Under the pieces are notes generated by a model, which saw only the letters and a program-made list of their open reading frames with translations, did no database searches and had not been told where the DNA came from. From positions 1 to 61,234 of the forward strand of contig JAFZIG010000140.1 in assembly GCA_017554485.1 (NCBI GenBank): a stretch of 61,234 nucleotides of DNA, in the 5' to 3' direction. The DNA is from Acidaminococcaceae bacterium. Its GTDB lineage: Bacteria; Bacillota; Negativicutes; Acidaminococcales; Acidaminococcaceae. Shown piece after piece: positions 1 to 61,234 of this stretch. The position numbers and the translations under genes are program-made. Position 1 is the stretch's first letter; each line of letters begins with the position of its first letter.

Positions 1-1245
1 GGTCAGGATGTAGCCGATACCGATTACGGTGCCCGGTACCGCGATACTCAGCAGGGACGAGAAGTTGATGAAGCCCCGGCCGATAAATTTCTTACGTACT
101 ACAAGGTAGGCGATGATCATGCCCAGGATACCGGCGATGGGCGTTGCGATGATGCTCAGCAGGGTGGTGTCCTTAATGGCATCCATGCCAACTTCCAGGG
201 CGTATTTGTAATGGGCTGTGGTGAAGCTGTAGTCCACGCCCCACATCTTAATGAAGGAGGCGATGGGGATCAGGATGTAGATGGCCAGCACGATGGCAGT
301 TACCAGGAAGCAGAAGCCACCAACCAGACCTAAAATCTGGGGATCGTCGATCATAGTGCGTTCCCGGGAGGCCTTGCCGGTTACGGTTACGTAGGTCTTC
401 TTTTCGATCCAGTACTTGGACAGGACGAACAGGATAATGGCGATGTCCAGCAGTACCACCGCTACCGCAGCGCCGCCCTGTACGTCGTAGCTGCCGATGG
501 CCTGCAGGTAAACCTGGGTGGCCAGAGTGGAGAAGTTGCCGCCGATGGCCATGGGGTTGGCGAAGTCGGCCACCGATTTAATGAACACCAGCAGGAAGGC
601 GTTGGCGATACCGGGCCGCACCAGGGGGATCGTCACCGAACTGAAGGTACGCCATTTGGAGGAACCAAGGTCCCGGGCCGCGTCTTCAATGCTGGGGTCA
701 ATGGACTGCAGCATGCCTGCCAGCAGCAGGAACGCAATGGGGAAGTAAGAAATCGTCTGTACGAAGATCAAGCCTTTCAGCCCGTAGATGTTGGTGTTGC
801 TCCAACCTAAGAGACTGTAGGTCACAAGGCCCCGGCTGCCGAACAACATGATGATGGACAAGGCCACCGAGAAGGGCGGTGATACCATGGGTAGAAGCGC
901 CATCAGGTTGAAAAGTTTTTTCCCTTTGATGGCTAGGTGCGAGGAGCAGTAAGCGAAGAGGAAGCCCACGCTGGTTGCCAGCACCCCTACGATGATGGCC
1001 AGCATCAGGGTGTTCACTAATGCCTGGTAGGTCTCGCTCATGGTCACGATGTTGATGTAGGCCTGGATACTGAAGTTTCCGTCCAGGTCCGTAAAGCTCT
1101 GCTTCACCACATTCAAGAGTGGCCAGACTACAAAAACAAAAAGAGCCAGGACCATACCCACCGAGACCGTCGCAATGATCGGATCCCGGAACGTGTTCCT
1201 GGTTGTTTTGATCTGATTCGATATGTAAGTTCCCAGCTTTCCCAT
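1..1245 (-). CDS. ABC transporter permease, FbpB/ThiP type (3' end outside window)
   Basis: Inner-membrane permease of a binding-protein-dependent importer, most like the double-domain ferric iron (FbpB) or thiamine (ThiP) permeases. The 415 visible codons begin MGKLGTYISN at an ATG preceded by GGGAGGG. A first helix lies at about residues 26-45. A complete first permease domain follows, with the EAA-type loop reading EDAARDLGSSKWRTF. A second domain begins near residue 300 and runs off the left edge. The matching ATPase and binding protein are not visible and may lie further left. Family assignment rests on the two-domain layout and EAA loop; the substrate is not readable from this part. Confidence 0.85.
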   Translation of the reverse strand, partial: MGKLGTYISNQIKTTRNTFRDPIIATVSVGMVLALFVFVVWPLLNVVKQSFTDLDGNFSIQAYINIVTMSETYQALVNTLMLAIIVGVLATSVGFLFAYCSSHLAIKGKKLFNLMALLPMVSPPFSVALSIIMLFGSRGLVTYSLLGWSNTNIYGLKGLIFVQTISYFPIAFLLLAGMLQSIDPSIEDAARDLGSSKWRTFSSVTIPLVRPGIANAFLLVFIKSVADFANPMAIGGNFSTLATQVYLQAIGSYDVQGGAAVAVVLLDIAIILFVLSKYWIEKKTYVTVTGKASRERTMIDDPQILGLVGGFCFLVTAIVLAIYILIPIASFIKMWGVDYSFTTAHYKYALEVGMDAIKDTTLLSIIATPIAGILGMIIAYLVVRKKFIGRGFINFSSLLSIAVPGTVIGIGYILT

Positions 1246-1271
1246 TTAGGAGCCCTCCCTGCTCATACACA

Positions 1272-1323
1272 TTGAATAGTTTCTTTCTTTTTTTAATTTT
1301 ATTTTGAATAGTTTCTTTCTTTT
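1272..1323. repeat. 20-bp direct repeat, two copies 32 bp apart, upstream of the ABC permease
   Basis: TTGAATAGTTTCTTTCTTTT occurs identically at 1272-1291 and 1304-1323, just ahead of the permease start at 1245. The 32-bp period is about three helical turns, so two protein dimers could bind the same face. An operator for the importer is possible. The remainder of 1246-1501 is AT-rich with no convincing gene. Confidence 0.6.
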
Positions 1324-1501
1324 ATTCTACCCGTGTATACTTTTTCTGTCAAGCAAAAATTTCTCAATTCTCTCCGTTCTAACACAATTTGTAAAAATAT
1401 TAAATATTTTCTAAAAAATTGTTTCGTTGTCATTTTTTACCCGCAATTAAAGACATTTTTCTTCCTATTAAGGTATGCTTGTAAATGCGCTGCCTGCTTC
1501 C

Positions 1502-2662
1502 TTATTGATGTATCATCCCGAGAATCTTATTATGGGGTCCCGCCAGGTTGTAGTCGGCAATTTCTTCCGCTGTAACCCAGCGCCACTCCGAAGGCAATTC
1601 ATCTGTTTCTTCCGCTACAGCCTCGCAAACAACCATCTGCCATATCTTGTGGGAAAAGACGTGTTTGATCTGCTGCACCGGACGGGAAACCTTTTTGATT
1701 TCGACCCCAATCTCAGCCAGCATCCCTTTCAGGGCGGCTTTTCCGCTCCCGGCTTCCCCCACGCAGTTGGGGAACTCCCACATACCTGCCAGCAGGCCTT
1801 TGGCCGGACGCCGGTGCAGGAGGTAACAAATCGAAGGATCCGCCGTGTCCTGTCCCGCCATTGGCCACTGCCGCACACCGGTTGGTTCCGACAATTTCCT
1901 CAGAACAGATACGGTACTCCCGTTACCATGAGTCCGTACTACAAACACCGTAACTGGTTCTACCGGCACCTCTTTATTTGTGATTCGTAAAGGTATCTCC
2001 ATTTCCTTCCCTTCCCTTTTACTTTGGCAAACATCTGCCAATGGGCACACCTCACAGCGGGGCTGGCCGGGAATACAAACAGTGGCCCCCAGATCCATCA
2101 GGGCCTCATTGAAATCACCAGGGCGCAATGCATCCTGCCGGGCTTCCACCAGCGCGGTAATTTCTTTTTTCACTTTAGCGGAAAGAATGTTATCTTCTAT
2201 TTTATATATGCGTGCAAATACCCGGAGCACGTTGCCGTCTACCGCCGTTTCCCGCTTGCCGTAGGCCATGCTGAGGATGGCCCCGGCGGTATATTCGCCG
2301 ATACCTTTCAGCTTACATATCCCTTCCCTTGTATCGGGCACCTTACCACCGTAGGTCTCCATGACCTCCCGCACCGCCGTGTGCAGGTTACGGGCGCGGC
2401 TATAATAACCCAGTCCCTGCCACTGCCGCATCACGTCCTCTTCTTTCGCGGAAGCCAACGTTGGGATGTCCGGGAAGTGTTCCATCCAATTGGTGTAATA
2501 GGATTTCACCGCTTCCACCCGGGTCTGCTGCAGCATAATTTCCGAGACCCACACCTTGTAAGGGTCTCGCCTGCCTTCAGACCTCCAAGGAAGGTCACGT
2601 TTGTGGGTATCATACCAAGCCATTAACAATGGTGTCCAATCGAAATTAAAATTATTTTTCAA
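1502..2662 (-). CDS. mutY: A/G-specific adenine glycosylase MutY
   Basis: Removes adenine mispaired with 8-oxoguanine in base excision repair. From a TTG start at 2662 (GAGGAAAA just upstream) the protein is 386 residues. Catalytic Glu41 sits in SEIMLQQT, the helix-hairpin-helix LKGIGEYTAGAI at about 118-129, and the catalytic Asp in VDGNV at 142. The four iron-sulfur cysteines 196, 203, 206 and 212 have the classical C-x6-C-x2-C-x5-C spacing. The C-terminal ~150 residues are the NUDIX-like 8-oxoG recognition domain. An open frame continues upstream to 2767, but that would overlap the preceding regulator and add about 35 atypical residues. Confidence 0.95.
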   Translation of the reverse strand: MKNNFNFDWTPLLMAWYDTHKRDLPWRSEGRRDPYKVWVSEIMLQQTRVEAVKSYYTNWMEHFPDIPTLASAKEEDVMRQWQGLGYYSRARNLHTAVREVMETYGGKVPDTREGICKLKGIGEYTAGAILSMAYGKRETAVDGNVLRVFARIYKIEDNILSAKVKKEITALVEARQDALRPGDFNEALMDLGATVCIPGQPRCEVCPLADVCQSKREGKEMEIPLRITNKEVPVEPVTVFVVRTHGNGSTVSVLRKLSEPTGVRQWPMAGQDTADPSICYLLHRRPAKGLLAGMWEFPNCVGEAGSGKAALKGMLAEIGVEIKKVSRPVQQIKHVFSHKIWQMVVCEAVAEETDELPSEWRWVTAEEIADYNLAGPHNKILGMIHQ

Positions 2663-2747
2663 ATAATTTTCCTCGTTTTTTGCCCTTAAAAAGAACCGCC
2701 TGCAAACATTGCACTGCTTCAGGCGATTCCTTTGGCACATTATAAAT

Positions 2748-3605
2748 CTACAGTTTCTGGGTAGCAATGGCTTTACGCACCAGCTTCATATTAACGATGT
2801 AATCATCCATGCGGCGTTGCATTACGCCGGTATAAAGACAATCCAAAATTGCCAGATGCACCAGCCGGGAGGCCATAGCCTCGCTACGGTAGCTTGTCTC
2901 ACGGGCCATTCCGGTAAGCACCACATCCGCCAGTTTTGTGGCCGGGGATTTCACATAACTGGTGATAAGTATGATTTTCGCATTTCGCTCCCTGGCCAGT
3001 TCCAGCACTTTTAACAAATCCTTGCTGGCTCCCGTATGGGAAATAGCGATGACCACATCGTCCGGATTCAGCAGGCATGCCGATGTTGCCTGAAGATGGG
3101 GATCGCTGTAGGCATGCACATCCAACCCGAAACGAACAAAGCGGTGTGCGATATCCTGGGCAACCACGCTGCTTCCACCATAGCCGTAAGCATCAATGCG
3201 GTTTGCCCGGGAAACACGGTCTATCGCCTGTTCCAGCGCTTTATAATCCAGCATCTTTTGTGTCTCCTGCAATGCTTCGATCATATCCTGAAACACTTTG
3301 CGGGTAATATCCCGGGGCGTGTCATCCGCACTGACCTCCTGGGAAAGGGACTCCGCCGGGGAAAACAAATCCCCCGCCAGGGCCTGCTTCATCCCCTGAT
3401 ACCCGCTGAAGCCCAGCTTATGGCAGAAACGGAACACCGTAGCGTCCGCGCTGGATGTAGCATCCGCCAGTTCGCTCATGGTCATGTGCATCACTTCGCC
3501 CGGATTCTTCAAAATGTAATCGGCCAGCTTCTGCTCCGACTTAGTCAGACTGTTGTAGCTGCTGCGCAGCAGGGGGAGACAGGTGGTTTGCTGAAATGTC
3601 GCCAT
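2748..3605 (-). CDS. MurR/RpiR family transcriptional regulator
   Basis: A 285-residue sugar-phosphate-responsive regulator. The N-terminal ~77 residues form the RpiR-type helix-turn-helix (TMSELADATSSADATVFRFCHKLGF). Residues ~125-255 form a SIS domain that binds phosphosugars (AYGYGGSSVVAQD, VVIAISHTGASKD). The start is supported by AAGGAGG nine bases upstream, and a TATAAT-type -10 lies at 3638-3643. It sits between mutY and the phosphohexomutase but has its own promoter. The effector is unknown; amino-sugar or hexose phosphates are usual in the family. Confidence 0.9.
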   Translation of the reverse strand: MATFQQTTCLPLLRSSYNSLTKSEQKLADYILKNPGEVMHMTMSELADATSSADATVFRFCHKLGFSGYQGMKQALAGDLFSPAESLSQEVSADDTPRDITRKVFQDMIEALQETQKMLDYKALEQAIDRVSRANRIDAYGYGGSSVVAQDIAHRFVRFGLDVHAYSDPHLQATSACLLNPDDVVIAISHTGASKDLLKVLELARERNAKIILITSYVKSPATKLADVVLTGMARETSYRSEAMASRLVHLAILDCLYTGVMQRRMDDYIVNMKLVRKAIATQKL

Positions 3606-3670
3606 GGTGTTTCCTCCTTTTTTGATTGTTTTATTTCATTATATCATATCATTTTGATTAATAAAATACA

Positions 3671-3698
3671 AAAGCTCCGAAATTACCTTCGGAGCTTT
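3671..3698 (-). terminator. Rho-independent terminator after the phosphohexomutase
   Basis: An 11-bp perfect stem (AAAGCTCCGAA/TTCGGAGCTTT) with a 6-nt loop lies just past the hexomutase stop. On the minus strand it is followed by TTTTGTATTTT, a standard terminator layout. Confidence 0.85.
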
Positions 3699-3714
3699 GC
3701 AACACTTTTCAGTT

Positions 3715-5412
3715 TTATCCCGTTATCCGTTTCTTCAGATCTTCCACAATCTTCTTTTCAATGGCTTCTGCCGCAGCCTTATCTGCCGCGCTCACAGTCA
3801 CATAGGTTTTCAGTTTCGGTTCCGTCCCGGAAGGACGAACAACAACAGAGCCATGGCCTTCCAGCAGGAACTTCAGCACATTTTCTTTGGGCAGGCCGTC
3901 GATGCCGGTGTTGTAGTCCAGCATGGTTTCCACTTCTCGTCCGCCAAAGGATTCTATACCTGCCGTCTGGAAGTCTTTCATAATCTCCTTCATCCTGGCG
4001 AAACCCGCTGCGCCTTCAAACTGATAGGAGTACAATGTGTTCAGGCAATAACCGTAGGTCTTGTACAGCTCGTCCAGCTTCTCCAGCAGGCTGATACCCC
4101 TCGTCTTGTAGTAACAGAACATCTCGCAGATCAGGAAGGAGGCGTCCACCGCATCCTTGTCCCGTACATAGGAGCCGCTGAGGTAACCGTAGCTTTCCTC
4201 AAAGCCGAAAATATAGGAATCCGCTTTGCCTTGTTTCTCCAGCAGCCCGATCTGCTCGCCGATATATTTGAAGCCTGTGAGCACGTTCACCGTGCGCACT
4301 TCGTAATGGGAAGCGATCTGTTCCACCATGTCCGTGGTCACAATAGTCTTCACTACCACCGGGTCTTTGGGCATGGTCCCGTTTTCCGTCCGGCGGGCGC
4401 AGACATAATCCGTCAGCAGCATACCCGTCTGGTTGCCGGAAAGAAGCTGGTAGTTCCCGTCTTTATCCTTGACCGCGATGCCCACCCGGTCAGAGTCCGG
4501 ATCCGTGGCCAGCAGCAGGTCTGCATTGTATTTCGCCGCGTATTCCATGCCCAGGGCCATGGCTTCATGGATTTCCGGGTTGGGATAGGGACAGGTTGGG
4601 AAATTTCCGTCAGGCTGTTCCTGTTCTTTAACAACTGTAATATTGGTATAGCCTGTTTCCTTAAGGGTCCGCAGCACCGGTTTCAGGCCCGCCCCGTTCA
4701 GCGGCGTGTACACGATAGCCACATTCTTATCAATCGGCGCATCCCCAACCACAGACTGCTTCTTCACTTCTTCCACAAATGCGGTGTATATTTCATCCGG
4801 AATCCAGGCAATGCTGCCATCCTTCAATCCCTCTTCAAACGGTATACGTTTGCTGTCCGCGAACAAATCCAGCTTTTCAATCTCACCCAGCACTTCGTTG
4901 GCCGCTTCGGTGGTCATCTGGCAGCCGTCCGCGCCATACACTTTGTAACCATTATATTTGGAAGGATTATGGGAGGCCGTCACCATAATGCCCGCCGCGC
5001 ATTTTAAAGCTCTGGTGGCATAAGAAACACAGGGCACCGGCATCAGTTCTTTATAAATGTAAGCCTTGATGCCGTTGGCCGCGAACACCTCCGCCGCAAT
5101 TTTGGAGAACACATCACTTTTGATGCGGCTGTCATAGCTGATGGCAATACTGCGTTTCTCCGGGGGAAAATGATTGATTACATAATTACTAAGTCCCTGG
5201 GAAGCCCGGGCCACAATATACACGTTCATGCGGTTGGTCCCGGCCCCGATGACACCCCGGAGCCCTGCCGTGCCAAACTCCAGATCCTTGTAAAAAGCGT
5301 CTTCGATTTTAGCCTCGTCCCCGGCCATAGCTTCCAGCTCCGGTTTCAGATCCGGATCTGCCACTGCCTTTTCCAGCCAGACTTCATACTTTGCTTTTAA
5401 TGTACTGTCCAT
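3715..5412 (-). CDS. Phosphoglucomutase/phosphomannomutase (alpha-D-phosphohexomutase)
   Basis: Interconverts hexose 6- and 1-phosphates. The 565-residue length matches the PgcA/PGM2-like branch of the superfamily. The phosphoserine loop is TASHNPSKYNGYKVY with Ser147, the metal loop DPDSDR is at 304-309, and the sugar-binding loop GFEESYGY and C-terminal phosphate loop VVRPSGTEPK are present. The start follows GAGGTG. No separate manB is seen beside manA/manC, so this enzyme may also supply mannose 1-phosphate to the polysaccharide locus. That link is inference. Confidence 0.92.
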   Translation of the reverse strand: MDSTLKAKYEVWLEKAVADPDLKPELEAMAGDEAKIEDAFYKDLEFGTAGLRGVIGAGTNRMNVYIVARASQGLSNYVINHFPPEKRSIAISYDSRIKSDVFSKIAAEVFAANGIKAYIYKELMPVPCVSYATRALKCAAGIMVTASHNPSKYNGYKVYGADGCQMTTEAANEVLGEIEKLDLFADSKRIPFEEGLKDGSIAWIPDEIYTAFVEEVKKQSVVGDAPIDKNVAIVYTPLNGAGLKPVLRTLKETGYTNITVVKEQEQPDGNFPTCPYPNPEIHEAMALGMEYAAKYNADLLLATDPDSDRVGIAVKDKDGNYQLLSGNQTGMLLTDYVCARRTENGTMPKDPVVVKTIVTTDMVEQIASHYEVRTVNVLTGFKYIGEQIGLLEKQGKADSYIFGFEESYGYLSGSYVRDKDAVDASFLICEMFCYYKTRGISLLEKLDELYKTYGYCLNTLYSYQFEGAAGFARMKEIMKDFQTAGIESFGGREVETMLDYNTGIDGLPKENVLKFLLEGHGSVVVRPSGTEPKLKTYVTVSAADKAAAEAIEKKIVEDLKKRITG

Positions 5413-5493
5413 GTCGCACCTCGCTGTTTTTTAGTATGCTGCAAATACCCGTAACCCATTTTCGCCAACTCTTCTGTCAAAATAAGTTGCCTG

Positions 5494-5513
5494 TTTGATA
5501 AAATTATATCAAA
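5494..5513. promoter_or_regulatory. Inverted repeat overlapping the -10 of the phosphohexomutase gene
   Basis: TTTGATA, six bases, TATCAAA: perfect 7-bp arms. A minus-strand TATAAT (5503-5508) lies in the centre, about 90 bp upstream of the hexomutase start. A repressor site over the promoter is plausible; no clear -35 is seen. Confidence 0.45.
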
Positions 5514-5567
5514 TTCTTGCATTAAATAAAAGGATATTCCTTGCAGAATTCTTTTCGGGCAAAAACT

Positions 5568-5596
5568 AACCCGCCAGGCCGTTAGCCTGACGGGTT
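5568..5596 (-). terminator. Rho-independent terminator after malic enzyme
   Basis: A 12-bp stem with one mismatch (AACCCGCCAGGC/GCCTGACGGGTT) and a 5-nt loop. On the minus strand it is followed by AGTTTTTG. It lies about 75 bp past the malic enzyme stop. Confidence 0.8.
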
Positions 5597-5669
5597 CTGT
5601 TCCTTTACTATTTCTGTTACTTTACTATACTATTTTGCCGTTCTGCTTTTATGGTATTTCAATTATATC

Positions 5670-6905
5670 TCAATACCCTGCCAGCAACTCTTCCGTATGT
5701 TTGCGTACTTCTTCCGGATCCATGATCTTCCGTGCCACGCCGGTCTCAATAGCCGCTTTGGCAACCGCTGCCGCCACAGCCGGGGCAACCCGTTTGTCAA
5801 AGGCATCGGCTACAACGTAGTCTTCACGCAGGTCTTTTTCGTCGATCAGATTGGCAATAGCATACGCCGCCGCAACCTTCATCTGCTCATTGATCACTCT
5901 GGCGCGAACATCAATAGCGCCGCGGAACACGCCCGGGAATACGTTTACGTTGTTGACCTGATTGGGAGCATCGCTGCGGCCCGTGCCGGCTACCCGTGCG
6001 CCTGCCGCTTTGGCAAAGTCGTACATGGCTTCCGGAACCGGGTTGGCCAGTGCGAACACAATGGAATCAGGCGCCATGGATTTGATGATCTCTTCCGTAA
6101 ATACGCCGGGGGAAGAAGCGCCGATCAGCACGTCCGCGCCTACCGCTACGTCTTTCAGCTTGCCGCTGATCTTATTCTTATTGGTGGTCTTGCACAGCAT
6201 CTGCTGGATACGGTCCAGGGGTTTGCCCCATTTGCAGCCTTCGTACAGGGTATCATTACGGCCTGCCATAATGAGGTTTTCCGCGCCCATTTCCACCAGC
6301 AGACGGCCGATAGCAGTGCCTGCAGCGCCGCAACCGTTCATGATGATCTTGGCAGTCTTGATATCCTTCTTAACAAAACGCAGGGCGCCCAGTACCGCGC
6401 TGACCGCCGCGATGGCCGTGCCATGCTGGTCATCGTGGAATACGGGGATGTCCATGATTTCTTTCAGTTTGTCTTCGATGTCATAGCATTTCGGGGAAGA
6501 AATATCTTCCAGGTTGATGGCCGCAAAGCTGGTTTCCAGCGCTTTTACGATAGCCACAAACTTGTCGGGATCTTTTTCGTTGATGCAGACCGGAATCGCG
6601 TCCACGCCGCCGAAGCGTTTGAACAGGACGGCCTTGCCTTCCATAACCGGCATGGCAGCAGCAGCGCCGATGTCGCCCAGGCCCAGCACGCGGGTACCGT
6701 CGGTGCAGATGCCGGCCATGTTGCCGCGGCAAGTGTACTCAAAGGCCATGTCCGGGGCTTTTTTGATCTCTTTGCAGGGTTCCGCCACGCCGGGGGTATA
6801 GGCTACCGCCAGGTCATGCCTGTCATTCAGGGGCGCTTTGCAGCGGATCTCCATCTTGCCGTGGTTCTTCAGATGCATTGCCAAGGACTCTTGCTGTAAA
6901 TCCAT
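5670..6905 (-). CDS. Malic enzyme (malate dehydrogenase, oxaloacetate-decarboxylating)
   Basis: Oxidative decarboxylation of malate to pyruvate with NAD(P)+. At 411 residues it is the short bacterial type without a phosphotransacetylase fusion. It shows VAYTPGVAEPC near residue 34, the catalytic/metal region INLEDISSP and FHDDQHGTA, and the nucleotide-binding motif NGCGAAGTAIG. The start follows AGGAGGG at good spacing. It appears monocistronic, with a terminator downstream and a repeat-rich promoter region upstream. Cofactor preference cannot be read safely from sequence. Confidence 0.95.
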   Translation of the reverse strand: MDLQQESLAMHLKNHGKMEIRCKAPLNDRHDLAVAYTPGVAEPCKEIKKAPDMAFEYTCRGNMAGICTDGTRVLGLGDIGAAAAMPVMEGKAVLFKRFGGVDAIPVCINEKDPDKFVAIVKALETSFAAINLEDISSPKCYDIEDKLKEIMDIPVFHDDQHGTAIAAVSAVLGALRFVKKDIKTAKIIMNGCGAAGTAIGRLLVEMGAENLIMAGRNDTLYEGCKWGKPLDRIQQMLCKTTNKNKISGKLKDVAVGADVLIGASSPGVFTEEIIKSMAPDSIVFALANPVPEAMYDFAKAAGARVAGTGRSDAPNQVNNVNVFPGVFRGAIDVRARVINEQMKVAAAYAIANLIDEKDLREDYVVADAFDKRVAPAVAAAVAKAAIETGVARKIMDPEEVRKHTEELLAGY

Positions 6906-6958
6906 GTATCATCCCTCCTAATTAAAAATGATTTCGTCCTATACTTTATAATACGGAA

Positions 6959-7003
6959 TAGTATATACTAATCACATATTACTATACAATACTATGATAC
7001 TAT
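6959..7003. promoter_or_regulatory. AT-rich operator-like repeats upstream of malic enzyme
   Basis: A perfect 12-bp palindrome TAGTATATACTA (6959-6970) is followed by three TACTAT repeats starting at 6980, 6990 and 6998. They lie 55-100 bp upstream of the malic enzyme start. The 8-10 bp spacing suggests a protein-binding array, but simple AT-richness could produce part of it. Confidence 0.4.
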
Positions 7004-7040
7004 ATTTTAGTGGAATTGGCAATATAGCAATTATATTTAT

Positions 7041-7424
7041 CTATCCCCGCACCGCTTTCCGTTTCATGATGTAATTCCAGAACATCACTATGAAGGTAGC
7101 ACCGATCTTCGCCAGCATATAGTGTAAGCCAAACTTTTCCACGAACAGCCACATGCAGACCTGATTGATTCCCAAGCCTACCACACTGGAACCGATGAAC
7201 AGCACCGCCTGCTTTTTGGTCTGCTTCCCTGCCCCGGTAAAAACGAAGACAACACAAAGCCAGTAGTTAACAACTACCGACACGGTAAAGGAAATGGCCG
7301 CGGAATACAGGTAATGTATCCCCAGCCATTCCGTACAGGCATAAAGCAGCGCATAATCCACCAGGAAAGAAGCCCCACCCACGATGGCGAACCGCAGTAT
7401 TTCAAACAACTGATCCCGTTTCAT
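7041..7424 (-). CDS. GtrA-family membrane protein
   Basis: A small four-helix membrane protein (127 residues from the ATG at 7424, with GGTGG upstream; an in-frame TTG at 7436 would add four residues). Hydrophobic segments lie at about 8-30, 36-60, 72-90 and 98-118. They carry GtrA-typical residues (RFAIVGGASFLVDYALLY; NYWLCVVFVF). GtrA proteins are thought to help flip undecaprenyl-linked sugars across the membrane. No partner glycosyltransferase is adjacent, so the substrate is unknown. Confidence 0.85.
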   Translation of the reverse strand: MKRDQLFEILRFAIVGGASFLVDYALLYACTEWLGIHYLYSAAISFTVSVVVNYWLCVVFVFTGAGKQTKKQAVLFIGSSVVGLGINQVCMWLFVEKFGLHYMLAKIGATFIVMFWNYIMKRKAVRG

Positions 7425-7489
7425 ATTCTCCACCAAAAATCTTTATTTGTTTCATTATACCGCATCCGCGTCGGAAAATGAAGTACACA

Positions 7490-8122
7490 CTACGCCAGCA
7501 CATCCTGCAGCTGGTACCATACCGCCTTAGCCCGGATAATGCCGCCGCCGGGATAAATACCGGAACCGGTAGCCCCGTCCGGCAAAAACCAAAGGTCCCA
7601 GCGCATTTCCGGATCCCCGGAACAGGGGCCGTAACCGTCGGCAATGGCAGCTTCCGCATGGGTCATCACGGTCTCTTCCGTAATGGGCAGTTCCAGATGC
7701 CGGCACAGCAGCGCCGTTATCTTGGCCAGGCATTCGATCTGCGGGGCAGTAGGTTTCTCCGGCCCGTAATTTACCTCGGCGGAAAGCAGGGGGCGCAGCC
7801 GTTTTGACCCAGCGGTCACACCGAACAGTTCCTCCTCCCTGGCTCCCACAGGCACTGCTACCGAAGCCCGGTACCCGCACTCCAGCGCGATACCGATGCT
7901 GCGGCCGTTGCGCTGCCACGTATGGGCCTTCTCTTCTGTCAGGCTGCGGCAGGTCCGGTGCACCGTCCCGTCCATATCAATATTCAGGTGATAATCATCG
8001 TAAGCCTGCCCGTAATGCCCCGCCGTCCAGTGCAGGTAAATACGGTCAATCTCATGACAGGCCGCTTTGGCCAGGTAAATAATTTCAGCTTCATCTATTT
8101 TTAGCGGATTCACTAAAAGCAT
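7490..8122 (-). CDS. N-acetylmuramoyl-L-alanine amidase domain protein (PGRP/Amidase_2)
   Basis: A 210-residue peptidoglycan amidase-like protein. The N-terminal motif RIYLHWTAGHYGQAYDDYH (His31) is typical of the zinc-dependent AmpD/PGRP fold. THAEA supplies a second candidate zinc ligand (His155), and RWDLWF (Asp176) or nearby Asp170 a third. There is no signal peptide or cell-wall-binding repeat, so export would need a holin-like route or another path. It lies 195 bp downstream of the DUF1659-DUF2922-YvrJ genes on the same strand, behind a strong hairpin. A phage-endolysin origin is possible. Confidence 0.85.
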   Translation of the reverse strand: MLLVNPLKIDEAEIIYLAKAACHEIDRIYLHWTAGHYGQAYDDYHLNIDMDGTVHRTCRSLTEEKAHTWQRNGRSIGIALECGYRASVAVPVGAREEELFGVTAGSKRLRPLLSAEVNYGPEKPTAPQIECLAKITALLCRHLELPITEETVMTHAEAAIADGYGPCSGDPEMRWDLWFLPDGATGSGIYPGGGIIRAKAVWYQLQDVLA

Positions 8123-8203
8123 TCCGGTTCTTCTCCCTTCTCAAAGCAAATTTAGTAAAACGTTAAACAAAATATTTCATATCTTTTGGACTAAGAATAA
8201 AAA

Positions 8204-8272
8204 GCGCCCGGTCAACCCCTCAAGACACGCCCCGCAAACAGAGCCGGGAACGTGCCGGGGAGCACCGGACGC
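8204..8272 (-). terminator. Long hairpin, probable terminator after the YvrJ gene
   Basis: Outer arms GCGCCCGGT and ACCGGACGC pair with one G-T, continued inward by CCCC/GGGG and a further short helix. This gives an elongated ~70-nt structure followed on the minus strand by TTTTTATTC. It separates the three small genes from the amidase. It is longer than a standard terminator, so another structural role is possible. Confidence 0.6.
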
Positions 8273-8316
8273 CTCAGGAACTGCCGGATTATTCCTGCAG
8301 TCCCTTATCCGCGGGC

Positions 8317-8469
8317 TTACGCCCGCATGGCGGCTATACTGCAGCTCAGTTCGCCGATGACCTTTGTCAGGCTGTCCAGCTTGCTTTCCATGCGCACCAG
8401 CAAGTACCAGCTCAGAATCATCGGGAAACCGAAGTCCCTGATATAGTCAAACAACTGTGAAATTTCCAT
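8317..8469 (-). CDS. YvrJ-family small membrane protein
   Basis: A 50-residue protein starting MEISQLFDYIRDFGFPMI, with one hydrophobic helix at about residues 12-25 followed by VRMESKLDSLTKVIGEL. Size and sequence match the YvrJ family, named from Bacillus subtilis where yvrJ lies near the sigO/rsoA sigma-factor genes. Its start overlaps the stop of the DUF2922 gene (TGATG), implying translational coupling. Function is unknown. One helix plus a short charged tail is compatible with a holin-like or membrane-anchor role, which is only inference. Confidence 0.88.
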   Translation of the reverse strand: MEISQLFDYIRDFGFPMILSWYLLVRMESKLDSLTKVIGELSCSIAAMRA

Positions 8470-8687
8470 CAGTCGATGACGTCCAGGGTGGTGGTGCGCA
8501 CGCGGCCTTCTACCGCTTCCACCAGGTCGCCGCCGTTGGAAGTGAATACATTAGCTGCCACAATCGCGTTCATGGCGGTTTCCACTTCCTCTTTGGTGAG
8601 ACCGTCCTTGGGAGCCTTTACGGTAAGGGTACGGCTCTGGCCAGACGCGTTCTTGAACTTCAGTTCCAGTTCTTTTTCCGTGTTCAT
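8469..8687 (-). CDS. DUF2922 family protein
   Basis: A 72-residue soluble protein (MNTEKELELKFKNASG...) with the DUF2922 pattern of a short beta hairpin, then DGLTKEEVETAMNAIV and a C-terminal strand. It starts after AAAGGAGGAG and overlaps yvrJ by one base. The 138 bases between it and the DUF1659 gene contain hairpins but no gene. DUF2922 is a Firmicutes family of unknown function, usually found beside DUF1659 and YvrJ genes. Confidence 0.88.
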   Translation of the reverse strand: MNTEKELELKFKNASGQSRTLTVKAPKDGLTKEEVETAMNAIVAANVFTSNGGDLVEAVEGRVRTTTLDVID

Positions 8688-8825
8688 GTCCTTTCTCCTC
8701 CTTTTTTCAAAAATAGTATTTCGCTTCCTCCCTTTTGGAAGGGGCGGTTACGAATCCGTTTGCTGCCTTTACGGCAGTTTTTTTATCCGTGACACCGCCA
8801 TTACACACAGCCTTGCTTCCTGCCG

Positions 8826-9050
8826 TTATTCGGCAATCAGTTCGGCTTTTTCAGACAGGGTGATGCCTGTCATGTCCTTGGCAAACAAACCGCCCAGCGC
8901 CTGGCCGGCTGCCGCAATCTTCACAGGATCGACATCCGGTTTTACGTTGTTGAAAGCATAGGCTTTCGTTACGGCTTTGCCATTGGCGTCCACGCCCTCA
9001 TCCACCAGGATGCTCATGGAACGTTTGGTAACGTTAACAGAAACTGCCAT
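8826..9050 (-). CDS. DUF1659 family protein
   Basis: A 74-residue protein (MAVSVNVTKRSMSILVDEGV...) matching DUF1659. The ATG at 9050 is preferred: GGAGG lies eight bases before it, whereas an in-frame GTG at 9059 abuts that site. It is the first gene of the minus-strand trio DUF1659-DUF2922-YvrJ and is transcribed away from the sigma-like gene. A conserved 35-bp element sits 58 bp upstream. Function unknown. Confidence 0.88.
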   Translation of the reverse strand: MAVSVNVTKRSMSILVDEGVDANGKAVTKAYAFNNVKPDVDPVKIAAAGQALGGLFAKDMTGITLSEKAELIAE

Positions 9051-9108
9051 CGTCTTCACCTCCTATCTTCGCGGCTGATTTTTCAACAGCTGTTTTGAAC
9101 CGCTCACC

Positions 9109-9143
9109 ACAGTAATCCGACAAAACCGGAAAAAGCGGAACTG
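9109..9143 (-). promoter_or_regulatory. 35-bp bipartite element, copy A, upstream of the DUF1659 operon
   Basis: Read on the minus strand: CAGTTCCGCTTT, six variable bases, then TTTTGTCGGATTACTGT. It matches the plus-strand copy at 10011-10045 in 29 of 35 positions without gaps. The two blocks, TTCCGC and GGATTA, are 16 bp apart, compatible with -35 and -10 boxes of an alternative sigma factor. The ends also form an imperfect inverted repeat (ACAGT/ACTGT type), so a dimeric regulator is the competing explanation. Confidence 0.65.
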
Positions 9144-9160
9144 CATTCTCAAAAAATAAA

Positions 9161-9193
9161 ACGCTTGACAATTACTTTTTTCAAGCGTATAGT
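9161..9193 (+). promoter_or_regulatory. Sigma-A promoter with overlapping operator for the sigma-like gene
   Basis: Perfect TTGACA (9165-9170), a 17-bp spacer and TATAGT (9188-9193). An inverted repeat ACGCTTGA (9161-9168) and TCAAGCGT (9181-9188), perfect over 8 bp with a 12-bp gap, covers the -35 and abuts the -10. Repression or autoregulation is likely. The transcript leader is about 45 nt. Confidence 0.75.
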
Positions 9194-9243
9194 TAGTCTT
9201 GTGCTTTTTTTTCAGCACATAATTATTTTCCGGGAGGATATAC

Positions 9244-9894
9244 ATGAAAAATTTAGATAACAAGAACAATTTTTGCCCGCTGAATACCGCAATCGGCCAG
9301 CTTATCTGCCAATACCAAAACGGGGACAGGAATGCAGCCCTGGAGCTTGCCAATATCTTCGACCCTTTGCTGGAACACGAAACCATGATTTTTTTGAAGC
9401 AGGAGCTTTTCCGCGAAAAAGAAGATGCAAAAAGCCAGGCGGTCCTGCTCTTTATGGAGTTCATAGCAAACTTTCACGATTTTGAAGCCGCTAATGGCAA
9501 AATCGCCGGACTTGCTAAGAAATACCTGCACGACAGCCGGATCGACCTGGTTAAATCCGCCGCCAGGCACTGCCCTGACTGCTACACGGTAGATTTCGAA
9601 AAAGAGTTGGAAGAGAATTCTCCGTTTTCACAGTATTTCCCCCGCTGCGAAATTCAGGCAGACCGCGAACTGGACAGGAAATTCCTGAAGAAAGTCCTGC
9701 TGGAATCCATGCAGTTCCTTACCCGGAAAGAAGGAACAGTCGTAAAAAAAATTATCCTGGAAAATAAGCCTCCCTCGTCAGTAGCACAGGAACTCCATTG
9801 CAGCACCCGTTATATTCGCAGGCTAAAGCATAGCGCGCTGGCCAAGATGCGCCTGTACCTTGAAACCCACTATCCGGCTTTAAAAGCTATATAG
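9244..9894 (+). CDS. Sigma-70-like RNA polymerase factor
   Basis: A 216-residue protein starting after GGGAGGAT. The C-terminal segment 162-203 reads as a sigma region 4 helix-turn-helix: a helix around EGTVVKKIILE, then SSVAQELHCSTRYIRRLKHSAL as the recognition unit. Residues ~35-80 resemble a degenerate region 2 (EDAKSQAVLLFMEFIANF). It is shorter than housekeeping sigma factors and closer to phage-like or SigO-type divergent factors. It lies divergent from DUF1659-DUF2922-YvrJ, paralleling the sigO-yvrJ association in Bacillus. I infer that it reads the 35-bp element found before both neighbouring operons. It could instead be a regulator that only resembles a sigma factor. Confidence 0.72.
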   Translation: MKNLDNKNNFCPLNTAIGQLICQYQNGDRNAALELANIFDPLLEHETMIFLKQELFREKEDAKSQAVLLFMEFIANFHDFEAANGKIAGLAKKYLHDSRIDLVKSAARHCPDCYTVDFEKELEENSPFSQYFPRCEIQADRELDRKFLKKVLLESMQFLTRKEGTVVKKIILENKPPSSVAQELHCSTRYIRRLKHSALAKMRLYLETHYPALKAI

Positions 9895-10010
9895 GCCATC
9901 TTGGAACAGCAACGAAAAACGAATTAACACTCTTGCATCTTACAGGCTCATTACTCCGTTTTTTAAAACAAAAGCGAAATCGCTCCCTTTTTCAAAAAAT
10001 TTAAGAAAAA

Positions 10011-10045
10011 CAGTTCCGCTTTGGCTTCTTTTGCCGGATTACTGT
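10011..10045 (+). promoter_or_regulatory. 35-bp bipartite element, copy B, upstream of the replication gene pair
   Basis: CAGTTCCGCTTT, six variable bases, TTTTGCCGGATTACTGT; counterpart of copy A near 9109-9143. A TATAAT at 10055-10060 with a weak TTGCCG 18 bp upstream overlaps it, so a sigma-A promoter may also operate here. Transcription from either would begin downstream of 10045. The rest of 9895-10135 is AT-rich with no gene. Confidence 0.65.
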
Positions 10046-10135
10046 ATTGAGTTATATAATTTTACGGGAAAACGGGGCGAAGAAATAATACGCAATGCGG
10101 CTTGCCTGGCTTTTCCCAAACCGGAGGCGTTTAGT

Positions 10136-10768
10136 ATGTCCTGTTTGATCACGCAGACCTGCAACGGCTATACTGTCACCCTGCAGGTAGAAATCCTTTC
10201 CGTCCGCCCGGTGTCTGAAACGGCGGACAAGAATCCGGCAGCCGCTTCACCGGCTCCTGGCCATGTACCGGAAGCCATTCCGGACACACCTGCAAATTAT
10301 CCCGGAGAGAAAGGCGGGGAAAAAGAAAGCGAAAAGAAAGTAACACAAAGAAAAGAGAAAGAAAAAGACCCGGAAAGAGAGAGCTTAGCCAGCCAGCTAA
10401 GCCGAATCGCTGAAGCGTGGAACCGGCTTCCCCTGAAAAAAATTGCCCGTTTTACCGGCAAACGCAAAGAGCGGACAGAGATGCTGCTGGCCCAATATCC
10501 GGTGGAAGAAATCGTCAGCACCATTTATTCCATTGCCCGCAGCCGCTTCCTGCTGGGCGGCGGCGCCAACCACTGGCAGATCCGCTTCGACTGGCTCATC
10601 CTGCCGGAGAACTTCGAAAAAGTACGGAACGGCAATTATCTGGATGAAGAAGAAGATACCGACAGGCAGCAAAGCCGCCCGGGCCTGGGCTACTGCAGCC
10701 GGGATTTGCAGGACATCAATCAGGTCTGGACAGACAGCAGCGATAGCTTAGCAGGAGGCAATGCATGA
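10136..10768 (+). CDS. Phage-type replisome organiser/DnaD-like protein
   Basis: A 210-residue protein from the ATG at 10136 (GGAGG eight bases before). A longer frame back to a TTG at 10031 would run through the promoter-like element and is disfavoured. Residues ~35-105 are a Pro/Lys/Glu-rich linker. The C-terminal part resembles the DnaD-like/phage replisome organiser module, with helix IAEAWNRLPLKKIARF and the diagnostic ending FLLGGGANHWQIRFDWLI, PENFEKV, NGNYLDE. Such proteins load the helicase loader at an origin. Its stop overlaps the next gene's start (ATGA), so the two are coupled. A domesticated prophage origin is likely. Confidence 0.75.
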   Translation: MSCLITQTCNGYTVTLQVEILSVRPVSETADKNPAAASPAPGHVPEAIPDTPANYPGEKGGEKESEKKVTQRKEKEKDPERESLASQLSRIAEAWNRLPLKKIARFTGKRKERTEMLLAQYPVEEIVSTIYSIARSRFLLGGGANHWQIRFDWLILPENFEKVRNGNYLDEEEDTDRQQSRPGLGYCSRDLQDINQVWTDSSDSLAGGNA

Positions 10769-11715
10769 ACAGAACGGAAAAAGACTGCATAAACGACCTG
10801 TTTCAGGATTCTGTCATTGACCGTATACCTTACACCGTGCCCATCAACCCGGAAGCCCGCCCTTATGAACCCGGCTATGACTGGGCCGCCCACGGCTATG
10901 ACGAACTGGATGACAACGTAAAATGGGATACGCATGAAGGAGATTATTATATCGACGGCGTACTATACTGCGCCCATTGCCACACCCCTAAGCAACACGT
11001 ACGGGACTGGCAGGGCAAAACCTACCGGTTTCCCATCCCCTGCCAATGCCAGAAAGAAGCGTTAGGCCGGCAGGAGCAGAAAATAAAACGCCGCAAAGCC
11101 ATGGAAAAGGCTCTGCGGTACAGGGAACTGGGGTTTTCCGATGAGGTGCTGAAAAACTGGACCTTTGCCCGGGACGACGGTGCCAGCCCCAAATACACCG
11201 CCATCATGAAGCGCTATGTGGAGCATTTCAGCGAATGCCGGGCCAAAGGCCAGGGACTGCTGCTCTACGGCAGCTGCGGTTCCGGCAAGACATACGCCGC
11301 CGCGGCCATCGCCAACGCCCTCATCGAGCAGGGCATACCCTGCCTGGTCAGCAACTTCGACCGGCTTTTTGATAAACTGATGGCGCCAAAGGCTCAGCGT
11401 ACCATGGAGGTGGAAGACCTGAACAAATTTGAGCTGCTGGTGCTGGACGACCTGGATGCCGAAGCGGACAACAAGTATGTTGATAATATGATGTTCCGCA
11501 TTGTGGACGCCCGTTACCGGGCCGGCCTGCCCATGATCATCACTACCAACCTGACCAAACAGGATCTGCTGAGTCCCCGTTCTGTGGCCAAAAAACGGGT
11601 CTATGACCGGATCCTGGAGCGTTGCTGCCCTGTTGAGATGACGGGCGCCAACCGTAGAGCCAAAGCCATGCAGGACAATATACTGGACATGAAGAAACTG
11701 CTGGGAATCGGTTGA
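10765..11715 (+). CDS. DnaC/IstB-like ATP-binding helicase loader
   Basis: A 316-residue AAA+ protein likely to deliver DnaB helicase. Cysteines 69, 72, 93 and 95 form a zinc-binding cluster as in phage and Firmicutes DnaC. Walker A GSCGSGKT is at 169-176 and Walker B LLVLDDLD at 224-231, with TTNLTKQDL as sensor I and an arginine-rich DRILERCC near the end. AGGAGG precedes the start, which overlaps the upstream stop. It is followed by a terminator. With the preceding gene it forms a phage-style replication-initiation pair. Confidence 0.88.
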   Translation: MNRTEKDCINDLFQDSVIDRIPYTVPINPEARPYEPGYDWAAHGYDELDDNVKWDTHEGDYYIDGVLYCAHCHTPKQHVRDWQGKTYRFPIPCQCQKEALGRQEQKIKRRKAMEKALRYRELGFSDEVLKNWTFARDDGASPKYTAIMKRYVEHFSECRAKGQGLLLYGSCGSGKTYAAAAIANALIEQGIPCLVSNFDRLFDKLMAPKAQRTMEVEDLNKFELLVLDDLDAEADNKYVDNMMFRIVDARYRAGLPMIITTNLTKQDLLSPRSVAKKRVYDRILERCCPVEMTGANRRAKAMQDNILDMKKLLGIG

Positions 11716-11739
11716 TTCCCAGCAGGTCACAGGGACAGA

Positions 11740-11772
11740 ACAAACCACCCGTCTGCACAACGGGTGGTTTGT
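11740..11772. terminator. Bidirectional terminator between convergent genes
   Basis: A 13-bp perfect stem ACAAACCACCCGT/ACGGGTGGTTTGT with a 7-nt loop lies between the dnaC-like gene (plus) and the convergent minus-strand gene. The 3' tail is only moderately T-rich on either strand. Confidence 0.8.
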
Positions 11773-11793
11773 TATATATTATGTATGTATCTG

Positions 11794-13002
11794 TTATTTT
11801 ATAGTATAATTCTTAGCACGCGCCAGCATTTTTTCCCGGTTAAGGGGTTTTACGTTGTCTACGATCCATTCACGCATTGCGCTGCCTTCCGGGGTGTCCT
11901 GGGACGCGGACAAAAATTCCAGCTCGATGCCCAAGTTTTTCGCCACACCGGCTGCGATCAGGGGCCATACCTTGCCGATATCCCCCACGATGGGGATGCT
12001 GTTTTCGTGCCGGGCAAAGGCAGACATTTCCATCCGGAACGGAATCTTGGCAGCCTTCGTCTTCGGCAGGCCTTTGTCGATGGCTTCCTGCACGATCTTG
12101 TTCAGTTCCACAGCCCGCCGCAAATTTTCATCCAGGTCGATGCGGATCAGGCTCTTCTTCCGCAGGTTATAGGTATTCTCTCCGTGCCACCAGGCCCAGA
12201 TCCCGTGGCCCGTATAGCATTCAAAGGGGCCGTCATGGATTTCCTGGGTCAGGGCCACGGCGCTTTCAATGATTATATCACAGGACGCCAGCATCCGGGA
12301 AAGCCGCATGGAACGCTGGGAAACCGGGATGGAATCGCCGATGGACATACCCACGGCGCCGCCACCGATCAGCTGGGGAATGGTAACCAGGACCGGCACA
12401 TTCCTTTTGGCAGCCGCTCCCAGCATGGTGTGTTCGTCACAACCCCAGCCGGCAACGGTCTCGAAAGGCACTCCGTACATTTTTGCAAGGCCCATCACTT
12501 CATGGGCCAGCCTCTCGGTCCGGGGGCCCATGGGGTAGGCCATGTTCCCGGCTGCTTTAATGATTTCACTATGCTTGGGCAATTGTTTCCCACGTTCTAA
12601 CAGATCGTCGTCCAGGGGCATTTCACGCTTTAATGCCGCAATCTCTTCGTCGGTCAGGCAAGTGAATTCAAATTCATCGCCTCTCGGCATTTTTTCCAAA
12701 TCCATGCCCAACGCTGCCGCGTCAACGCGGAACACCCGGTCCAGAGAACCGGCCATTTCATGGGAAATCACTGCGGAACTGGTGGAAACCGCGTCAATGA
12801 TCCCGACCCGTATCAATTCGGCGATCAGCGTGGTAACGCCCTCGTGGATGTTAGGACCGCTGCCTGTTACCACCATGACTTTGCCGCCGCGTTTTTTGAC
12901 CTCTGTAATCCTTTCAATGGCGGAAACAACACTGGCCTGGGACCTCTCGTCTAACGAGGCCATAAAATTTTCAAGGTGTGAAGCTCCAAATAAATTTGAC
13001 AT
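11794..13002 (-). CDS. Conserved protein with deoxyhypusine-synthase-like NAD-binding fold (function unknown)
   Basis: A 402-residue protein from MSNLFGASHLE (GAGGGGG upstream; an in-frame start five codons earlier lacks a site). Residues ~27-75 (GGKVMVVTGSGPNIHEGV, LIRVGIIDAVSTSSAVISHEMAG) recall the nucleotide-binding domain of deoxyhypusine synthase and of the LOR/SDH (ArgZ-type) C-terminal domain. VLVTIPQLIGGGAVGMSIGD and repeated His/Trp motifs (GHGIWAWWHGENTY) suggest an enzyme. I do not recognise a specific family. It is monocistronic, with a divergent promoter shared with the Wzz-like gene. It could be an amino-acid or polyamine enzyme; this is a weak inference. Confidence 0.6.
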   Translation of the reverse strand: MSNLFGASHLENFMASLDERSQASVVSAIERITEVKKRGGKVMVVTGSGPNIHEGVTTLIAELIRVGIIDAVSTSSAVISHEMAGSLDRVFRVDAAALGMDLEKMPRGDEFEFTCLTDEEIAALKREMPLDDDLLERGKQLPKHSEIIKAAGNMAYPMGPRTERLAHEVMGLAKMYGVPFETVAGWGCDEHTMLGAAAKRNVPVLVTIPQLIGGGAVGMSIGDSIPVSQRSMRLSRMLASCDIIIESAVALTQEIHDGPFECYTGHGIWAWWHGENTYNLRKKSLIRIDLDENLRRAVELNKIVQEAIDKGLPKTKAAKIPFRMEMSAFARHENSIPIVGDIGKVWPLIAAGVAKNLGIELEFLSASQDTPEGSAMREWIVDNVKPLNREKMLARAKNYTIK

Positions 13003-13061
13003 ACTAATCCCCCTCAATTCAATTTTTTATATTCTTTATCAAGCGGCATACCGCCGTAAGA

Positions 13062-13119
13062 ATTATACCATAATAAAGCACAAAAAGCCATAGCCAAAGA
13101 ACACTACCTGTGTTATAAT
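13062..13119. promoter_or_regulatory. Divergent promoters with extended -10 boxes
   Basis: Minus strand: TGGTATAAT (TATAAT at 13062-13067), with TGGCTT 17 bp upstream, directed at the NAD-fold gene. Plus strand: TGTTATAAT (TATAAT at 13114-13119), directed at the Wzz-like gene and giving a leader of about 80 nt. Both have the TG-n extension that compensates for weak -35 boxes. Confidence 0.5.
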
Positions 13120-13205
13120 GAATTGTTAAATCATAATATCCTCTTGCAGACATGCTATACAGGCTGCAAGGTGCTATTTGATTACCATTACAAGGAGTGT
13201 AAAAC

Positions 13206-13904
13206 ATGAACGAAACCAAGAACCGGGTAATTGAGATTGACCTGCTGGAACTGCTGCAGGAATTCAAAAACAACATTGGCACGATTATCGGTGTCACCCT
13301 TTTGTTTGCCGCGGCCGCAGCGGTCTATGTATTTGCGCTTACCGCACCGAAATATTCCTATACGCAATTAGTGGATTGCGGATCTTTAAGAGAGAAGGAC
13401 ATCCACAGCTTTGTCAGTATTTTTAACGAGCACAGCAAAGTGTGTGAACTAGTGAAAGACCAGAATAGCGACACCAATCTTTTAAAATTTGAATTCCAGG
13501 GAACCGATCCCGACCTGATCAAAACAGAATGCCAAGCCTATACAAGGGAAGCGTTAAAGAAAATCAATGACCATATCGTGAAACTGCACGAAATCAGATA
13601 CGGCAAGGAATATTTTGATACCGTCAGCAAGGAAATTGCAAAAATCAACAGTTCCTTACAGGATGGCTCGATTACGTCCCAGGGAGCTGCCCAATACCTG
13701 CAGCTTTTAAAAGAACGTCTGGAACTGAGAGAGAAAAACAAATGGCTGTCCCTGATCAAAGCAGAATTAGTACCTCGCCGAGTGGATAAAGCAGTAAAAA
13801 TCTCCCGGCCCCAATATATTACCAAAAGCGGCTTATTAGGGCTATTCCTGAGCCTGACCTACCTGACCGGCCGCTATTTCAGGAGATTATTCAAAAATCA
13901 GTAA
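13206..13904 (+). CDS. Wzz-like polysaccharide chain-length determinant (short form)
   Basis: A 232-residue inner-membrane polysaccharide co-polymerase. It has a cytoplasmic N-terminal tail (EIDLLELLQEFKNN), a first helix at ~28-50 (VTLLFAAAAAVYVFAL), a predominantly helical, charged extracytoplasmic region, and a second helix near 209-224. AAGGAG precedes the start. It is shorter than typical Wzz (about 320 residues or more), so the coiled periplasmic part is reduced. It is the only polysaccharide gene here on the plus strand and is convergent with the large cluster, which includes wzx and wzy. A role in setting glycan chain length is inferred from topology. Confidence 0.78.
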   Translation: MNETKNRVIEIDLLELLQEFKNNIGTIIGVTLLFAAAAAVYVFALTAPKYSYTQLVDCGSLREKDIHSFVSIFNEHSKVCELVKDQNSDTNLLKFEFQGTDPDLIKTECQAYTREALKKINDHIVKLHEIRYGKEYFDTVSKEIAKINSSLQDGSITSQGAAQYLQLLKERLELREKNKWLSLIKAELVPRRVDKAVKISRPQYITKSGLLGLFLSLTYLTGRYFRRLFKNQ

Positions 13905-13967
13905 AACCGCCTCCCTGTTTTTTTGAACAGACTTTAGTAAGCGCAAAATAAAATACCGGATTTCATC

Positions 13968-14018
13968 ATCGGCTGAATTAATACCAAGCGCATTGGTATA
14001 AATCAGCCGATATTTTTA
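13968..14018 (+). terminator. Terminator after the Wzz-like gene
   Basis: Stem ATCGGCTGA/TCAGCCGAT, with an inner helix of AATACCAA and TTGGTAT, then ATTTTTAAAT. It lies about 65 bp past the wzz stop and between convergent genes. Confidence 0.75.
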
Positions 14019-14071
14019 AATAATGCAACTGCCTGACCAATAAAACTCAGCAATATTAAACACTGTAATAT

Positions 14072-15400
14072 TTAATAGCCAGTCTCCAACGTAAAAATTT
14101 GCTCAGGACTATTTTCCAATCGCCAAGAAACCTTTAATACGCCTTTTTCCTTAAGGGGTAATGTAAAATTTTTGTTCTTCGAAAAATCTTGTAATATCCT
14201 TTTTTTACTTTCTGCGGTTACAATTTCAATTTTGTATTCCAATCCTTGTTCCCTGTTAGAGATTATATAACCATTCCTAACCTTTTGCTTAGAATCGATA
14301 TTTAAACCTGCAAAACCATACACTGTGGGCTTTTCTTCCGCCAATTTTTCTGCAAAGGAACTATAGAATAATGCCTCCCTAGAGAGCTGTCCCGTAAAAA
14401 ATCTCGAAAATAATTTGCTGAATTCTTTTGCGCCAACTGTATTTAAATGGTGTTCATCTTTAAACAGTTTATAATCCCTAGTATCGAAAAATTGAGATTT
14501 ACAAAAATTAAAATCATAAAATCCTATTTCATTTGAATCTGCAATTGTTTGTACCATATCATGATACTTCTGATAATTTCCTTTACCCACTAAAGTCCAT
14601 TCAGGCTCTGGTACGACAAACAGCGTAAGTTTTATATTATTCTTTTTACAGTATGTTATTATGTTTTTCAATGAACGGTACCAGTCATTCTTCTCAGTAA
14701 GTTTTACCGCTTTTTCTATATTGCCATAAGCAAGCTTATTCCAATATTCATCAGGATCCACCACTTCATCATTAGCCACAAATCCTCTGTCAACATAGTA
14801 TTCCTTATTATCTTTAACCCATCGATAGTTTTTATAATCTTCACTTTGCTTTTTCTTTATCAAATTATATATATATTTAGGCTGAAAAAGAGTATGCCAG
14901 TTTCTTCGCGCCGGGATAAAACTATTCACATAATGGGAATCAGCACTGGCATTGACCAAATATTCAAATTTTCTGAACGAAGGCCTCATATAATCCGATA
15001 CAATGTAGGTCGCGACCATCTGCTCCCTGTCTTTATACTCTTCCGCATCCGCAATTGCATAATACAGTTCCAGATAGACCTGTTCCGGCTTGTGACAGGC
15101 ACAAATTTCCTGCAGCAATGCAAAAGAACCGTCCAGCGCCTGACTGGACGTACCTGCATTAAATGTGTACTTCCCAAACACTTTATCTGTAATTTCCGGA
15201 ATCAATGCCCGATACACATGAGATGAACCCAGAAAAACAATATCTATATTCTTCGGCGAATAATACATCTGATGGAACATAATTCTTGTAAAGGACTTGG
15301 TGTCATCTACAAGAATATAATTCAAAAATGTACCACAGCCAATAAATAAAAGAACCGCACAACATATAGTTATAGCGCGCTTCAGAATGTTCTTGATCAT
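14072..15400 (-). CDS. SGNH/AlgJ-DltD-like protein, partner of the MBOAT O-acyltransferase
   Basis: A 442-residue protein with an N-terminal membrane anchor (about 8-30) and an extracytoplasmic SGNH-hydrolase-like domain. The nucleophile motif is FLGSSHVYRAL (Ser60 in GSSH), and the C-terminal acid/base motif is FKDEHHLNTVG. Such proteins transfer acyl groups delivered by MBOAT membrane acyltransferases onto surface glycans. The gene starts 15 bp after the MBOAT stop with GAGGAAG, so the two are one unit. The final ~75 residues form an extra beta-rich tail. Acetylation of the exported polysaccharide is the likely role; the substrate is not readable. Confidence 0.82.
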   Translation of the reverse strand: MIKNILKRAITICCAVLLFIGCGTFLNYILVDDTKSFTRIMFHQMYYSPKNIDIVFLGSSHVYRALIPEITDKVFGKYTFNAGTSSQALDGSFALLQEICACHKPEQVYLELYYAIADAEEYKDREQMVATYIVSDYMRPSFRKFEYLVNASADSHYVNSFIPARRNWHTLFQPKYIYNLIKKKQSEDYKNYRWVKDNKEYYVDRGFVANDEVVDPDEYWNKLAYGNIEKAVKLTEKNDWYRSLKNIITYCKKNNIKLTLFVVPEPEWTLVGKGNYQKYHDMVQTIADSNEIGFYDFNFCKSQFFDTRDYKLFKDEHHLNTVGAKEFSKLFSRFFTGQLSREALFYSSFAEKLAEEKPTVYGFAGLNIDSKQKVRNGYIISNREQGLEYKIEIVTAESKKRILQDFSKNKNFTLPLKEKGVLKVSWRLENSPEQIFTLETGY

Positions 15401-15415
15401 CGTACTTCCTCACGG

Positions 15416-16897
15416 TTAAAACTGAAAGTAAATAAAAGTACTGGTATCATAAGCAGCTCCGTAAATCCCCAGCATTATTGTAAACCAGACTAATCCCAGG
15501 TATAAAAACCATCGCAGAACAATATTAAGTTTTGCAACGCTTTTAAAAACGGATATATTTCTTTCGTGCATATAATCAACAACAAACAGCACTATAATAC
15601 CGAAAAGAAAGGCATTCCAGTTTGAACCGTCGATGCCCAGTTTCGTCAAACGGGAGGTTTTCCATACAGCTGTCATATGTTTAATAATACCAATCGCCTG
15701 ATCAAGATTTTTGCTGACAAAGAAGATCCAGGCAAAGTCTACAACGAAAAAGGTTGCAATAATACTTAAACTCTTTTTCCAATGGTTTACTTTTTTAGCT
15801 GGTTTTTCTTTAAATTGAGATAAATGTTCTTTTATGTCATTGAAAATTAGAAAAAGGCCGTGAAGAACGCCCCAGACAACGAAATTCCAGCTCGCACCGT
15901 GCCATAAACCACTGATGCCGAACACGACAAAGATGTTCAGATATTTACGGATTGTTCCTTTCCTGTTCCCACCCAAGGGAATATAGAGATAATCTGTGAA
16001 CCAAGAGGTCAGGGAAATATGCCAGCGCCGCCAAAAATCTTTGATGTTGACAGCGAGATAGGGTTGCCGGAAGTTGTTAGTAAGAGAAAACCCCATAACC
16101 TGCGCGGCGCCTCGTGCTATGTTAGTGTAGCCGCCAAAATCGCAATATATTTGGAATGCAAACAGTATCATTGCGATTAATAATTCAACAAATCCGTATT
16201 TCTGGTAATGGTTGACCACATTGTTTACAAGCAGTGATGCCCTGTCTGCAATGACGAGTTTTTGAAACAGGCCCCACATCATTAAAAAGAACCCATTCCG
16301 TACCCTGTCAAAATTCCAAACCTGAATCGCCTCAATATTTTGTATCTGACGCAATAGGTTCTTTGACCGTTCAATAGGGCCGGCAACTAACTGCGGAAAA
16401 AAGGACACAAAAAGAGCATATTTCAGAATATTTTTTTCAGCCTTAATACTCTCGCATGACGTACCATGATAAACATCAATGGTATAACCCAACGCCTGAA
16501 ATGTGTAAAATGAAATACCTACGGGCAAAAGCAAGTCCAAATGGCGATTAGCAAAAGTAATTCCAAAATTTGCCAACAATGAACTCATGTTGGTCAGCAG
16601 AAAATTACCATATTTGAAAACAAACAAAATCCCCAGGTTACTGATAAGACTTGCCGCAACACACAGCTTTACCGCTCCTTCTCTTTGTTGTCTGCGGTAT
16701 CGCTCAATTAAAATACCACTCGCATACGTTATAACCGTAGATGCCGCTATCAGCAACGCGTATTTCGGATTCCAGCTCATGTAAAAAAAATAACTGGCAA
16801 TAAGCAGCCAAATATATCTTAATTTTTTGGGAATCAGAAAAAATATAACTACAACTACCGGAAAAAATATCAGGAAATCAATAGAATTGAATAACAT
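15416..16897 (-). CDS. MBOAT-family membrane O-acyltransferase (AlgI/DltB-like)
   Basis: A 493-residue multi-spanning acyltransferase. It starts MLFNSIDFLIFFPVVVV, typical of the AlgI family, and has about ten hydrophobic helices. Conserved motifs are FFPQLVAGPIERSKN (~167-180), QIYCDFGGYTNIARG, the DFWRRWHISLTSWF segment with His293, and GLWHGASWNFVVWG with catalytic His333. It moves acyl (probably acetyl) groups across the membrane for the downstream SGNH partner. GGAGT precedes the ATG. It probably O-acetylates the glycan made by this locus. Confidence 0.93.
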   Translation of the reverse strand: MLFNSIDFLIFFPVVVVIFFLIPKKLRYIWLLIASYFFYMSWNPKYALLIAASTVITYASGILIERYRRQQREGAVKLCVAASLISNLGILFVFKYGNFLLTNMSSLLANFGITFANRHLDLLLPVGISFYTFQALGYTIDVYHGTSCESIKAEKNILKYALFVSFFPQLVAGPIERSKNLLRQIQNIEAIQVWNFDRVRNGFFLMMWGLFQKLVIADRASLLVNNVVNHYQKYGFVELLIAMILFAFQIYCDFGGYTNIARGAAQVMGFSLTNNFRQPYLAVNIKDFWRRWHISLTSWFTDYLYIPLGGNRKGTIRKYLNIFVVFGISGLWHGASWNFVVWGVLHGLFLIFNDIKEHLSQFKEKPAKKVNHWKKSLSIIATFFVVDFAWIFFVSKNLDQAIGIIKHMTAVWKTSRLTKLGIDGSNWNAFLFGIIVLFVVDYMHERNISVFKSVAKLNIVLRWFLYLGLVWFTIMLGIYGAAYDTSTFIYFQF

Positions 16898-16978
16898 GAA
16901 TAATACTCCTTAGGAAGCTGGCGATATATTACGTTATAAAATAATCAAGAAGAATCATTCCTAACCACTTCTATTACA

Positions 16979-18055
16979 CTAATTCTTTTGGAAGTCTTGC
17001 AGTAAATGAAGTACTTTGTTTTCTAAACTATTTATATACATTCGTTTATCCCCAAAATCACCAAATATCTGTACCTTGTTTACCTTTTTAGAAATCTCAT
17101 CACGTTTTGGCCGCACCAGCCTGCTCACATCAAATTTTGTATTCGCAGGCGGATTTGCAATATCCATTACAAATACATAAGGTGTATGGGTAAAGTGTGC
17201 TTCCTGCAACACACCGCCGGAATCGGTTACCACTATTTCCGCATCCTTAATCAAATGAATGGAATCAAAATAGCCTGCCGGTTCAACCAGTATCACATTA
17301 CGCAACTTCAATTCCCGGTAAATTTTCAGCACCCGTTCCTTATTCCTGGGATGTACCGGAAAAATAACAGGAAAATCAGCTCCTTCCATGGCAGACAAAA
17401 TTTCTGTCAGGCATCTGTCATTAGAATTTTCCTGGCGATGGCAGGTCAGCAGGATATATTTGTCAGGAATAACAATCTTTTGACAGCCACTTAGCCTCAC
17501 CAGCCGTGGCTTCCATTTCTTCACAATATTTTTACTGAACGAGACTTCCATTAAATTACCAATATAATGCGCCTTGGCTCCCAGTCCCTCTGTTTGCAAA
17601 TTTTTCATAGCTTGCCGCGAAGAACACAACAATAGGGAAGAAAGTTGATCCACCCGCATCCGGATCTGCTCTTCCGGATTGTTAGCCAGCCCATTACGTT
17701 CCCCTGCTTCCACATGGATGACAGGAATTTTTAATTTGTCTGCTGACAGGGCGCCTGCCAGGGTTGAATTGGTATCTCCGTAAATCAAAACAGCATCAGC
17801 ATTTTCCTTTTTTAATACAGGTTCCAGCTGATGCACCATGCTTTCAATTCTTTCTTGGCCAGTGCCGCCACTCACCGTAAGCATATAATCCGGTTCCGGC
17901 AACTCCAGTTCATGAAAAAACACGGCCGACAGATTTTCATCATGATGCTGGCCGGTATGAATTAAGATTTCTTTATGTTCTTTTCGGATGATGGGCGACA
18001 GCACTGCAGCTTTTACAAATTGTGGCCGCACGCCAATAATCGTACAAATTTTCAT
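16979..18055 (-). CDS. UDP-N-acetylglucosamine 2-epimerase (non-hydrolysing, WecB-like)
   Basis: Interconverts UDP-GlcNAc and UDP-ManNAc, or a derivative. The start MKICTIIGVRPQF matches the family; an in-frame ATG eight codons earlier also exists and neither has a strong ribosome site. Motifs: GVRPQFVKAA, IHTGQHHDENLS, YGDTNSTLAGAL, HVEAGER, HRQENSNDRC and TDSGGVLQEA. It is the second of two such enzymes in the cluster (the other at 23736) and lies after the nucleotide-sugar dehydrogenase gene. The two are divergent in sequence. This copy may supply ManNAc-type precursors distinct from the diacetamido sugar. Confidence 0.88.
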   Translation of the reverse strand: MKICTIIGVRPQFVKAAVLSPIIRKEHKEILIHTGQHHDENLSAVFFHELELPEPDYMLTVSGGTGQERIESMVHQLEPVLKKENADAVLIYGDTNSTLAGALSADKLKIPVIHVEAGERNGLANNPEEQIRMRVDQLSSLLLCSSRQAMKNLQTEGLGAKAHYIGNLMEVSFSKNIVKKWKPRLVRLSGCQKIVIPDKYILLTCHRQENSNDRCLTEILSAMEGADFPVIFPVHPRNKERVLKIYRELKLRNVILVEPAGYFDSIHLIKDAEIVVTDSGGVLQEAHFTHTPYVFVMDIANPPANTKFDVSRLVRPKRDEISKKVNKVQIFGDFGDKRMYINSLENKVLHLLQDFQKN

Positions 18056-18122
18056 TATTGCATAGTATTTGATTAACAATACATTATAAATAACATCCTA
18101 CATTCTATTATAATGCAAATTA

Positions 18123-18151
18123 CGGCCACATAATCTTACATTATATGGCCG
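18123..18151. terminator. Hairpin between dehydrogenase and epimerase genes
   Basis: CGGCCACATAAT/ATTATATGGCCG, 12 bp with one mismatch and a 5-nt loop, 25 bp past the dehydrogenase stop. No long T-run follows on the minus strand, so it may attenuate or stabilise mRNA rather than terminate. Confidence 0.45.
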
Positions 18152-18174
18152 CAACATTATTTTTATTAAACTTA

Positions 18175-19503
18175 TCACAGTCTCCAGAACCGCATCCCGC
18201 TGGCTTTTAATTCGTCCATGCGGTACAAACTCTTTACGTCGATCAGAACCTTTTCTTCATCAGACAGTTCCGGTTTATACATTTCTTTAAGCTGCATCAT
18301 GGACATGGAACGGAATGCATTGTGCCCAACTGCAACTATGATACAATCTGCTTTGGGAAGATCCTCAAACGGAACCAAATCCACATTGTATTCGTGTTTA
18401 GCTACTTCCGGATCAGCCCAGGCGTCCGCAACAATCGGATGGATATCATATTCTTTCAGACGATTGATGATATCCACAACTTTGCTGTTGCGGGTATCTG
18501 GGCAGTTTTCTTTAAATGTAAGACCCAAAATTACAACCGTCGCTTTCTTAGGAGCCATGCCTGCTTCAATCATTTCTTTGATGGCTGCGTCTGCCACAAA
18601 ACCGCCCATGCTGTCATTCACCTGACGGCCATTCAAAATAATCTGGCTGTGGTAGCCCAGCTTTTCAGCAGCATTGGTCAGATAGTAGGGATCTACACCA
18701 ATACAATGCCCACCTACCAAACCCGGTTTAAAACCAAGCGCATTCCATTTGGTATTCATACCCGCTAACACTTCATCCGTATCAATCTTCAACTTGTCGC
18801 AGATAATCGCAATCTCATTCATGAAGGCGATATTAATATCCCGTTGGCTGTTCTCCACAACTTTTACAGCTTCTGCCGTCTTGATATTGGAAACGGGATA
18901 CGTGCCTGCTTTAATGACAATATCATACACTTTTTTGATTTCCTGTGCAGATTCTTCATCCATACCTGAAACAACTTTGCGAATGGTAGTCAGAGTATGT
19001 ACCTTGTCACCAGGGTTGATGCGTTCCGGGCTGTAACCAATTTTCCAGTCCACACCGCACTTTAAGCCGGATTCTTTTTCAATAATGGGAACACAAATAT
19101 CCTCTGTTACGCCAGGGTAAACAGTGGATTCGAATACAACAATCGTTCCGGCAGAAAGATTCTGACCAACCGTCCTTGATGCTCCCTCAACAGGCCGTAA
19201 ATCCGGACTGTTATCTTCATTTACCGGTGTAGGTACCGCTACCACAATAAAGCGAGCCTCTTTTAAGCGGGTAGGATCGGCAGTAAAATCAACAGTAGAA
19301 TTTTTAATAGCAGATCCCACTTCATTGGTAGAGTCTATACCATTTTTGTACTCGTTGACACGTTTTTCATTGATATCAAAACCGATGACTTTAACGTGCT
19401 TTGCAAACTCAACAGCTATGGGCATACCTACATAGCCCAAGCCAACTAACGCTAATTTTTCTTTGCCGGAAATCAATCCCTGATAAATGTCATTAAACTG
19501 CAT
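18175..19503 (-). CDS. UDP-N-acetylhexosamine 6-dehydrogenase (TviB/WbpO-type)
   Basis: Two-step NAD-dependent oxidation of a UDP-HexNAc at C6 to the uronic acid. It has 442 residues from MQFNDIYQGL (AAGGAAAT upstream). Rossmann motif GLGYVGMP, the second-domain motif ESTVYPGVTED, SPERINPGDK, and the catalytic cysteine in GGHCIGVDPYYL. The overall pattern is closer to Vi-antigen TviB than to UDP-glucose dehydrogenase. It likely opens the UDP-ManNAc3NAcA route, in the position of WbpA, ahead of the wbpB/E/D/I-like genes. It could also act on UDP-ManNAc (WecC role) with the adjacent epimerase. Confidence 0.88.
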   Translation of the reverse strand: MQFNDIYQGLISGKEKLALVGLGYVGMPIAVEFAKHVKVIGFDINEKRVNEYKNGIDSTNEVGSAIKNSTVDFTADPTRLKEARFIVVAVPTPVNEDNSPDLRPVEGASRTVGQNLSAGTIVVFESTVYPGVTEDICVPIIEKESGLKCGVDWKIGYSPERINPGDKVHTLTTIRKVVSGMDEESAQEIKKVYDIVIKAGTYPVSNIKTAEAVKVVENSQRDINIAFMNEIAIICDKLKIDTDEVLAGMNTKWNALGFKPGLVGGHCIGVDPYYLTNAAEKLGYHSQIILNGRQVNDSMGGFVADAAIKEMIEAGMAPKKATVVILGLTFKENCPDTRNSKVVDIINRLKEYDIHPIVADAWADPEVAKHEYNVDLVPFEDLPKADCIIVAVGHNAFRSMSMMQLKEMYKPELSDEEKVLIDVKSLYRMDELKASGMRFWRL

Positions 19504-19625
19504 CGCTATTTCCTTCTTTCCCGAACAGTTATAAAACAATGTTACAAATACATTTTCGTCATAACTAATTCATAAACAGCTAAATTATTATACATCATAT
19601 GAAAAAATTAGTAAAGTTAACTTTA

Positions 19626-20831
19626 TCATTTTTGTTTATCTACGCTTCTATAGTAAGCAACAACGATAATAAGTAACTTTGTTAAAGCTCCAATGATTGT
19701 TCCTATACAAAACCCCTTAAGTCCCATATAATTCCATAAAAGCAAGGCACTGCCAAAATACACAATGGACGCAATTGTATTAATCCCAATCTGCCACTGC
19801 ATCTTACAATATTTTAAAACAAACGGATTCAGGATGGATGCAAGAATGCCAAGCATGACTGTAACCGTAGTTAATGGAATAATATCCATAACCTTTTCTA
19901 TCCACTGCGGGAAAAGCAGGCCTATCACCGGTCTTGCAAGTAAGAGCGAAACGATGTAACCCACAATGCAAACTACAATGCTTAAGCTTAAAACTTTGGT
20001 GAAGACATTGGTCCTGCTTTTGTCCCATCGGGCAATATAACTCAGTATCACACTGTTTATCGGGCCTGTTAACATGCCGGTAATTTTGCCAAGAATGGTA
20101 GCAGTATAATAAATTGAAACGGCCATACCGCCCATAAGGGGATACAGAACCAGCTTATCTGCATAATTGATCAAATTACCGATTATACCCGCAGCCATCA
20201 GGCTGTAGGCATCTTTTTTTATCGATGCAAATAACTCTGTACTGCAAGGAGGCACTCGTAAAAGACCCGTTTTTACAGTACAGTACACACACGAAACCAA
20301 ATAGCCCAGCAGAAAAACAAACTCCCATATGCCGGTAACTTTAAATGCAATAAAGCCAATAAAATAACCAACGCTAAGTAATATATTGTTAATCAATACT
20401 GCGGTATAATCCAGCTTAATTCTGAATCCCACTTCCAAATATGCTTTTAACAAAATACATATGGCAATGAAGGAACCTATCACGACATGGATGACAGAAA
20501 ATGTGCCGAAATACATCCAGATAAAAACAAAAACAACTACAAAACCAGCAACAGTCCATTGCCTGAGAAGTAACGCAATATCTCCACCGGAATCATCCTG
20601 CCTCAGCAGTTTAATGTTATTTAGCACATTACCCATTGAATTGGGCACCATGATCCAAAGCGAATAGATGGTCAGCATTAAGCCATACTCTTGTCCACCA
20701 ATGGCTTTTGCTATCCAAGGGTATATTAATAACTGCAACATCGCAAGGGGCAATGTTGCAGCAATAATATTAAGGCTGATATCAGATATAAATTTTTTGT
20801 AATGGGAAACCAGCGACTTTATTTTAAGCAT
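19626..20831 (-). CDS. wzx: Wzx-type oligosaccharide flippase
   Basis: A 401-residue membrane protein from the ATG at 20831 (an in-frame TTG at 20879 would add 16 residues; neither has a strong ribosome site). It has about twelve hydrophobic helices, starting LNIIAATLPLAMLQLLIYPWI and ending in a short basic tail. Layout matches the MOP-superfamily polysaccharide flippases that move undecaprenyl-PP-linked repeat units to the periplasmic face. It is the only flippase in the locus and pairs with the Wzy polymerase at 25984. Substrate specificity is unknown. Confidence 0.85.
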   Translation of the reverse strand: MLKIKSLVSHYKKFISDISLNIIAATLPLAMLQLLIYPWIAKAIGGQEYGLMLTIYSLWIMVPNSMGNVLNNIKLLRQDDSGGDIALLLRQWTVAGFVVVFVFIWMYFGTFSVIHVVIGSFIAICILLKAYLEVGFRIKLDYTAVLINNILLSVGYFIGFIAFKVTGIWEFVFLLGYLVSCVYCTVKTGLLRVPPCSTELFASIKKDAYSLMAAGIIGNLINYADKLVLYPLMGGMAVSIYYTATILGKITGMLTGPINSVILSYIARWDKSRTNVFTKVLSLSIVVCIVGYIVSLLLARPVIGLLFPQWIEKVMDIIPLTTVTVMLGILASILNPFVLKYCKMQWQIGINTIASIVYFGSALLLWNYMGLKGFCIGTIIGALTKLLIIVVAYYRSVDKQK

Positions 20832-20946
20832 AATTAATTGAACTAAGATAAGACAAGTCAAAAATAGGCTTTCAAACAAACCACATTACTTCTGAGGAAA
20901 AGCCGAGCATCCTAAAGAAAAACTATACTCTCTCAATTCAACCAAA

Positions 20947-22080
20947 CTAATCATGGGCTATCGCCACCATATGTCCCACTATCTTCTCCACCACATCTTC
21001 CGTCAGATACGGATGCATAGGAAGACTCAAAACCCGTTTCGTGGCTGCAACGGTATTGGGATACGGCTTGTCCGTTAGTCCCATCCATTTATACGCTGCC
21101 TGCTGATGAAGACCCCTAGGGTAATAAACCATGGAAGGAATGCCCTTTTCTTTCAGGTGTTGTTGCATAGCATCCCGTTCTTCTCTACTACCCAACAGTA
21201 TCGTGTACTGTGCCCAACTGGAATAAAAGCCTTCCGGAATGGTGGGAATCACAAATCTATCATTCAGGCGTTCGTCATACCATTTCGCAACTTTGTTTAC
21301 TGCTTCCAATTCATAATCCACAAAGGCTTTAAATTTAGGCAAAAGAATAGCAGCCTGTAATGTATCCAGACGGGAATTCATACCGATTTCGCGATTGTCA
21401 TACTTATCTAACGGAGACTTACCACCCGCACGCAGCGAACGCAGTCGGGCATCAATCGCTTCATCATCCGTAAAGATAGCGCCGCCATCACCGTAACAAC
21501 CTAACGGCTTGGCAGGAAAGAAAGAAGTTGCGGAAATATCACCAAAAGAACAGGCTATCTGATCATTGATTCTGCCGCCAAATCCCTGAGCAGCGTCTTC
21601 CAACACTTTTAAACCATATTTCTTGGCAATTGGCAAAATCTTTGTGTAATCAGCCGGCAGGCCAAACAGATCCACCGGGATAATTGCTTTAGGTTTCAGT
21701 TTGCCTTCGGTAATCACTCTCTTAATTTCTGTTTCCAGCGCTTCCGGTGAAATATTAAAAGTTGTCAGGTCAATGTCTACAAGAATCGGGGTTGCACCGA
21801 TAATAGAAGCGCAGCCGGCAGAAGCAAAATAAGTAAAGTCAGAAGTAAATACTGCGTCCCCAGGACCAATGTCCCAGGCCATCAACGCCAGTTGTAACGC
21901 TTCCGTGCCATTGGCACAGGCTACACAATATTTGCGGCCAACATATGCCGCCAATTTATTTTCCAGTTCTGTAACCGGTTTTCCTAAAATGAACGCATTA
22001 CTATCTATGACTGCCTGGATTCCAGCGTCAATTTCCGGTTTTAATGCTTTATACTGCGCGCCTAAATCTCTGAACTGCAT
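20947..22080 (-). CDS. wbpE: UDP-2-acetamido-3-keto sugar aminotransferase (WbpE-like, DegT/DnrJ)
   Basis: A PLP-dependent sugar aminotransferase, 377 residues. The internal aldimine lysine is Lys191 in SFFPAKPLGCYGDGG; other conserved features are ANGTEALQLAL and EDAAQGFGG. It probably converts UDP-2-acetamido-3-keto-glucuronate, made by the Gfo/Idh enzyme, to the 3-amino form. Its ATG overlaps the stop of the acetyltransferase gene (TAATG), with GGAGGAAG upstream. The contiguous order epimerase, 3-dehydrogenase, acetyltransferase, aminotransferase matches the Pseudomonas Wbp and Bordetella Wlb pathways. Assignment is from motif and context. Confidence 0.88.
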   Translation of the reverse strand: MQFRDLGAQYKALKPEIDAGIQAVIDSNAFILGKPVTELENKLAAYVGRKYCVACANGTEALQLALMAWDIGPGDAVFTSDFTYFASAGCASIIGATPILVDIDLTTFNISPEALETEIKRVITEGKLKPKAIIPVDLFGLPADYTKILPIAKKYGLKVLEDAAQGFGGRINDQIACSFGDISATSFFPAKPLGCYGDGGAIFTDDEAIDARLRSLRAGGKSPLDKYDNREIGMNSRLDTLQAAILLPKFKAFVDYELEAVNKVAKWYDERLNDRFVIPTIPEGFYSSWAQYTILLGSREERDAMQQHLKEKGIPSMVYYPRGLHQQAAYKWMGLTDKPYPNTVAATKRVLSLPMHPYLTEDVVEKIVGHMVAIAHD

Positions 22081-22655
22081 TATTTTTCTTCCTCCAAACC
22101 ATTCTTTGTTTCTTTATATTGCCTGCCGCACTTTTCACAAGCCAGCGTTTCACCTAACAATTTACCGCATTCACAGGCCCAGCCTTTTCTTTGCGCCGGA
22201 ACACCTAACATAAGTGCATGTGGCGGAACGTTTGTCGTTACTACCGCGCCAGCGCCAATCAGCGCCCACTTGCCAATGGTATGTCCACAGACAATGGTAG
22301 CATTAGCACCGATAGAAGCTCCCTCTTCTACTACAGTTTTTTTATAACCTGCATGCCCACTGGGATATTTCGCACGGGGTGTTAAAACATTAGTGAATAC
22401 ACAAGATGGACCGCAAAAAACATAGTCCTGTAATACCACGCCTTCATAAAGTGATACATTGTTCTGCACTTTAACTCCATTGCCAATGGTTACGTTATTA
22501 GCCACATTTACATTCTGCCCGAAAGAGCAGTTCTTGCCAATCCGCGCGCCGGATTGAATATGACAAAAATGCCAGATTTTCGTACCTTCGCCAATTTCTA
22601 CGTTATCATCTACGTAACTTGTTTCGTGGACAAAGTATTGCTTTGCTTCACTCAT
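22080..22655 (-). CDS. wbpD: UDP-3-amino sugar N-acetyltransferase (WbpD-like, hexapeptide repeat)
   Basis: A 191-residue left-handed beta-helix acyltransferase. Hexapeptide repeats run from about residue 14 to 140 (VEIGEGTKIWHFCHIQSGARIG, VTIGNGVKVQNNVSLYEGV), with FCGPSCVFTNVLTPRAKYP characteristic of WbpD/WlbB. The C-terminus bears four cysteines (CECGKLL, CEKCGRQY) forming a probable zinc ribbon. It adds acetyl to the 3-amino group to give the 2,3-diacetamido uronate. The ATG overlaps the upstream stop by four bases (ATGA), so translation is coupled. Confidence 0.9.
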   Translation of the reverse strand: MSEAKQYFVHETSYVDDNVEIGEGTKIWHFCHIQSGARIGKNCSFGQNVNVANNVTIGNGVKVQNNVSLYEGVVLQDYVFCGPSCVFTNVLTPRAKYPSGHAGYKKTVVEEGASIGANATIVCGHTIGKWALIGAGAVVTTNVPPHALMLGVPAQRKGWACECGKLLGETLACEKCGRQYKETKNGLEEEK

Positions 22656-23749
22656 TTATTAAACCTCCCTTCAAAATCTGTAGACGCAACATTTGCCAGC
22701 GGCAGTTTCACCGGTTTTCCGGTTGCCGCAGACTGATAAATCGCCAATATCATTTCTACAGCATTTCTGCCTGCTACTGCGTCAACATAAGGCGTCCTGC
22801 CGTTTCGTATCGCATCAATCACATCTGCATAAAGGCTCGTGTGACCGTTACCATACACATTACTGGTCGCTTCCTGTAATCCTTTATTATTACGGTCATT
22901 TTCCTGTTCATCCGCAAAATCCCATACATCAATATTATTTGTGGAAGTGCCGCCAATCTTGACTGTGCCGGTCTCGCCAAACAAATACAAAGTTTCTTCT
23001 AAGTTTTTGGGATACACATTTACAGTTCCTTCGATAGTTCCTACGGCACCATTTTTGAATTTTACAACTGCCATACCAATATCTTCACACTCCAAATAAT
23101 TGTGGAACTGCTGTTTTGTAACCCCATAGACTTCTTCCACTTCATCGCCCATCATCCACCGGAGCAAATCAATGCCATGAATACACTGATTGAAAAGACA
23201 TCCGCCGTCAGATGCCCACTTCCCGCGCCAGTCGGCCTGATCATAGTATCCCTTGTCCCGGTTCCAGCGCACATTAATGGAACCATGGGAGAGTTTGCCA
23301 AAGCGGCCTTGTTCGAGAGCATGCCGCATCTCCTGTATGGCCACATTGAACCGATTCTGGTGGCATACGGAAACTTTAACATTCTTTTCCCTGCTGCGTT
23401 TAATGATCTCCTCCGCATCCGCCATAGACATGGTCATAGGTTTTTCTATAATTATGTTAATGCCGTGGTCAATACAGTATAATGCCAGTTCCGCATGAAT
23501 ACCGCTTTCTGTAGCAATAGCGATCAGTTGAAGTTCCGGATGTTCTTGAATCATTTTTTTATAATCTGTATAGCGTTGGATGGACGTGTCTTTTTCCAAA
23601 GCATGTTTTGCCAGCAGCTTTTCTATGGCGTCTGGTAATACGTCACAAACTGCGACAAAACTTAAATCGCTTTTGTTATTGATTACCGCTTTAACATGAT
23701 TGGTAGCAATTCTTCCGCAGCCAATCAATGCATACTTAATTTTTTTCAT
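22652..23749 (-). CDS. wbpB: UDP-N-acetylglucosaminuronate 3-dehydrogenase (WbpB-like, Gfo/Idh/MocA)
   Basis: An NAD(P)-binding oxidoreductase of 365 residues from MKKIKYALIGCGRIA (GGAGTGG upstream; a longer frame would run far into the upstream gene). The Rossmann motif is GCGRIATNHVKA, the catalytic lysine motif IIEKPMTMS, and a typical CNGW-like segment reads DGGCLFNQCIHGIDLLRW. It oxidises C3 of the UDP-acetamido uronate for transamination. The start overlaps the epimerase stop by 14 bases and the stop overlaps the acetyltransferase start by four, so this is a tightly coupled set. Confidence 0.88.
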   Translation of the reverse strand: MKKIKYALIGCGRIATNHVKAVINNKSDLSFVAVCDVLPDAIEKLLAKHALEKDTSIQRYTDYKKMIQEHPELQLIAIATESGIHAELALYCIDHGINIIIEKPMTMSMADAEEIIKRSREKNVKVSVCHQNRFNVAIQEMRHALEQGRFGKLSHGSINVRWNRDKGYYDQADWRGKWASDGGCLFNQCIHGIDLLRWMMGDEVEEVYGVTKQQFHNYLECEDIGMAVVKFKNGAVGTIEGTVNVYPKNLEETLYLFGETGTVKIGGTSTNNIDVWDFADEQENDRNNKGLQEATSNVYGNGHTSLYADVIDAIRNGRTPYVDAVAGRNAVEMILAIYQSAATGKPVKLPLANVASTDFEGRFNK

Positions 23750-24824
23750 GCTGTCCACTCCATTCATGTATAATCTTGCAAATCTTTTCCGCAGTATGCC
23801 CATCGCCAAAGGGCTGATACGCCGGGTCGATACTCTGTTTTACCGATAATTTATGCAAAATATCTGCATGGTCAGCTTTGGCAAGCTGGTTCCGGTTCCC
23901 AACCATAGTTTCCGGCCAAACAATAAAGTCTAAAACAAACACACACTGTACGCCGGCATAAAAAGCTTCACACTGTAGCCCGCCCGAATCTGTAACAATT
24001 TTCTTAGCATGTTGGGTAAGATGTACAGAATCGGAATAGCCTACAGGCTGAACAAGAATAATATTATTAAAATGCTCTTTTTCACAGATTCGTTTTGCCC
24101 TGTCACGATTTCTCGGATGAACCGGATAAATAGTCGGCGCATCCAAAGAATTCATAGCCAAAAGGATTTCCGTAAGAGGTTCATCACTAAAAGTATTCTC
24201 CTGGCGATGGCAGGTCATATAATAAAACCTTTCCGGTACTGTAACTTTATTTCCCGCAAAATCAAAAATAGTGGATTTTTCCCAAGGCTGGTTTGCAAAA
24301 TGAAGGAACGAATCATACATGATATTACCTACACAATAGGATCGATCGCCCAAGCCTTCTGCTTTTAACTTCGCCAAAGCATCTTGTGTTGCACAAAAAT
24401 CAAGTGCGGCAACATGATCAGTTGTTATCCTGTTCACTTCTTCGGGGCTGTCAAGTGTACCTAAACGATTGCCGGCTTCAACATGAAAAACCGGTATATG
24501 CAGTTTAACTGCTGCCAACGCAGCTGCCAGTGTTGAATTAGTGTCGCCATAGACAAGAAGCGCTTCCGGACTTTCTTTGAGTAATATTTCCTCAATGCCA
24601 ACTAACATTTTAGCAGTCATCTGCCCATGGGTCCCCCCGAAAATGCCCAAATTGTAATCCGGCTCAGGAATACCCATTTCCCGAAAGAATACAGCCGACA
24701 TATTATCATCAAAATGCTGTCCTGTGTGTATCAGGATTTCTGTATGCTCTTTTCTGATTTGCCTGGAACCTGCTGCAGCTTTTATAAACTGTGGCCTGGC
24801 ACCAACTACTGTTACAATTTTCAT
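23736..24824 (-). CDS. wbpI: UDP-diacetamido-glucuronate 2-epimerase (WbpI-like)
   Basis: A 362-residue non-hydrolysing UDP-GlcNAc 2-epimerase family protein: VVGARPQFIKAA, LIHTGQHFDDNMS, VYGDTNSTLAAAL, VFHVEAGNR, PEEVNRITTDH, CHRQENTF and VTDSGGLQCEAFY. The HVEAGNR form and its place at the head of the wbpB-D-E-like genes favour the WbpI/WlbD role, making UDP-ManNAc3NAcA. The paralogue at 16979 has HVEAGER and a different flank, so each may have its own substrate. A plain UDP-GlcNAc epimerase cannot be excluded. Confidence 0.85.
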   Translation of the reverse strand: MKIVTVVGARPQFIKAAAGSRQIRKEHTEILIHTGQHFDDNMSAVFFREMGIPEPDYNLGIFGGTHGQMTAKMLVGIEEILLKESPEALLVYGDTNSTLAAALAAVKLHIPVFHVEAGNRLGTLDSPEEVNRITTDHVAALDFCATQDALAKLKAEGLGDRSYCVGNIMYDSFLHFANQPWEKSTIFDFAGNKVTVPERFYYMTCHRQENTFSDEPLTEILLAMNSLDAPTIYPVHPRNRDRAKRICEKEHFNNIILVQPVGYSDSVHLTQHAKKIVTDSGGLQCEAFYAGVQCVFVLDFIVWPETMVGNRNQLAKADHADILHKLSVKQSIDPAYQPFGDGHTAEKICKIIHEWSGQHEKN

Positions 24825-24911
24825 TTAAATTATTCTCAACTCTGCTTAGTTTTGTCTATACTGTTTACTTATGTATCAGATTATAACCGAACAATTAATT
24901 TTTCTTGATTA

Positions 24912-25997
24912 TCATATGCATAATTCTTGATAAAGGGAAAGCAGCTTTTCTTCTTCATTTTTCCAATTGTATTTTTCCATAACGCACTTTCTGCCATTTA
25001 ATCCCATTTCCTGAGCAAGTTTCCTGTCATTGAGCAATTTGCAAATTGCCGCTACTACCTGATTATTATCATTAGGATTCACGCAAATGCCACAACGACA
25101 TTCGTCAATAATTTTTCTCCACAAATCAAAATCAGAAGCAATGACCGGAAGTCCGGCAGCCATATATTCAAACATCTTTATCGGAAGAGAATTAACATAA
25201 TTCCCAATTGGCAACAAAAGAACCAAACCTGCAACAGATTTGCCATATAACTCATTAATCTCTTTTCTGTTTAATCTCCCAAGATATGTTATGTGTTTCT
25301 TATGTTGATTTTCAAAATCAGCCTTATCTCCTGCAATCAACAATTTTGCATCAATACTCTCCATCGCTTTGATCATTACTTGTTCGCCACGATTAATATC
25401 AATTCCACCAGCATAACATACTATTGAATCTCTTTCCTCGAATTGCTTATTATGAAATTCAATGTCGTCAAGTTTAGGATAGTTTTTTATTGCGACAATT
25501 CTCTTTGTCCTTCCTGTAAATTGTTTAGCAATATATTCCGTTGCTGTTATTACTGCATCAAATTGCGAAACAGCATTGGTTTCATAATAACGATATAATG
25601 ATGAAACCAGCCCACGAATCGCCCAGGGAATCCAGTATTTATCCATTATTTGGGCCGGGACATCCTCGTGACTGTCAAAAATTACTTTTTTCCCTGATTG
25701 TTTGAGCTTTACTCCATACGGCAACAACTCAGGATCGTGAAAATGATACACATCACAATCGAGAGACACCGCCTTTTCATAAACAACCTTTACAAATTGC
25801 GTCATCCTTTGACGTCTTCCAACCGGCGCATCACCAATACCTATAATATTTACATGATTTTCTTTTCGTGAGCTTCCTTTGGCAACTAAATAAACTTCAT
25901 ATCCCGCATTAGCCAAAGATGAACATTCTTTGATAAAAATTCGTATGTCAGTACTTTCATGTACACTTGTCACATGACATATTTTAATTTTCTTCAT
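24912..25997 (-). CDS. Glycosyltransferase family 4
   Basis: A 361-residue GT-B enzyme. The N-terminal half carries the nucleotide-fold start KICHVTSVHESTDIRIF and DVYHFHDPELLPYG. The C-terminal half has the donor-site region SLPIKMFEYMAAGLPVIASDF with the E-x7-E-like arrangement. Probably adds one sugar of the repeat unit on the cytoplasmic face. The ATG overlaps the wzy stop by 14 bases. AT-rich like wzy and the next GT. Donor and linkage are not predictable from sequence alone. Confidence 0.88.
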   Translation of the reverse strand: MKKIKICHVTSVHESTDIRIFIKECSSLANAGYEVYLVAKGSSRKENHVNIIGIGDAPVGRRQRMTQFVKVVYEKAVSLDCDVYHFHDPELLPYGVKLKQSGKKVIFDSHEDVPAQIMDKYWIPWAIRGLVSSLYRYYETNAVSQFDAVITATEYIAKQFTGRTKRIVAIKNYPKLDDIEFHNKQFEERDSIVCYAGGIDINRGEQVMIKAMESIDAKLLIAGDKADFENQHKKHITYLGRLNRKEINELYGKSVAGLVLLLPIGNYVNSLPIKMFEYMAAGLPVIASDFDLWRKIIDECRCGICVNPNDNNQVVAAICKLLNDRKLAQEMGLNGRKCVMEKYNWKNEEEKLLSLYQELCI

Positions 25998-27375
25998 TAT
26001 TTCCTCTATTGGCTTTCATGACAAACCGAATCAACGCTTTCCGTTGATCCTTCTCTATTACACTGTTATTTATCAAATACAATATTACCATTATAATTAA
26101 CAAGCCGTGTGTCAACAGCACCCTGAACAAAAAAGTATTAACAAGAGTTACTGCCAAATACATGGCTACTGTAATATATAACCTGGGATCTATTCCAAAA
26201 GACACATAATTTAAAAATCGAAAAACAACAGCATATAACATTGGTGACAGAACTACCCCGGCAATTCCCATATTTGTAATCGCATCAGCAATCAGGCCGT
26301 TATTTGCAGCCGTAACGGTGTGGAAGTAAATTTCCCCTATCATATAAGACAAATCACCATATGGACTTACAAAATCAAACAATCTCATAAAACTCTGCCT
26401 GAAATAATCCGGAGTATGAGATGTAAAAAAGTCAAAATAATTAGAGCCTATATATACAGGCAAGTATAAAACCCTCCTGACAAATAAGGAAACCGGCCAA
26501 ATAGAAAAAGAAATTAAATCAGAAAAACCAATGTAAAACATGGTGGTCAAAAAACTCAAGCCCAAAAAACCTTTTACAATCCACTTGTTTAATGACTGTA
26601 AAGTAAAACCGGGAGCTAAGTTAACAACAATGGCAAATAACGCAAGAAACAAGGTGGTTTTTGATCCATCTATTCCAAAATTCAATAACTGGACAATAAA
26701 ACAGAAAACCACCCAGCCCCAGTATTTTTTATGTAAATAATACGCCATGAATATCGGATTAACGGTTCTGGTCCACGAAAAAATATACACCAGTAGCACC
26801 GGCAAATTATATCCTCTTGCCTCACTTCGCAAGGCATAAACATTCGCCAAGCTAAAATTGAAACGGAAACCCGTATAAACACCGGATATAAAAAGCACAA
26901 CCATTCCGAAGACAATCGTCAGGAATTTTATCTGCGTTTCACTTAGTAGTTTTTGTTCCCCGAATTTTAGCATAAACCTATTATAGATTTCCATAGGAAT
27001 CTTTTTTATGGGAATTGTTGCGAACAGTATCAAAAAAAGCCAAAATAAAATATTAGAGATAATGAAACCAGGGGTAAATGCACCAAATCCAACCATAGAT
27101 GTAAATGGGACAAAGGACATGAGAAACAACAGCAAAAGAATTTCATTAGATGCTTTATTGTCAATATTTTCATAAAAATAGCACGCAATTATCGAAAAAA
27201 CGAACAATACTATCAGAGACGCAGCCTCATTTGCTATGGTAAAATTGTTTTTAAAGCCCTGATATGCGTATAATGAAGATACTATTTTACTATAGGAAAA
27301 ATCTAAAGTAAGCCGGTATAATAAAATATATAATAAAAAAGATATTTGACTGTTTTTCTTACACTCCGCTAACAT
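25984..27375 (-). CDS. wzy: Wzy-type O-antigen/repeat-unit polymerase
   Basis: A 463-residue hydrophobic protein with about eleven or twelve membrane helices and a larger central periplasmic loop near residues 290-350 (YFDFFTSHTPDYFRQSFMRL). Arginine-bearing loops such as RSEARGYN are typical of Wzy and related oligosaccharide repeat-unit polymerases. These families diverge so fast that topology and context carry the call: it sits between glycosyltransferases in a locus with wzx, wzz-like and waaL genes. Strongly AT-rich, as is usual for wzy. Confidence 0.75.
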   Translation of the reverse strand: MLAECKKNSQISFLLYILLYRLTLDFSYSKIVSSLYAYQGFKNNFTIANEAASLIVLFVFSIIACYFYENIDNKASNEILLLLFLMSFVPFTSMVGFGAFTPGFIISNILFWLFLILFATIPIKKIPMEIYNRFMLKFGEQKLLSETQIKFLTIVFGMVVLFISGVYTGFRFNFSLANVYALRSEARGYNLPVLLVYIFSWTRTVNPIFMAYYLHKKYWGWVVFCFIVQLLNFGIDGSKTTLFLALFAIVVNLAPGFTLQSLNKWIVKGFLGLSFLTTMFYIGFSDLISFSIWPVSLFVRRVLYLPVYIGSNYFDFFTSHTPDYFRQSFMRLFDFVSPYGDLSYMIGEIYFHTVTAANNGLIADAITNMGIAGVVLSPMLYAVVFRFLNYVSFGIDPRLYITVAMYLAVTLVNTFLFRVLLTHGLLIIMVILYLINNSVIEKDQRKALIRFVMKANRGNNEEN

Positions 27376-27432
27376 TAATGAAAAATTCCTTCCAGCTAAT
27401 AAAATTTGAATGCGTTTCCATATTAACGTTAA

Positions 27433-28650
27433 TCAAAATAAATCCGCAAACTGTTTTGCTAATTTTTCATAAGTAAAATGTTTAAGAACTGCATTTCTTC
27501 CACTTGTTCCCATTTGTAATCTATCAAGTTCTTTCATGCTCACCAGTTTGGATATTCCTTCTGACAGCGCATCCGCATCCTCAGCCTTGATTGTAATTCC
27601 ACACCGATACTCTTCAATAAAGTTATTTGGGGCTTCAACTGCATATAAAATCGGTTTCCCAGACATCATTGAATCAAATAGCTTATTCATGCTAATGCCA
27701 AAACGGAACATGTCATTTCGTAACGATCCCACATAACAACAATCAATATTATCCATCAATGTGGGTATCGCCTTTTTGGAAATCTTTGGAAGAAAAAACA
27801 CATCTGTTCTGTTTTGAACTTGTTTTTGTAATTCTTCTTTTTGATTCCCTTCACCCACAATTACAACTACCACATTATTATGGTCAGAAATTTTATTTGT
27901 TGCTTTCAATAAATAATCTATTGCATAAGATTTATTAATACTCCCAAAAAAGCAGATGATAAATTTTCCATTATCGTGAAGCTGCGTTAACAAGTCTTGA
28001 TGATATTTCGGTAAGTTAATTGGATTTTCCCATTCATCTTTTACAATTCCATTCATGACAACTTTAAACTTCTTTGCGTCCATCCCATGTTGCACAAAAT
28101 AATCTTGCGCTGCACAAAGCAATGAAACAACATAATCAGAATTCCTGCAAAAACTATTTTCTGCGATTTGCATTAAAATAACAAAGGGATGCAACCTGCT
28201 CATTCCACCAAGTTCTATTAGCGTAATAGGCCACATATCGTGCACTTCGTGAATATACTTTGCATGTGATAGTCTCGCAATCTTTTGCGCAGGATATGTA
28301 TCTAACGGATAAGTAGAGGAGGCTATTACAACATTTGGCTTCCATCGTTTGGAAATATTATCTGCATTCGACCAAAGTTTCCACACAAAGCGGAACATAC
28401 TAAATGCCCGTTTTACACCATTTCCCTGGTAATCTCCTGTTTTAACCCAAACATATTCAATGCCATCTATTATTTCTACCTGAAAATCATCTGTTACTTT
28501 CGGATTTATTAGTCTGAGATGAGAATAATCCCCTGCGACAATCGTGACGCGATGTCCCATCTTTACCCATTCGCGGGAAAGATAGTAAGGCCTGAATTCC
28601 ATTCCCATTTCCGGCGAACCGGCATAATGGTTTATGTATAAAATGTTCAT
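27433..28650 (-). CDS. Glycosyltransferase family 4 (WbuB-like)
   Basis: A 405-residue GT-B glycosyltransferase. The N-terminus MNILYINHYAGSPEMGMEFRPYYLSREW resembles enzymes such as WbuB that act on the first membrane-linked sugar. The acceptor-side motif HEVHDMWPITLIELGG and the donor-side GISMNKLFDSMMSGKPILYAVE region are clear. Its ATG overlaps the stop of the phosphoglycosyltransferase gene (TAATG), so the two are coupled. This fits a role as second enzyme of repeat-unit assembly; the sugar is unknown. Confidence 0.85.
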   Translation of the reverse strand: MNILYINHYAGSPEMGMEFRPYYLSREWVKMGHRVTIVAGDYSHLRLINPKVTDDFQVEIIDGIEYVWVKTGDYQGNGVKRAFSMFRFVWKLWSNADNISKRWKPNVVIASSTYPLDTYPAQKIARLSHAKYIHEVHDMWPITLIELGGMSRLHPFVILMQIAENSFCRNSDYVVSLLCAAQDYFVQHGMDAKKFKVVMNGIVKDEWENPINLPKYHQDLLTQLHDNGKFIICFFGSINKSYAIDYLLKATNKISDHNNVVVVIVGEGNQKEELQKQVQNRTDVFFLPKISKKAIPTLMDNIDCCYVGSLRNDMFRFGISMNKLFDSMMSGKPILYAVEAPNNFIEEYRCGITIKAEDADALSEGISKLVSMKELDRLQMGTSGRNAVLKHFTYEKLAKQFADLF

Positions 28651-29351
28651 TAATAATCTTTCCCCAGAACCGCAAATACGGTACGAAACATAGTCGCAAT
28701 ATCAGTAAAAAAGCTGTAATTTTGAATCATGTCTAAATTCCACTTCATCTTTTCCGGTAACACTTGTTCTACATACACTCTATCCACGTCATTGGCTGCA
28801 TCCAACAATTTTGCTTCATCTTTGTAACGAATAGCGGCTTCACTGGTAATCCCGGCCGGTATGAGCAGGGTCGCATAATATTCCGGCCGGTATTGTTCCA
28901 CATATTTCACCGCTTCCGGCCGGGTGCCGACAAAGGACATAGTACCTTCTAATACATCAAATACCTGCGGCAGTTCATCCAGCCGCAGGTCGCGCAATTT
29001 TTGTCCAACTTTGGTGATACGGGCATCGCCGCTTACTGTTACGGCAGTACCACTTTTATCCGCGTTGTTAACCATAGTACGGAACTTGTGAATACGGAAG
29101 TGTTTACCGTAAGTAGTAACCCGTTCCTGCCGGTAAATCACAGGGCCTTCCGAATCCATCTTGATCCAAATAGCAATGACCGCCATGGGAACAGCAAGAA
29201 CAAGGCATAACAATATTGCCGTAATGAAATCGAATACCCGCTTCAGCAGTAATGAAAACTGTTTTTTCTTTAATATGTCATAATAGGGCCTTACTTCCGG
29301 AACTCGCATAAAGTCCGGCAATTCGTCCCATTCTCTTAACATCCTGTACAC
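28650..29351 (-). CDS. Initiating phosphoglycosyltransferase (sugar transferase, PglC/WcaJ superfamily)
   Basis: Transfers a sugar 1-phosphate to undecaprenyl phosphate, starting the repeat unit. A 233-residue monotopic form (GTG at 29351; an ATG at 29342 is equally possible), with a single re-entrant helix at ~42-63 after KRVFDF. Catalytic core: GPVIYRQERVTTYGKHFRIHKFRTM, LDELPQVFDVLEGTMSFVGTRPE with the Asp-Glu pair. There is no N-terminal multi-helix domain, so it is the short type; likely donors are UDP-HexNAc or a modified sugar. It is followed by the WbuB-like GT. Confidence 0.92.
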   Translation of the reverse strand: MYRMLREWDELPDFMRVPEVRPYYDILKKKQFSLLLKRVFDFITAILLCLVLAVPMAVIAIWIKMDSEGPVIYRQERVTTYGKHFRIHKFRTMVNNADKSGTAVTVSGDARITKVGQKLRDLRLDELPQVFDVLEGTMSFVGTRPEAVKYVEQYRPEYYATLLIPAGITSEAAIRYKDEAKLLDAANDVDRVYVEQVLPEKMKWNLDMIQNYSFFTDIATMFRTVFAVLGKDY

Positions 29352-29360
29352 ACGCCTTGT

Positions 29361-30731
29361 TTAAATATAGTTGCCGATTACGTTTTTCACCGTTTCACAT
29401 ACATATTCCACATCCTCATCAGACAGGAGTGTGTGCAACGGTAAGGTAATCAGGTTATGGTAATAGTCGTAAGTGTTGGGGAAGTCCTTGATGTCCCAAC
29501 CTAACACCTTGTAAGCGGTCATCATGGGCAGCGGTTTGTAGTGCACATTGGTCGCTACACCCTGTTCCGCAATCTTTTCAATGATTTCATTCCGCTGCTC
29601 CACCGTAATGTCCGGTACGCGGACCAGATACAGGTGGTTGGAGCTGTCCATAAAATCTGTGTGATGGACTAAATGGAAGATACCCAGTTCATCGCACATT
29701 GCATCGTATTTCTTCAAAACGTCAAGTCGGCGCTTTAGCAGTTTTGGATACCGGTCCAGCTGCCGCAGTCCAATGGCTGCCACAATGTCTGTCATATTAC
29801 ACTTGTACCAGGGGCCTATAATGTTGTATTCCCAGGCGCCGAGCTTCATCTTGGCAAGGGCATCCTTATTTTGCCCGTGCAGGGAAAGCAGCTGATACAT
29901 ATGATAGATTTCCTCATCTGCTACTTTGTTTGCGCCTGCATAGGCTTCTGCCGGCAACTGCCAGGTGCTGGCGCCGCCTTCCGCAGTGGTAAAGTTCTTT
30001 ACTGCGTGGAAACTGAAGCTGCTAAAGTCCGCAATAGCGCCGCAGAATTTCCGTTCTGTTTGAATTGTGCCTTTACCGGTATGCGAAACTATACGGCTTG
30101 CTCCTAATGAATGGGCACAATCTGCAACTACGGCAACCCTTCCAATGGCTTTCTGGATACGGGCTGATAAATCGTTTAACGGTGCTCCGTCGCTTTCCAT
30201 GGGCTTGAAAAGGCTGCGTTTCCGTTCTACGATTTCAAAGACTTTATCGTAATCACAGACGATACCACCTAAATCCACCGTAACAATGGCTTTTGTTTTT
30301 TCCGTAATGGCAGCTTCCAGTTTTTCATAATCCATTTCCGGCATATGGGTAACCGGATCGCCGTCTTTCCGGATATCTACAAATTTGACTTTGGCGCCGC
30401 AATGGATAGCAGAACTGGAACTGGCAGTGTAGGTGTAGGCGGGAACAATAACTTCATCACCGGGGCCGATACCCAAGATTCGCAAATTCAACTCTTCCGC
30501 TGCGGTGGCAGAGTTAAGACACACTACGCGGTTAGCATATTTTTTGCTATTTTCTTCTGTACCGCAGTCAACATCTGTTTTACCTGTTTCAACATAGGCC
30601 GCTAACCTGCGTTCCAGCAGTTTGGTACGCGGGCCGGTTGTAATCCAGCCGCTGCGTAATGCCTCTGCAACTTCGGCAATTTCTGCTTCCGAAATATCTG
30701 GCGGGCTGAAACTGATCATTCTCTGTTTCAT
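29361..30731 (-). CDS. DegT/DnrJ/EryC1 sugar aminotransferase with internal insertions
   Basis: A PLP enzyme of the sugar 3/4-aminotransferase family with Lys245 in SFSFHAVKNFTTAEGG and the usual VAYT-type region GDEVIVPAYTYTAS. At 456 residues it is about 80 longer than typical members. Extra segments fall near 50-66 (GKTDVDCGTEENSKK), 168-198 and 214-230. It lies 10 bp ahead of the phosphoglycosyltransferase gene, so it may make the first amino sugar of the repeat, for example a 4-amino-4,6-dideoxy sugar as in bacillosamine synthesis. No matching 4,6-dehydratase for UDP-sugars is in view. Confidence 0.82.
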   Translation of the reverse strand: MKQRMISFSPPDISEAEIAEVAEALRSGWITTGPRTKLLERRLAAYVETGKTDVDCGTEENSKKYANRVVCLNSATAAEELNLRILGIGPGDEVIVPAYTYTASSSSAIHCGAKVKFVDIRKDGDPVTHMPEMDYEKLEAAITEKTKAIVTVDLGGIVCDYDKVFEIVERKRSLFKPMESDGAPLNDLSARIQKAIGRVAVVADCAHSLGASRIVSHTGKGTIQTERKFCGAIADFSSFSFHAVKNFTTAEGGASTWQLPAEAYAGANKVADEEIYHMYQLLSLHGQNKDALAKMKLGAWEYNIIGPWYKCNMTDIVAAIGLRQLDRYPKLLKRRLDVLKKYDAMCDELGIFHLVHHTDFMDSSNHLYLVRVPDITVEQRNEIIEKIAEQGVATNVHYKPLPMMTAYKVLGWDIKDFPNTYDYYHNLITLPLHTLLSDEDVEYVCETVKNVIGNYI

Positions 30732-30854
30732 AATTACTTATACCTCTGTTTGTTTGGTATTATCCTTCGTCAAGCTTACTTGTTTATGCAATACAGTCTA
30801 TAATTAATTATTATATCACATTATCATGCTAAATCATAGCCTATTGACTATAAT

Positions 30855-31025
30855 TTACTCTGCCTTAAAATGATTCGGAGTATAGGTAGGAATCATATTT
30901 TTTAATTGCCCGATGATCGCGTTTCCTTCTTTCAGGGACCGCAGCATGACGGAAACCCATGCGGAAAAAAACATGACCAGGATATCCGTCAGCAGTAAAA
31001 TAATGGGCAACATGTAACGTCGCAC
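30855..31025 (-). CDS. Small single-helix membrane protein (hypothetical)
   Basis: A 56-residue protein from a GTG at 31025 (AGGAG eight bases upstream): RRYMLPIILLLTDILVMFFSAW is a membrane helix, followed by the basic and polar segment LRSLKEGNAIIGQLKN. The start and helix resemble the N-terminal membrane region of long-form sugar transferases (WbaP/WcaJ), so it may be a relic or a stand-alone anchor. It sits between waaL and the 456-residue aminotransferase. Coding is supported by ribosome site, hydrophobic pattern and position; function unknown. Confidence 0.6.
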   Translation of the reverse strand: MRRYMLPIILLLTDILVMFFSAWVSVMLRSLKEGNAIIGQLKNMIPTYTPNHFKAE

Positions 31026-31067
31026 AGCAAACACTCCTAAAGATATGGTACATCATATATTGGTATA

Positions 31068-32363
31068 TTATACCACATTATCTGGCTTTTTGGTAGTTTT
31101 CATTTGCAGGAGTACTGTAATCAAAAAAAACATAAAGCTCATGCCGGGAGACATAAAAAATGTAACATCAAATGCCCCCATGATCACGACGTTACTTAAG
31201 AAAACAAGAAAAACAAGTTTGTCGCAGGGATTGTGGTGCTTGCGGTAATTTTTTAAACTGGTGAACAGCACGTAACCGCAAAAATACACAAAACCGGCCA
31301 GGCCAACCAAACCGGTTTCCGCAGCTACCTGCAGGAAGTTGTTATGGGTATGGGTTTCGTTTGGCATATCCAGTTGTGGCGGTTTTCTTAGAGTAGCTTT
31401 GGGTTGCTTCTGTGCAGCCGCTTTCGCCTGCTGTGTTTGTTTTTTAATAGCTTCTATCTTTTTAGAACGGAATTCTTGATATTTGTCCGCATATCTCCCC
31501 AGGCCTACACCGGCCACAGGATGATCCTGTATGATTGGCACGGCATGTTTCCACACCAACCCCCGGAGATCATGGGCCCTGTTCGTAAACGTGGCAGGGA
31601 TTGTGCGTATTCGAGCCATATAAACAGGTTTTGCAGCCATAAACGCGGCTATGCCTGCCAATACCAGGACAAACAAAAGCACATATTTTTTTTGCTGTTT
31701 CAGGTATTTGCAGATGGTGGGCGGTATGACCAATACCTCTGTCAGCCAGGCGCTGCGGCTGTTGTTAAAGATCAACCCTGCTGTTATGGCTGCCACTGTA
31801 CAGGAAGCTGCTTTTTTCAATCTTTTTTCAAAGGCAGGATCCAACGCAATTACCAGCGCTACCGGTAAAACCATACACAGAATGCCTGACAGGTACAGAG
31901 GATTGCCGCCCAGTCCCCACCCCCGGCCTGCCGGGCCCATGTTCAATAGGGATTGGGGAACCGTCAGCAGACAGTCCACAATAGTGGTGAGCAATAAAGC
32001 GGTGAGCATATTGACCAGATAGTCACGCCGTTTGATAAAAGCCATGATGGCAATAAAAATAATATTACCATAACGCCAGACAACAAAATTAAGGTATTCT
32101 TTCAGGCTCACCAGAGGTTTGTCGGATACGAAGACGGAAGGGATCATGAGAAGGATAAAAATAAGGTAAGCTTTCATGTAACCTTTTGCTTCGTCAGAAA
32201 GGTTAAGGCTGTATTTGTTTTGGCGCCAAAGGTAAAGCACCAGCAACAAAGCAAGGCCGTTGGCAATACTGAAAACGGCGGTAGAAAGACGGCGAATACA
32301 GGCCGCAACTGTGACGGTAATGGCGAGATATTTAATTAGTTTTTCGTTAGTGAGAGTTGGCAA
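31068..32363 (-). CDS. waaL: O-antigen ligase-like protein (WaaL family), copy 1
   Basis: A 431-residue membrane protein with about eleven helices and a large periplasmic loop (~265-335) bearing VWKHAVPIIQDHPVAGVGLGRY and ETHTHNNFLQVAAETG, both diagnostic of the O-antigen ligase/polymerase superfamily. It starts at a TTG with GGAG nine bases before. The loop contains a Lys/Gln/Ala-rich insert (KKIEAIKKQTQQAKAAAQK). Clearly paralogous to the protein at 39431, with shared EKLIKYLA, MKAY and RRDYLVNMLTA segments. Function as ligase to lipid A core or as a second polymerase cannot be told apart. Confidence 0.85.
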   Translation of the reverse strand: MPTLTNEKLIKYLAITVTVAACIRRLSTAVFSIANGLALLLVLYLWRQNKYSLNLSDEAKGYMKAYLIFILLMIPSVFVSDKPLVSLKEYLNFVVWRYGNIIFIAIMAFIKRRDYLVNMLTALLLTTIVDCLLTVPQSLLNMGPAGRGWGLGGNPLYLSGILCMVLPVALVIALDPAFEKRLKKAASCTVAAITAGLIFNNSRSAWLTEVLVIPPTICKYLKQQKKYVLLFVLVLAGIAAFMAAKPVYMARIRTIPATFTNRAHDLRGLVWKHAVPIIQDHPVAGVGLGRYADKYQEFRSKKIEAIKKQTQQAKAAAQKQPKATLRKPPQLDMPNETHTHNNFLQVAAETGLVGLAGFVYFCGYVLFTSLKNYRKHHNPCDKLVFLVFLSNVVIMGAFDVTFFMSPGMSFMFFLITVLLQMKTTKKPDNVV

Positions 32364-32398
32364 AAAGATATCTCCTTTTTATTCTAATGATACGCCAA

Positions 32399-32521
32399 TC
32401 AAATGAATTTGTGCGATAGCCATGGGCTTTCTGACTCAAGTGAACAGGCTATCCGTGCCTCACTGTTATAAACGGGCACGACAACACTCACAAGCGGGTA
32501 TGTTTCACTCTGTAAATTCAT
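32399..32521 (-). pseudogene. Relic of a family 2 glycosyltransferase gene (5' end only)
   Basis: A 40-codon frame starting MNLQSETYPLVSVVVPVYN matches the first 30 residues of the intact GT2 at 40740 in 22 of 30 positions (MSLQDNTYPLVSVIVPAYN), both continuing IACSLES. After that it diverges into ten unrelated residues and a stop, 36 bp before waaL copy 1. In both places the GT2 start precedes a WaaL-family gene on the same strand, so the fragment marks a duplicated GT2-waaL unit whose GT2 collapsed. DNA identity includes GACTCAAGTGAACAGGCTAT. Confidence 0.85.
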
Positions 32522-32568
32522 AGCCTTTCCCGCGTAAGCATCTTCTTAAGAAACCACTGACAAAACAA

Positions 32569-33564
32569 TCAGCAGCTTACATCCAGAAACTGCGCTTTGC
32601 CATGCAGTTTCAGTGGGATACTGTTTGCCGGGATGAAAACGCAGTCGCCTTTGAAGAAGTTCAGCATGAAACTTTCACCAAACAAAACTCCGCAACCGTC
32701 TATGCAAAGCAACGCATGAAAACTGTTACTTTCTGTTTTATATTCCGTTAAGCCGCGGTAAATCTCCGTATTGATCAGCAACCTTTCCACCTGAAAATAC
32801 TTGCAGCGCATTAACAGCTCACCGGCGCAGCCTTTTGCATATTTCAGCACGCGCATAGGCTGCCGCGGCACTGCAGAAGAAACCTTATTCATCACACGCA
32901 GGGCCTTCTCCATATGCAGGTCGCGTGGTTTCCCGTTTTTATCCGTCCGTTCATAATCATACAGACGATAAGTCAGGTTAGAACTTTCCTGTATTTCGGC
33001 AAGCACTACTCCCGCGCCGATTGCATGTACAGTGCCCGCCTCAATGTAAAATACATCATCTTTATGAACCGCCACATGGTTCAGGTAATTTTCAATGGTT
33101 CCTTCTGCCAGCGCATGTTTTACACAAGCCTCACTTACATCCTGATTAAATCCATATACCAGCTCAGCCTCTTTCCCGGCGGAAAGGACATACCACATTT
33201 CCGTCTTGCCTAAACTGTTTTCATAAGTCAGGGCATACTCGTCATTCGGATGCACCTGTACGGATAACTTCCGTTTCGCATCAATCAGCTTGACCAGAAT
33301 CGGCAGTTCCGGTTTTCCGTTCATGGTCTGCAGAGGATGCGTCCCTAAATATTCCGGATGCAAATGCAGAACTTCCCCAAGAGTTTTACCTGCATCCTCA
33401 CCGGATACCACCACGCTCTGCCCGTCCGGATGGGTAGAACACTCCCAAGTCTCTGCCAAGGGATTTATAGTAATTTCTTTGCCAAAATCATCATTTAATC
33501 TGCTGCCGCCCCAAAGATAATCCTTGGCTGCAGGTTTTAATAAAAAAGGCTTGTTTTTATTCAT
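32569..33564 (-). CDS. manA: Mannose-6-phosphate isomerase, class I
   Basis: Zinc-dependent isomerisation of fructose 6-phosphate to mannose 6-phosphate, first step to GDP-mannose. A 331-residue Firmicutes-type short ManA. Metal/active-site motifs: LSVQVHPNDEYA, KTEMWYVL and FYIEAGTVHAIGAG. The ATG overlaps the manC stop (ATGA), so manC-manA are co-translated. Feeds the Gmd branch just upstream. Confidence 0.94.
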   Translation of the reverse strand: MNKNKPFLLKPAAKDYLWGGSRLNDDFGKEITINPLAETWECSTHPDGQSVVVSGEDAGKTLGEVLHLHPEYLGTHPLQTMNGKPELPILVKLIDAKRKLSVQVHPNDEYALTYENSLGKTEMWYVLSAGKEAELVYGFNQDVSEACVKHALAEGTIENYLNHVAVHKDDVFYIEAGTVHAIGAGVVLAEIQESSNLTYRLYDYERTDKNGKPRDLHMEKALRVMNKVSSAVPRQPMRVLKYAKGCAGELLMRCKYFQVERLLINTEIYRGLTEYKTESNSFHALLCIDGCGVLFGESFMLNFFKGDCVFIPANSIPLKLHGKAQFLDVSC

Positions 33565-34871
33565 TCCAGCTCATACTTATGTTTATCATTTACGCTGATG
33601 TCCTTGCCCAACTGCACTTCAATCAGCTGCAGTTTTGTATCCGCTATCACCGTATGTCTGCATCCTGCTGCCATGGTGATTACGTCTCCTGCTTTCACCG
33701 GCTGCTCCATTCCGTCAACGATAGTCTTTCCCTTTCCGCTGATGACCGTCCACACCTCATCCCGTTTGTCGTGGCTGTGATAATTCATCCTGTGCCCCGG
33801 ATTCAGCGTAACTTTGATCGTCATACTGTTTTCTTCCACATCCAGTACACGGTACTGTCCCCAGCTTTTCTCCGCGAACATCACCTGCTGGTCAATGGCA
33901 TCCACAAAGGGTTTAATATAACTGCTCTGTTCCTTATCTGAAACCAAAATGCCTTCCGGTGACGCGGAAATAACCATATCACGCAATCCCATAGCTATAA
34001 CAGGAATACCCAGTTCGTTAATGACATGCACATTACTGCAAGTTTCATCCAACCTTGCATCGCCAACAATAGTTCCTTCCATAGCCTCGGTCAGCGTGTT
34101 CCAGGTGCCAAGGTCTTTCCATTCTCCGTTAAAACGCATCACGGCAATATCCGGTTCATGTTCCACCACCGCATAGTCAAAGGAAATTTTAGTCAGCGTA
34201 TCATACTTGCTGAACAAATCTGCATAATCTGCAAGCCCTGTCAGCTGACGGGCACGGTCCAGCACATAAGAAATCTTATAGGCAAACACACCGCCGTTCC
34301 ACAAACCTCCCTGCGCAATATATTGTTGCGCGGTAGCAGCATCCGGTTTTTCCTTAAAAGTGGAAACCTTGGCAACGGTATCCTTCGTTTCCGGAATAAT
34401 GTATCCGTATTTTTCACTGGGATATGTAGGATCAATGCCCAGCAGCATAAGGTTAGCCGTTCCCTGTTGCGCCAGTTTCCATAATTCTTTTAAGGCCATA
34501 AAGTAATCCTGATTGACATAGGGGTCAACCGGACAGACAACCACCGCTTCCTCTTCCGGAATGCCTTTTATATCATGCAGATAGGCTGTAGCCAAAGCAA
34601 TGGCCGGAAACGTATCCCGCCTGCAGGGTTCTACGCTGATGCCCACATCTTCCCCCAGCTGGCTGTGGATAGAAGATACCTGGGATTTGCTGGTAGCGAT
34701 GGTAACCGTCGCATCCGGGTCCGCCGTTTTAATTTGCCGGTACACACGCTGCAGCATCGATTCGTAAACATGGTTATATTTAAAAATTTTAATGAACTGT
34801 TTTGAACGAACATCATTGGAAAGAGGCCAAAGCCTCATCCCGGAACCGCCCGACAGCAAAATAATGTTCAT
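33561..34871 (-). CDS. manC: Mannose-1-phosphate guanylyltransferase
   Basis: Makes GDP-mannose from GTP and mannose 1-phosphate. A 436-residue protein with the nucleotidyltransferase signature LLSGGSGMRLWPLSN at the start, FKEKPD near 175, and a C-terminal cupin-like domain (MNYHSHDKRDEVWTVISGKG) as in type II enzymes, though without a full isomerase region. That gap is filled by the overlapping manA. AAAGGAAT precedes the ATG. Confidence 0.94.
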   Translation of the reverse strand: MNIILLSGGSGMRLWPLSNDVRSKQFIKIFKYNHVYESMLQRVYRQIKTADPDATVTIATSKSQVSSIHSQLGEDVGISVEPCRRDTFPAIALATAYLHDIKGIPEEEAVVVCPVDPYVNQDYFMALKELWKLAQQGTANLMLLGIDPTYPSEKYGYIIPETKDTVAKVSTFKEKPDAATAQQYIAQGGLWNGGVFAYKISYVLDRARQLTGLADYADLFSKYDTLTKISFDYAVVEHEPDIAVMRFNGEWKDLGTWNTLTEAMEGTIVGDARLDETCSNVHVINELGIPVIAMGLRDMVISASPEGILVSDKEQSSYIKPFVDAIDQQVMFAEKSWGQYRVLDVEENSMTIKVTLNPGHRMNYHSHDKRDEVWTVISGKGKTIVDGMEQPVKAGDVITMAAGCRHTVIADTKLQLIEVQLGKDISVNDKHKYELE

Positions 34872-34903
34872 TGCCCGATTCCTTTCATTTCAAAAACTGG
34901 CAT

Positions 34904-35998
34904 TTATCCATGAAGCTTATAAAACTCTTTTACCTTGCCACAAATATACCGAATCTGTTCATCCGTAAGGAAAATGCTGGAAGGCAGCCACAATCCCTTA
35001 TATGCAATTTCTTCCGTTACAGGGAAATGCAGGTCTGTGTATCCATATGCAGGTTCGGCATGTAACGGTGGATAAAACGGACGGGAACCGATATTGCATT
35101 CTTTCAGATACGCCTGCAACTCTTCCCGCTTTTCACAAAGGATATCGAAGAACCAGGGAGAAGTATCCTCATAATTTGTTTTAACCAGTTCCACGCCGGG
35201 AATTTCCTGTAACAGTTCATCATACAGCTTACCCATTTCCTTTTTACGTTCCACACGGGCAGGCAACTTTTTCATTTGCTCAATACCGATAACGCCTTGG
35301 AAATCGGAAAACTTAAAATTCCAGCCTTTTGTAAGGTAGTGGTCGCTGCCACCCATATCACGCCCGAAATCACGTATTTTTTTTATGCGGTCCGACAGCT
35401 CAGCGTCATCTGTAATCAATGCGCCTCCCTGCCCGGTTGTAATAATCTTCGGCGCGCTGAAGGAAAAGCTGCCGATCTCACCAAAGCGGCCAAGATGTTT
35501 ACCCTTGCAAAAACTCCCCAAAGACTGTGCCGCGTCCTCAATCAGATGAATCCCTTTTTCTTTACAGAAATCCACGATTTCCCGGAATCTTTTGGGATAA
35601 CGTCCGTTAATGGAAACAAGCATAACCGCTTTTGTTTTTTCTGTCACGGCCTCTTTCATTTTTTCAAAGTCCATGCAGAGGGTTTCTCTTTCGATATCAG
35701 CAAACACCGCTTTTGCGCCAATCAGTTCCGCAGAGTTAGGCGTAGCAACCATCGTATAATCCGGACAGATGACTTCATCGCCGATCCCAACCCCCACAGC
35801 CATCAGGGCTGCCGAAAGACTTACCGTCCCGTTTGCGGTGATCCAGCAATATTTTGCACCGGTGTATTCCTTAATCATATCTTCAAAAGCACGGGTCTTT
35901 TTGAACTCCGTACCCCAGCCGCCGCCAAGCATATACTCATTTAACGCTTCTCTTTCATGCTGATCAAAACTGGGCTCCATCTGGTTAATAAAATCCAT
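34904..35998 (-). CDS. DegT/DnrJ sugar aminotransferase, GDP-perosamine-synthase-like
   Basis: A 364-residue PLP aminotransferase from MDFINQMEPSFDQHE (GGAGGG upstream; a longer frame adds 46 unlikely residues). Lys184 in FSFSAPKIITTGQGG is the aldimine lysine, so it is not a ColD-type dehydratase, which replaces it with histidine. The TTGQGG ending resembles RfbE/Per GDP-4-amino sugar synthases. With gmd upstream it would aminate GDP-4-keto-6-deoxymannose or an epimerised/isomerised form. The presence of two cupins leaves 3-amination possible. Confidence 0.85.
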   Translation of the reverse strand: MDFINQMEPSFDQHEREALNEYMLGGGWGTEFKKTRAFEDMIKEYTGAKYCWITANGTVSLSAALMAVGVGIGDEVICPDYTMVATPNSAELIGAKAVFADIERETLCMDFEKMKEAVTEKTKAVMLVSINGRYPKRFREIVDFCKEKGIHLIEDAAQSLGSFCKGKHLGRFGEIGSFSFSAPKIITTGQGGALITDDAELSDRIKKIRDFGRDMGGSDHYLTKGWNFKFSDFQGVIGIEQMKKLPARVERKKEMGKLYDELLQEIPGVELVKTNYEDTSPWFFDILCEKREELQAYLKECNIGSRPFYPPLHAEPAYGYTDLHFPVTEEIAYKGLWLPSSIFLTDEQIRYICGKVKEFYKLHG

Positions 35999-36023
35999 TC
36001 CCTGTCCCTCCTTCTGTCTTTCG

Positions 36024-36434
36024 TCATGCAGGCTTAAATTTTGTTTTATCCTTATCTGCCCCCAAAAATGGGCCATTCTTAAACTCAAGGACCGTTGTAT
36101 CTTCTTCAAGTATGGTATAACCGTGGGCAGATTCAAGTAAGATTAGCATTTCACCCTGTTTTATTGTCAGTGTTTCGACAGGTTTTAAACCTAAATCAAA
36201 TATACGCGCTTCAATCGCGCCCTTTACTACGTACACCGCTTCATAGGTCCGCATGGCGGAACGCGAAAACTCATTGTGCCAATGATCCTGCAGATACTTG
36301 CCTCTTTCATAATGCCCCCATGCTACCACCTGCAGAAATTCATTGTCGCCCGTTAACGATACCAAACCTGGTTTTATATCTTCCGCAACGATGTGTCTGG
36401 CAAGGATTTTTCCGTCCTTAATAATTTCACGCAT
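36024..36434 (-). CDS. Cupin-fold protein, sugar-metabolism associated (A)
   Basis: A 136-residue single-domain cupin: FLQVVAWGHYERGKYLQDHWHNEFSRS and AVYVVKGAIEARIFDLGLK, with two histidines (HWHNE) and a glutamate as potential metal ligands. The start overlaps the upstream cupin by eight bases. It belongs to the gmd-RmlC-cupin-cupin-aminotransferase block. Possible roles are sugar-nucleotide isomerase, epimerase helper, or regulator; I cannot choose. Confidence 0.8.
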   Translation of the reverse strand: MREIIKDGKILARHIVAEDIKPGLVSLTGDNEFLQVVAWGHYERGKYLQDHWHNEFSRSAMRTYEAVYVVKGAIEARIFDLGLKPVETLTIKQGEMLILLESAHGYTILEEDTTVLEFKNGPFLGADKDKTKFKPA

Positions 36435-36807
36435 TGAATTCAGCCTCCGTAAAAATATCTTTTGTGCCGTCTTCCTTTTCCACAGGAATATCGTATAACT
36501 GCACCATCAAACAATCCTCCGGGAAGAACATATTATGTAAGACAAATGGAACTATTTCAAAAAAGTCACCTTGATGGAATATAACGGTTTCTGTTGTTTC
36601 TTTATCTTTTATAAGCGTAACTTCCACGCTGCCGTTTACAACATAAAACGCTTCCCGCGCTCTTTTATGGAAGTGGGCGCCCCGGGACGATCCGGCTTTG
36701 GATTCCAAGACGTTAACCTGTGAAAAGCCTTCATGTACAAGCTGTACAAGACTGCCTCTCCCGTCTGCAAACTGAAAGTCAGGCTTTTTAATATTGTATA
36801 ATTCCAC
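36427..36807 (-). CDS. Cupin-fold protein, FdtA/WxcM-like ketoisomerase candidate (B)
   Basis: A 126-residue cupin starting at a GTG directly after the RmlC-like stop. FADGRGSLVQLVHEGFSQVNVL followed by SSRGAHFHKRAREAFYVVNGSVEVTL recalls FdtA/WxcM sugar-nucleotide 3,4-ketoisomerases, which carry RG-x-HAH-type histidines. Here the motif is RGAHFHK. If active it would move the keto group of GDP-4-keto-6-deoxy sugar from C4 to C3 for 3-amination. dTDP-sugars are the usual substrate, so the GDP context would be unusual. Confidence 0.78.
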   Translation of the reverse strand: MELYNIKKPDFQFADGRGSLVQLVHEGFSQVNVLESKAGSSRGAHFHKRAREAFYVVNGSVEVTLIKDKETTETVIFHQGDFFEIVPFVLHNMFFPEDCLMVQLYDIPVEKEDGTKDIFTEAEFNA

Positions 36808-37344
36808 TTACGCATCCCTTTCCGAAATGATACTTGCCTCCGCAGGCCATTTAATAGCAAACCGTTCGTCATTCCACTTATAGGTAAATTGTTTATACTC
36901 GCCATAATAGGTTGACTGCTTGTATGTATACACCGCCACATCCGAAAGAACATAATACCCGTTTCCGTACATAGGAGGAATATAAAGCTGATACTTGTTT
37001 TCATCGGACAGGATAAACGACTGCCATTTGCCAAAATCCTGCGATGTTTCATCACAGTTAAGAATAACTGCATAAACAGACCCATAAGCGCATTGAACAA
37101 GCTTATATGTGCCCGGATCGCCGTGCATTCCCTTCAGAACACCTTTCACCGATTTGGAAATGTCATCCTGTATAAACTTTGCCGTCAGACCTGCATCATG
37201 GTATTCTTTTTCATTATATGTTTCATAAAAGTTACCGCGCTTGTCTTCATGTGCAGAAGGCTTGATAAGATATACGCCTTTCAATGTCGTTTCTTCAATT
37301 TGTAACATTTTGGTACTTTGCACGATGCCAGTAACAGCCACCAT
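36808..37344 (-). CDS. RmlC-like sugar-nucleotide 3,5-epimerase family protein
   Basis: A 178-residue cupin epimerase from MVAVTGIVQS (AAGGA upstream; an ATG at 37362 and one at 37308 are alternatives). RmlC features: VYLIKPSAHEDKRGNFYETYN, FIQDDISKSVKGVLKGMHGD (catalytic His region) and YIPPMYGNGYYVLSD, where the usual FAHGF is replaced by YGNGY. It follows gmd by 20 bp. dTDP-rhamnose genes are absent, so a GDP-4-keto-6-deoxymannose substrate, as for the Campylobacter DdahB/MlghB epimerases, is the better guess. Confidence 0.83.
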   Translation of the reverse strand: MVAVTGIVQSTKMLQIEETTLKGVYLIKPSAHEDKRGNFYETYNEKEYHDAGLTAKFIQDDISKSVKGVLKGMHGDPGTYKLVQCAYGSVYAVILNCDETSQDFGKWQSFILSDENKYQLYIPPMYGNGYYVLSDVAVYTYKQSTYYGEYKQFTYKWNDERFAIKWPAEASIISERDA

Positions 37345-37364
37345 GCTTTCCTTTCTTAACATTC

Positions 37365-38405
37365 TTAAATAGTATGCATTGCCTTTTCCTGTTTTGCCAA
37401 ATATCGGTCATGCTCTGCCATAATGCGAATCAGTTCTTCATAACTTGTTTTCTGCGGATTCCATCCCAGCACTCTTTTCGCTTTAGCCGGATTGCCCCAC
37501 AGGTTATCCACGTCCGTAGGCCGGAACCACTTGGGATTCACGCAGACCAGCATTTTTCCTGTAGCTGCATCATACCCTTTTTCATCTAACCCTTTACCTT
37601 CCCATCGCAGGGTGATACCATTTATTGCAAACGTTTTTTCCGTAAAATCGCGGACAGTGTGCTGCTCTCCGGTAGCAATGACAAAATCGTCAGGCTTTTC
37701 CTGCTGCAGGATAAGCCACATACATTCTACGTAATCTTTGGCATAGCCCCAGTCCCGCAAACTGTCCATATTTCCCAGTTCCAGGTGATCCTGCAGGCCT
37801 TCGGCAATACGTCCGGCAGCCAGTGTAATCTTTCTGGTTACAAAGTTTTCTCCCCTGCGTTCCGATTCATGGTTGAACAAAATGCCGTTGCAGGCAAACA
37901 TACCATATGCTTCCCTGTACTCTTTCGTAATCCAGAACCCATACTGCTTTGCTACAGCATATGGCGAATACGGATGAAAAGGTGTGGTCTCCGACTGAGG
38001 CACCTCTTCCACCTTTCCATACAGTTCACTGGTAGAAGCCTGGTAAATTTTAACTTTCTTCGCAAGATCCAGAATACGCACTGCTTCCAAAACACGAAGC
38101 GTGCCCAGTGCATCCACGTCACCGGAATACTCAGGGACATCAAAAGAAACCTGCACATGGCTCTGCGCTGCTAAATTATAAATTTCATCCGGCTTCACCA
38201 GATTGATAATGCGCACGAGTGAAGAAGAATCGGTTAAATCCCCATCGTGGAGGGTAATTTTACCCAGCAGGTGTTCAATGCGCCCCATGTTAGAAAGAGA
38301 AGAACGGCGATGGATGCCATGTACCTCGTAACCTTTTTCCAATAAAAATTCAGCCAGGTAGGAACCGTCCTGGCCGGTAACACCGGTAATTAACGCTTTC
38401 TTCAT
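37365..38405 (-). CDS. gmd: GDP-mannose 4,6-dehydratase
   Basis: Converts GDP-mannose to GDP-4-keto-6-deoxymannose. A 346-residue SDR with [15 protein letters not shown] near the start, [14 protein letters not shown] (Ser/Thr 124-126, Glu127), Tyr149-x3-Lys153 in SPYAVAKQY, and the NADP-binding RRSS at 33-36. Slightly shorter than E. coli Gmd. No GDP-fucose synthase (Fcl) follows; instead come an RmlC-like epimerase, two cupins and an aminotransferase. Confidence 0.95.
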
Positions 38406-38429
38406 TGAAGGAACTCCTCTCCTTGGGTG

Positions 38430-39392
38430 TCATGATTCACGTAAAACTCTGGCAAAGTGCTCCTTTAACTTGGCAAACCTGTCGATCACATAATCTTCCA
38501 TAGCCGGAAGCAACTTTGGTTGGGAAATAAACTCTTTATAATATTTTTCGTTATTTTTTAATTCAAGAATCTTTTTTCTGCTTCCCTCATTATTGCCATT
38601 TTTATTCCAAAAAATAACGGCTTCATGATTAATCAGCCCCGGTTCCGGATTGTTAAAAGAGCCATAATACAGCGGAATGCAATCTGCTTTGAACGCATCA
38701 AAAATCTTTTCCGTTACATAACGTTCCGTGTTGGTATTTTCTGCACAAATATTAAATTTAAACGTGCGCAGATATAATTCTTTATTATTATCGTATTTGT
38801 CCCACAGTTCACGGGTATTGTTGCGCCATTTTCCCGCAAGTTTTACATCCAGAATATCTTTTACTCCATTATAAATCATCTCACGGGTACCCCTGACATC
38901 ATGCTTGTTAATCAATACACATTCATTGGTTTTTTCATAATGAGATTCATTAATTGCTTTAATCCGGTTTCTTATCGTTTGTTCGTTGTCTTCCGGAGAA
39001 AAAAACCACCTTACCCAAAGAGGAAAACGTAAATACTTTGGATTATCAACTTCCCCATATCCCATGGCCAGATCTACATAATCCAGGCAATAATCTCCAA
39101 AATATAAATGGCGGGTCGTCAGCGGATGATCAACATCCTCTCCTGTATAAAACACCTTTTTTCCATCAAATTCTTTTTTCACAAAAAACGGAGTGCTGCG
39201 AGGGCCAAAAAAATTTACCGCCGTTTTGTTATCCGGAAAGTGATAGCGTAAAAAACGGATGAACCAATCTTTCTCATAATTTTCTGGTGCAAAACCATTA
39301 TATTCCTTATATAAACCATCTTTGGTCTGGCTAAATGATTTTGGCTTATTAAAAATATATTCCAACGGAAGATGTTTGATAAAATTACCCAT
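38430..39392 (-). CDS. Glycosyltransferase family 10 (alpha-1,3-fucosyltransferase-like)
   Basis: A 320-residue GT-B enzyme with the GT10 signature near 213-245: FKFNICAENTN, TERYVTEKIFDAF, CIPLYYGS. GT10 enzymes use GDP-fucose to modify GlcNAc-containing acceptors. A second conserved arginine/lysine region is seen near 160-180. AGGAG precedes the ATG. Because no Fcl is present, the true donor may be a fucose-like GDP-sugar made by the adjacent Gmd/RmlC/aminotransferase set. The gene is AT-rich relative to gmd. Confidence 0.9.
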   Translation of the reverse strand: MGNFIKHLPLEYIFNKPKSFSQTKDGLYKEYNGFAPENYEKDWFIRFLRYHFPDNKTAVNFFGPRSTPFFVKKEFDGKKVFYTGEDVDHPLTTRHLYFGDYCLDYVDLAMGYGEVDNPKYLRFPLWVRWFFSPEDNEQTIRNRIKAINESHYEKTNECVLINKHDVRGTREMIYNGVKDILDVKLAGKWRNNTRELWDKYDNNKELYLRTFKFNICAENTNTERYVTEKIFDAFKADCIPLYYGSFNNPEPGLINHEAVIFWNKNGNNEGSRKKILELKNNEKYYKEFISQPKLLPAMEDYVIDRFAKLKEHFARVLRES

Positions 39393-39430
39393 TCTTTTTT
39401 ACTCCTATAGCTTAAAGTTGGCATCAATTG

Positions 39431-40675
39431 TTAATAGTTGTTGCCTTCTGTTTCCTTCATTTTTAGCAAAACCGCAAGCAGGAACCACATAACGCGAATC
39501 CCTGCCGACAGATTCAATGAATAACTAATTTGCCCATACAGGCAGATATAACCAAAAACGGTAGTAAAAACAAGGATATCATACGGATTTTTATGCTTGC
39601 AGTAATTGCGCAAACTGCTGTACAGGTAATAGCCAACAAAATAAAGAAGGCCTGCCAGCCCGATGATACCGCTTTCAGCAGCTATTTGGAAAAAATTATT
39701 GTGGGCGCCCAAAAGCTGGGAATGAACTCTGCCTTTATAGCTTTTATATTTTTTATATTCTATATATCCATAATTATATTTGTTATTCTCTCTGTAAAAT
39801 TCAGCAAACCGGCCTGCTCCGATGCCGGTTACCGGATAGTCACGGATCACAGCCATTGAAGACTTCCAGACTGATATTCGGGATGTGTTTGATGTGTCCG
39901 TCGTCGTGTTGACGATTGATTTCACCCGCTGCACATGTTGGGGACTGCTCGCCATAAATGCTGTTATTCCTAAGAATACTGCCAGCACAACCGCAAGATA
40001 TTTTTTATTTTGTTTTAAATACCGGAACGTTACAATGGGCACTACAATCAGTTCCGTCAGCCAGGAGCCCCGGCTTTGATTGCATAAAAGTCCCACAATA
40101 ATACTGATAACAGAAAAAGCAGATATTCTTTTTAACTTCTTTTCAAAACCGGGATCCATGAGGATGACCAGTACAACGGGCAGCAGCATACACATAGAGG
40201 CGGAAAGCGACGAGCCACTTCCGGTTGCAAATCCAAAGCCCCGGCCACTAGGGCTTGCAGGGTTCAATACCTGAACCAGCGTATACAAACAATCAACAGC
40301 ATTCACTGCCAAAAACGCTGTCAGCATATTAACAAGGTAGTCTCTCTGATGAATAAAGGCTGCAATAACTACAAACAGCACATAACGCCAGATCCAAAAA
40401 TCTAAAATATCCTTTATGCTTGCGATGGGTTTGAAAGAAAAAAAAATGGAGGGTACTGTTAACAGAACGAATACGCCATAGGCTTTCATATACCCTTTTA
40501 TCTCTTCAGATAAAAAAACATTGTCTTTACGACTATACCATATATAAAATGCCAGCAGCAAAGCTGCCCCCGTTGCAATATTAGACAGCGCCGTAGAAAT
40601 ACGTACTAAACAGACTGCAAAGCCTGTGGAAACAGCCAGATATTTTATTAACTTTTGCTCTTTCATATGTGGCAT
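39431..40675 (-). CDS. waaL: O-antigen ligase-like protein (WaaL family), copy 2
   Basis: A 414-residue multi-helix protein, paralogue of copy 1 at 31068 (shared QKLIKYLA, GYMKAYGVF, RDYLVNMLTAF, and VWKSSMAVIRDYPVTGIGAGRF in the periplasmic loop). AHNNFFQIAAESGIIG replaces THNNFLQVAAETGLVG of copy 1. It follows an intact GT2 gene by 64 bp, the same order as the relic plus copy 1. Either could be the ligase and the other a second polymerase-type enzyme. Confidence 0.85.
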   Translation of the reverse strand: MPHMKEQKLIKYLAVSTGFAVCLVRISTALSNIATGAALLLAFYIWYSRKDNVFLSEEIKGYMKAYGVFVLLTVPSIFFSFKPIASIKDILDFWIWRYVLFVVIAAFIHQRDYLVNMLTAFLAVNAVDCLYTLVQVLNPASPSGRGFGFATGSGSSLSASMCMLLPVVLVILMDPGFEKKLKRISAFSVISIIVGLLCNQSRGSWLTELIVVPIVTFRYLKQNKKYLAVVLAVFLGITAFMASSPQHVQRVKSIVNTTTDTSNTSRISVWKSSMAVIRDYPVTGIGAGRFAEFYRENNKYNYGYIEYKKYKSYKGRVHSQLLGAHNNFFQIAAESGIIGLAGLLYFVGYYLYSSLRNYCKHKNPYDILVFTTVFGYICLYGQISYSLNLSAGIRVMWFLLAVLLKMKETEGNNY

Positions 40676-40739
40676 CGAAATTAACCTCCGGCTTCATATA
40701 CCTTCTCATTCAGTTTTCTTGTGACCGTCCTGTCACAGG

Positions 40740-41756
40740 TTACGCACACCGCAGGCGGTAATACAGATCAGGGAAATGAAGCAGCGCCAATGCCTTGAGA
40801 CAGACTTCCGGTTTCCGGAGAAAATACTTTTTCGAAGCGCTCAAAGCACTCCTTGTGGAATTGTCGGATAGAATCTCATCAAATCTCCTTCTGTCGCCCG
40901 TCATTGCGCAGAGTGTGAAACGGCGGATAAGAGCTTGTGGCATAAGAAAATTATCAGCCAGATCTTTGACCCTTTCAGAAGGTGCGTGTTCACTCAGATA
41001 CTGGGCCGTCCTGATCTGAGCACACGTGTTATCCCGATAGCGTCGGTTATGTTTCTCTTTACTGTTATTATCACGTATTGAACCCATGCCGGCATGGTGG
41101 ACGTAAATATAAAGGCAGGCTGAAGTAAAAGCCACCTGTCCCGCCCGGCAAAGGGCCTTAAGCTGAAATTCCACGTCCTCACCGGCGGTGCACCCTTCCG
41201 GAAAACGCAGGCTTGCTTCAAAAAGATTCTTTTTTCGGAATAACATTCCGCAAACAGTAGGAGCAATCTTGTTGAACACCCTCAGCCAGAGCATCTCCTC
41301 TCCTTTGCGGATTTTAGCGCCTTTAAGATTTACAGGAACTAAAGCATCGGACCGCCCATTTTCAAACCGGTTTTTAAATCCGCAGAAGGACAGGTCACAT
41401 CTGTGCTCCTCAATAAGGAGATACAGTGTGGAAACCAGGTTATGTTCCGCCATGTCATCCGCATCAATGAACCAGATAAACTCGCCCTTTACCGCATCCA
41501 TACCTGTGTTACGCGAAGCTGATACCCCGCGGTTTTCTTTATGGGTAATAATGGTAAAAGGACGCCGGCAACCTTCAAGTATACGTCGGGCAACCTCCTC
41601 TGTTGCATCCGTCGAGGCATCGTTCACAACAATGATCTCAATATTAGGGTAATCCTGCGCAATCACGGACTCAAGTGAACAGGCTATATGTGTTTCAACG
41701 TTGTAGGCAGGCACAATGACGCTGACGAGCGGGTATGTGTTGTCCTGTAAACTCAT
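40740..41756 (-). CDS. Family 2 glycosyltransferase
   Basis: A 338-residue GT-A glycosyltransferase from MSLQDNTYPLVSVIVPAYN (GGAGG six bases before; a TTG frame start at 41768 overlaps that site). Nucleotide-binding IIVVNDASTDATEE, the DxD region WFIDADDMAEHN and the later acceptor-region segment GCTAGEDVEFQ are present. The 5' end is the source type of the relic at 32399-32521. It forms a pair with the downstream waaL copy 2. Acceptor and donor unknown. Confidence 0.9.
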   Translation of the reverse strand: MSLQDNTYPLVSVIVPAYNVETHIACSLESVIAQDYPNIEIIVVNDASTDATEEVARRILEGCRRPFTIITHKENRGVSASRNTGMDAVKGEFIWFIDADDMAEHNLVSTLYLLIEEHRCDLSFCGFKNRFENGRSDALVPVNLKGAKIRKGEEMLWLRVFNKIAPTVCGMLFRKKNLFEASLRFPEGCTAGEDVEFQLKALCRAGQVAFTSACLYIYVHHAGMGSIRDNNSKEKHNRRYRDNTCAQIRTAQYLSEHAPSERVKDLADNFLMPQALIRRFTLCAMTGDRRRFDEILSDNSTRSALSASKKYFLRKPEVCLKALALLHFPDLYYRLRCA

Positions 41757-41870
41757 GTTGGCCTCCAAGATACTTGCTTTATTGACTTCCCTTCAGCGCA
41801 AGGCGTCTTCTCCGGCGGAGCACCGGGAGTATAAAGAACCATTTCAATGTGGTGTACGGTGTTTTCTTCT

Positions 41871-42890
41871 TTAATGTGCAGTTTCGGAGACATTTGAAAG
41901 AATTACCCGATAAAACTCCTCCGTTTTCCGGGCCGTCTCTTCAAAGGTGGGCAGACCTTCCGCAGAAAGCGGGCTTGCGCCTTTGCCTTCCAGAACTTTT
42001 TCGATCCCTTTCCGCCAGGCTTCCACATCTCCCGGGGACACGAGCGGACCGGAAGTTAAAGGATGCAGGGGTTCAAGGTCTGAAGCCAGTACAGGCAAGC
42101 CTATGTTTAAAGCTTCCAAAACTACCAGTCCCATTCCTTCGTGGCGGGAAGGAAAGAGCAGGCAGGAAGAACGGATCATCCAATCTTCCACGTCATCACG
42201 GAAACCGTGAAACGCAACACGCTCTTTCAAGTTCAGTTCTGCCGTCAGGGTTTCCCACTCTGCCCGTTGAGGACCATCGCCGATTACATCCAGCGCCCAT
42301 GGATGGTCTTGCAGTTGCGCCAGAGCCCGGAGTACGGTATCCAGTCCTTTCAGCCTGGTCAGCCGTCCGACAAAAAGGAAACGGGGCTGATTGGAATGAT
42401 TTATGCCTTCCCACAGGCGTGAGGGTTTACGCACTCCGTTGGGCACGATGATGGTTTGTGCCGGAAGATAATTTATCAGATGCTGTTTTACCGGTTCGGA
42501 AATACAGATGACACCGTTTGCATGCTTAAACGGCGTGATGCCAGCGTTAAGGGAGTAAATAGAGTGAGCCGTCATGATCCAGGGCATCTTTACCAGCGCC
42601 GAGGTCCACCAGGCGATCCAGGCAGGCACCCGGGAATGGGCGTGCAGAATATCCCATTGCCCGCGCTTCTGCGCAAGACAGTACACACAGTACAGTCCCG
42701 TAAACAGATTCTTTCTCTGAACAGGCAGATGCAGAACCTCCACTTCGGGAGGCAACTTTGGTTCCAGCTTTCCTCCCGCCGTGACCAAAGAAACTTGGTG
42801 TCCGTGGGCAATCTGCTCTGCCGCAAGCTGCAGAACGTAGCGTTCCACACCTCCCTCATCGAACTCCGGGACGATGTGAAAAATCCGCAT
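41871..42890 (-). CDS. Glycosyltransferase family 4
   Basis: A 339-residue GT-B enzyme: IFHIVPEFDEGGVERYVLQLA at the start, NGVRKPSRLWEG, FVGRLTRLKGLDTVLRAL, and the E-x7-E region SRHEGMGLVVLEALNIGLPVLASD. Closest in style to lipopolysaccharide-core transferases. AAGGAG precedes the ATG. With the ELM1-like gene upstream (16 bp gap) it forms a GC-richer couple unlike the AT-rich repeat-unit GTs, suggesting a core-assembly role or separate origin. Confidence 0.9.
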   Translation of the reverse strand: MRIFHIVPEFDEGGVERYVLQLAAEQIAHGHQVSLVTAGGKLEPKLPPEVEVLHLPVQRKNLFTGLYCVYCLAQKRGQWDILHAHSRVPAWIAWWTSALVKMPWIMTAHSIYSLNAGITPFKHANGVICISEPVKQHLINYLPAQTIIVPNGVRKPSRLWEGINHSNQPRFLFVGRLTRLKGLDTVLRALAQLQDHPWALDVIGDGPQRAEWETLTAELNLKERVAFHGFRDDVEDWMIRSSCLLFPSRHEGMGLVVLEALNIGLPVLASDLEPLHPLTSGPLVSPGDVEAWRKGIEKVLEGKGASPLSAEGLPTFEETARKTEEFYRVILSNVSETAH

Positions 42891-42906
42891 ATTTTGGTTC
42901 TCCTTC

Positions 42907-44022
42907 TTATGACTGGGGCCAACGGCTCAAAATCCACTCCGCGGCCCTCTTGGCTTCGTTAAAAGGAACGTCCGTTTTGCGGACTTCCGGGGCCAGGAAG
43001 GCGTCAAAATCCGGGGTTCTCCCCAGATCATCCACCAAACCCCTTGCAGCCATTTCCGCAAAGAGCGCGTCAAACTTGGCCGTTCCTCCACCCAACTGCC
43101 GGCGAATCTTCGTCAGCGGGCTCTGCTTTTTTTCAACCCGCAGCAGTCCCACCCGGAACCCGGCCGTAGCAGCCTCTGAAGCCATGGAAACAGAATCCTC
43201 TGTAACGAGGACATGAGTGGCCGCCCCCAACATGGCGGGAACGGGATTCTCCTGGCTCCGGGATGCAAGGAGCAGGTAACGGGTGGCCGGGCTTCCCCCA
43301 AGCACAGACTCCACAGCGGCGTCCGCCTCCGCCCCTGTGCGGCGGGAGGTAGTAACCAGCAGCGCAGCCCCCTGTTTTTCTGTTGCTTCCCGCAGGGAGG
43401 GCAGAATGAAGCGGACCCAGTCGGGCGTGAGCTCATAGTTGGCGTCACCCCCGCCCAAAAGAAGAGCGATGACTTTTTTGGGAAAAGGTTTCATTGGGGC
43501 AAACAGTTGCTCCGCCGCTGCCGACAGCTCCGGATAATAAATATGATTGGGAGCCCCCAGTGTTGTGATAAGGTTATCTGCAGGAGCAGGATGGTCGTGC
43601 AAGGGAACGATGGCAAAATCAAACAGCCGCGTTTCCAGCACGGTAGGAGTCATAATGACGGCGGAGCGTCCGTGAAATAACCGGGACAGCGCCAGGCAGA
43701 ACGGAGACGATGAGTTGCCTGTGGCAATATAAAGAGTCCCGGTGTTGTCTGATAAAGTATCCGCATGCTCTTCCAGCGCGAAACCCGTCGTCTTAAGCCA
43801 ATCTTTAATCTCTGCATCAGATGCGGTACCCAGGTGGCGCGCCTGCTGTTTAAGGATCCGAAGACGCTGCAGGCCGGAGAAACTCGGAACCCTGATTTCA
43901 TAGATTTCGGCTCCGCAAAGGCGTTCCACCCAGCGGGCAACCCCTAAAGACTGGTGATTGTGGCCACGGGTCTCATCGACAAAAAGGACGATGCGCCCCG
44001 GGCCTGTTTTTGTTTTATTCAT
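42907..44022 (-). CDS. ELM1/GtrOC1-family putative glycosyltransferase
   Basis: A 371-residue protein of the ELM1 (COG3660-type) family: FVDETRGHNHQSLGVARWVERL at the start, LGAPNHIY, LLLGGGDANYELT, VTTSRRTG and VTEDSVSMASEAATAGF, which resembles a GT-B donor site. Bacterial members sit in lipopolysaccharide loci and are presumed glycosyltransferases. GGGGGC precedes the ATG. The C-terminal region (GRTPDFDAFLAPE) is typical. GC-rich compared with its flanks. Confidence 0.82.
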   Translation of the reverse strand: MNKTKTGPGRIVLFVDETRGHNHQSLGVARWVERLCGAEIYEIRVPSFSGLQRLRILKQQARHLGTASDAEIKDWLKTTGFALEEHADTLSDNTGTLYIATGNSSSPFCLALSRLFHGRSAVIMTPTVLETRLFDFAIVPLHDHPAPADNLITTLGAPNHIYYPELSAAAEQLFAPMKPFPKKVIALLLGGGDANYELTPDWVRFILPSLREATEKQGAALLVTTSRRTGAEADAAVESVLGGSPATRYLLLASRSQENPVPAMLGAATHVLVTEDSVSMASEAATAGFRVGLLRVEKKQSPLTKIRRQLGGGTAKFDALFAEMAARGLVDDLGRTPDFDAFLAPEVRKTDVPFNEAKRAAEWILSRWPQS

Positions 44023-44068
44023 GAATCTGCCCCCTCAAATAATCGTATTTGTCATCATATTAATTATC

Positions 44069-45220
44069 TTAAAAAACCAAAAATAGTGTTTTCTTTATCA
44101 TTAATTTTATTCTTTTCCTTGTACTGATAGGAACATATTTTTGAGCAAGGTTATCAATTGTTAAGCTCTCAAAATCCTTCCAGAAACTATCAGCTTCAGA
44201 AGGTCTTCTGGCTGACTGAATAGTGGATAAATTATGATTTACTGCCTGGATCGTGTCAACTTCTTTAATATTGACTAATTCGCTAATTGCTTTAACGTAC
44301 CTTAAGCCTTTTTCTGAATGCACAAGCAATAACGAGGTCCCTTTTCCGTCAGACACTTCCGGCAAAAGTTTTTTAACATCCCAAAAATCAGCAAGCGTGA
44401 TATCAGACTTTCTGTTTATGCCTTTATGGTTGCAATGATAACATGAAGGCCTGAGGCTATAATCATTCAGAAACAGCCTGATATACGGATCTTCATTCTT
44501 GAATAAGAAAAGGTCTTTCCCGCCTTTCAATGAGACCGACACGGCATAATCAGCCCAGCCGAATTTTTTGTGGCGGAAATTTACCTTGTCAATTTTACCC
44601 CCAAGCCCGTTTTCTATCTCATTGCAATATTTGGCCCAAACCCCCGCTGAAGGAACACCGTGGCAGACAATATCTACGCATAGCAGGTTTTCATAATCTT
44701 TTTTCAGATATGCCTTAAGCCCTGCTACCTGGCATGGTGTACCTGAAAACAACACGTTTCTTCCGTTTTGAAGATACTCTTTCACCTTTTTAAATGAATC
44801 ACCGATATTGCTTTGCAAATACTTTGAGCCTCTTAATGCTGCAAGCCCATTCGGAGAATCCACAACTACATGCCGAACACTTCTGAAATCATCCGAAAAC
44901 GCTGCACCGACCACAATTCCGTTTTCCTCTAACACTTTCTCTGCAAGTAATGTAAATATACCCCCTGAAGAACTGCCAAAACGTAATTTCTGATCGTTTG
45001 CACAGGCTCCGTACCCTTTGGGAATTGTTTCAGAGACAACACCCTTTGCTGCCTTTTCGCAAACCTGGTCACAAAGGCCGCAATGAACACATTCTTCATA
45101 ATTAACATGCGGATATCTGAATCCCTGTTCATCTGCCCGCATTTCAATACAGTTCTTAGGACAAACGGAAGCGCAGGCCGAGCATCCGGAACAGTCCTGC
45201 TTTGCTTTTTTATCAATCAC
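44069..45220 (-). CDS. FrhB/F420-dehydrogenase-beta-like iron-sulfur protein of polysaccharide loci
   Basis: A 383-residue protein from a GTG (GAGGTG upstream). Two N-terminal 4Fe-4S clusters: CSGCSACASVCPKNC (Cys10-20) and CVHCGLCDQVC (~41-52). Then the coenzyme-F420 hydrogenase beta N- and C-terminal domains (RFGSSSGGIFTLLAEKV, GTPCQVAGLKAYL, VDIVCHGVPS, CYHCNHKG). Such proteins recur next to polysaccharide pyruvyltransferases in bacterial glycan loci; the redox chemistry is not established. The next gene upstream is that partner. Confidence 0.9.
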   Translation of the reverse strand: MIDKKAKQDCSGCSACASVCPKNCIEMRADEQGFRYPHVNYEECVHCGLCDQVCEKAAKGVVSETIPKGYGACANDQKLRFGSSSGGIFTLLAEKVLEENGIVVGAAFSDDFRSVRHVVVDSPNGLAALRGSKYLQSNIGDSFKKVKEYLQNGRNVLFSGTPCQVAGLKAYLKKDYENLLCVDIVCHGVPSAGVWAKYCNEIENGLGGKIDKVNFRHKKFGWADYAVSVSLKGGKDLFLFKNEDPYIRLFLNDYSLRPSCYHCNHKGINRKSDITLADFWDVKKLLPEVSDGKGTSLLLVHSEKGLRYVKAISELVNIKEVDTIQAVNHNLSTIQSARRPSEADSFWKDFESLTIDNLAQKYVPISTRKRIKLMIKKTLFLVF

Positions 45221-45302
45221 ATCAGCACCTCAACCGCCCATAAATACCAATATACAGCCATCTGTTTGCCGGGCTAAACACGTACGAACGTCTCAAAAAT
45301 TA

Positions 45303-46535
45303 TCAGCTGTTATTTTCACCAAGCGCTTCATTAACGTATTCTTTTGAAACTTTGATAAAGCGCTCCAGGCGTTTGCCTATTTTTTCATAATCCCACTTAA
45401 ATGAATTGAACAAACCAATTTCTTCTATATCAACCAATTTATCCTGCTCGCCAATCGTTTCAAGATAGTCGGTCAAACGGATGTTAAGATCTCTTTCACC
45501 ATCACGTTTCACAACAAAAAATGGTTTCCCGTAAATAGTAGAAAAAACCAGACCGTGAAAGCTGTCTGTAAAAACATACGTTGCGTGTTTTATCAACCAA
45601 ACCCACTCCTGAGGAGAACAGTCATTTATCCCGTAATCCCTCAATATTTCATTAGAGCCAGCGTTATCGCCGGGTATGAACACCGGTTCAATACCATTCT
45701 TTACGCAAAGTTCTTTAATTGATTTTTCTTTTTTGTCATTTCCCAATATATAAATTAAAGCATATTTTTTCTTTTTAAATTTTTCAATGTTTTCAACATC
45801 TTCCGAAACAACGTCCCAGTCTTCAGCCGTTAACAACAGGGCAGGATCGCACACATGTTTTACACCGCTGACACCAATACCGTCAAGAAGATTTACGCTT
45901 TTAGACTCTCTGACTGAAATCATTGCAAAATCAGACAAAAATTTCTTTATGGATTTTACATTTTCGTTGGGTATCGTGTTTTCGCCAAACGAAGCAGCAT
46001 AGGCTATTTTTTTCGCATTGGGATTTTTAGGAGTAAATCCCAGGAATTTCGTCTTGTAAACAAATCCGCTTTCCTGGTACCACACGACATCAGAACCTAC
46101 AAAGTAAAAATCAAACAGTGACTCTGAAAGATCTTTATAGCTGTATTCCTTATTTGAAATAGAAATATATTTTCTTACAAATTCATTAAACCTTTTAAGT
46201 CTTTTAACAACAGAAAAATCTTTTTTCCCCTTGTCTGTATCATTGTTACTGAAAATGCGGGCAACCTTTCTTTTGATATAATTAATACTAAAAATATCGG
46301 ACAGCCTTTTCCTTGTCCGTTCCAAATTATATAACCATGATGTTACTTCGCGACCGGTCTTGTTTCTTAAAAGCAATGTTTCTACACTAAATTCCGGATG
46401 ATTCTTCCTTAAATAATAATTCAATGCAAATGCCTGAATTCTATTACCGTAGTTCAAATTATTGAGGGTTAATTCTGTTATAATAGCGATTCTTTTCTTA
46501 GCTGCCGTTTCATGACATGATGCTGTTTGACTCAC
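45303..46535 (-). CDS. Polysaccharide pyruvyltransferase family protein (CsaB/WcaK-like)
   Basis: A 410-residue protein from a GTG preceded by GGGGG. Family features: ITELTLNNLNYGNRIQAFALNYYLRK, FYFVGSDVVWYQE, KKIAYAASFGENTIP, ISVRESKSVNLL, VCDPALLLT and TDSFHGLVFSTIYGKPFFVV. These adopt a GT-B fold and add ketal-linked pyruvate, or, for some, sugars, to exopolysaccharides. It is the first gene of the ~32 kb minus-strand cluster, directly after the mapped promoter. Confidence 0.88.
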   Translation of the reverse strand: MSQTASCHETAAKKRIAIITELTLNNLNYGNRIQAFALNYYLRKNHPEFSVETLLLRNKTGREVTSWLYNLERTRKRLSDIFSINYIKRKVARIFSNNDTDKGKKDFSVVKRLKRFNEFVRKYISISNKEYSYKDLSESLFDFYFVGSDVVWYQESGFVYKTKFLGFTPKNPNAKKIAYAASFGENTIPNENVKSIKKFLSDFAMISVRESKSVNLLDGIGVSGVKHVCDPALLLTAEDWDVVSEDVENIEKFKKKKYALIYILGNDKKEKSIKELCVKNGIEPVFIPGDNAGSNEILRDYGINDCSPQEWVWLIKHATYVFTDSFHGLVFSTIYGKPFFVVKRDGERDLNIRLTDYLETIGEQDKLVDIEEIGLFNSFKWDYEKIGKRLERFIKVSKEYVNEALGENNS

Positions 46536-46613
46536 TTATATTATACCCCCTATCTAATTTTATTTTCTGCTAGAAATACTCCCGTACAATAAGGTCACCC
46601 AGATATATTTATT

Positions 46614-46685
46614 AATCAGGTTTACTGATTTTCTTTATGGTTGTCCCATTTGTTTATTATACTATAAATTATATAAACTTATCAA
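46614..46685 (-). promoter_or_regulatory. Promoter and leader hairpin of the polysaccharide cluster
   Basis: Minus strand TTGATA (46680-46685), an 18-bp spacer and TATAAT (46656-46661) lie about 120 bp upstream of the first cluster gene. In the leader, AATCAG/CTGATT with a 5-nt loop (46614-46630) forms a small hairpin. No JUMPstart/ops motif was seen here. Confidence 0.65.
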
Positions 46686-46732
46686 ATATTAATAAGGAAT
46701 TTACCAGGTTTTTAAGAAGTATTTAAATAAAA

Positions 46733-46782
46733 AAGCCTCTTACAGACAGAGATATTCCATCTCACATCTTTGTAAGAGGCTT
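46733..46782 (-). terminator. Terminator after larA
   Basis: AAGCCTCTTAC/GTAAGAGGCTT, 11 bp perfect, enclosing a 28-nt region with weak internal pairing. TTTTTT follows on the minus strand; it lies 16 bp past the larA stop. Confidence 0.8.
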
Positions 46783-46797
46783 AATTCTGATTACGTT

Positions 46798-48087
46798 TTA
46801 TCCTTCCACCAGCGGCACCGTCAGACTGCCCGTAGGCATCAGCACAATTTTGTAGTCCTTGCCTACATATTTTTCTGCTGCGGCCAGGGCTTCTTCTACC
46901 GTGTCTACCGCACCGTCAAAGAGCATATCCTTCGCCATCTGGCGGTCCAGTGCAGTTACTAAGATGAAATGTGCTTTCTTGAACAGGCGGGTCACCGCAT
47001 AGGCTTTGTTGGCCCCGATGACGAACCGGTTCTTTATTTCTTTTTCGATAGCATCCACGCTGCCCAGGCGTTTGCAGGTTTCTTCCAGTACAGCGCTGCC
47101 GCTGCCCTCCTCGCACTCTGCCAGCAGAATCACCACGCCGCCTTCACGGCAGGCCAGTACAGCATTGTCCATGGTCTTCTGCATCTGATACACGTTGATG
47201 TCTTTCGGGTAACCGCCGCAGGAGGCGATGACCACGTCCGCCTGCTGCGGGATCTTGACGCCGTACACCTGGTCCACAAACTTGCAGGCTTCTTTGTGGG
47301 CCGCGATGTAATCCCCGGCGAACATCCGCAGGAAGCGGTGCTCCGCGTCTAAGATGGCATTGAACAGGAACACGCTGGTGCCCCGTTTCTTCATGGCTTC
47401 CGCCCACAGGGCCACTCCTTCCATCTGGTCGTCGTAAACAGGGTTTCCGTCCATTTTGCCGATGCCGGACGCCGGATCCAGCATGAAGCTGTGGTTGTGG
47501 CGCACGGTCTCCATGGCGGCACAGCCCGGCAGCACGGCCTTGCGGCCGCCACCGTAACCGCTGAAATAATGGTGCACGATGGTGCCTGTCAGGATGATAT
47601 GATCGCTGTGGCAGATGTGTTTGTTGATCAGTACCGGGGTGAACCGGCTGGTGGTGCCGAAGTATTCAAAGTCTTCCGGGATCTTGGCGTCGCTGTTGAA
47701 CATTTTCAGACGGCCGGCCACGTCCGCGCCTACGCCTTCCACCATCTCTTCGTGGGTCATGAGGCGGTGGGTTCCCAGGCTGAACACAATCTGCATATTC
47801 TCGTCAGGGATACCCAGTTTGTTCAGTTCGTTCACCAGCACCGGCATAAAGTCGAAGCTGTTAGCAACACGGGTGGGGTCGTTGCAGATAAAGGTCACAG
47901 TCTGGCCCGGTTTGATAAGCTTATCGATGGGTTCCGTGCCGATAGGGTTATAAATAGCTTCCAGCACGCCTTTGGGAACGTCTTCCATCACCGGGGTCTC
48001 AGGCATGCGGATCTCTTTGATGATTTTGCTTTCATCCAGGGAAAAGGTCTTCGTGCCGCGTCCATAATGGAATGTGAACTTTTTCAT
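46798..48087 (-). CDS. larA: LarA-family nickel-pincer racemase/epimerase
   Basis: A 429-residue lactate racemase superfamily protein. The catalytic and cofactor residues of Lactiplantibacillus LarA are in place with one-residue offset: His107 in GTHR, His173 in VHHYFSGYGGGRK, Lys183 (the cofactor-bearing lysine) and His199 in RHNHS. The C-terminal domain has VVIASCGGYPKDINVYQM. Such enzymes need the nickel-pincer nucleotide made by LarB, LarC and LarE; none are in the window. Monocistronic, AAGGAGG before the ATG, terminator after. LarA homologues act on several 2-hydroxy acids, so D/L-lactate is likely but not certain. Confidence 0.87.
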   Translation of the reverse strand: MKKFTFHYGRGTKTFSLDESKIIKEIRMPETPVMEDVPKGVLEAIYNPIGTEPIDKLIKPGQTVTFICNDPTRVANSFDFMPVLVNELNKLGIPDENMQIVFSLGTHRLMTHEEMVEGVGADVAGRLKMFNSDAKIPEDFEYFGTTSRFTPVLINKHICHSDHIILTGTIVHHYFSGYGGGRKAVLPGCAAMETVRHNHSFMLDPASGIGKMDGNPVYDDQMEGVALWAEAMKKRGTSVFLFNAILDAEHRFLRMFAGDYIAAHKEACKFVDQVYGVKIPQQADVVIASCGGYPKDINVYQMQKTMDNAVLACREGGVVILLAECEEGSGSAVLEETCKRLGSVDAIEKEIKNRFVIGANKAYAVTRLFKKAHFILVTALDRQMAKDMLFDGAVDTVEEALAAAEKYVGKDYKIVLMPTGSLTVPLVEG

Positions 48088-48267
48088 ACAACGCCTCCTT
48101 ATCTAACATTCTTTTTATTCACAAAATACTCCTGAAGCGATTCTGGGTATTATGCCTGCACATCTGTCCTGCAAGCAGGTTAACTCAGCACCTTTTTAAC
48201 CATCTTTTTTCTTTTATATTATATTATCAAAAAATGAATATAAAAGATAGTATGAAAGATACAAAAA

Positions 48268-48300
48268 ATCCGTTACCGGCATTTTTTACCGGTAACGGAT
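48268..48300 (-). terminator. Terminator of the V-ATPase operon
   Basis: ATCCGTTACCGG/CCGGTAACGGAT, 12 bp perfect with a 9-nt loop, followed on the minus strand by TTTTTTG. Lies just past the subunit D stop. The remaining 48088-48267 interval holds the larA leader and no gene. Confidence 0.88.
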
Positions 48301-48306
48301 CATTGT

Positions 48307-48975
48307 TTATCCGGCCTTCTTGGCTGCTCTCTCGGCCTGGGCCTTCGCTTCCTGTGCGGCCATCATGTCTTTGGCCTTCATGAGGCGTACGGTGCTGGCG
48401 CGTTCGTTCTCCGCCAGCTTCATGGTGATGAACTTGATACTGGTCTGCATCTCGGGAATCATGACGTATTCCAGAGCATTGACCCGGCGGCGGGTCTTCT
48501 CGATCTCATCCGCCAACAGGTTGCACGTCTTTTCCACCTCTGCCAGCTCCAGCAGCTTGGGCAGCAGTTCGGAAAGCTCTACTACCGCGTTGTCCAGGGA
48601 ACTGGACGTAAAGGTGAAGGCGTAGGGGATCTCCGTCGCCTCCTCCCCGCCGGTAAACGTAATGGTGGGAACGTCCACGCTCATCACGTTCTTCATGCCG
48701 ATGTCGTACACAGCGGCGCGAGCCGGATAGAGCAGGGCCTCGCTGATCCGCAGGGCGCCCATCTGAGCCTTGGCCATGGCAAAGCGGGTGGACACGCCCT
48801 GCAGGGCCTTCTCCACCTCTAAGCGTAATGCGTGGTTGCGGCGGATGTGCAGCATGAACTGGCGGACCATTTCATCCCGTTTATCCTTCAGCAGCTTATG
48901 GCCGCGGACAGCGGTTACCAGGCGTTTTTTCAGCCTGGTAAGCTCCATTCGGGTCGGGTTAACTTGGGTTGCCAT
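48307..48975 (-). CDS. ntpD: V-type ATPase subunit D (central stalk)
   Basis: A 222-residue central-shaft protein, almost entirely antiparallel coiled coil: VNPTRMELTRLKKRLVTAVRGHKLLKDKRDEM at the start is the subunit D signature. The C-terminal helix (TRRRVNALEYVMIPEM) completes the pair. The tail ends Ala/Lys-rich (EAKAQAERAAKKAG). Last gene of the operon, 3 bp after subunit B. Confidence 0.95.
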   Translation of the reverse strand: MATQVNPTRMELTRLKKRLVTAVRGHKLLKDKRDEMVRQFMLHIRRNHALRLEVEKALQGVSTRFAMAKAQMGALRISEALLYPARAAVYDIGMKNVMSVDVPTITFTGGEEATEIPYAFTFTSSSLDNAVVELSELLPKLLELAEVEKTCNLLADEIEKTRRRVNALEYVMIPEMQTSIKFITMKLAENERASTVRLMKAKDMMAAQEAKAQAERAAKKAG

Positions 48976-48978
48976 CGA

Positions 48979-50376
48979 TTATTCCCCCTCGTTATCCTCT
49001 GTAGCAGCAGGAACATAGTATTTGTCCAGATATTCGTCACGGATACGTTTCAGCTCGCTGCGGGGCAGGATGCCCAGAAGCTTCCAGCCCAGGTCCAGGG
49101 TCTCGATGATGCTGCGGTTGGTTTCGTAGCCCTGGGAAACGTATTCTTTTTCAAATGCGTCGGCAAATTTTGCGTATAACTTATCTACCTTGGAAAGGGC
49201 CGCTTCGCCGAGGATGGTGGCCAGTTCTTTCGCCTGCTTGCCCTGGGCATAGGCGGCGAACAGCTGGTTCATGGTATCGGCATGATCTTCACGGGTCTTG
49301 CCCTTGCCTACGCCCTTATCTTTCAGACGGGACAGGGACGGCAGCACGTCGATAGGCGGTGTCAGGCCCTTGCGGTACAAATCGCGGGACAGGATGATCT
49401 GCCCTTCGGTGATGTAACCGGTCAGGTCAGGGATCGGGTGGGTCTTGTCATCTTCCGGCATGGACAGAATAGGGATCTGGGTAATGGAACCCTTCTTGCC
49501 TTTGATACGGCCTGCCCGTTCGTACATGGTCGCCAGGTCGGTGTACAGGTAACCGGGATAGCCGCGGCGTCCGGGCACTTCTTTACGGGCTGCGGAAACT
49601 TCACGGAGGGCATCGGCGTAGTTGGTGATATCGGTGATGATGACCAGCACGTGCATGCCCAGTTCGTAAGCCAGATACTCGGCAGCGGTAATGGCCATAC
49701 GCGGGGTGGAAATACGTTCTACCGCTGGGTCGTTGGCCAGGTTGATGAACATAACGGCACGGGCCAAAGCGCCGGTGCGGTTGAAGTCTTCCATGAAGTA
49801 GTTGGCTTCTTCGAAGGTGATACCTACGGCAGCGAATACTACGGCGAACCCTTCGCCGGTCCCCAGTACCTTGGCCTGGCGGGCGATCTGCGCAGCCAGC
49901 TGGGCATGGGGCAGGCCGGAGCCGGAGAATACCGGCAGCTTCTGACCGCGAACCAGGGTGTTCAGTCCGTCGATGGCGCTGACGCCGGTCTGGATAAATT
50001 CCGCGGGATAGTCGCGGGCGGCCGGGTTCATAGGCTCTCCGTTGATGTCCCTGTACTCGTCGGGGATAATATCCGCGCCGCCGTCGATGGGACGGCCCAT
50101 ACCGTCAAAGACGCGGCCCAGCATGGCCGGGGACACGCCCAGGCGCACCCCGTGACCCAGGAAACGGGCCTTGGCATCGTCGATCTTCAGGCCCTGGGAG
50201 CTCTCAAAGAGCTGGACCAGCGCCTTATCGCCGTCGATGACCAGCACCTTGCCGCTGCGGACTTCGCCGTTGGCCTGCTGGATCTCCACCAGTTCGTCGT
50301 ATTTGACGCCTTCCACCTGGTCAACCAGCATCAGCGGGCCGACGACCTCGCGAATTGTCTTGTAATCCTTACGCAT
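48979..50376 (-). CDS. ntpB: V-type ATPase subunit B (non-catalytic, regulatory)
   Basis: A 465-residue nucleotide-binding-fold subunit that alternates with A in the V1 head. Typical regions: [45 protein letters not shown] (degenerate Walker A as expected) and [12 protein letters not shown]. Start overlaps the subunit A stop by eight bases, coupling A and B synthesis at 1:1. Confidence 0.96.
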
Positions 50377-52141
50377 CGAGCTCGCCTCCCTCTGTCAGCG
50401 CTGCAAAGGCAGCATCCAATTTTTTGGCGATTTCGCCAAATTTTACTTCACGTTCTTTTTCCGTAATGTATTTCATACGGCCGATTTCCTCACGGACCGG
50501 CATATCGATGAGCTTGTCCAGATGCACATGCTGCTCCAGGGCGGCCTCCGCCTTGTCATACCAGGTCAGGATGAGCTTCATCATGTCATGCTGCTTCTCC
50601 AGGGAAGTGTAGGTATCCACTTCGTGGAAGGAGTTCTGGTGCAGGAAGTCCTCGCGGATGGAGCGGGCACATTCCAGAGTGATCCTGTCCTTGAAGCTCA
50701 GGGCATCCACACCTACGAGACGCACGATTTCGTTCAGTTCCGCTTCCTCCTGGAGGATGTTCATCATCTTGTTGACCATACCGGCCCAGTCGGGAGATAC
50801 GGAAGTGTTGTAGTAGTTCCGCAGGCGGTCGCTGTACAGGGAGTAACTCTGCAGCCAGTCGATAGCCGGGAAATGACGGGCATAGGCCAGGGCAGCCGAC
50901 AGGCACCAGAATACCTTGACGATACGCAGGGTAGCCTGGGATACCGGTTCGGAAATATCGCCGCCGGGAGGGGATACGGCCCCGATAGCGGAAACCGCTC
51001 CGGTGCGGTCCTCGCTGCCGACGCACTTGACGATGCCGGCCCGTTCGTAGAATTCTGCCAGACGGGAGCTTAAGTAGGCGGGATAGCCTTCGTCGCCGGG
51101 CATTTCTTCCAGACGGGAGCTCATCTCACGCATGGCTTCGGCCCAGCGGGAGGTGGAGTCTGCCATGATAGCTACCTTGTAGCCCATGTCGCGGAAGTAC
51201 TCCGCAATGGTAATACCTGTATAAATAGACGCTTCACGGGCGGCAACCGGCATGTCGGAGGTATTGGCAATCAGTACGGTACGCTTCATCAGGGGCAGTC
51301 CCGTACGGGGGTCGCTCAGTTCCGGGAATTCCATCAGTACGTCGGTCATCTCGTTGCCGCGTTCGCCGCAGCCTACGTAGATGATGATATCGGCGTCAGC
51401 CCACTTGGCCAGCTGGTGCTGGATAACGGTCTTGCCGCTGCCGAAAGGACCGGGTACGGCTGCTACACCGCCCTTGGCGATGGGGAACAGCGCGTCGACG
51501 ACACGCTGGCCGGTAACCATGGGCTCCGTGGGAGGCAGTTTCTCTTTATAGGGACGGCTGCGGCGCACAGGCCAGGTCTGGAGCATCGGGTACTCCGTCA
51601 CGTTTCCGTCTTTATCCTTGATCTTGTAAACAGGATCCAGTATGGTCGCTTCGCCGCTGTACACCCATTCCACGGTGCCTTCCTTCCGGGGCGGCAGCAT
51701 GATCTTGTGCAGTACGGCCGGGGTCTCCTGGACCACGCCGATGATGTCGCCGCCCACTACATGGTCGCCGACGCTCACCTGGGGTTCAAACTTCCATTTC
51801 TTCTCGCGGTTCAGCTTGGGAACCTCTACGCCGCGGGAGATACGGTCGCCCGCCTTTTGGTACAGTACGTCCAGGGGACGCTGGATGCCGTCGAAGATAC
51901 CCTCGATTAGCCCCGGGGCCAGCTCCACGGACAGCGGGGAACGGGTGGACTCCACCGGCTCGCCGGGTCCCAGGCCTGCTGTTTCTTCATATACCTGAAT
52001 GGAGGCCATGTCGCCTCTCAGTTCGATTACCTCGCCGATCAGATGCTTCTCGCTGACACGGACCACGTCGTACAGTTCTACGTCACCCATGCCGCTGGCA
52101 ACAATCAGCGGGCCTGATACTTTTACTATAGTTCCACTCAT
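50369..52141 (-). CDS. ntpA: V-type ATPase catalytic subunit A
   Basis: A 590-residue catalytic subunit. Walker A GPFGSGKT at 231-238, catalytic Glu in [14 protein letters not shown], the subunit-A-specific non-homologous insertion at ~115-190 ([17 protein letters not shown]) and [27 protein letters not shown]. Couples ATP hydrolysis or synthesis to rotation of D/F. Gap of 11 bp from subunit F. Confidence 0.97.
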
Positions 52142-52152
52142 CGGCTACTTAC

Positions 52153-52479
52153 CTACCCTTCCTTGAAAAGAATGTCTGCGCCCACAGCCTTCTCTACATT
52201 GCCCTTCAGCCTTTTCATGCCAAGCCCCTGACTTCCCTTGGCAGAGGGGATGGGGATAATGGCAGGAAATGTCGCAGTAGTGTAATAATCGATTGCCTCT
52301 GGTACCAGCTGGGCGGCTTCCTCGGTGATGTAGATCACCGCATACCCTTTATCCGCCAGCTTATGTATCCTTTTTTCTATCATGGGACCCTGTTCCTCGT
52401 AATACACATCCAGACCGATAGCCTTGAAGATCATTACGGAACTGGGGTCGCCAATCACCGCGATTTTTCTTTCCTTCAT
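52153..52479 (-). CDS. ntpG: V-type ATPase subunit F (NtpG)
   Basis: A 108-residue stalk subunit with a CheY-like fold: KIAVIGDPSSVMIFKAIGLDVY, YAVIYITEEAAQ, FPAIIPIPSAKG. The ATG at 52479 is chosen because GGCGG lies six bases before it; the ATG two codons upstream abuts that site. Binds subunit D in the rotor. Confidence 0.92.
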   Translation of the reverse strand: MKERKIAVIGDPSSVMIFKAIGLDVYYEEQGPMIEKRIHKLADKGYAVIYITEEAAQLVPEAIDYYTTATFPAIIPIPSAKGSQGLGMKRLKGNVEKAVGADILFKEG

Positions 52480-52493
52480 AGACATCCGCCTTT

Positions 52494-53486
52494 CTATGCG
52501 TACAGCTCAGGCAGCTCGTAGTCAAAGCCGCCCCGCTTGGCTCCGAAGATTACCCTGAGCGCCTTGGCTTCCGCCTCGCGTCCCATCAGGTAACCGATGA
52601 TCGGACCCAGGGAAAACATGTCCCATTTCACACTGCGCAGAACATTCATCAGCGCCGTTTCCATCTTACGTTTCAGAACAGATGCATCGCCGGTAGTAAC
52701 AAATTCTTCCACGCTCTGGGAAATAATCTTGCCGTTTTTGCCTCTGTTGAATATCGCTCCCAGCTGTTCCATCGGGGTATTCATCCCCTCCAGGAAAACG
52801 TTGAAATCAATTTCCCCGCCCTCCAGGAGCATCAGACGCAGCTTATCCACGTCCCAGTTAAGGAGCCTTGCCCTCACTACGCTGCGGGCGTTCTGGAAGT
52901 CCGCCTGCAGGGAGAAGTAGTCCCGGACGAAGCTGCGGTCGTTCTTCTTGTCCAGCACGCTCTTGATGTGACGGAACATGGCCCCGTCAATCTCGGCGCT
53001 GAACTTCAGGGGATCGATCCCGCGGGACAGCTCTGCCTCGATCCGGTTCATGGTATTGCGGTAGGCGGCCGGAAGGGGCTCGTAGTTGGCGCTGGCCACA
53101 CACTCCTTCAGCTGTTCCAGGGGGAAGGAGCCGCCGTCGATCAGCACATCGGGAGCCTCCACACCCAGCAGTCGTGCCTTCAGCAGCGTCTTGAGATTGT
53201 GTCCGTCCACCTCCAGCAGGAAGAGGCTGGTAAGCTCAGGCGCGGGAGTGACCTCCCACACCACCTTCCTGGATATCTGCAGCTGCTCGCGGATCACATA
53301 GTCAATTTCCTCCGAAGCGATCTGTTCGGGGCTCAGGTTTCCGCCGTAGCCTGTCTCCAGAAGCAGCGCCAGCGATTCCTGGACGGAACCTGCCTCAAAG
53401 ATACGCCTCAGCTTGGCCGCGTCCAGCATCTTCGTGGAAAGCTGGCTGATACGGCCCACCGCGTATTCGTAACTTGCCTGCGGCAT
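52494..53486 (-). CDS. ntpC: V-type ATPase subunit C (d-type rotor/collar)
   Basis: A 330-residue helical subunit linking the central shaft to the membrane ring: YEYAVGRISQLSTKMLDAAKLRRI at the start, DGHNLKTLLKARLLG in the middle, LGPIIGYLMGREAEAKALRVIFGAKRGGF at the end, all typical. GGAGG precedes the ATG; 1 bp separates it from the subunit E stop. Confidence 0.95.
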   Translation of the reverse strand: MPQASYEYAVGRISQLSTKMLDAAKLRRIFEAGSVQESLALLLETGYGGNLSPEQIASEEIDYVIREQLQISRKVVWEVTPAPELTSLFLLEVDGHNLKTLLKARLLGVEAPDVLIDGGSFPLEQLKECVASANYEPLPAAYRNTMNRIEAELSRGIDPLKFSAEIDGAMFRHIKSVLDKKNDRSFVRDYFSLQADFQNARSVVRARLLNWDVDKLRLMLLEGGEIDFNVFLEGMNTPMEQLGAIFNRGKNGKIISQSVEEFVTTGDASVLKRKMETALMNVLRSVKWDMFSLGPIIGYLMGREAEAKALRVIFGAKRGGFDYELPELYA

Positions 53487-53487
53487 G

Positions 53488-54096
53488 TTATTTCACCTCC
53501 GCGGCAAAGAGCATTTCCGCCACTTCCTTTTCGATCCGTGTGCGGACATCCCTCAATATTGTTGCAAAGGACCCGTCGAAATCACTTGTCTTGCCCTGCA
53601 GGAGTACGCCGCCTGCAAACTTGGCCGCCTCGTCGGACAGTGTCAGTCCGCCCTGCTTGCCTGCCTGGACCAAAGCTGCATTCAGTTTTGCCAGGAAGCC
53701 GCCTTCATACTTCGCCCTGTCTGCTGCCGGTACGCAGAGTTTTTCCGTGCCGGTCTCAGCGGACTTCACGACGATGGAGGTAATGAGCTGCTCCCACTTG
53801 TCCTCCGGCATCGCGGCTATGGTTTCTTCCGCCTTGGCAAAAGCCTTTTCCAGTACCTTGCGCTTACTGTCCAGGGAGTTCTTCCTGGCTTCCAGTTCGG
53901 CGATCAGGATCTGGCGGCGGGCTGCCTCATCGGCATCGGCCGCGGCCTGGGCCTTGATTTCTTCTATTTTCACCTTTGCAGCAGCTGTTATTTTTTCAGT
54001 AGAGGCAGCAGCCTTCTTTTTGGCGGCATCAACGATCTCAGCCGCTTCACGGGCGCCTTCCTCCTCTATCTTGAGAATAATCTTGTTTGCTGCCAT
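53488..54096 (-). CDS. ntpE: V-type ATPase subunit E (peripheral stalk)
   Basis: A 202-residue peripheral-stalk protein. The N-terminal half is a long Ala/Lys/Glu-rich coiled coil that pairs with the small G/H-type subunit; the C-terminal half is a globular alpha/beta domain contacting the head. Located 16 bp after subunit K. Confidence 0.9.
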   Translation of the reverse strand: MAANKIILKIEEEGAREAAEIVDAAKKKAAASTEKITAAAKVKIEEIKAQAAADADEAARRQILIAELEARKNSLDSKRKVLEKAFAKAEETIAAMPEDKWEQLITSIVVKSAETGTEKLCVPAADRAKYEGGFLAKLNAALVQAGKQGGLTLSDEAAKFAGGVLLQGKTSDFDGSFATILRDVRTRIEKEVAEMLFAAEVK

Positions 54097-54112
54097 CGGT
54101 TTTCCTCCTAGC

Positions 54113-56489
<2,377 letters not shown>

Positions 56490-56490
56490 A

Positions 56491-56796
56491 CTAAACCACA
56501 ACCCTTTCTACAATGTAAGCTACAGCATCGGAAAGCTTCTCCTCAGCAGTTACCGCTACTGCCCGGTCTGCTCTGGCCCGTTCTTCCACCAGCTCCTTGG
56601 CCTTTACCTTGGCGTCTGCTTCCGCCTTGGCAACGGCCTCCTTGGCATCAGCACGGGCAGCGGTTATCATGGCAGCGGCCTCGCGGTTGGCTGCCTCCTC
56701 CGCATCCCGCAGGAGATTGCGACTGGTCAGGGCAGCTTCTTTCTTGGCCTGCGCAGCAGCAGCCTCGGCCGCCTTGATGTCATCTAACATGGACAT
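56491..56796 (-). CDS. ntpF: V-type ATPase small peripheral-stalk subunit (G/H type, NtpF)
   Basis: A 101-residue, highly charged single coiled coil (DDIKAAEAAAAQAKKEAALTS...), alanine/lysine/glutamate rich, first gene of the operon. Position and composition match NtpF of Enterococcus, the partner of subunit E. GGTGG precedes the ATG; an in-frame ATG two codons on is possible. Low sequence specificity, so context carries much of the call. Confidence 0.85.
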   Translation of the reverse strand: MSMLDDIKAAEAAAAQAKKEAALTSRNLLRDAEEAANREAAAMITAARADAKEAVAKAEADAKVKAKELVEERARADRAVAVTAEEKLSDAVAYIVERVVV

Positions 56797-56920
56797 TCAC
56801 ATCTCACCACCTTTGTGATTTGTCGTTTATATTAAAAATTAACAGCTATTAATTTTCAAACCTGATTTATGTCCGGAAGGATGTTTCCGGGCAAATTGAA
56901 CCTTATCAATAACACTTACT

Positions 56921-56949
56921 ATTATAGCACGTTTTTATGTTCCTTGAAA
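56921..56949 (-). promoter_or_regulatory. Promoter of the V-ATPase operon
   Basis: Minus strand TGCTATAAT (TATAAT at 56921-56926, with TG extension) and a weak TTCAAG about 16 bp upstream. The leader to ntpF is about 120 nt. The remainder of 56797-57047 shows no gene. Confidence 0.5.
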
Positions 56950-57047
56950 ACAAAAACATATAAAAAGAACAAATTTGCTGTAAAAATGTGAAATCTTCCC
57001 AAGACTGCAATTATACTTCCCTTTTGCCTGATTACAATCGGACCCGG

Positions 57048-57851
57048 TTACAGTGTTACCTGTTTAAATTCACAGGCCGCCGGATCCAGCATCCGTCCTG
57101 CCAAACGCCTGCCCAACGCAACATCCCCGGTAAAACAGATGGTGCAGCTGCCCCGCCCTTCTGTCCGGAGAAGCCCCCGCTGTTCCAAATCTGCTTTCGA
57201 CAGCCGGGCCGTCGCCTCTGCCGGATCAATAATAGTGACACCCGGGCCAAAGTCTGCCGCCAGGGATTCCCTGACAAAAGGATAATGGGTACATCCCAAA
57301 ATGACCGTATCCACTTCTTTTTCTTTCAGGATATCCACATATTCGCTGATAGCCGCTTCCAGTTCCGGACTGCCGAACTGGTTTCCTTCGATCAGCGGCA
57401 CAAATTTCGTGCAGCCTACCCCGAAGACCTGCACAGCAGGATCCTCCGCCTGTATCTCTTTACGGTGCGCCCCGGTTCCCACCGTAAAATCCGTAGCCAT
57501 CAGGCCCACGTTTTTGTTTTTGGTTGCTTCCAGGACCTCCTTCACAGCTTTGGACATCCCGATTACGGCAAAGGAATGGGAGCCCCGTATCACATCGGTT
57601 CCCAGCACCGTTATGGTATTGCAGGCTGCTACCAGCTGCTTGACACCGTTTTCTTCCATCCAGTCCGTCATCTGCGCCACAAACGCGGTTATCGTTTCCC
57701 TGCTGCGGGTACCGTAGGGCGCCCGGGCCGTATCCCCCAGATATAAAAACGTTTCATGAGGCATGGTCTTCTGTAACGCCCGCAATACACTCAGCCCGCC
57801 TACACCGGAATCGATAACACCGATCGGCCGGTTTTTCCTGTTTGTTTCCAT
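57048..57851 (-). CDS. murI: Glutamate racemase
   Basis: Makes D-glutamate for peptidoglycan. A 267-residue protein from METNRKNRPIGVIDSG (GGAG upstream; the longer frame is unlikely). Catalytic cysteines are Cys77 in VAACNTIT and Cys187 in LGCTHYPFV; IGVIDSGVGGLSVLR, LGDTARAPYG are conserved. The first cysteine motif reads CNTI where many enzymes have CNTA or CNTS. Lies 84 bp after the SDR gene. Confidence 0.95.
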   Translation of the reverse strand: METNRKNRPIGVIDSGVGGLSVLRALQKTMPHETFLYLGDTARAPYGTRSRETITAFVAQMTDWMEENGVKQLVAACNTITVLGTDVIRGSHSFAVIGMSKAVKEVLEATKNKNVGLMATDFTVGTGAHRKEIQAEDPAVQVFGVGCTKFVPLIEGNQFGSPELEAAISEYVDILKEKEVDTVILGCTHYPFVRESLAADFGPGVTIIDPAEATARLSKADLEQRGLLRTEGRGSCTICFTGDVALGRRLAGRMLDPAACEFKQVTL

Positions 57852-57935
57852 GATTCTCTCCACTCCGCCTTGCGGTATGCTGCACCGCATTATCCGGAAA
57901 ACATGCCGCCACAGCAGCATCCGGTACAGTAAATA

Positions 57936-58829
57936 TCAGCCCATCGCCGTCAACCCGCCATCAACAGGAATGACAGCCCCAGTCATAAACGCATTGGCAG
58001 GAGAGGCCACACCGCAGATTACATGGGCAATTTCCGCCGGGGACGCAATGCGCCCCAAAGGATATCCTGCCGCAATCTCTTCTTTCGTATAACTGCCGCC
58101 GGCCGCTTCCACCTGCTTTGCAAGCATCGGGGTATCCACATCCCCCGGGCAGATGCAGTTGACCCGGATATCCGGCGCCAGGTCCAGCGCCAGTGCTCTG
58201 GTCAGCGCCACCACCGCGCCCTTGGAGGCGCAATAGACCGGACAGCCGTAGTTGCCGCCGATCCCTGCGTCGCTGGCAATGTTGATGACGCAGCAGTCCT
58301 GCTTCGGTCCGTCGCCTTGCGGCAACATATAGGGCTGGCAGGCCTGTGTCATGAATATGGTTCCTTTGACATTGACATCCATGATGCGGTTATAATCCGC
58401 TGCGGAAATATGTTCCAATCGCTGTTCCTGATACACACCGGCGCTGTTGACCAGGATGTCGATCCGGCCTTCCCCGTAATGGGCCGCGATAGCCGCCGCT
58501 AAACGGCAGCCGGCCTGCTTCGCCACATCCGCCCGGATATAACGCAGCCGCGCCAGGTCTTCACCGCTTGCAGGAAGTGTATTAATCCCACATGCAGGAC
58601 GCAGTCCTTCCGCCACGCTGCAGGCGTCCTCTTCCCTGCCGGGGAAAACAATGGCGTCCGGATCCTTACAGCCCACGATCTCTGCCAGCGCTTTCATACC
58701 TCTGGTACTGTCCCTGCCAACGATGCATACGCTGGCCCCGTCCAGCCAGAAGGCACGGGCGGCAGCAAGCCCGATCCCGCTGGTACCGCCGGTAATCACG
58801 ATTACTTTATGTTTGCATCCATACTCCAT
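57936..58829 (-). CDS. SDR-family oxidoreductase
   Basis: A 297-residue short-chain dehydrogenase: ITGGTSGIGLAAARAF at the start, NSAGVY at the NNAG position, Tyr-x3-Lys in YCASKGAVVALTRALA, NCICPGDVDTPM near the end. An insert around 55-95 (CKDPDAIVFPGREEDACSVAEGL...) is longer than usual. It sits 11 bp downstream of the histidine kinase and may share its transcript. Substrate unknown; glucose or 3-ketoacyl dehydrogenases are typical relatives. Confidence 0.88.
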   Translation of the reverse strand: MEYGCKHKVIVITGGTSGIGLAAARAFWLDGASVCIVGRDSTRGMKALAEIVGCKDPDAIVFPGREEDACSVAEGLRPACGINTLPASGEDLARLRYIRADVAKQAGCRLAAAIAAHYGEGRIDILVNSAGVYQEQRLEHISAADYNRIMDVNVKGTIFMTQACQPYMLPQGDGPKQDCCVINIASDAGIGGNYGCPVYCASKGAVVALTRALALDLAPDIRVNCICPGDVDTPMLAKQVEAAGGSYTKEEIAAGYPLGRIASPAEIAHVICGVASPANAFMTGAVIPVDGGLTAMG

Positions 58830-58840
58830 GTACAGACCTC

Positions 58841-60580
58841 TTATGCCATTTCCGCTTTTTCGTCTACAGTAAGCTCTTCCGGTTTAGGCAGTTCCAGTAC
58901 AGCCGTTGTGCCCTTGCCATACTCGCTCAGCATACTTATCGCAATGACATGCCGTTCCGCTATTTCCCGGGCAATAGCCAGACCCAGACCGGTCCCGGAT
59001 TTGTTCTGTTCTCCCCGGGTTTTATAAAACCTGTCAAAAATATGGAGCAGGTCTTCCCGTTTGATGCCGGGGCCGTGATCCGTAATGGTCAGCCTCCGGT
59101 TCGCCATCTTAACTTCTACCTTGCTGTTCTCCGGACTGAATTTCACCGCGTTATCCAGGAACACCATCAGCATCTGATTTAAACGGCCGGCATCACCGGT
59201 AATTTTATAAACCGGCACATCCATATCGCACTCTATCGTAATATTCTTTTTCCGGGCCAGGTGTTTCGCGCCGCGGACAGCGTTATGCACCACCTCGCAG
59301 AAATTCAGCGCTTTCTTTTCAATGGGGAAATCCACATTCTGCAGGCGGGACAGCTCCAACAGATCATTGATCAGCCGCTGCAGGAACAGGGTCTCGTCAT
59401 ACATCGTCTCATGATACCGCTCCACATCGGCAGGTTCTGTTACCACTTTGTCCCGCAGCGCTTCCAGGCTGCCCCGCAATACCGTTACCGGCGTACGCAG
59501 TTCATGGGAGATATTGGCAATGAATTCCTTCCGCATCTTTTCCATTTGTTTGGTTTCCCTGTCGGCATCTTCCAGACGTCCTGCCATGCTGTCCAGCGTG
59601 GCAGCCAGTTCGCCGATCTCATCATTCTGCTGCACATAGCTGCGGGCCGTATAATCGCCGGCCGCCAGCTTTTCCGCCGTGTCCTTCATTTTATTCAGCG
59701 GTTTGGTAAACTTCATGGACAGGTACCAGGCCACTGCCATGGCAATGAGCAGCGCCAGCACCAGGCAGCCGCCGAACACTTCCAGCGCTTCATAGAAGGA
59801 ATGCCGCAGCCCGAACACCGGCACCCGCAGCATCAGGACCCCTTCCACGCCCCCGTTTTTGTCATAGATGGGAGCCGTGGCCAGGACCATCATCTCATTG
59901 ATCCGCTTGTCATATTCTTCCCGCACGGAAGACTCGCCTTTGAAACCCTTATTGAACATGTCCCGGTATACCTGGGGCAGGTCCTTCACCGTAGTCGTCC
60001 CTTCAAACACCGGCGGGATATCCCGTCCCTGGGGACCTTTATGATGTTCCACACGGCCCCGGACATTCAGCGGCGCTTCTTTCATGTCGCCTTCCTTGAT
60101 GTGGGTGCGCATGGCGATCTCACCGTTTTTGTTCGCTACCCAGACATCGTCTGCTGTTATGATATTCACGTAGGCGATGAGCCGGCGGGAGCGCAGCAGG
60201 CTGCCGGGGTTTATAGACTTACCGGACGTTTCCGCAGTTGCCTTCACGGCTGCGTCCTTTCCGGCAGGGGCCGAGCCCTGTACTGGTTTTCCTGATTCCT
60301 GCACAGCAGCGTTCCCAGCGGGCTTTCCTGCTGTTTCCGCATTTTTCGCAGCAGCGTCACTGGCGGTCTCTTCTCTTGTTTCCCGTACACGGGAGCGCTC
60401 CAGGTTATCCCCCATGATGGCCGCTACACTGGCAGCCCGGCGGGACAGGTCCCGTTGCTGGCGTTCAATAAAAGTTCCCCGGAAAAAGTGCCCGAAGGAA
60501 AAGGCCATGACAAACGCAAACACCAAGACGGCCAGCGCAAAATAGGCCGCCAACTTCGCAGCTATTTTACTCTTAAACAT
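58841..60580 (-). CDS. Membrane sensor histidine kinase
   Basis: A 579-residue kinase from MFKSKIAAKL (GGAG six bases before; two upstream in-frame starts lack a site). TM1 at ~9-31, extracytoplasmic domain ~32-266, TM2 ~267-288, HAMP ~289-340, phospho-acceptor His359 in FIANISHELRTPVTVLRGS, and ATPase boxes with FLDNAVKFSPEN, DHGPGIKREDL and GTGLGLAIAREI. The sensor domain contains a low-complexity Ala/Lys/Thr/Glu-rich stretch at ~66-122, then a PAS/CACHE-like region. Partner of the adjacent OmpR-type regulator. Confidence 0.95.
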   Translation of the reverse strand: MFKSKIAAKLAAYFALAVLVFAFVMAFSFGHFFRGTFIERQQRDLSRRAASVAAIMGDNLERSRVRETREETASDAAAKNAETAGKPAGNAAVQESGKPVQGSAPAGKDAAVKATAETSGKSINPGSLLRSRRLIAYVNIITADDVWVANKNGEIAMRTHIKEGDMKEAPLNVRGRVEHHKGPQGRDIPPVFEGTTTVKDLPQVYRDMFNKGFKGESSVREEYDKRINEMMVLATAPIYDKNGGVEGVLMLRVPVFGLRHSFYEALEVFGGCLVLALLIAMAVAWYLSMKFTKPLNKMKDTAEKLAAGDYTARSYVQQNDEIGELAATLDSMAGRLEDADRETKQMEKMRKEFIANISHELRTPVTVLRGSLEALRDKVVTEPADVERYHETMYDETLFLQRLINDLLELSRLQNVDFPIEKKALNFCEVVHNAVRGAKHLARKKNITIECDMDVPVYKITGDAGRLNQMLMVFLDNAVKFSPENSKVEVKMANRRLTITDHGPGIKREDLLHIFDRFYKTRGEQNKSGTGLGLAIAREIAERHVIAISMLSEYGKGTTAVLELPKPEELTVDEKAEMA

Positions 60581-60669
60581 CCTTTTCTCCATTCCACCGG
60601 TCTGGTCCGGCAATACAAACAGCCATTATCTTACAACATGTACCCAGGTCCCGAATACGCACTGTTTCC

Positions 60670-61234
60670 TTATTCTCCCGCTTTTTCAAAACGGTAACCT
60701 ACACCCCAGATGGTCTTTACCGCCCAGCCAGGATGCTCAAAGACATCCAGCTTGGCCCGCAGCCGTTTAATATGGGAATCCACGGTCCGGCTGTCCCCGA
60801 AGTAATCGTAGCCCCAAAGGCTGTCCAGCAGGTTATCCCGGGAAAAGACCTTTTTGGAATTGGAAGCCAGCAGCCAGAGCAGTTCCTTTTCCCGCTTGGT
60901 CAGCGGCACTTCCTTGCCGTCGATGGTCACCATGTAATTATCGATATCAATAACCAGGTTGGCAACCGTCAGTATACGGGCAGCCGCCTCTTCCTGATGG
61001 GGGATCCGGCGCAGGATCGCCCGGGCCCGGGCCATGACCTCCGCCGCGCTGAAAGGCTTCACAATGTAATCATCGGCGCCGATGTCCAGCCCCATGATCT
61101 TATCTGCGTCTTCACTCCGGGCCGTGATCATGATCACCGGCACCTGGGACATGGCGCGGATGGCCTTGCACACGGTGAACCCATCCTTCTTCGGCATCAT
61201 CACATCCAGGAATACAATGGAAATCTCTTTATGA
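60670..61234 (-). CDS. OmpR/PhoB-family response regulator (5' end outside window)
   Basis: The frame is open to the right edge, so only 187 C-terminal codons are visible. The phospho-acceptor Asp lies in IVFLDVMMPKKDGF; GADDYIVKPFS carries the conserved Lys. The C-terminal winged helix (LTKREKELLWLL, DNLLDSLWGYDYFGDSRTVDSHIKRLRAKL, VGYRFE) is PhoB-type. The first ATG/GTG in view lie inside the receiver domain and are not the true start. The gene is upstream of the kinase by 89 bp and both probably share a transcript. Confidence 0.95.
   Translation of the reverse strand, partial: HKEISIVFLDVMMPKKDGFTVCKAIRAMSQVPVIMITARSEDADKIMGLDIGADDYIVKPFSAAEVMARARAILRRIPHQEEAAARILTVANLVIDIDNYMVTIDGKEVPLTKREKELLWLLASNSKKVFSRDNLLDSLWGYDYFGDSRTVDSHIKRLRAKLDVFEHPGWAVKTIWGVGYRFEKAGE

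Follow-up and report, generated by a model that had tools for sequence, protein, structure and literature searches.

Two similar elements flank a divergent sigma-70-like gene in the 61,234-nucleotide stretch of Acidaminococcaceae DNA analysed here (the window; contig JAFZIG010000140.1), and both are most likely promoters for the sigma factor that this gene encodes. One precedes a leftward operon, DUF1659-DUF2922-YvrJ-amidase, and the other a rightward pair of replication genes. An earlier note had proposed that the factor activates both operons as a small regulon; this proposal gains from the sequence, conservation and exclusivity of the elements and from their covariation with the sigma factor, while the extent of the element had to be revised and the position of its -10 hexamer may need correction as well.

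The twin element and its cassette

The features of the cassette, in window coordinates, are:

7490..8122, minus strand: Amidase_2 protein (PF01510; best phage family phrog_5867 endolysin, E=5e-27)
8317..8469, minus strand: YvrJ protein, probable small holin (PF12841, E=8.6e-14)
8469..8687, minus strand: DUF2922 protein (PF11148, E=4e-24)
8826..9059, minus strand: DUF1659 protein (PF07872, E=1.6e-17)
9103..9143, minus strand: promoter element copy 1, with 5' block CAGTTCCGCTTT and 3' block CGGATTACTGTGGTGAG, ahead of DUF1659-DUF2922-YvrJ-amidase
9161..9188, no strand assigned: inverted repeat ACGCTTGACAA...TTTTCAAGCGT, covering the -35 box of the sigma gene
9165..9193, plus strand: sigma-A-type promoter of the sigma gene (TTGACA-17-TATAGT; consensus match only)
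9244..9894, plus strand: sigma-70-like factor of 216 aa, proposed reader of both elements (Sigma70_r4, TIGR02937, family profile)
10011..10051, plus strand: promoter element copy 2, ahead of the replication initiator/helicase-loader pair
10136..10768, plus strand: phage-type replication initiator (replisome organiser, DnaD/O-like; phrog_10469, E=3e-21)
10765..11715, plus strand: DnaC-like helicase loader (NF005992 above cut-off; phrog_50, E=1e-49)
11739..11773, plus strand: intrinsic terminator at the right-hand cassette end, with a 14-bp stem and a T-rich tail

The two sites originally placed at 9143-9109 (minus strand) and 10011-10045 (plus strand) are real, being identical at 29 of 35 positions, with TTCCGC and GGATTA 16 bp apart in both copies and the differences falling in the spacer, as claimed; the 35 bp are, however, too short at the 3' end, where the terminal TGAG had been left out. 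When the two upstream regions are aligned without gaps, their top-scoring match runs through this TGAG, with 33 identities over 41 bp and a score of 25; the best of 2000 dinucleotide-shuffled versions of these intergenic sequences reached 16 (mean 10, sd 1.3). Within the window the original pattern occurs only at copy 1 and copy 2, and exactly two sites were found across the whole 2.57-Mb assembly when up to 3 mismatches were allowed over the 22 fixed bases, a second, longer pattern again returning two. With 33 of 41 positions identical, the likeness might reflect a recently copied stretch of DNA instead of a shared function; we give this explanation almost no credence, since the similarity ends at the element borders, the differences lie in the spacer, and a related genome (G006, described below) keeps both copies separately with their blocks preserved.

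The exact -10 hexamer may lie a few bp downstream of GGATTA, judged from related promoters (GATTATATAAGTG), whose TATATAA is missing from the window element. A sigma-A-like match, TTGCCG-18-TATAAT, overlaps copy 2, so sigma-A could transcribe the initiator gene as well, or transcription could run into it from the sigma gene. The locus gave no Rfam match to an RNA element.

The divergent sigma-70-like identity suggested for the central gene holds, region 4 being detected directly but weakly and the remainder of the protein through the family profile only. The window protein matches Sigma70_r4 at E=6e-4, short of Pfam's curated cut-off, and TIGR02937 at E=6.5e-6, likewise short of the cut-off; among the 37 members of the family, 32 match Sigma70_r4 at E<=0.001 and nine match region 2, which Pfam does not find in the window protein alone. 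Along its whole length the family profile can be aligned with the ECF factor SigW (11-196). An AlphaFold model of the protein built from two sequences (pLDDT 50) is confident in the region-4 part only. The sigma-A promoter ascribed to the gene is present as a consensus match, and no copy of the motif lies ahead of the gene that could indicate autoregulation. The inverted repeat over its -35 box is a candidate repressor operator. Inverted repeats between the sigma gene and the lysis operon differ in each window-type cassette (window 9161-9188, L037:2586-2611, L036:4826-4844), which suggests cassette-specific repressors.

The leftward operon is probably a lysis set of the holin/endolysin type because relatives of its YvrJ protein match the holin family phrog_4898 (E 4.6e-4 and 4.5e-5, against just 0.057 for the window copy); through these relatives YvrJ is assigned as a probable small one-helix holin-like protein, and sigma, holin-type and amidase genes are in this way grouped in one cassette. 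Neither the window cassette nor that of G006 contains a bacteriocin or toxin cargo gene. A phage origin was considered and set aside: neither the sigma nor the DUF2922 protein had a tblastn match among 50,697 phage records, the amidase matched phage amidases that are only distantly related (the closest, at 35%, on an unannotated fecal phage scaffold), and no viral contig was found.

Under the mechanism proposed here, the sigma gene would be expressed from its ordinary sigma-A promoter and probably be repressed through the inverted repeat over the -35 box. Upon induction, the sigma holoenzyme would start transcription at both elements, its region 4 reading the TTCCGC block as -35 and its N-terminal, region-2-like part reading the GGATTA block as -10. 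Leftward transcription would yield DUF1659, DUF2922, YvrJ and amidase, and rightward transcription the initiator and helicase loader, so that with both promoters firing lysis and replication proteins would appear together. Direct recognition, the repressor, the lysis and replication activities and the inducing signal are all parts that we infer.

Conservation and covariation with the sigma factor

The whole seven-gene cassette, with both element copies, was found in an Acidaminococcaceae MAG from roe deer duodenum (L053; G006:C52), the only one, G006-like, returned by a single-genus scan of genome contigs. Its flanking DNA differs from that of the window, so the conserved block is the cassette itself. 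The elements are identical between the two genomes at 34/43 and 36/42 positions; elsewhere in the two intergenic regions 71/259 and 78/221 positions agree. In G018, from another genus of the family, the sigma protein is 30-34% identical, the operon is reordered with the amidase first, and one diverged copy, TTCCGCTTTTAAAATTAAATCCGTATTAGTAAGTG, precedes it. A search upstream of orthologues, proposed in the earlier note, therefore finds the motif kept ahead of both operons in G006 and diverged ahead of the G018 lysis operon. Nor does the motif recur genome-wide without a link to the sigma gene: G006, like the window's genome, has exactly two copies. The gene to the right of the cassette was found in six genomes, the window's own included, and none of the window's left-hand genes appeared in the retrieved neighbourhoods of that gene, which were used for an empty-site comparison.

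These orthologues bear on the suggestion, made originally as an alternative, that the imperfect ACAGT/ACTGT inverted ends present in both window copies mark operators of a dimeric repressor or activator. One arm is lost in each G006 copy (AGGTT...ACTGT; ACAGT...ACTAT) and G018 has TTAGT at both ends, whereas the asymmetric TTCCGC and GGATTA blocks and their spacing are retained in both genomes; the window cassette, moreover, contains no further regulator gene. We regard a dimeric operator as highly improbable. A decaying prophage remnant, in which the twin promoters would be functionless leftovers of a phage gene switch, has more in its favour, as the genes are phage-type, structural genes are absent from the cassette, and several sister cassettes have short or interrupted primase pieces next to them. 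It is nevertheless unlikely: the seven genes are intact in two species and, with dN/dS of 0.10-0.34 between the window and G006 wherever it could be estimated (the sigma gene is saturated at synonymous sites), are by this measure under purifying selection; the promoters are conserved amid diverged flanks and the flanking DNA differs in G006; and DUF1659 is present in 119 of the 150 relatives searched, often with DUF2922, YvrJ and a sigma gene nearby.

Most genomes of the window's genus have one to four cassettes, in which YvrJ-DUF2922-DUF1659-amidase faces away from sigma-initiator-loader, with an Xre-type repressor gene between the two arms in some of them. Comparing the sigma-gene and amidase upstream regions within these other cassettes mostly gave no shared motif clearly above chance, the comparisons being dominated by inverted repeats and low-complexity A/T runs, and a strict generic 36-base pattern proved too narrow for use. 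A family promoter became visible only when the sequences ahead of the amidase were compared from one cassette to the next; it consists of GGTTnCGTTTTT and, after a gap of 7-9, nnnSGATTATATAAGTGnRRGG. With a two-block matrix built from these promoters, it was found ahead of the amidase (endolysin) operon in 21 of the 23 genus cassettes that are amidase-first; of the remaining two, one has a run of N at that spot. With matrix scores of 17 to 22 for window copy 1 and for the G006 and G018 elements, the window element is, on sequence grounds, a diverged member of this genus promoter family. A second copy is peculiar to the window cassette and that of G006, since in the other genus cassettes the initiator and loader lie directly 3' of the sigma gene and lack the motif.

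A promoter recognised by the neighbouring sigma factor should change in step with it. Across 19 non-redundant cassettes, distances between promoters do correlate with those between sigma proteins (Mantel r=0.59, p=0.0002), a result to be read in the light of the few cassettes, of promoters first recognised by eye, and of the incomplete removal of shared ancestry by Mantel tests, and as a correlation, which is not the same as binding. The correlation is retained given the amidase (r=0.48) or the initiator (0.60, 18 cassettes); given the sigma, neither the amidase (r=0.06, p=0.24) nor the initiator adds anything. Controlling for the N-terminal part, the 5' block correlates with region 4 (r=0.36, p=0.0002; reverse -0.12); controlling for region 4, the 3' block correlates with the N-terminal part (r=0.41, p=0.0002; reverse -0.06). 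Such block-wise covariation would be expected if region 4 reads the -35 and region 2 the -10, and the result persists without the window-type cassettes.

Alternatively, the elements may be genuine promoters served by some other sigma factor or dependent on an additional regulator, with the sigma-like protein of the cassette doing something else. Pfam does not recognise the strongly diverged region 2 of the window protein, and sigma-A-like boxes overlap copy 2, both of which would fit such an arrangement; yet the promoter sequence tracks the adjacent sigma rather than the rest of the cassette, its two blocks track separate parts of that sigma, and no extra copies occur elsewhere in the genome. 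We judge it distinctly improbable, and recognition of both elements by the sigma factor encoded between them is retained.

Promoter arrays and a possible wider network

Family-type sites also stand ahead of a D5_N/DUF5906 primase gene elsewhere in genomes of the genus. G000, G001 and G003 have tandem arrays of four to eight sites there, mostly 50 to 84 bp apart, and G006 has a six-copy tandem series. The arrays are located as follows:

L139:8145-9600, L135:4165-4520, L134:9804-10141 and L140:8126-8422: tandem arrays of 4-8 variant promoters ahead of the D5_N primase gene
L143:2375-2744: tandem array of the same make-up (4-8 variant promoters)

The copies within arrays differ in their -35/-10 letters, and several match distinct cassettes of their own genome. 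Array copies resemble own-genome cassette promoters beyond expectation (p=0.0017 against a null in which arrays were reassigned among genomes; p=0.016 once two near-identical genomes were removed). In G012, the cassette and an unlinked primase both have TGGTTTCAAATTT + TTGCGGATATA, and in G007 and G010 GTTGCC occurs at both sites. The window-type motif was absent from the arrays within 3 mismatches.

Short or interrupted D5_N primase pieces were observed just past YvrJ (G000:C170:23404-23751, G013:C77:1957-2280, G006:C263:536-817, G003:C31:57903-58223), as if every cassette once owned a primase. About ten 21-bp repeats (CCGTTACAGGTAACGCAGATA) lie inside the initiator gene of a sister cassette (L051:1613-1817) and are probably origin iterons; the window initiator gene has no such iteron-like repeats. 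Two other kinds of site were noted. A related motif, AGCGTCCCTTTTTTGAAAGCTGAATC-GTCTATATAAGTGAGAGG, is repeated at L137:3220-5040, L148:7891, L149:617, L150:161 and L151:8300 and 9444, ahead of small Nif11/NHLP-type leader-peptide-like genes and, in two genomes, beside an ECF-like sigma gene; it has the appearance of a distinct ECF regulon serving peptide natural products. The sequence TATTATATA(A/G)GTGTAAGG occurs directly 3' of a GC-rich hairpin (CCCGG.GCATT...AATGC.CCGGG) at L141:8879, L142:7178 and L153:8366, with tRNA synthetase-like genes nearby in two of the three, and is probably unrelated to the 3' block.

The window cassette would be one of a family of phage-derived modules in the Acidaminococcaceae, each with its own sigma/promoter specificity. 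Taking the cassettes and arrays together, we tentatively propose, as a possibility short of a favoured view, that the family harbours a chromosomal network of paralogous phage-derived lysis-replication cassettes with mutually orthogonal sigma/promoter pairs, whose inputs converge on a shared primase: the tandem promoters ahead of it, up to eight in a regularly spaced array, would each be tuned to a sigma of their own. In the window branch the sigma would have gained control of the initiator and loader as well, so that a single factor would set off both lysis and the local replication of DNA, which might serve a programmed release of DNA.

DUF1659, DUF2922 and YvrJ are widespread in Negativicutes and almost unstudied; now that a sigma factor is predicted for them and its promoter defined, they have a regulon that can be tested, and their role is likely to be in lysis. 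The approximately 20 natural sigma/promoter pairs, with their box-by-domain tracking, would offer a resource for recognition rules and orthogonal expression parts. The promoter arrays, if true, would be an unusual case of one gene with separate inputs from several paralogous sigma factors.

Comparison with known systems

The closest parallels are found in dedicated sigma systems. As in the UviA/UviB/amidase module of the clostridial bacteriocin Bcn5 (PMC9527704), genes for a dedicated sigma factor, a small holin-like protein with one helix and an N-acetylmuramoyl-L-alanine amidase are neighbours and divergently arranged; unlike Bcn5, the window cassette has DUF1659 and DUF2922, no bacteriocin gene was seen in it, its replication genes are inferred to be co-controlled, and its promoter shows no relation to TTTACA. 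SigO-RsoA (YvrI-YvrHa) of Bacillus subtilis, which activates yvrJ and its own operon (PMC8103513), is likewise a diverged sigma system with yvrJ as a target; there, however, the factor is split over two proteins and oxdC is a target, whereas the window has one protein and predicted lysis and replication targets.

In domain make-up the window factor would resemble group 4 (ECF) factors, with region 4 and a putative region 2 but no region 3, and its family profile aligns with SigW and other ECF factors. It differs from them in that no anti-sigma gene was noticed, the motif has no autoregulatory copy, and the protein misses the TIGR02937 cut-off. Assignment to group 5 (TcdR/UviA), characterised by a TTTACA -35 box and an SRQ motif in region 4.2 (PMC4031146), was rejected because both features differ, the window having TTCCGC and CSTRYIRR instead.

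The Bartonella gene transfer agent with its run-off replication (PMC2697382) shares with the cassette the retention of phage-derived replication functions on the chromosome; capsid, portal and terminase genes are, by contrast, absent from the cassettes, and no structural gene was seen behind the motif or the two-block sites. A link to capsid genes was dropped, as the portal family searched (PF04860) occurs in some genomes only (three of five) and is absent from two cassette-bearing ones. On present evidence the cassette is probably not a gene transfer agent. A full-text literature search gave six papers that mention DUF1659, DUF2922 or YvrJ, and none of them treats the three as a system. Systems of this kind are already known; what appears to be new, within the searches made, is the combination with replication genes, the collection of diverged sigma/promoter pairs and the arrays of promoters.
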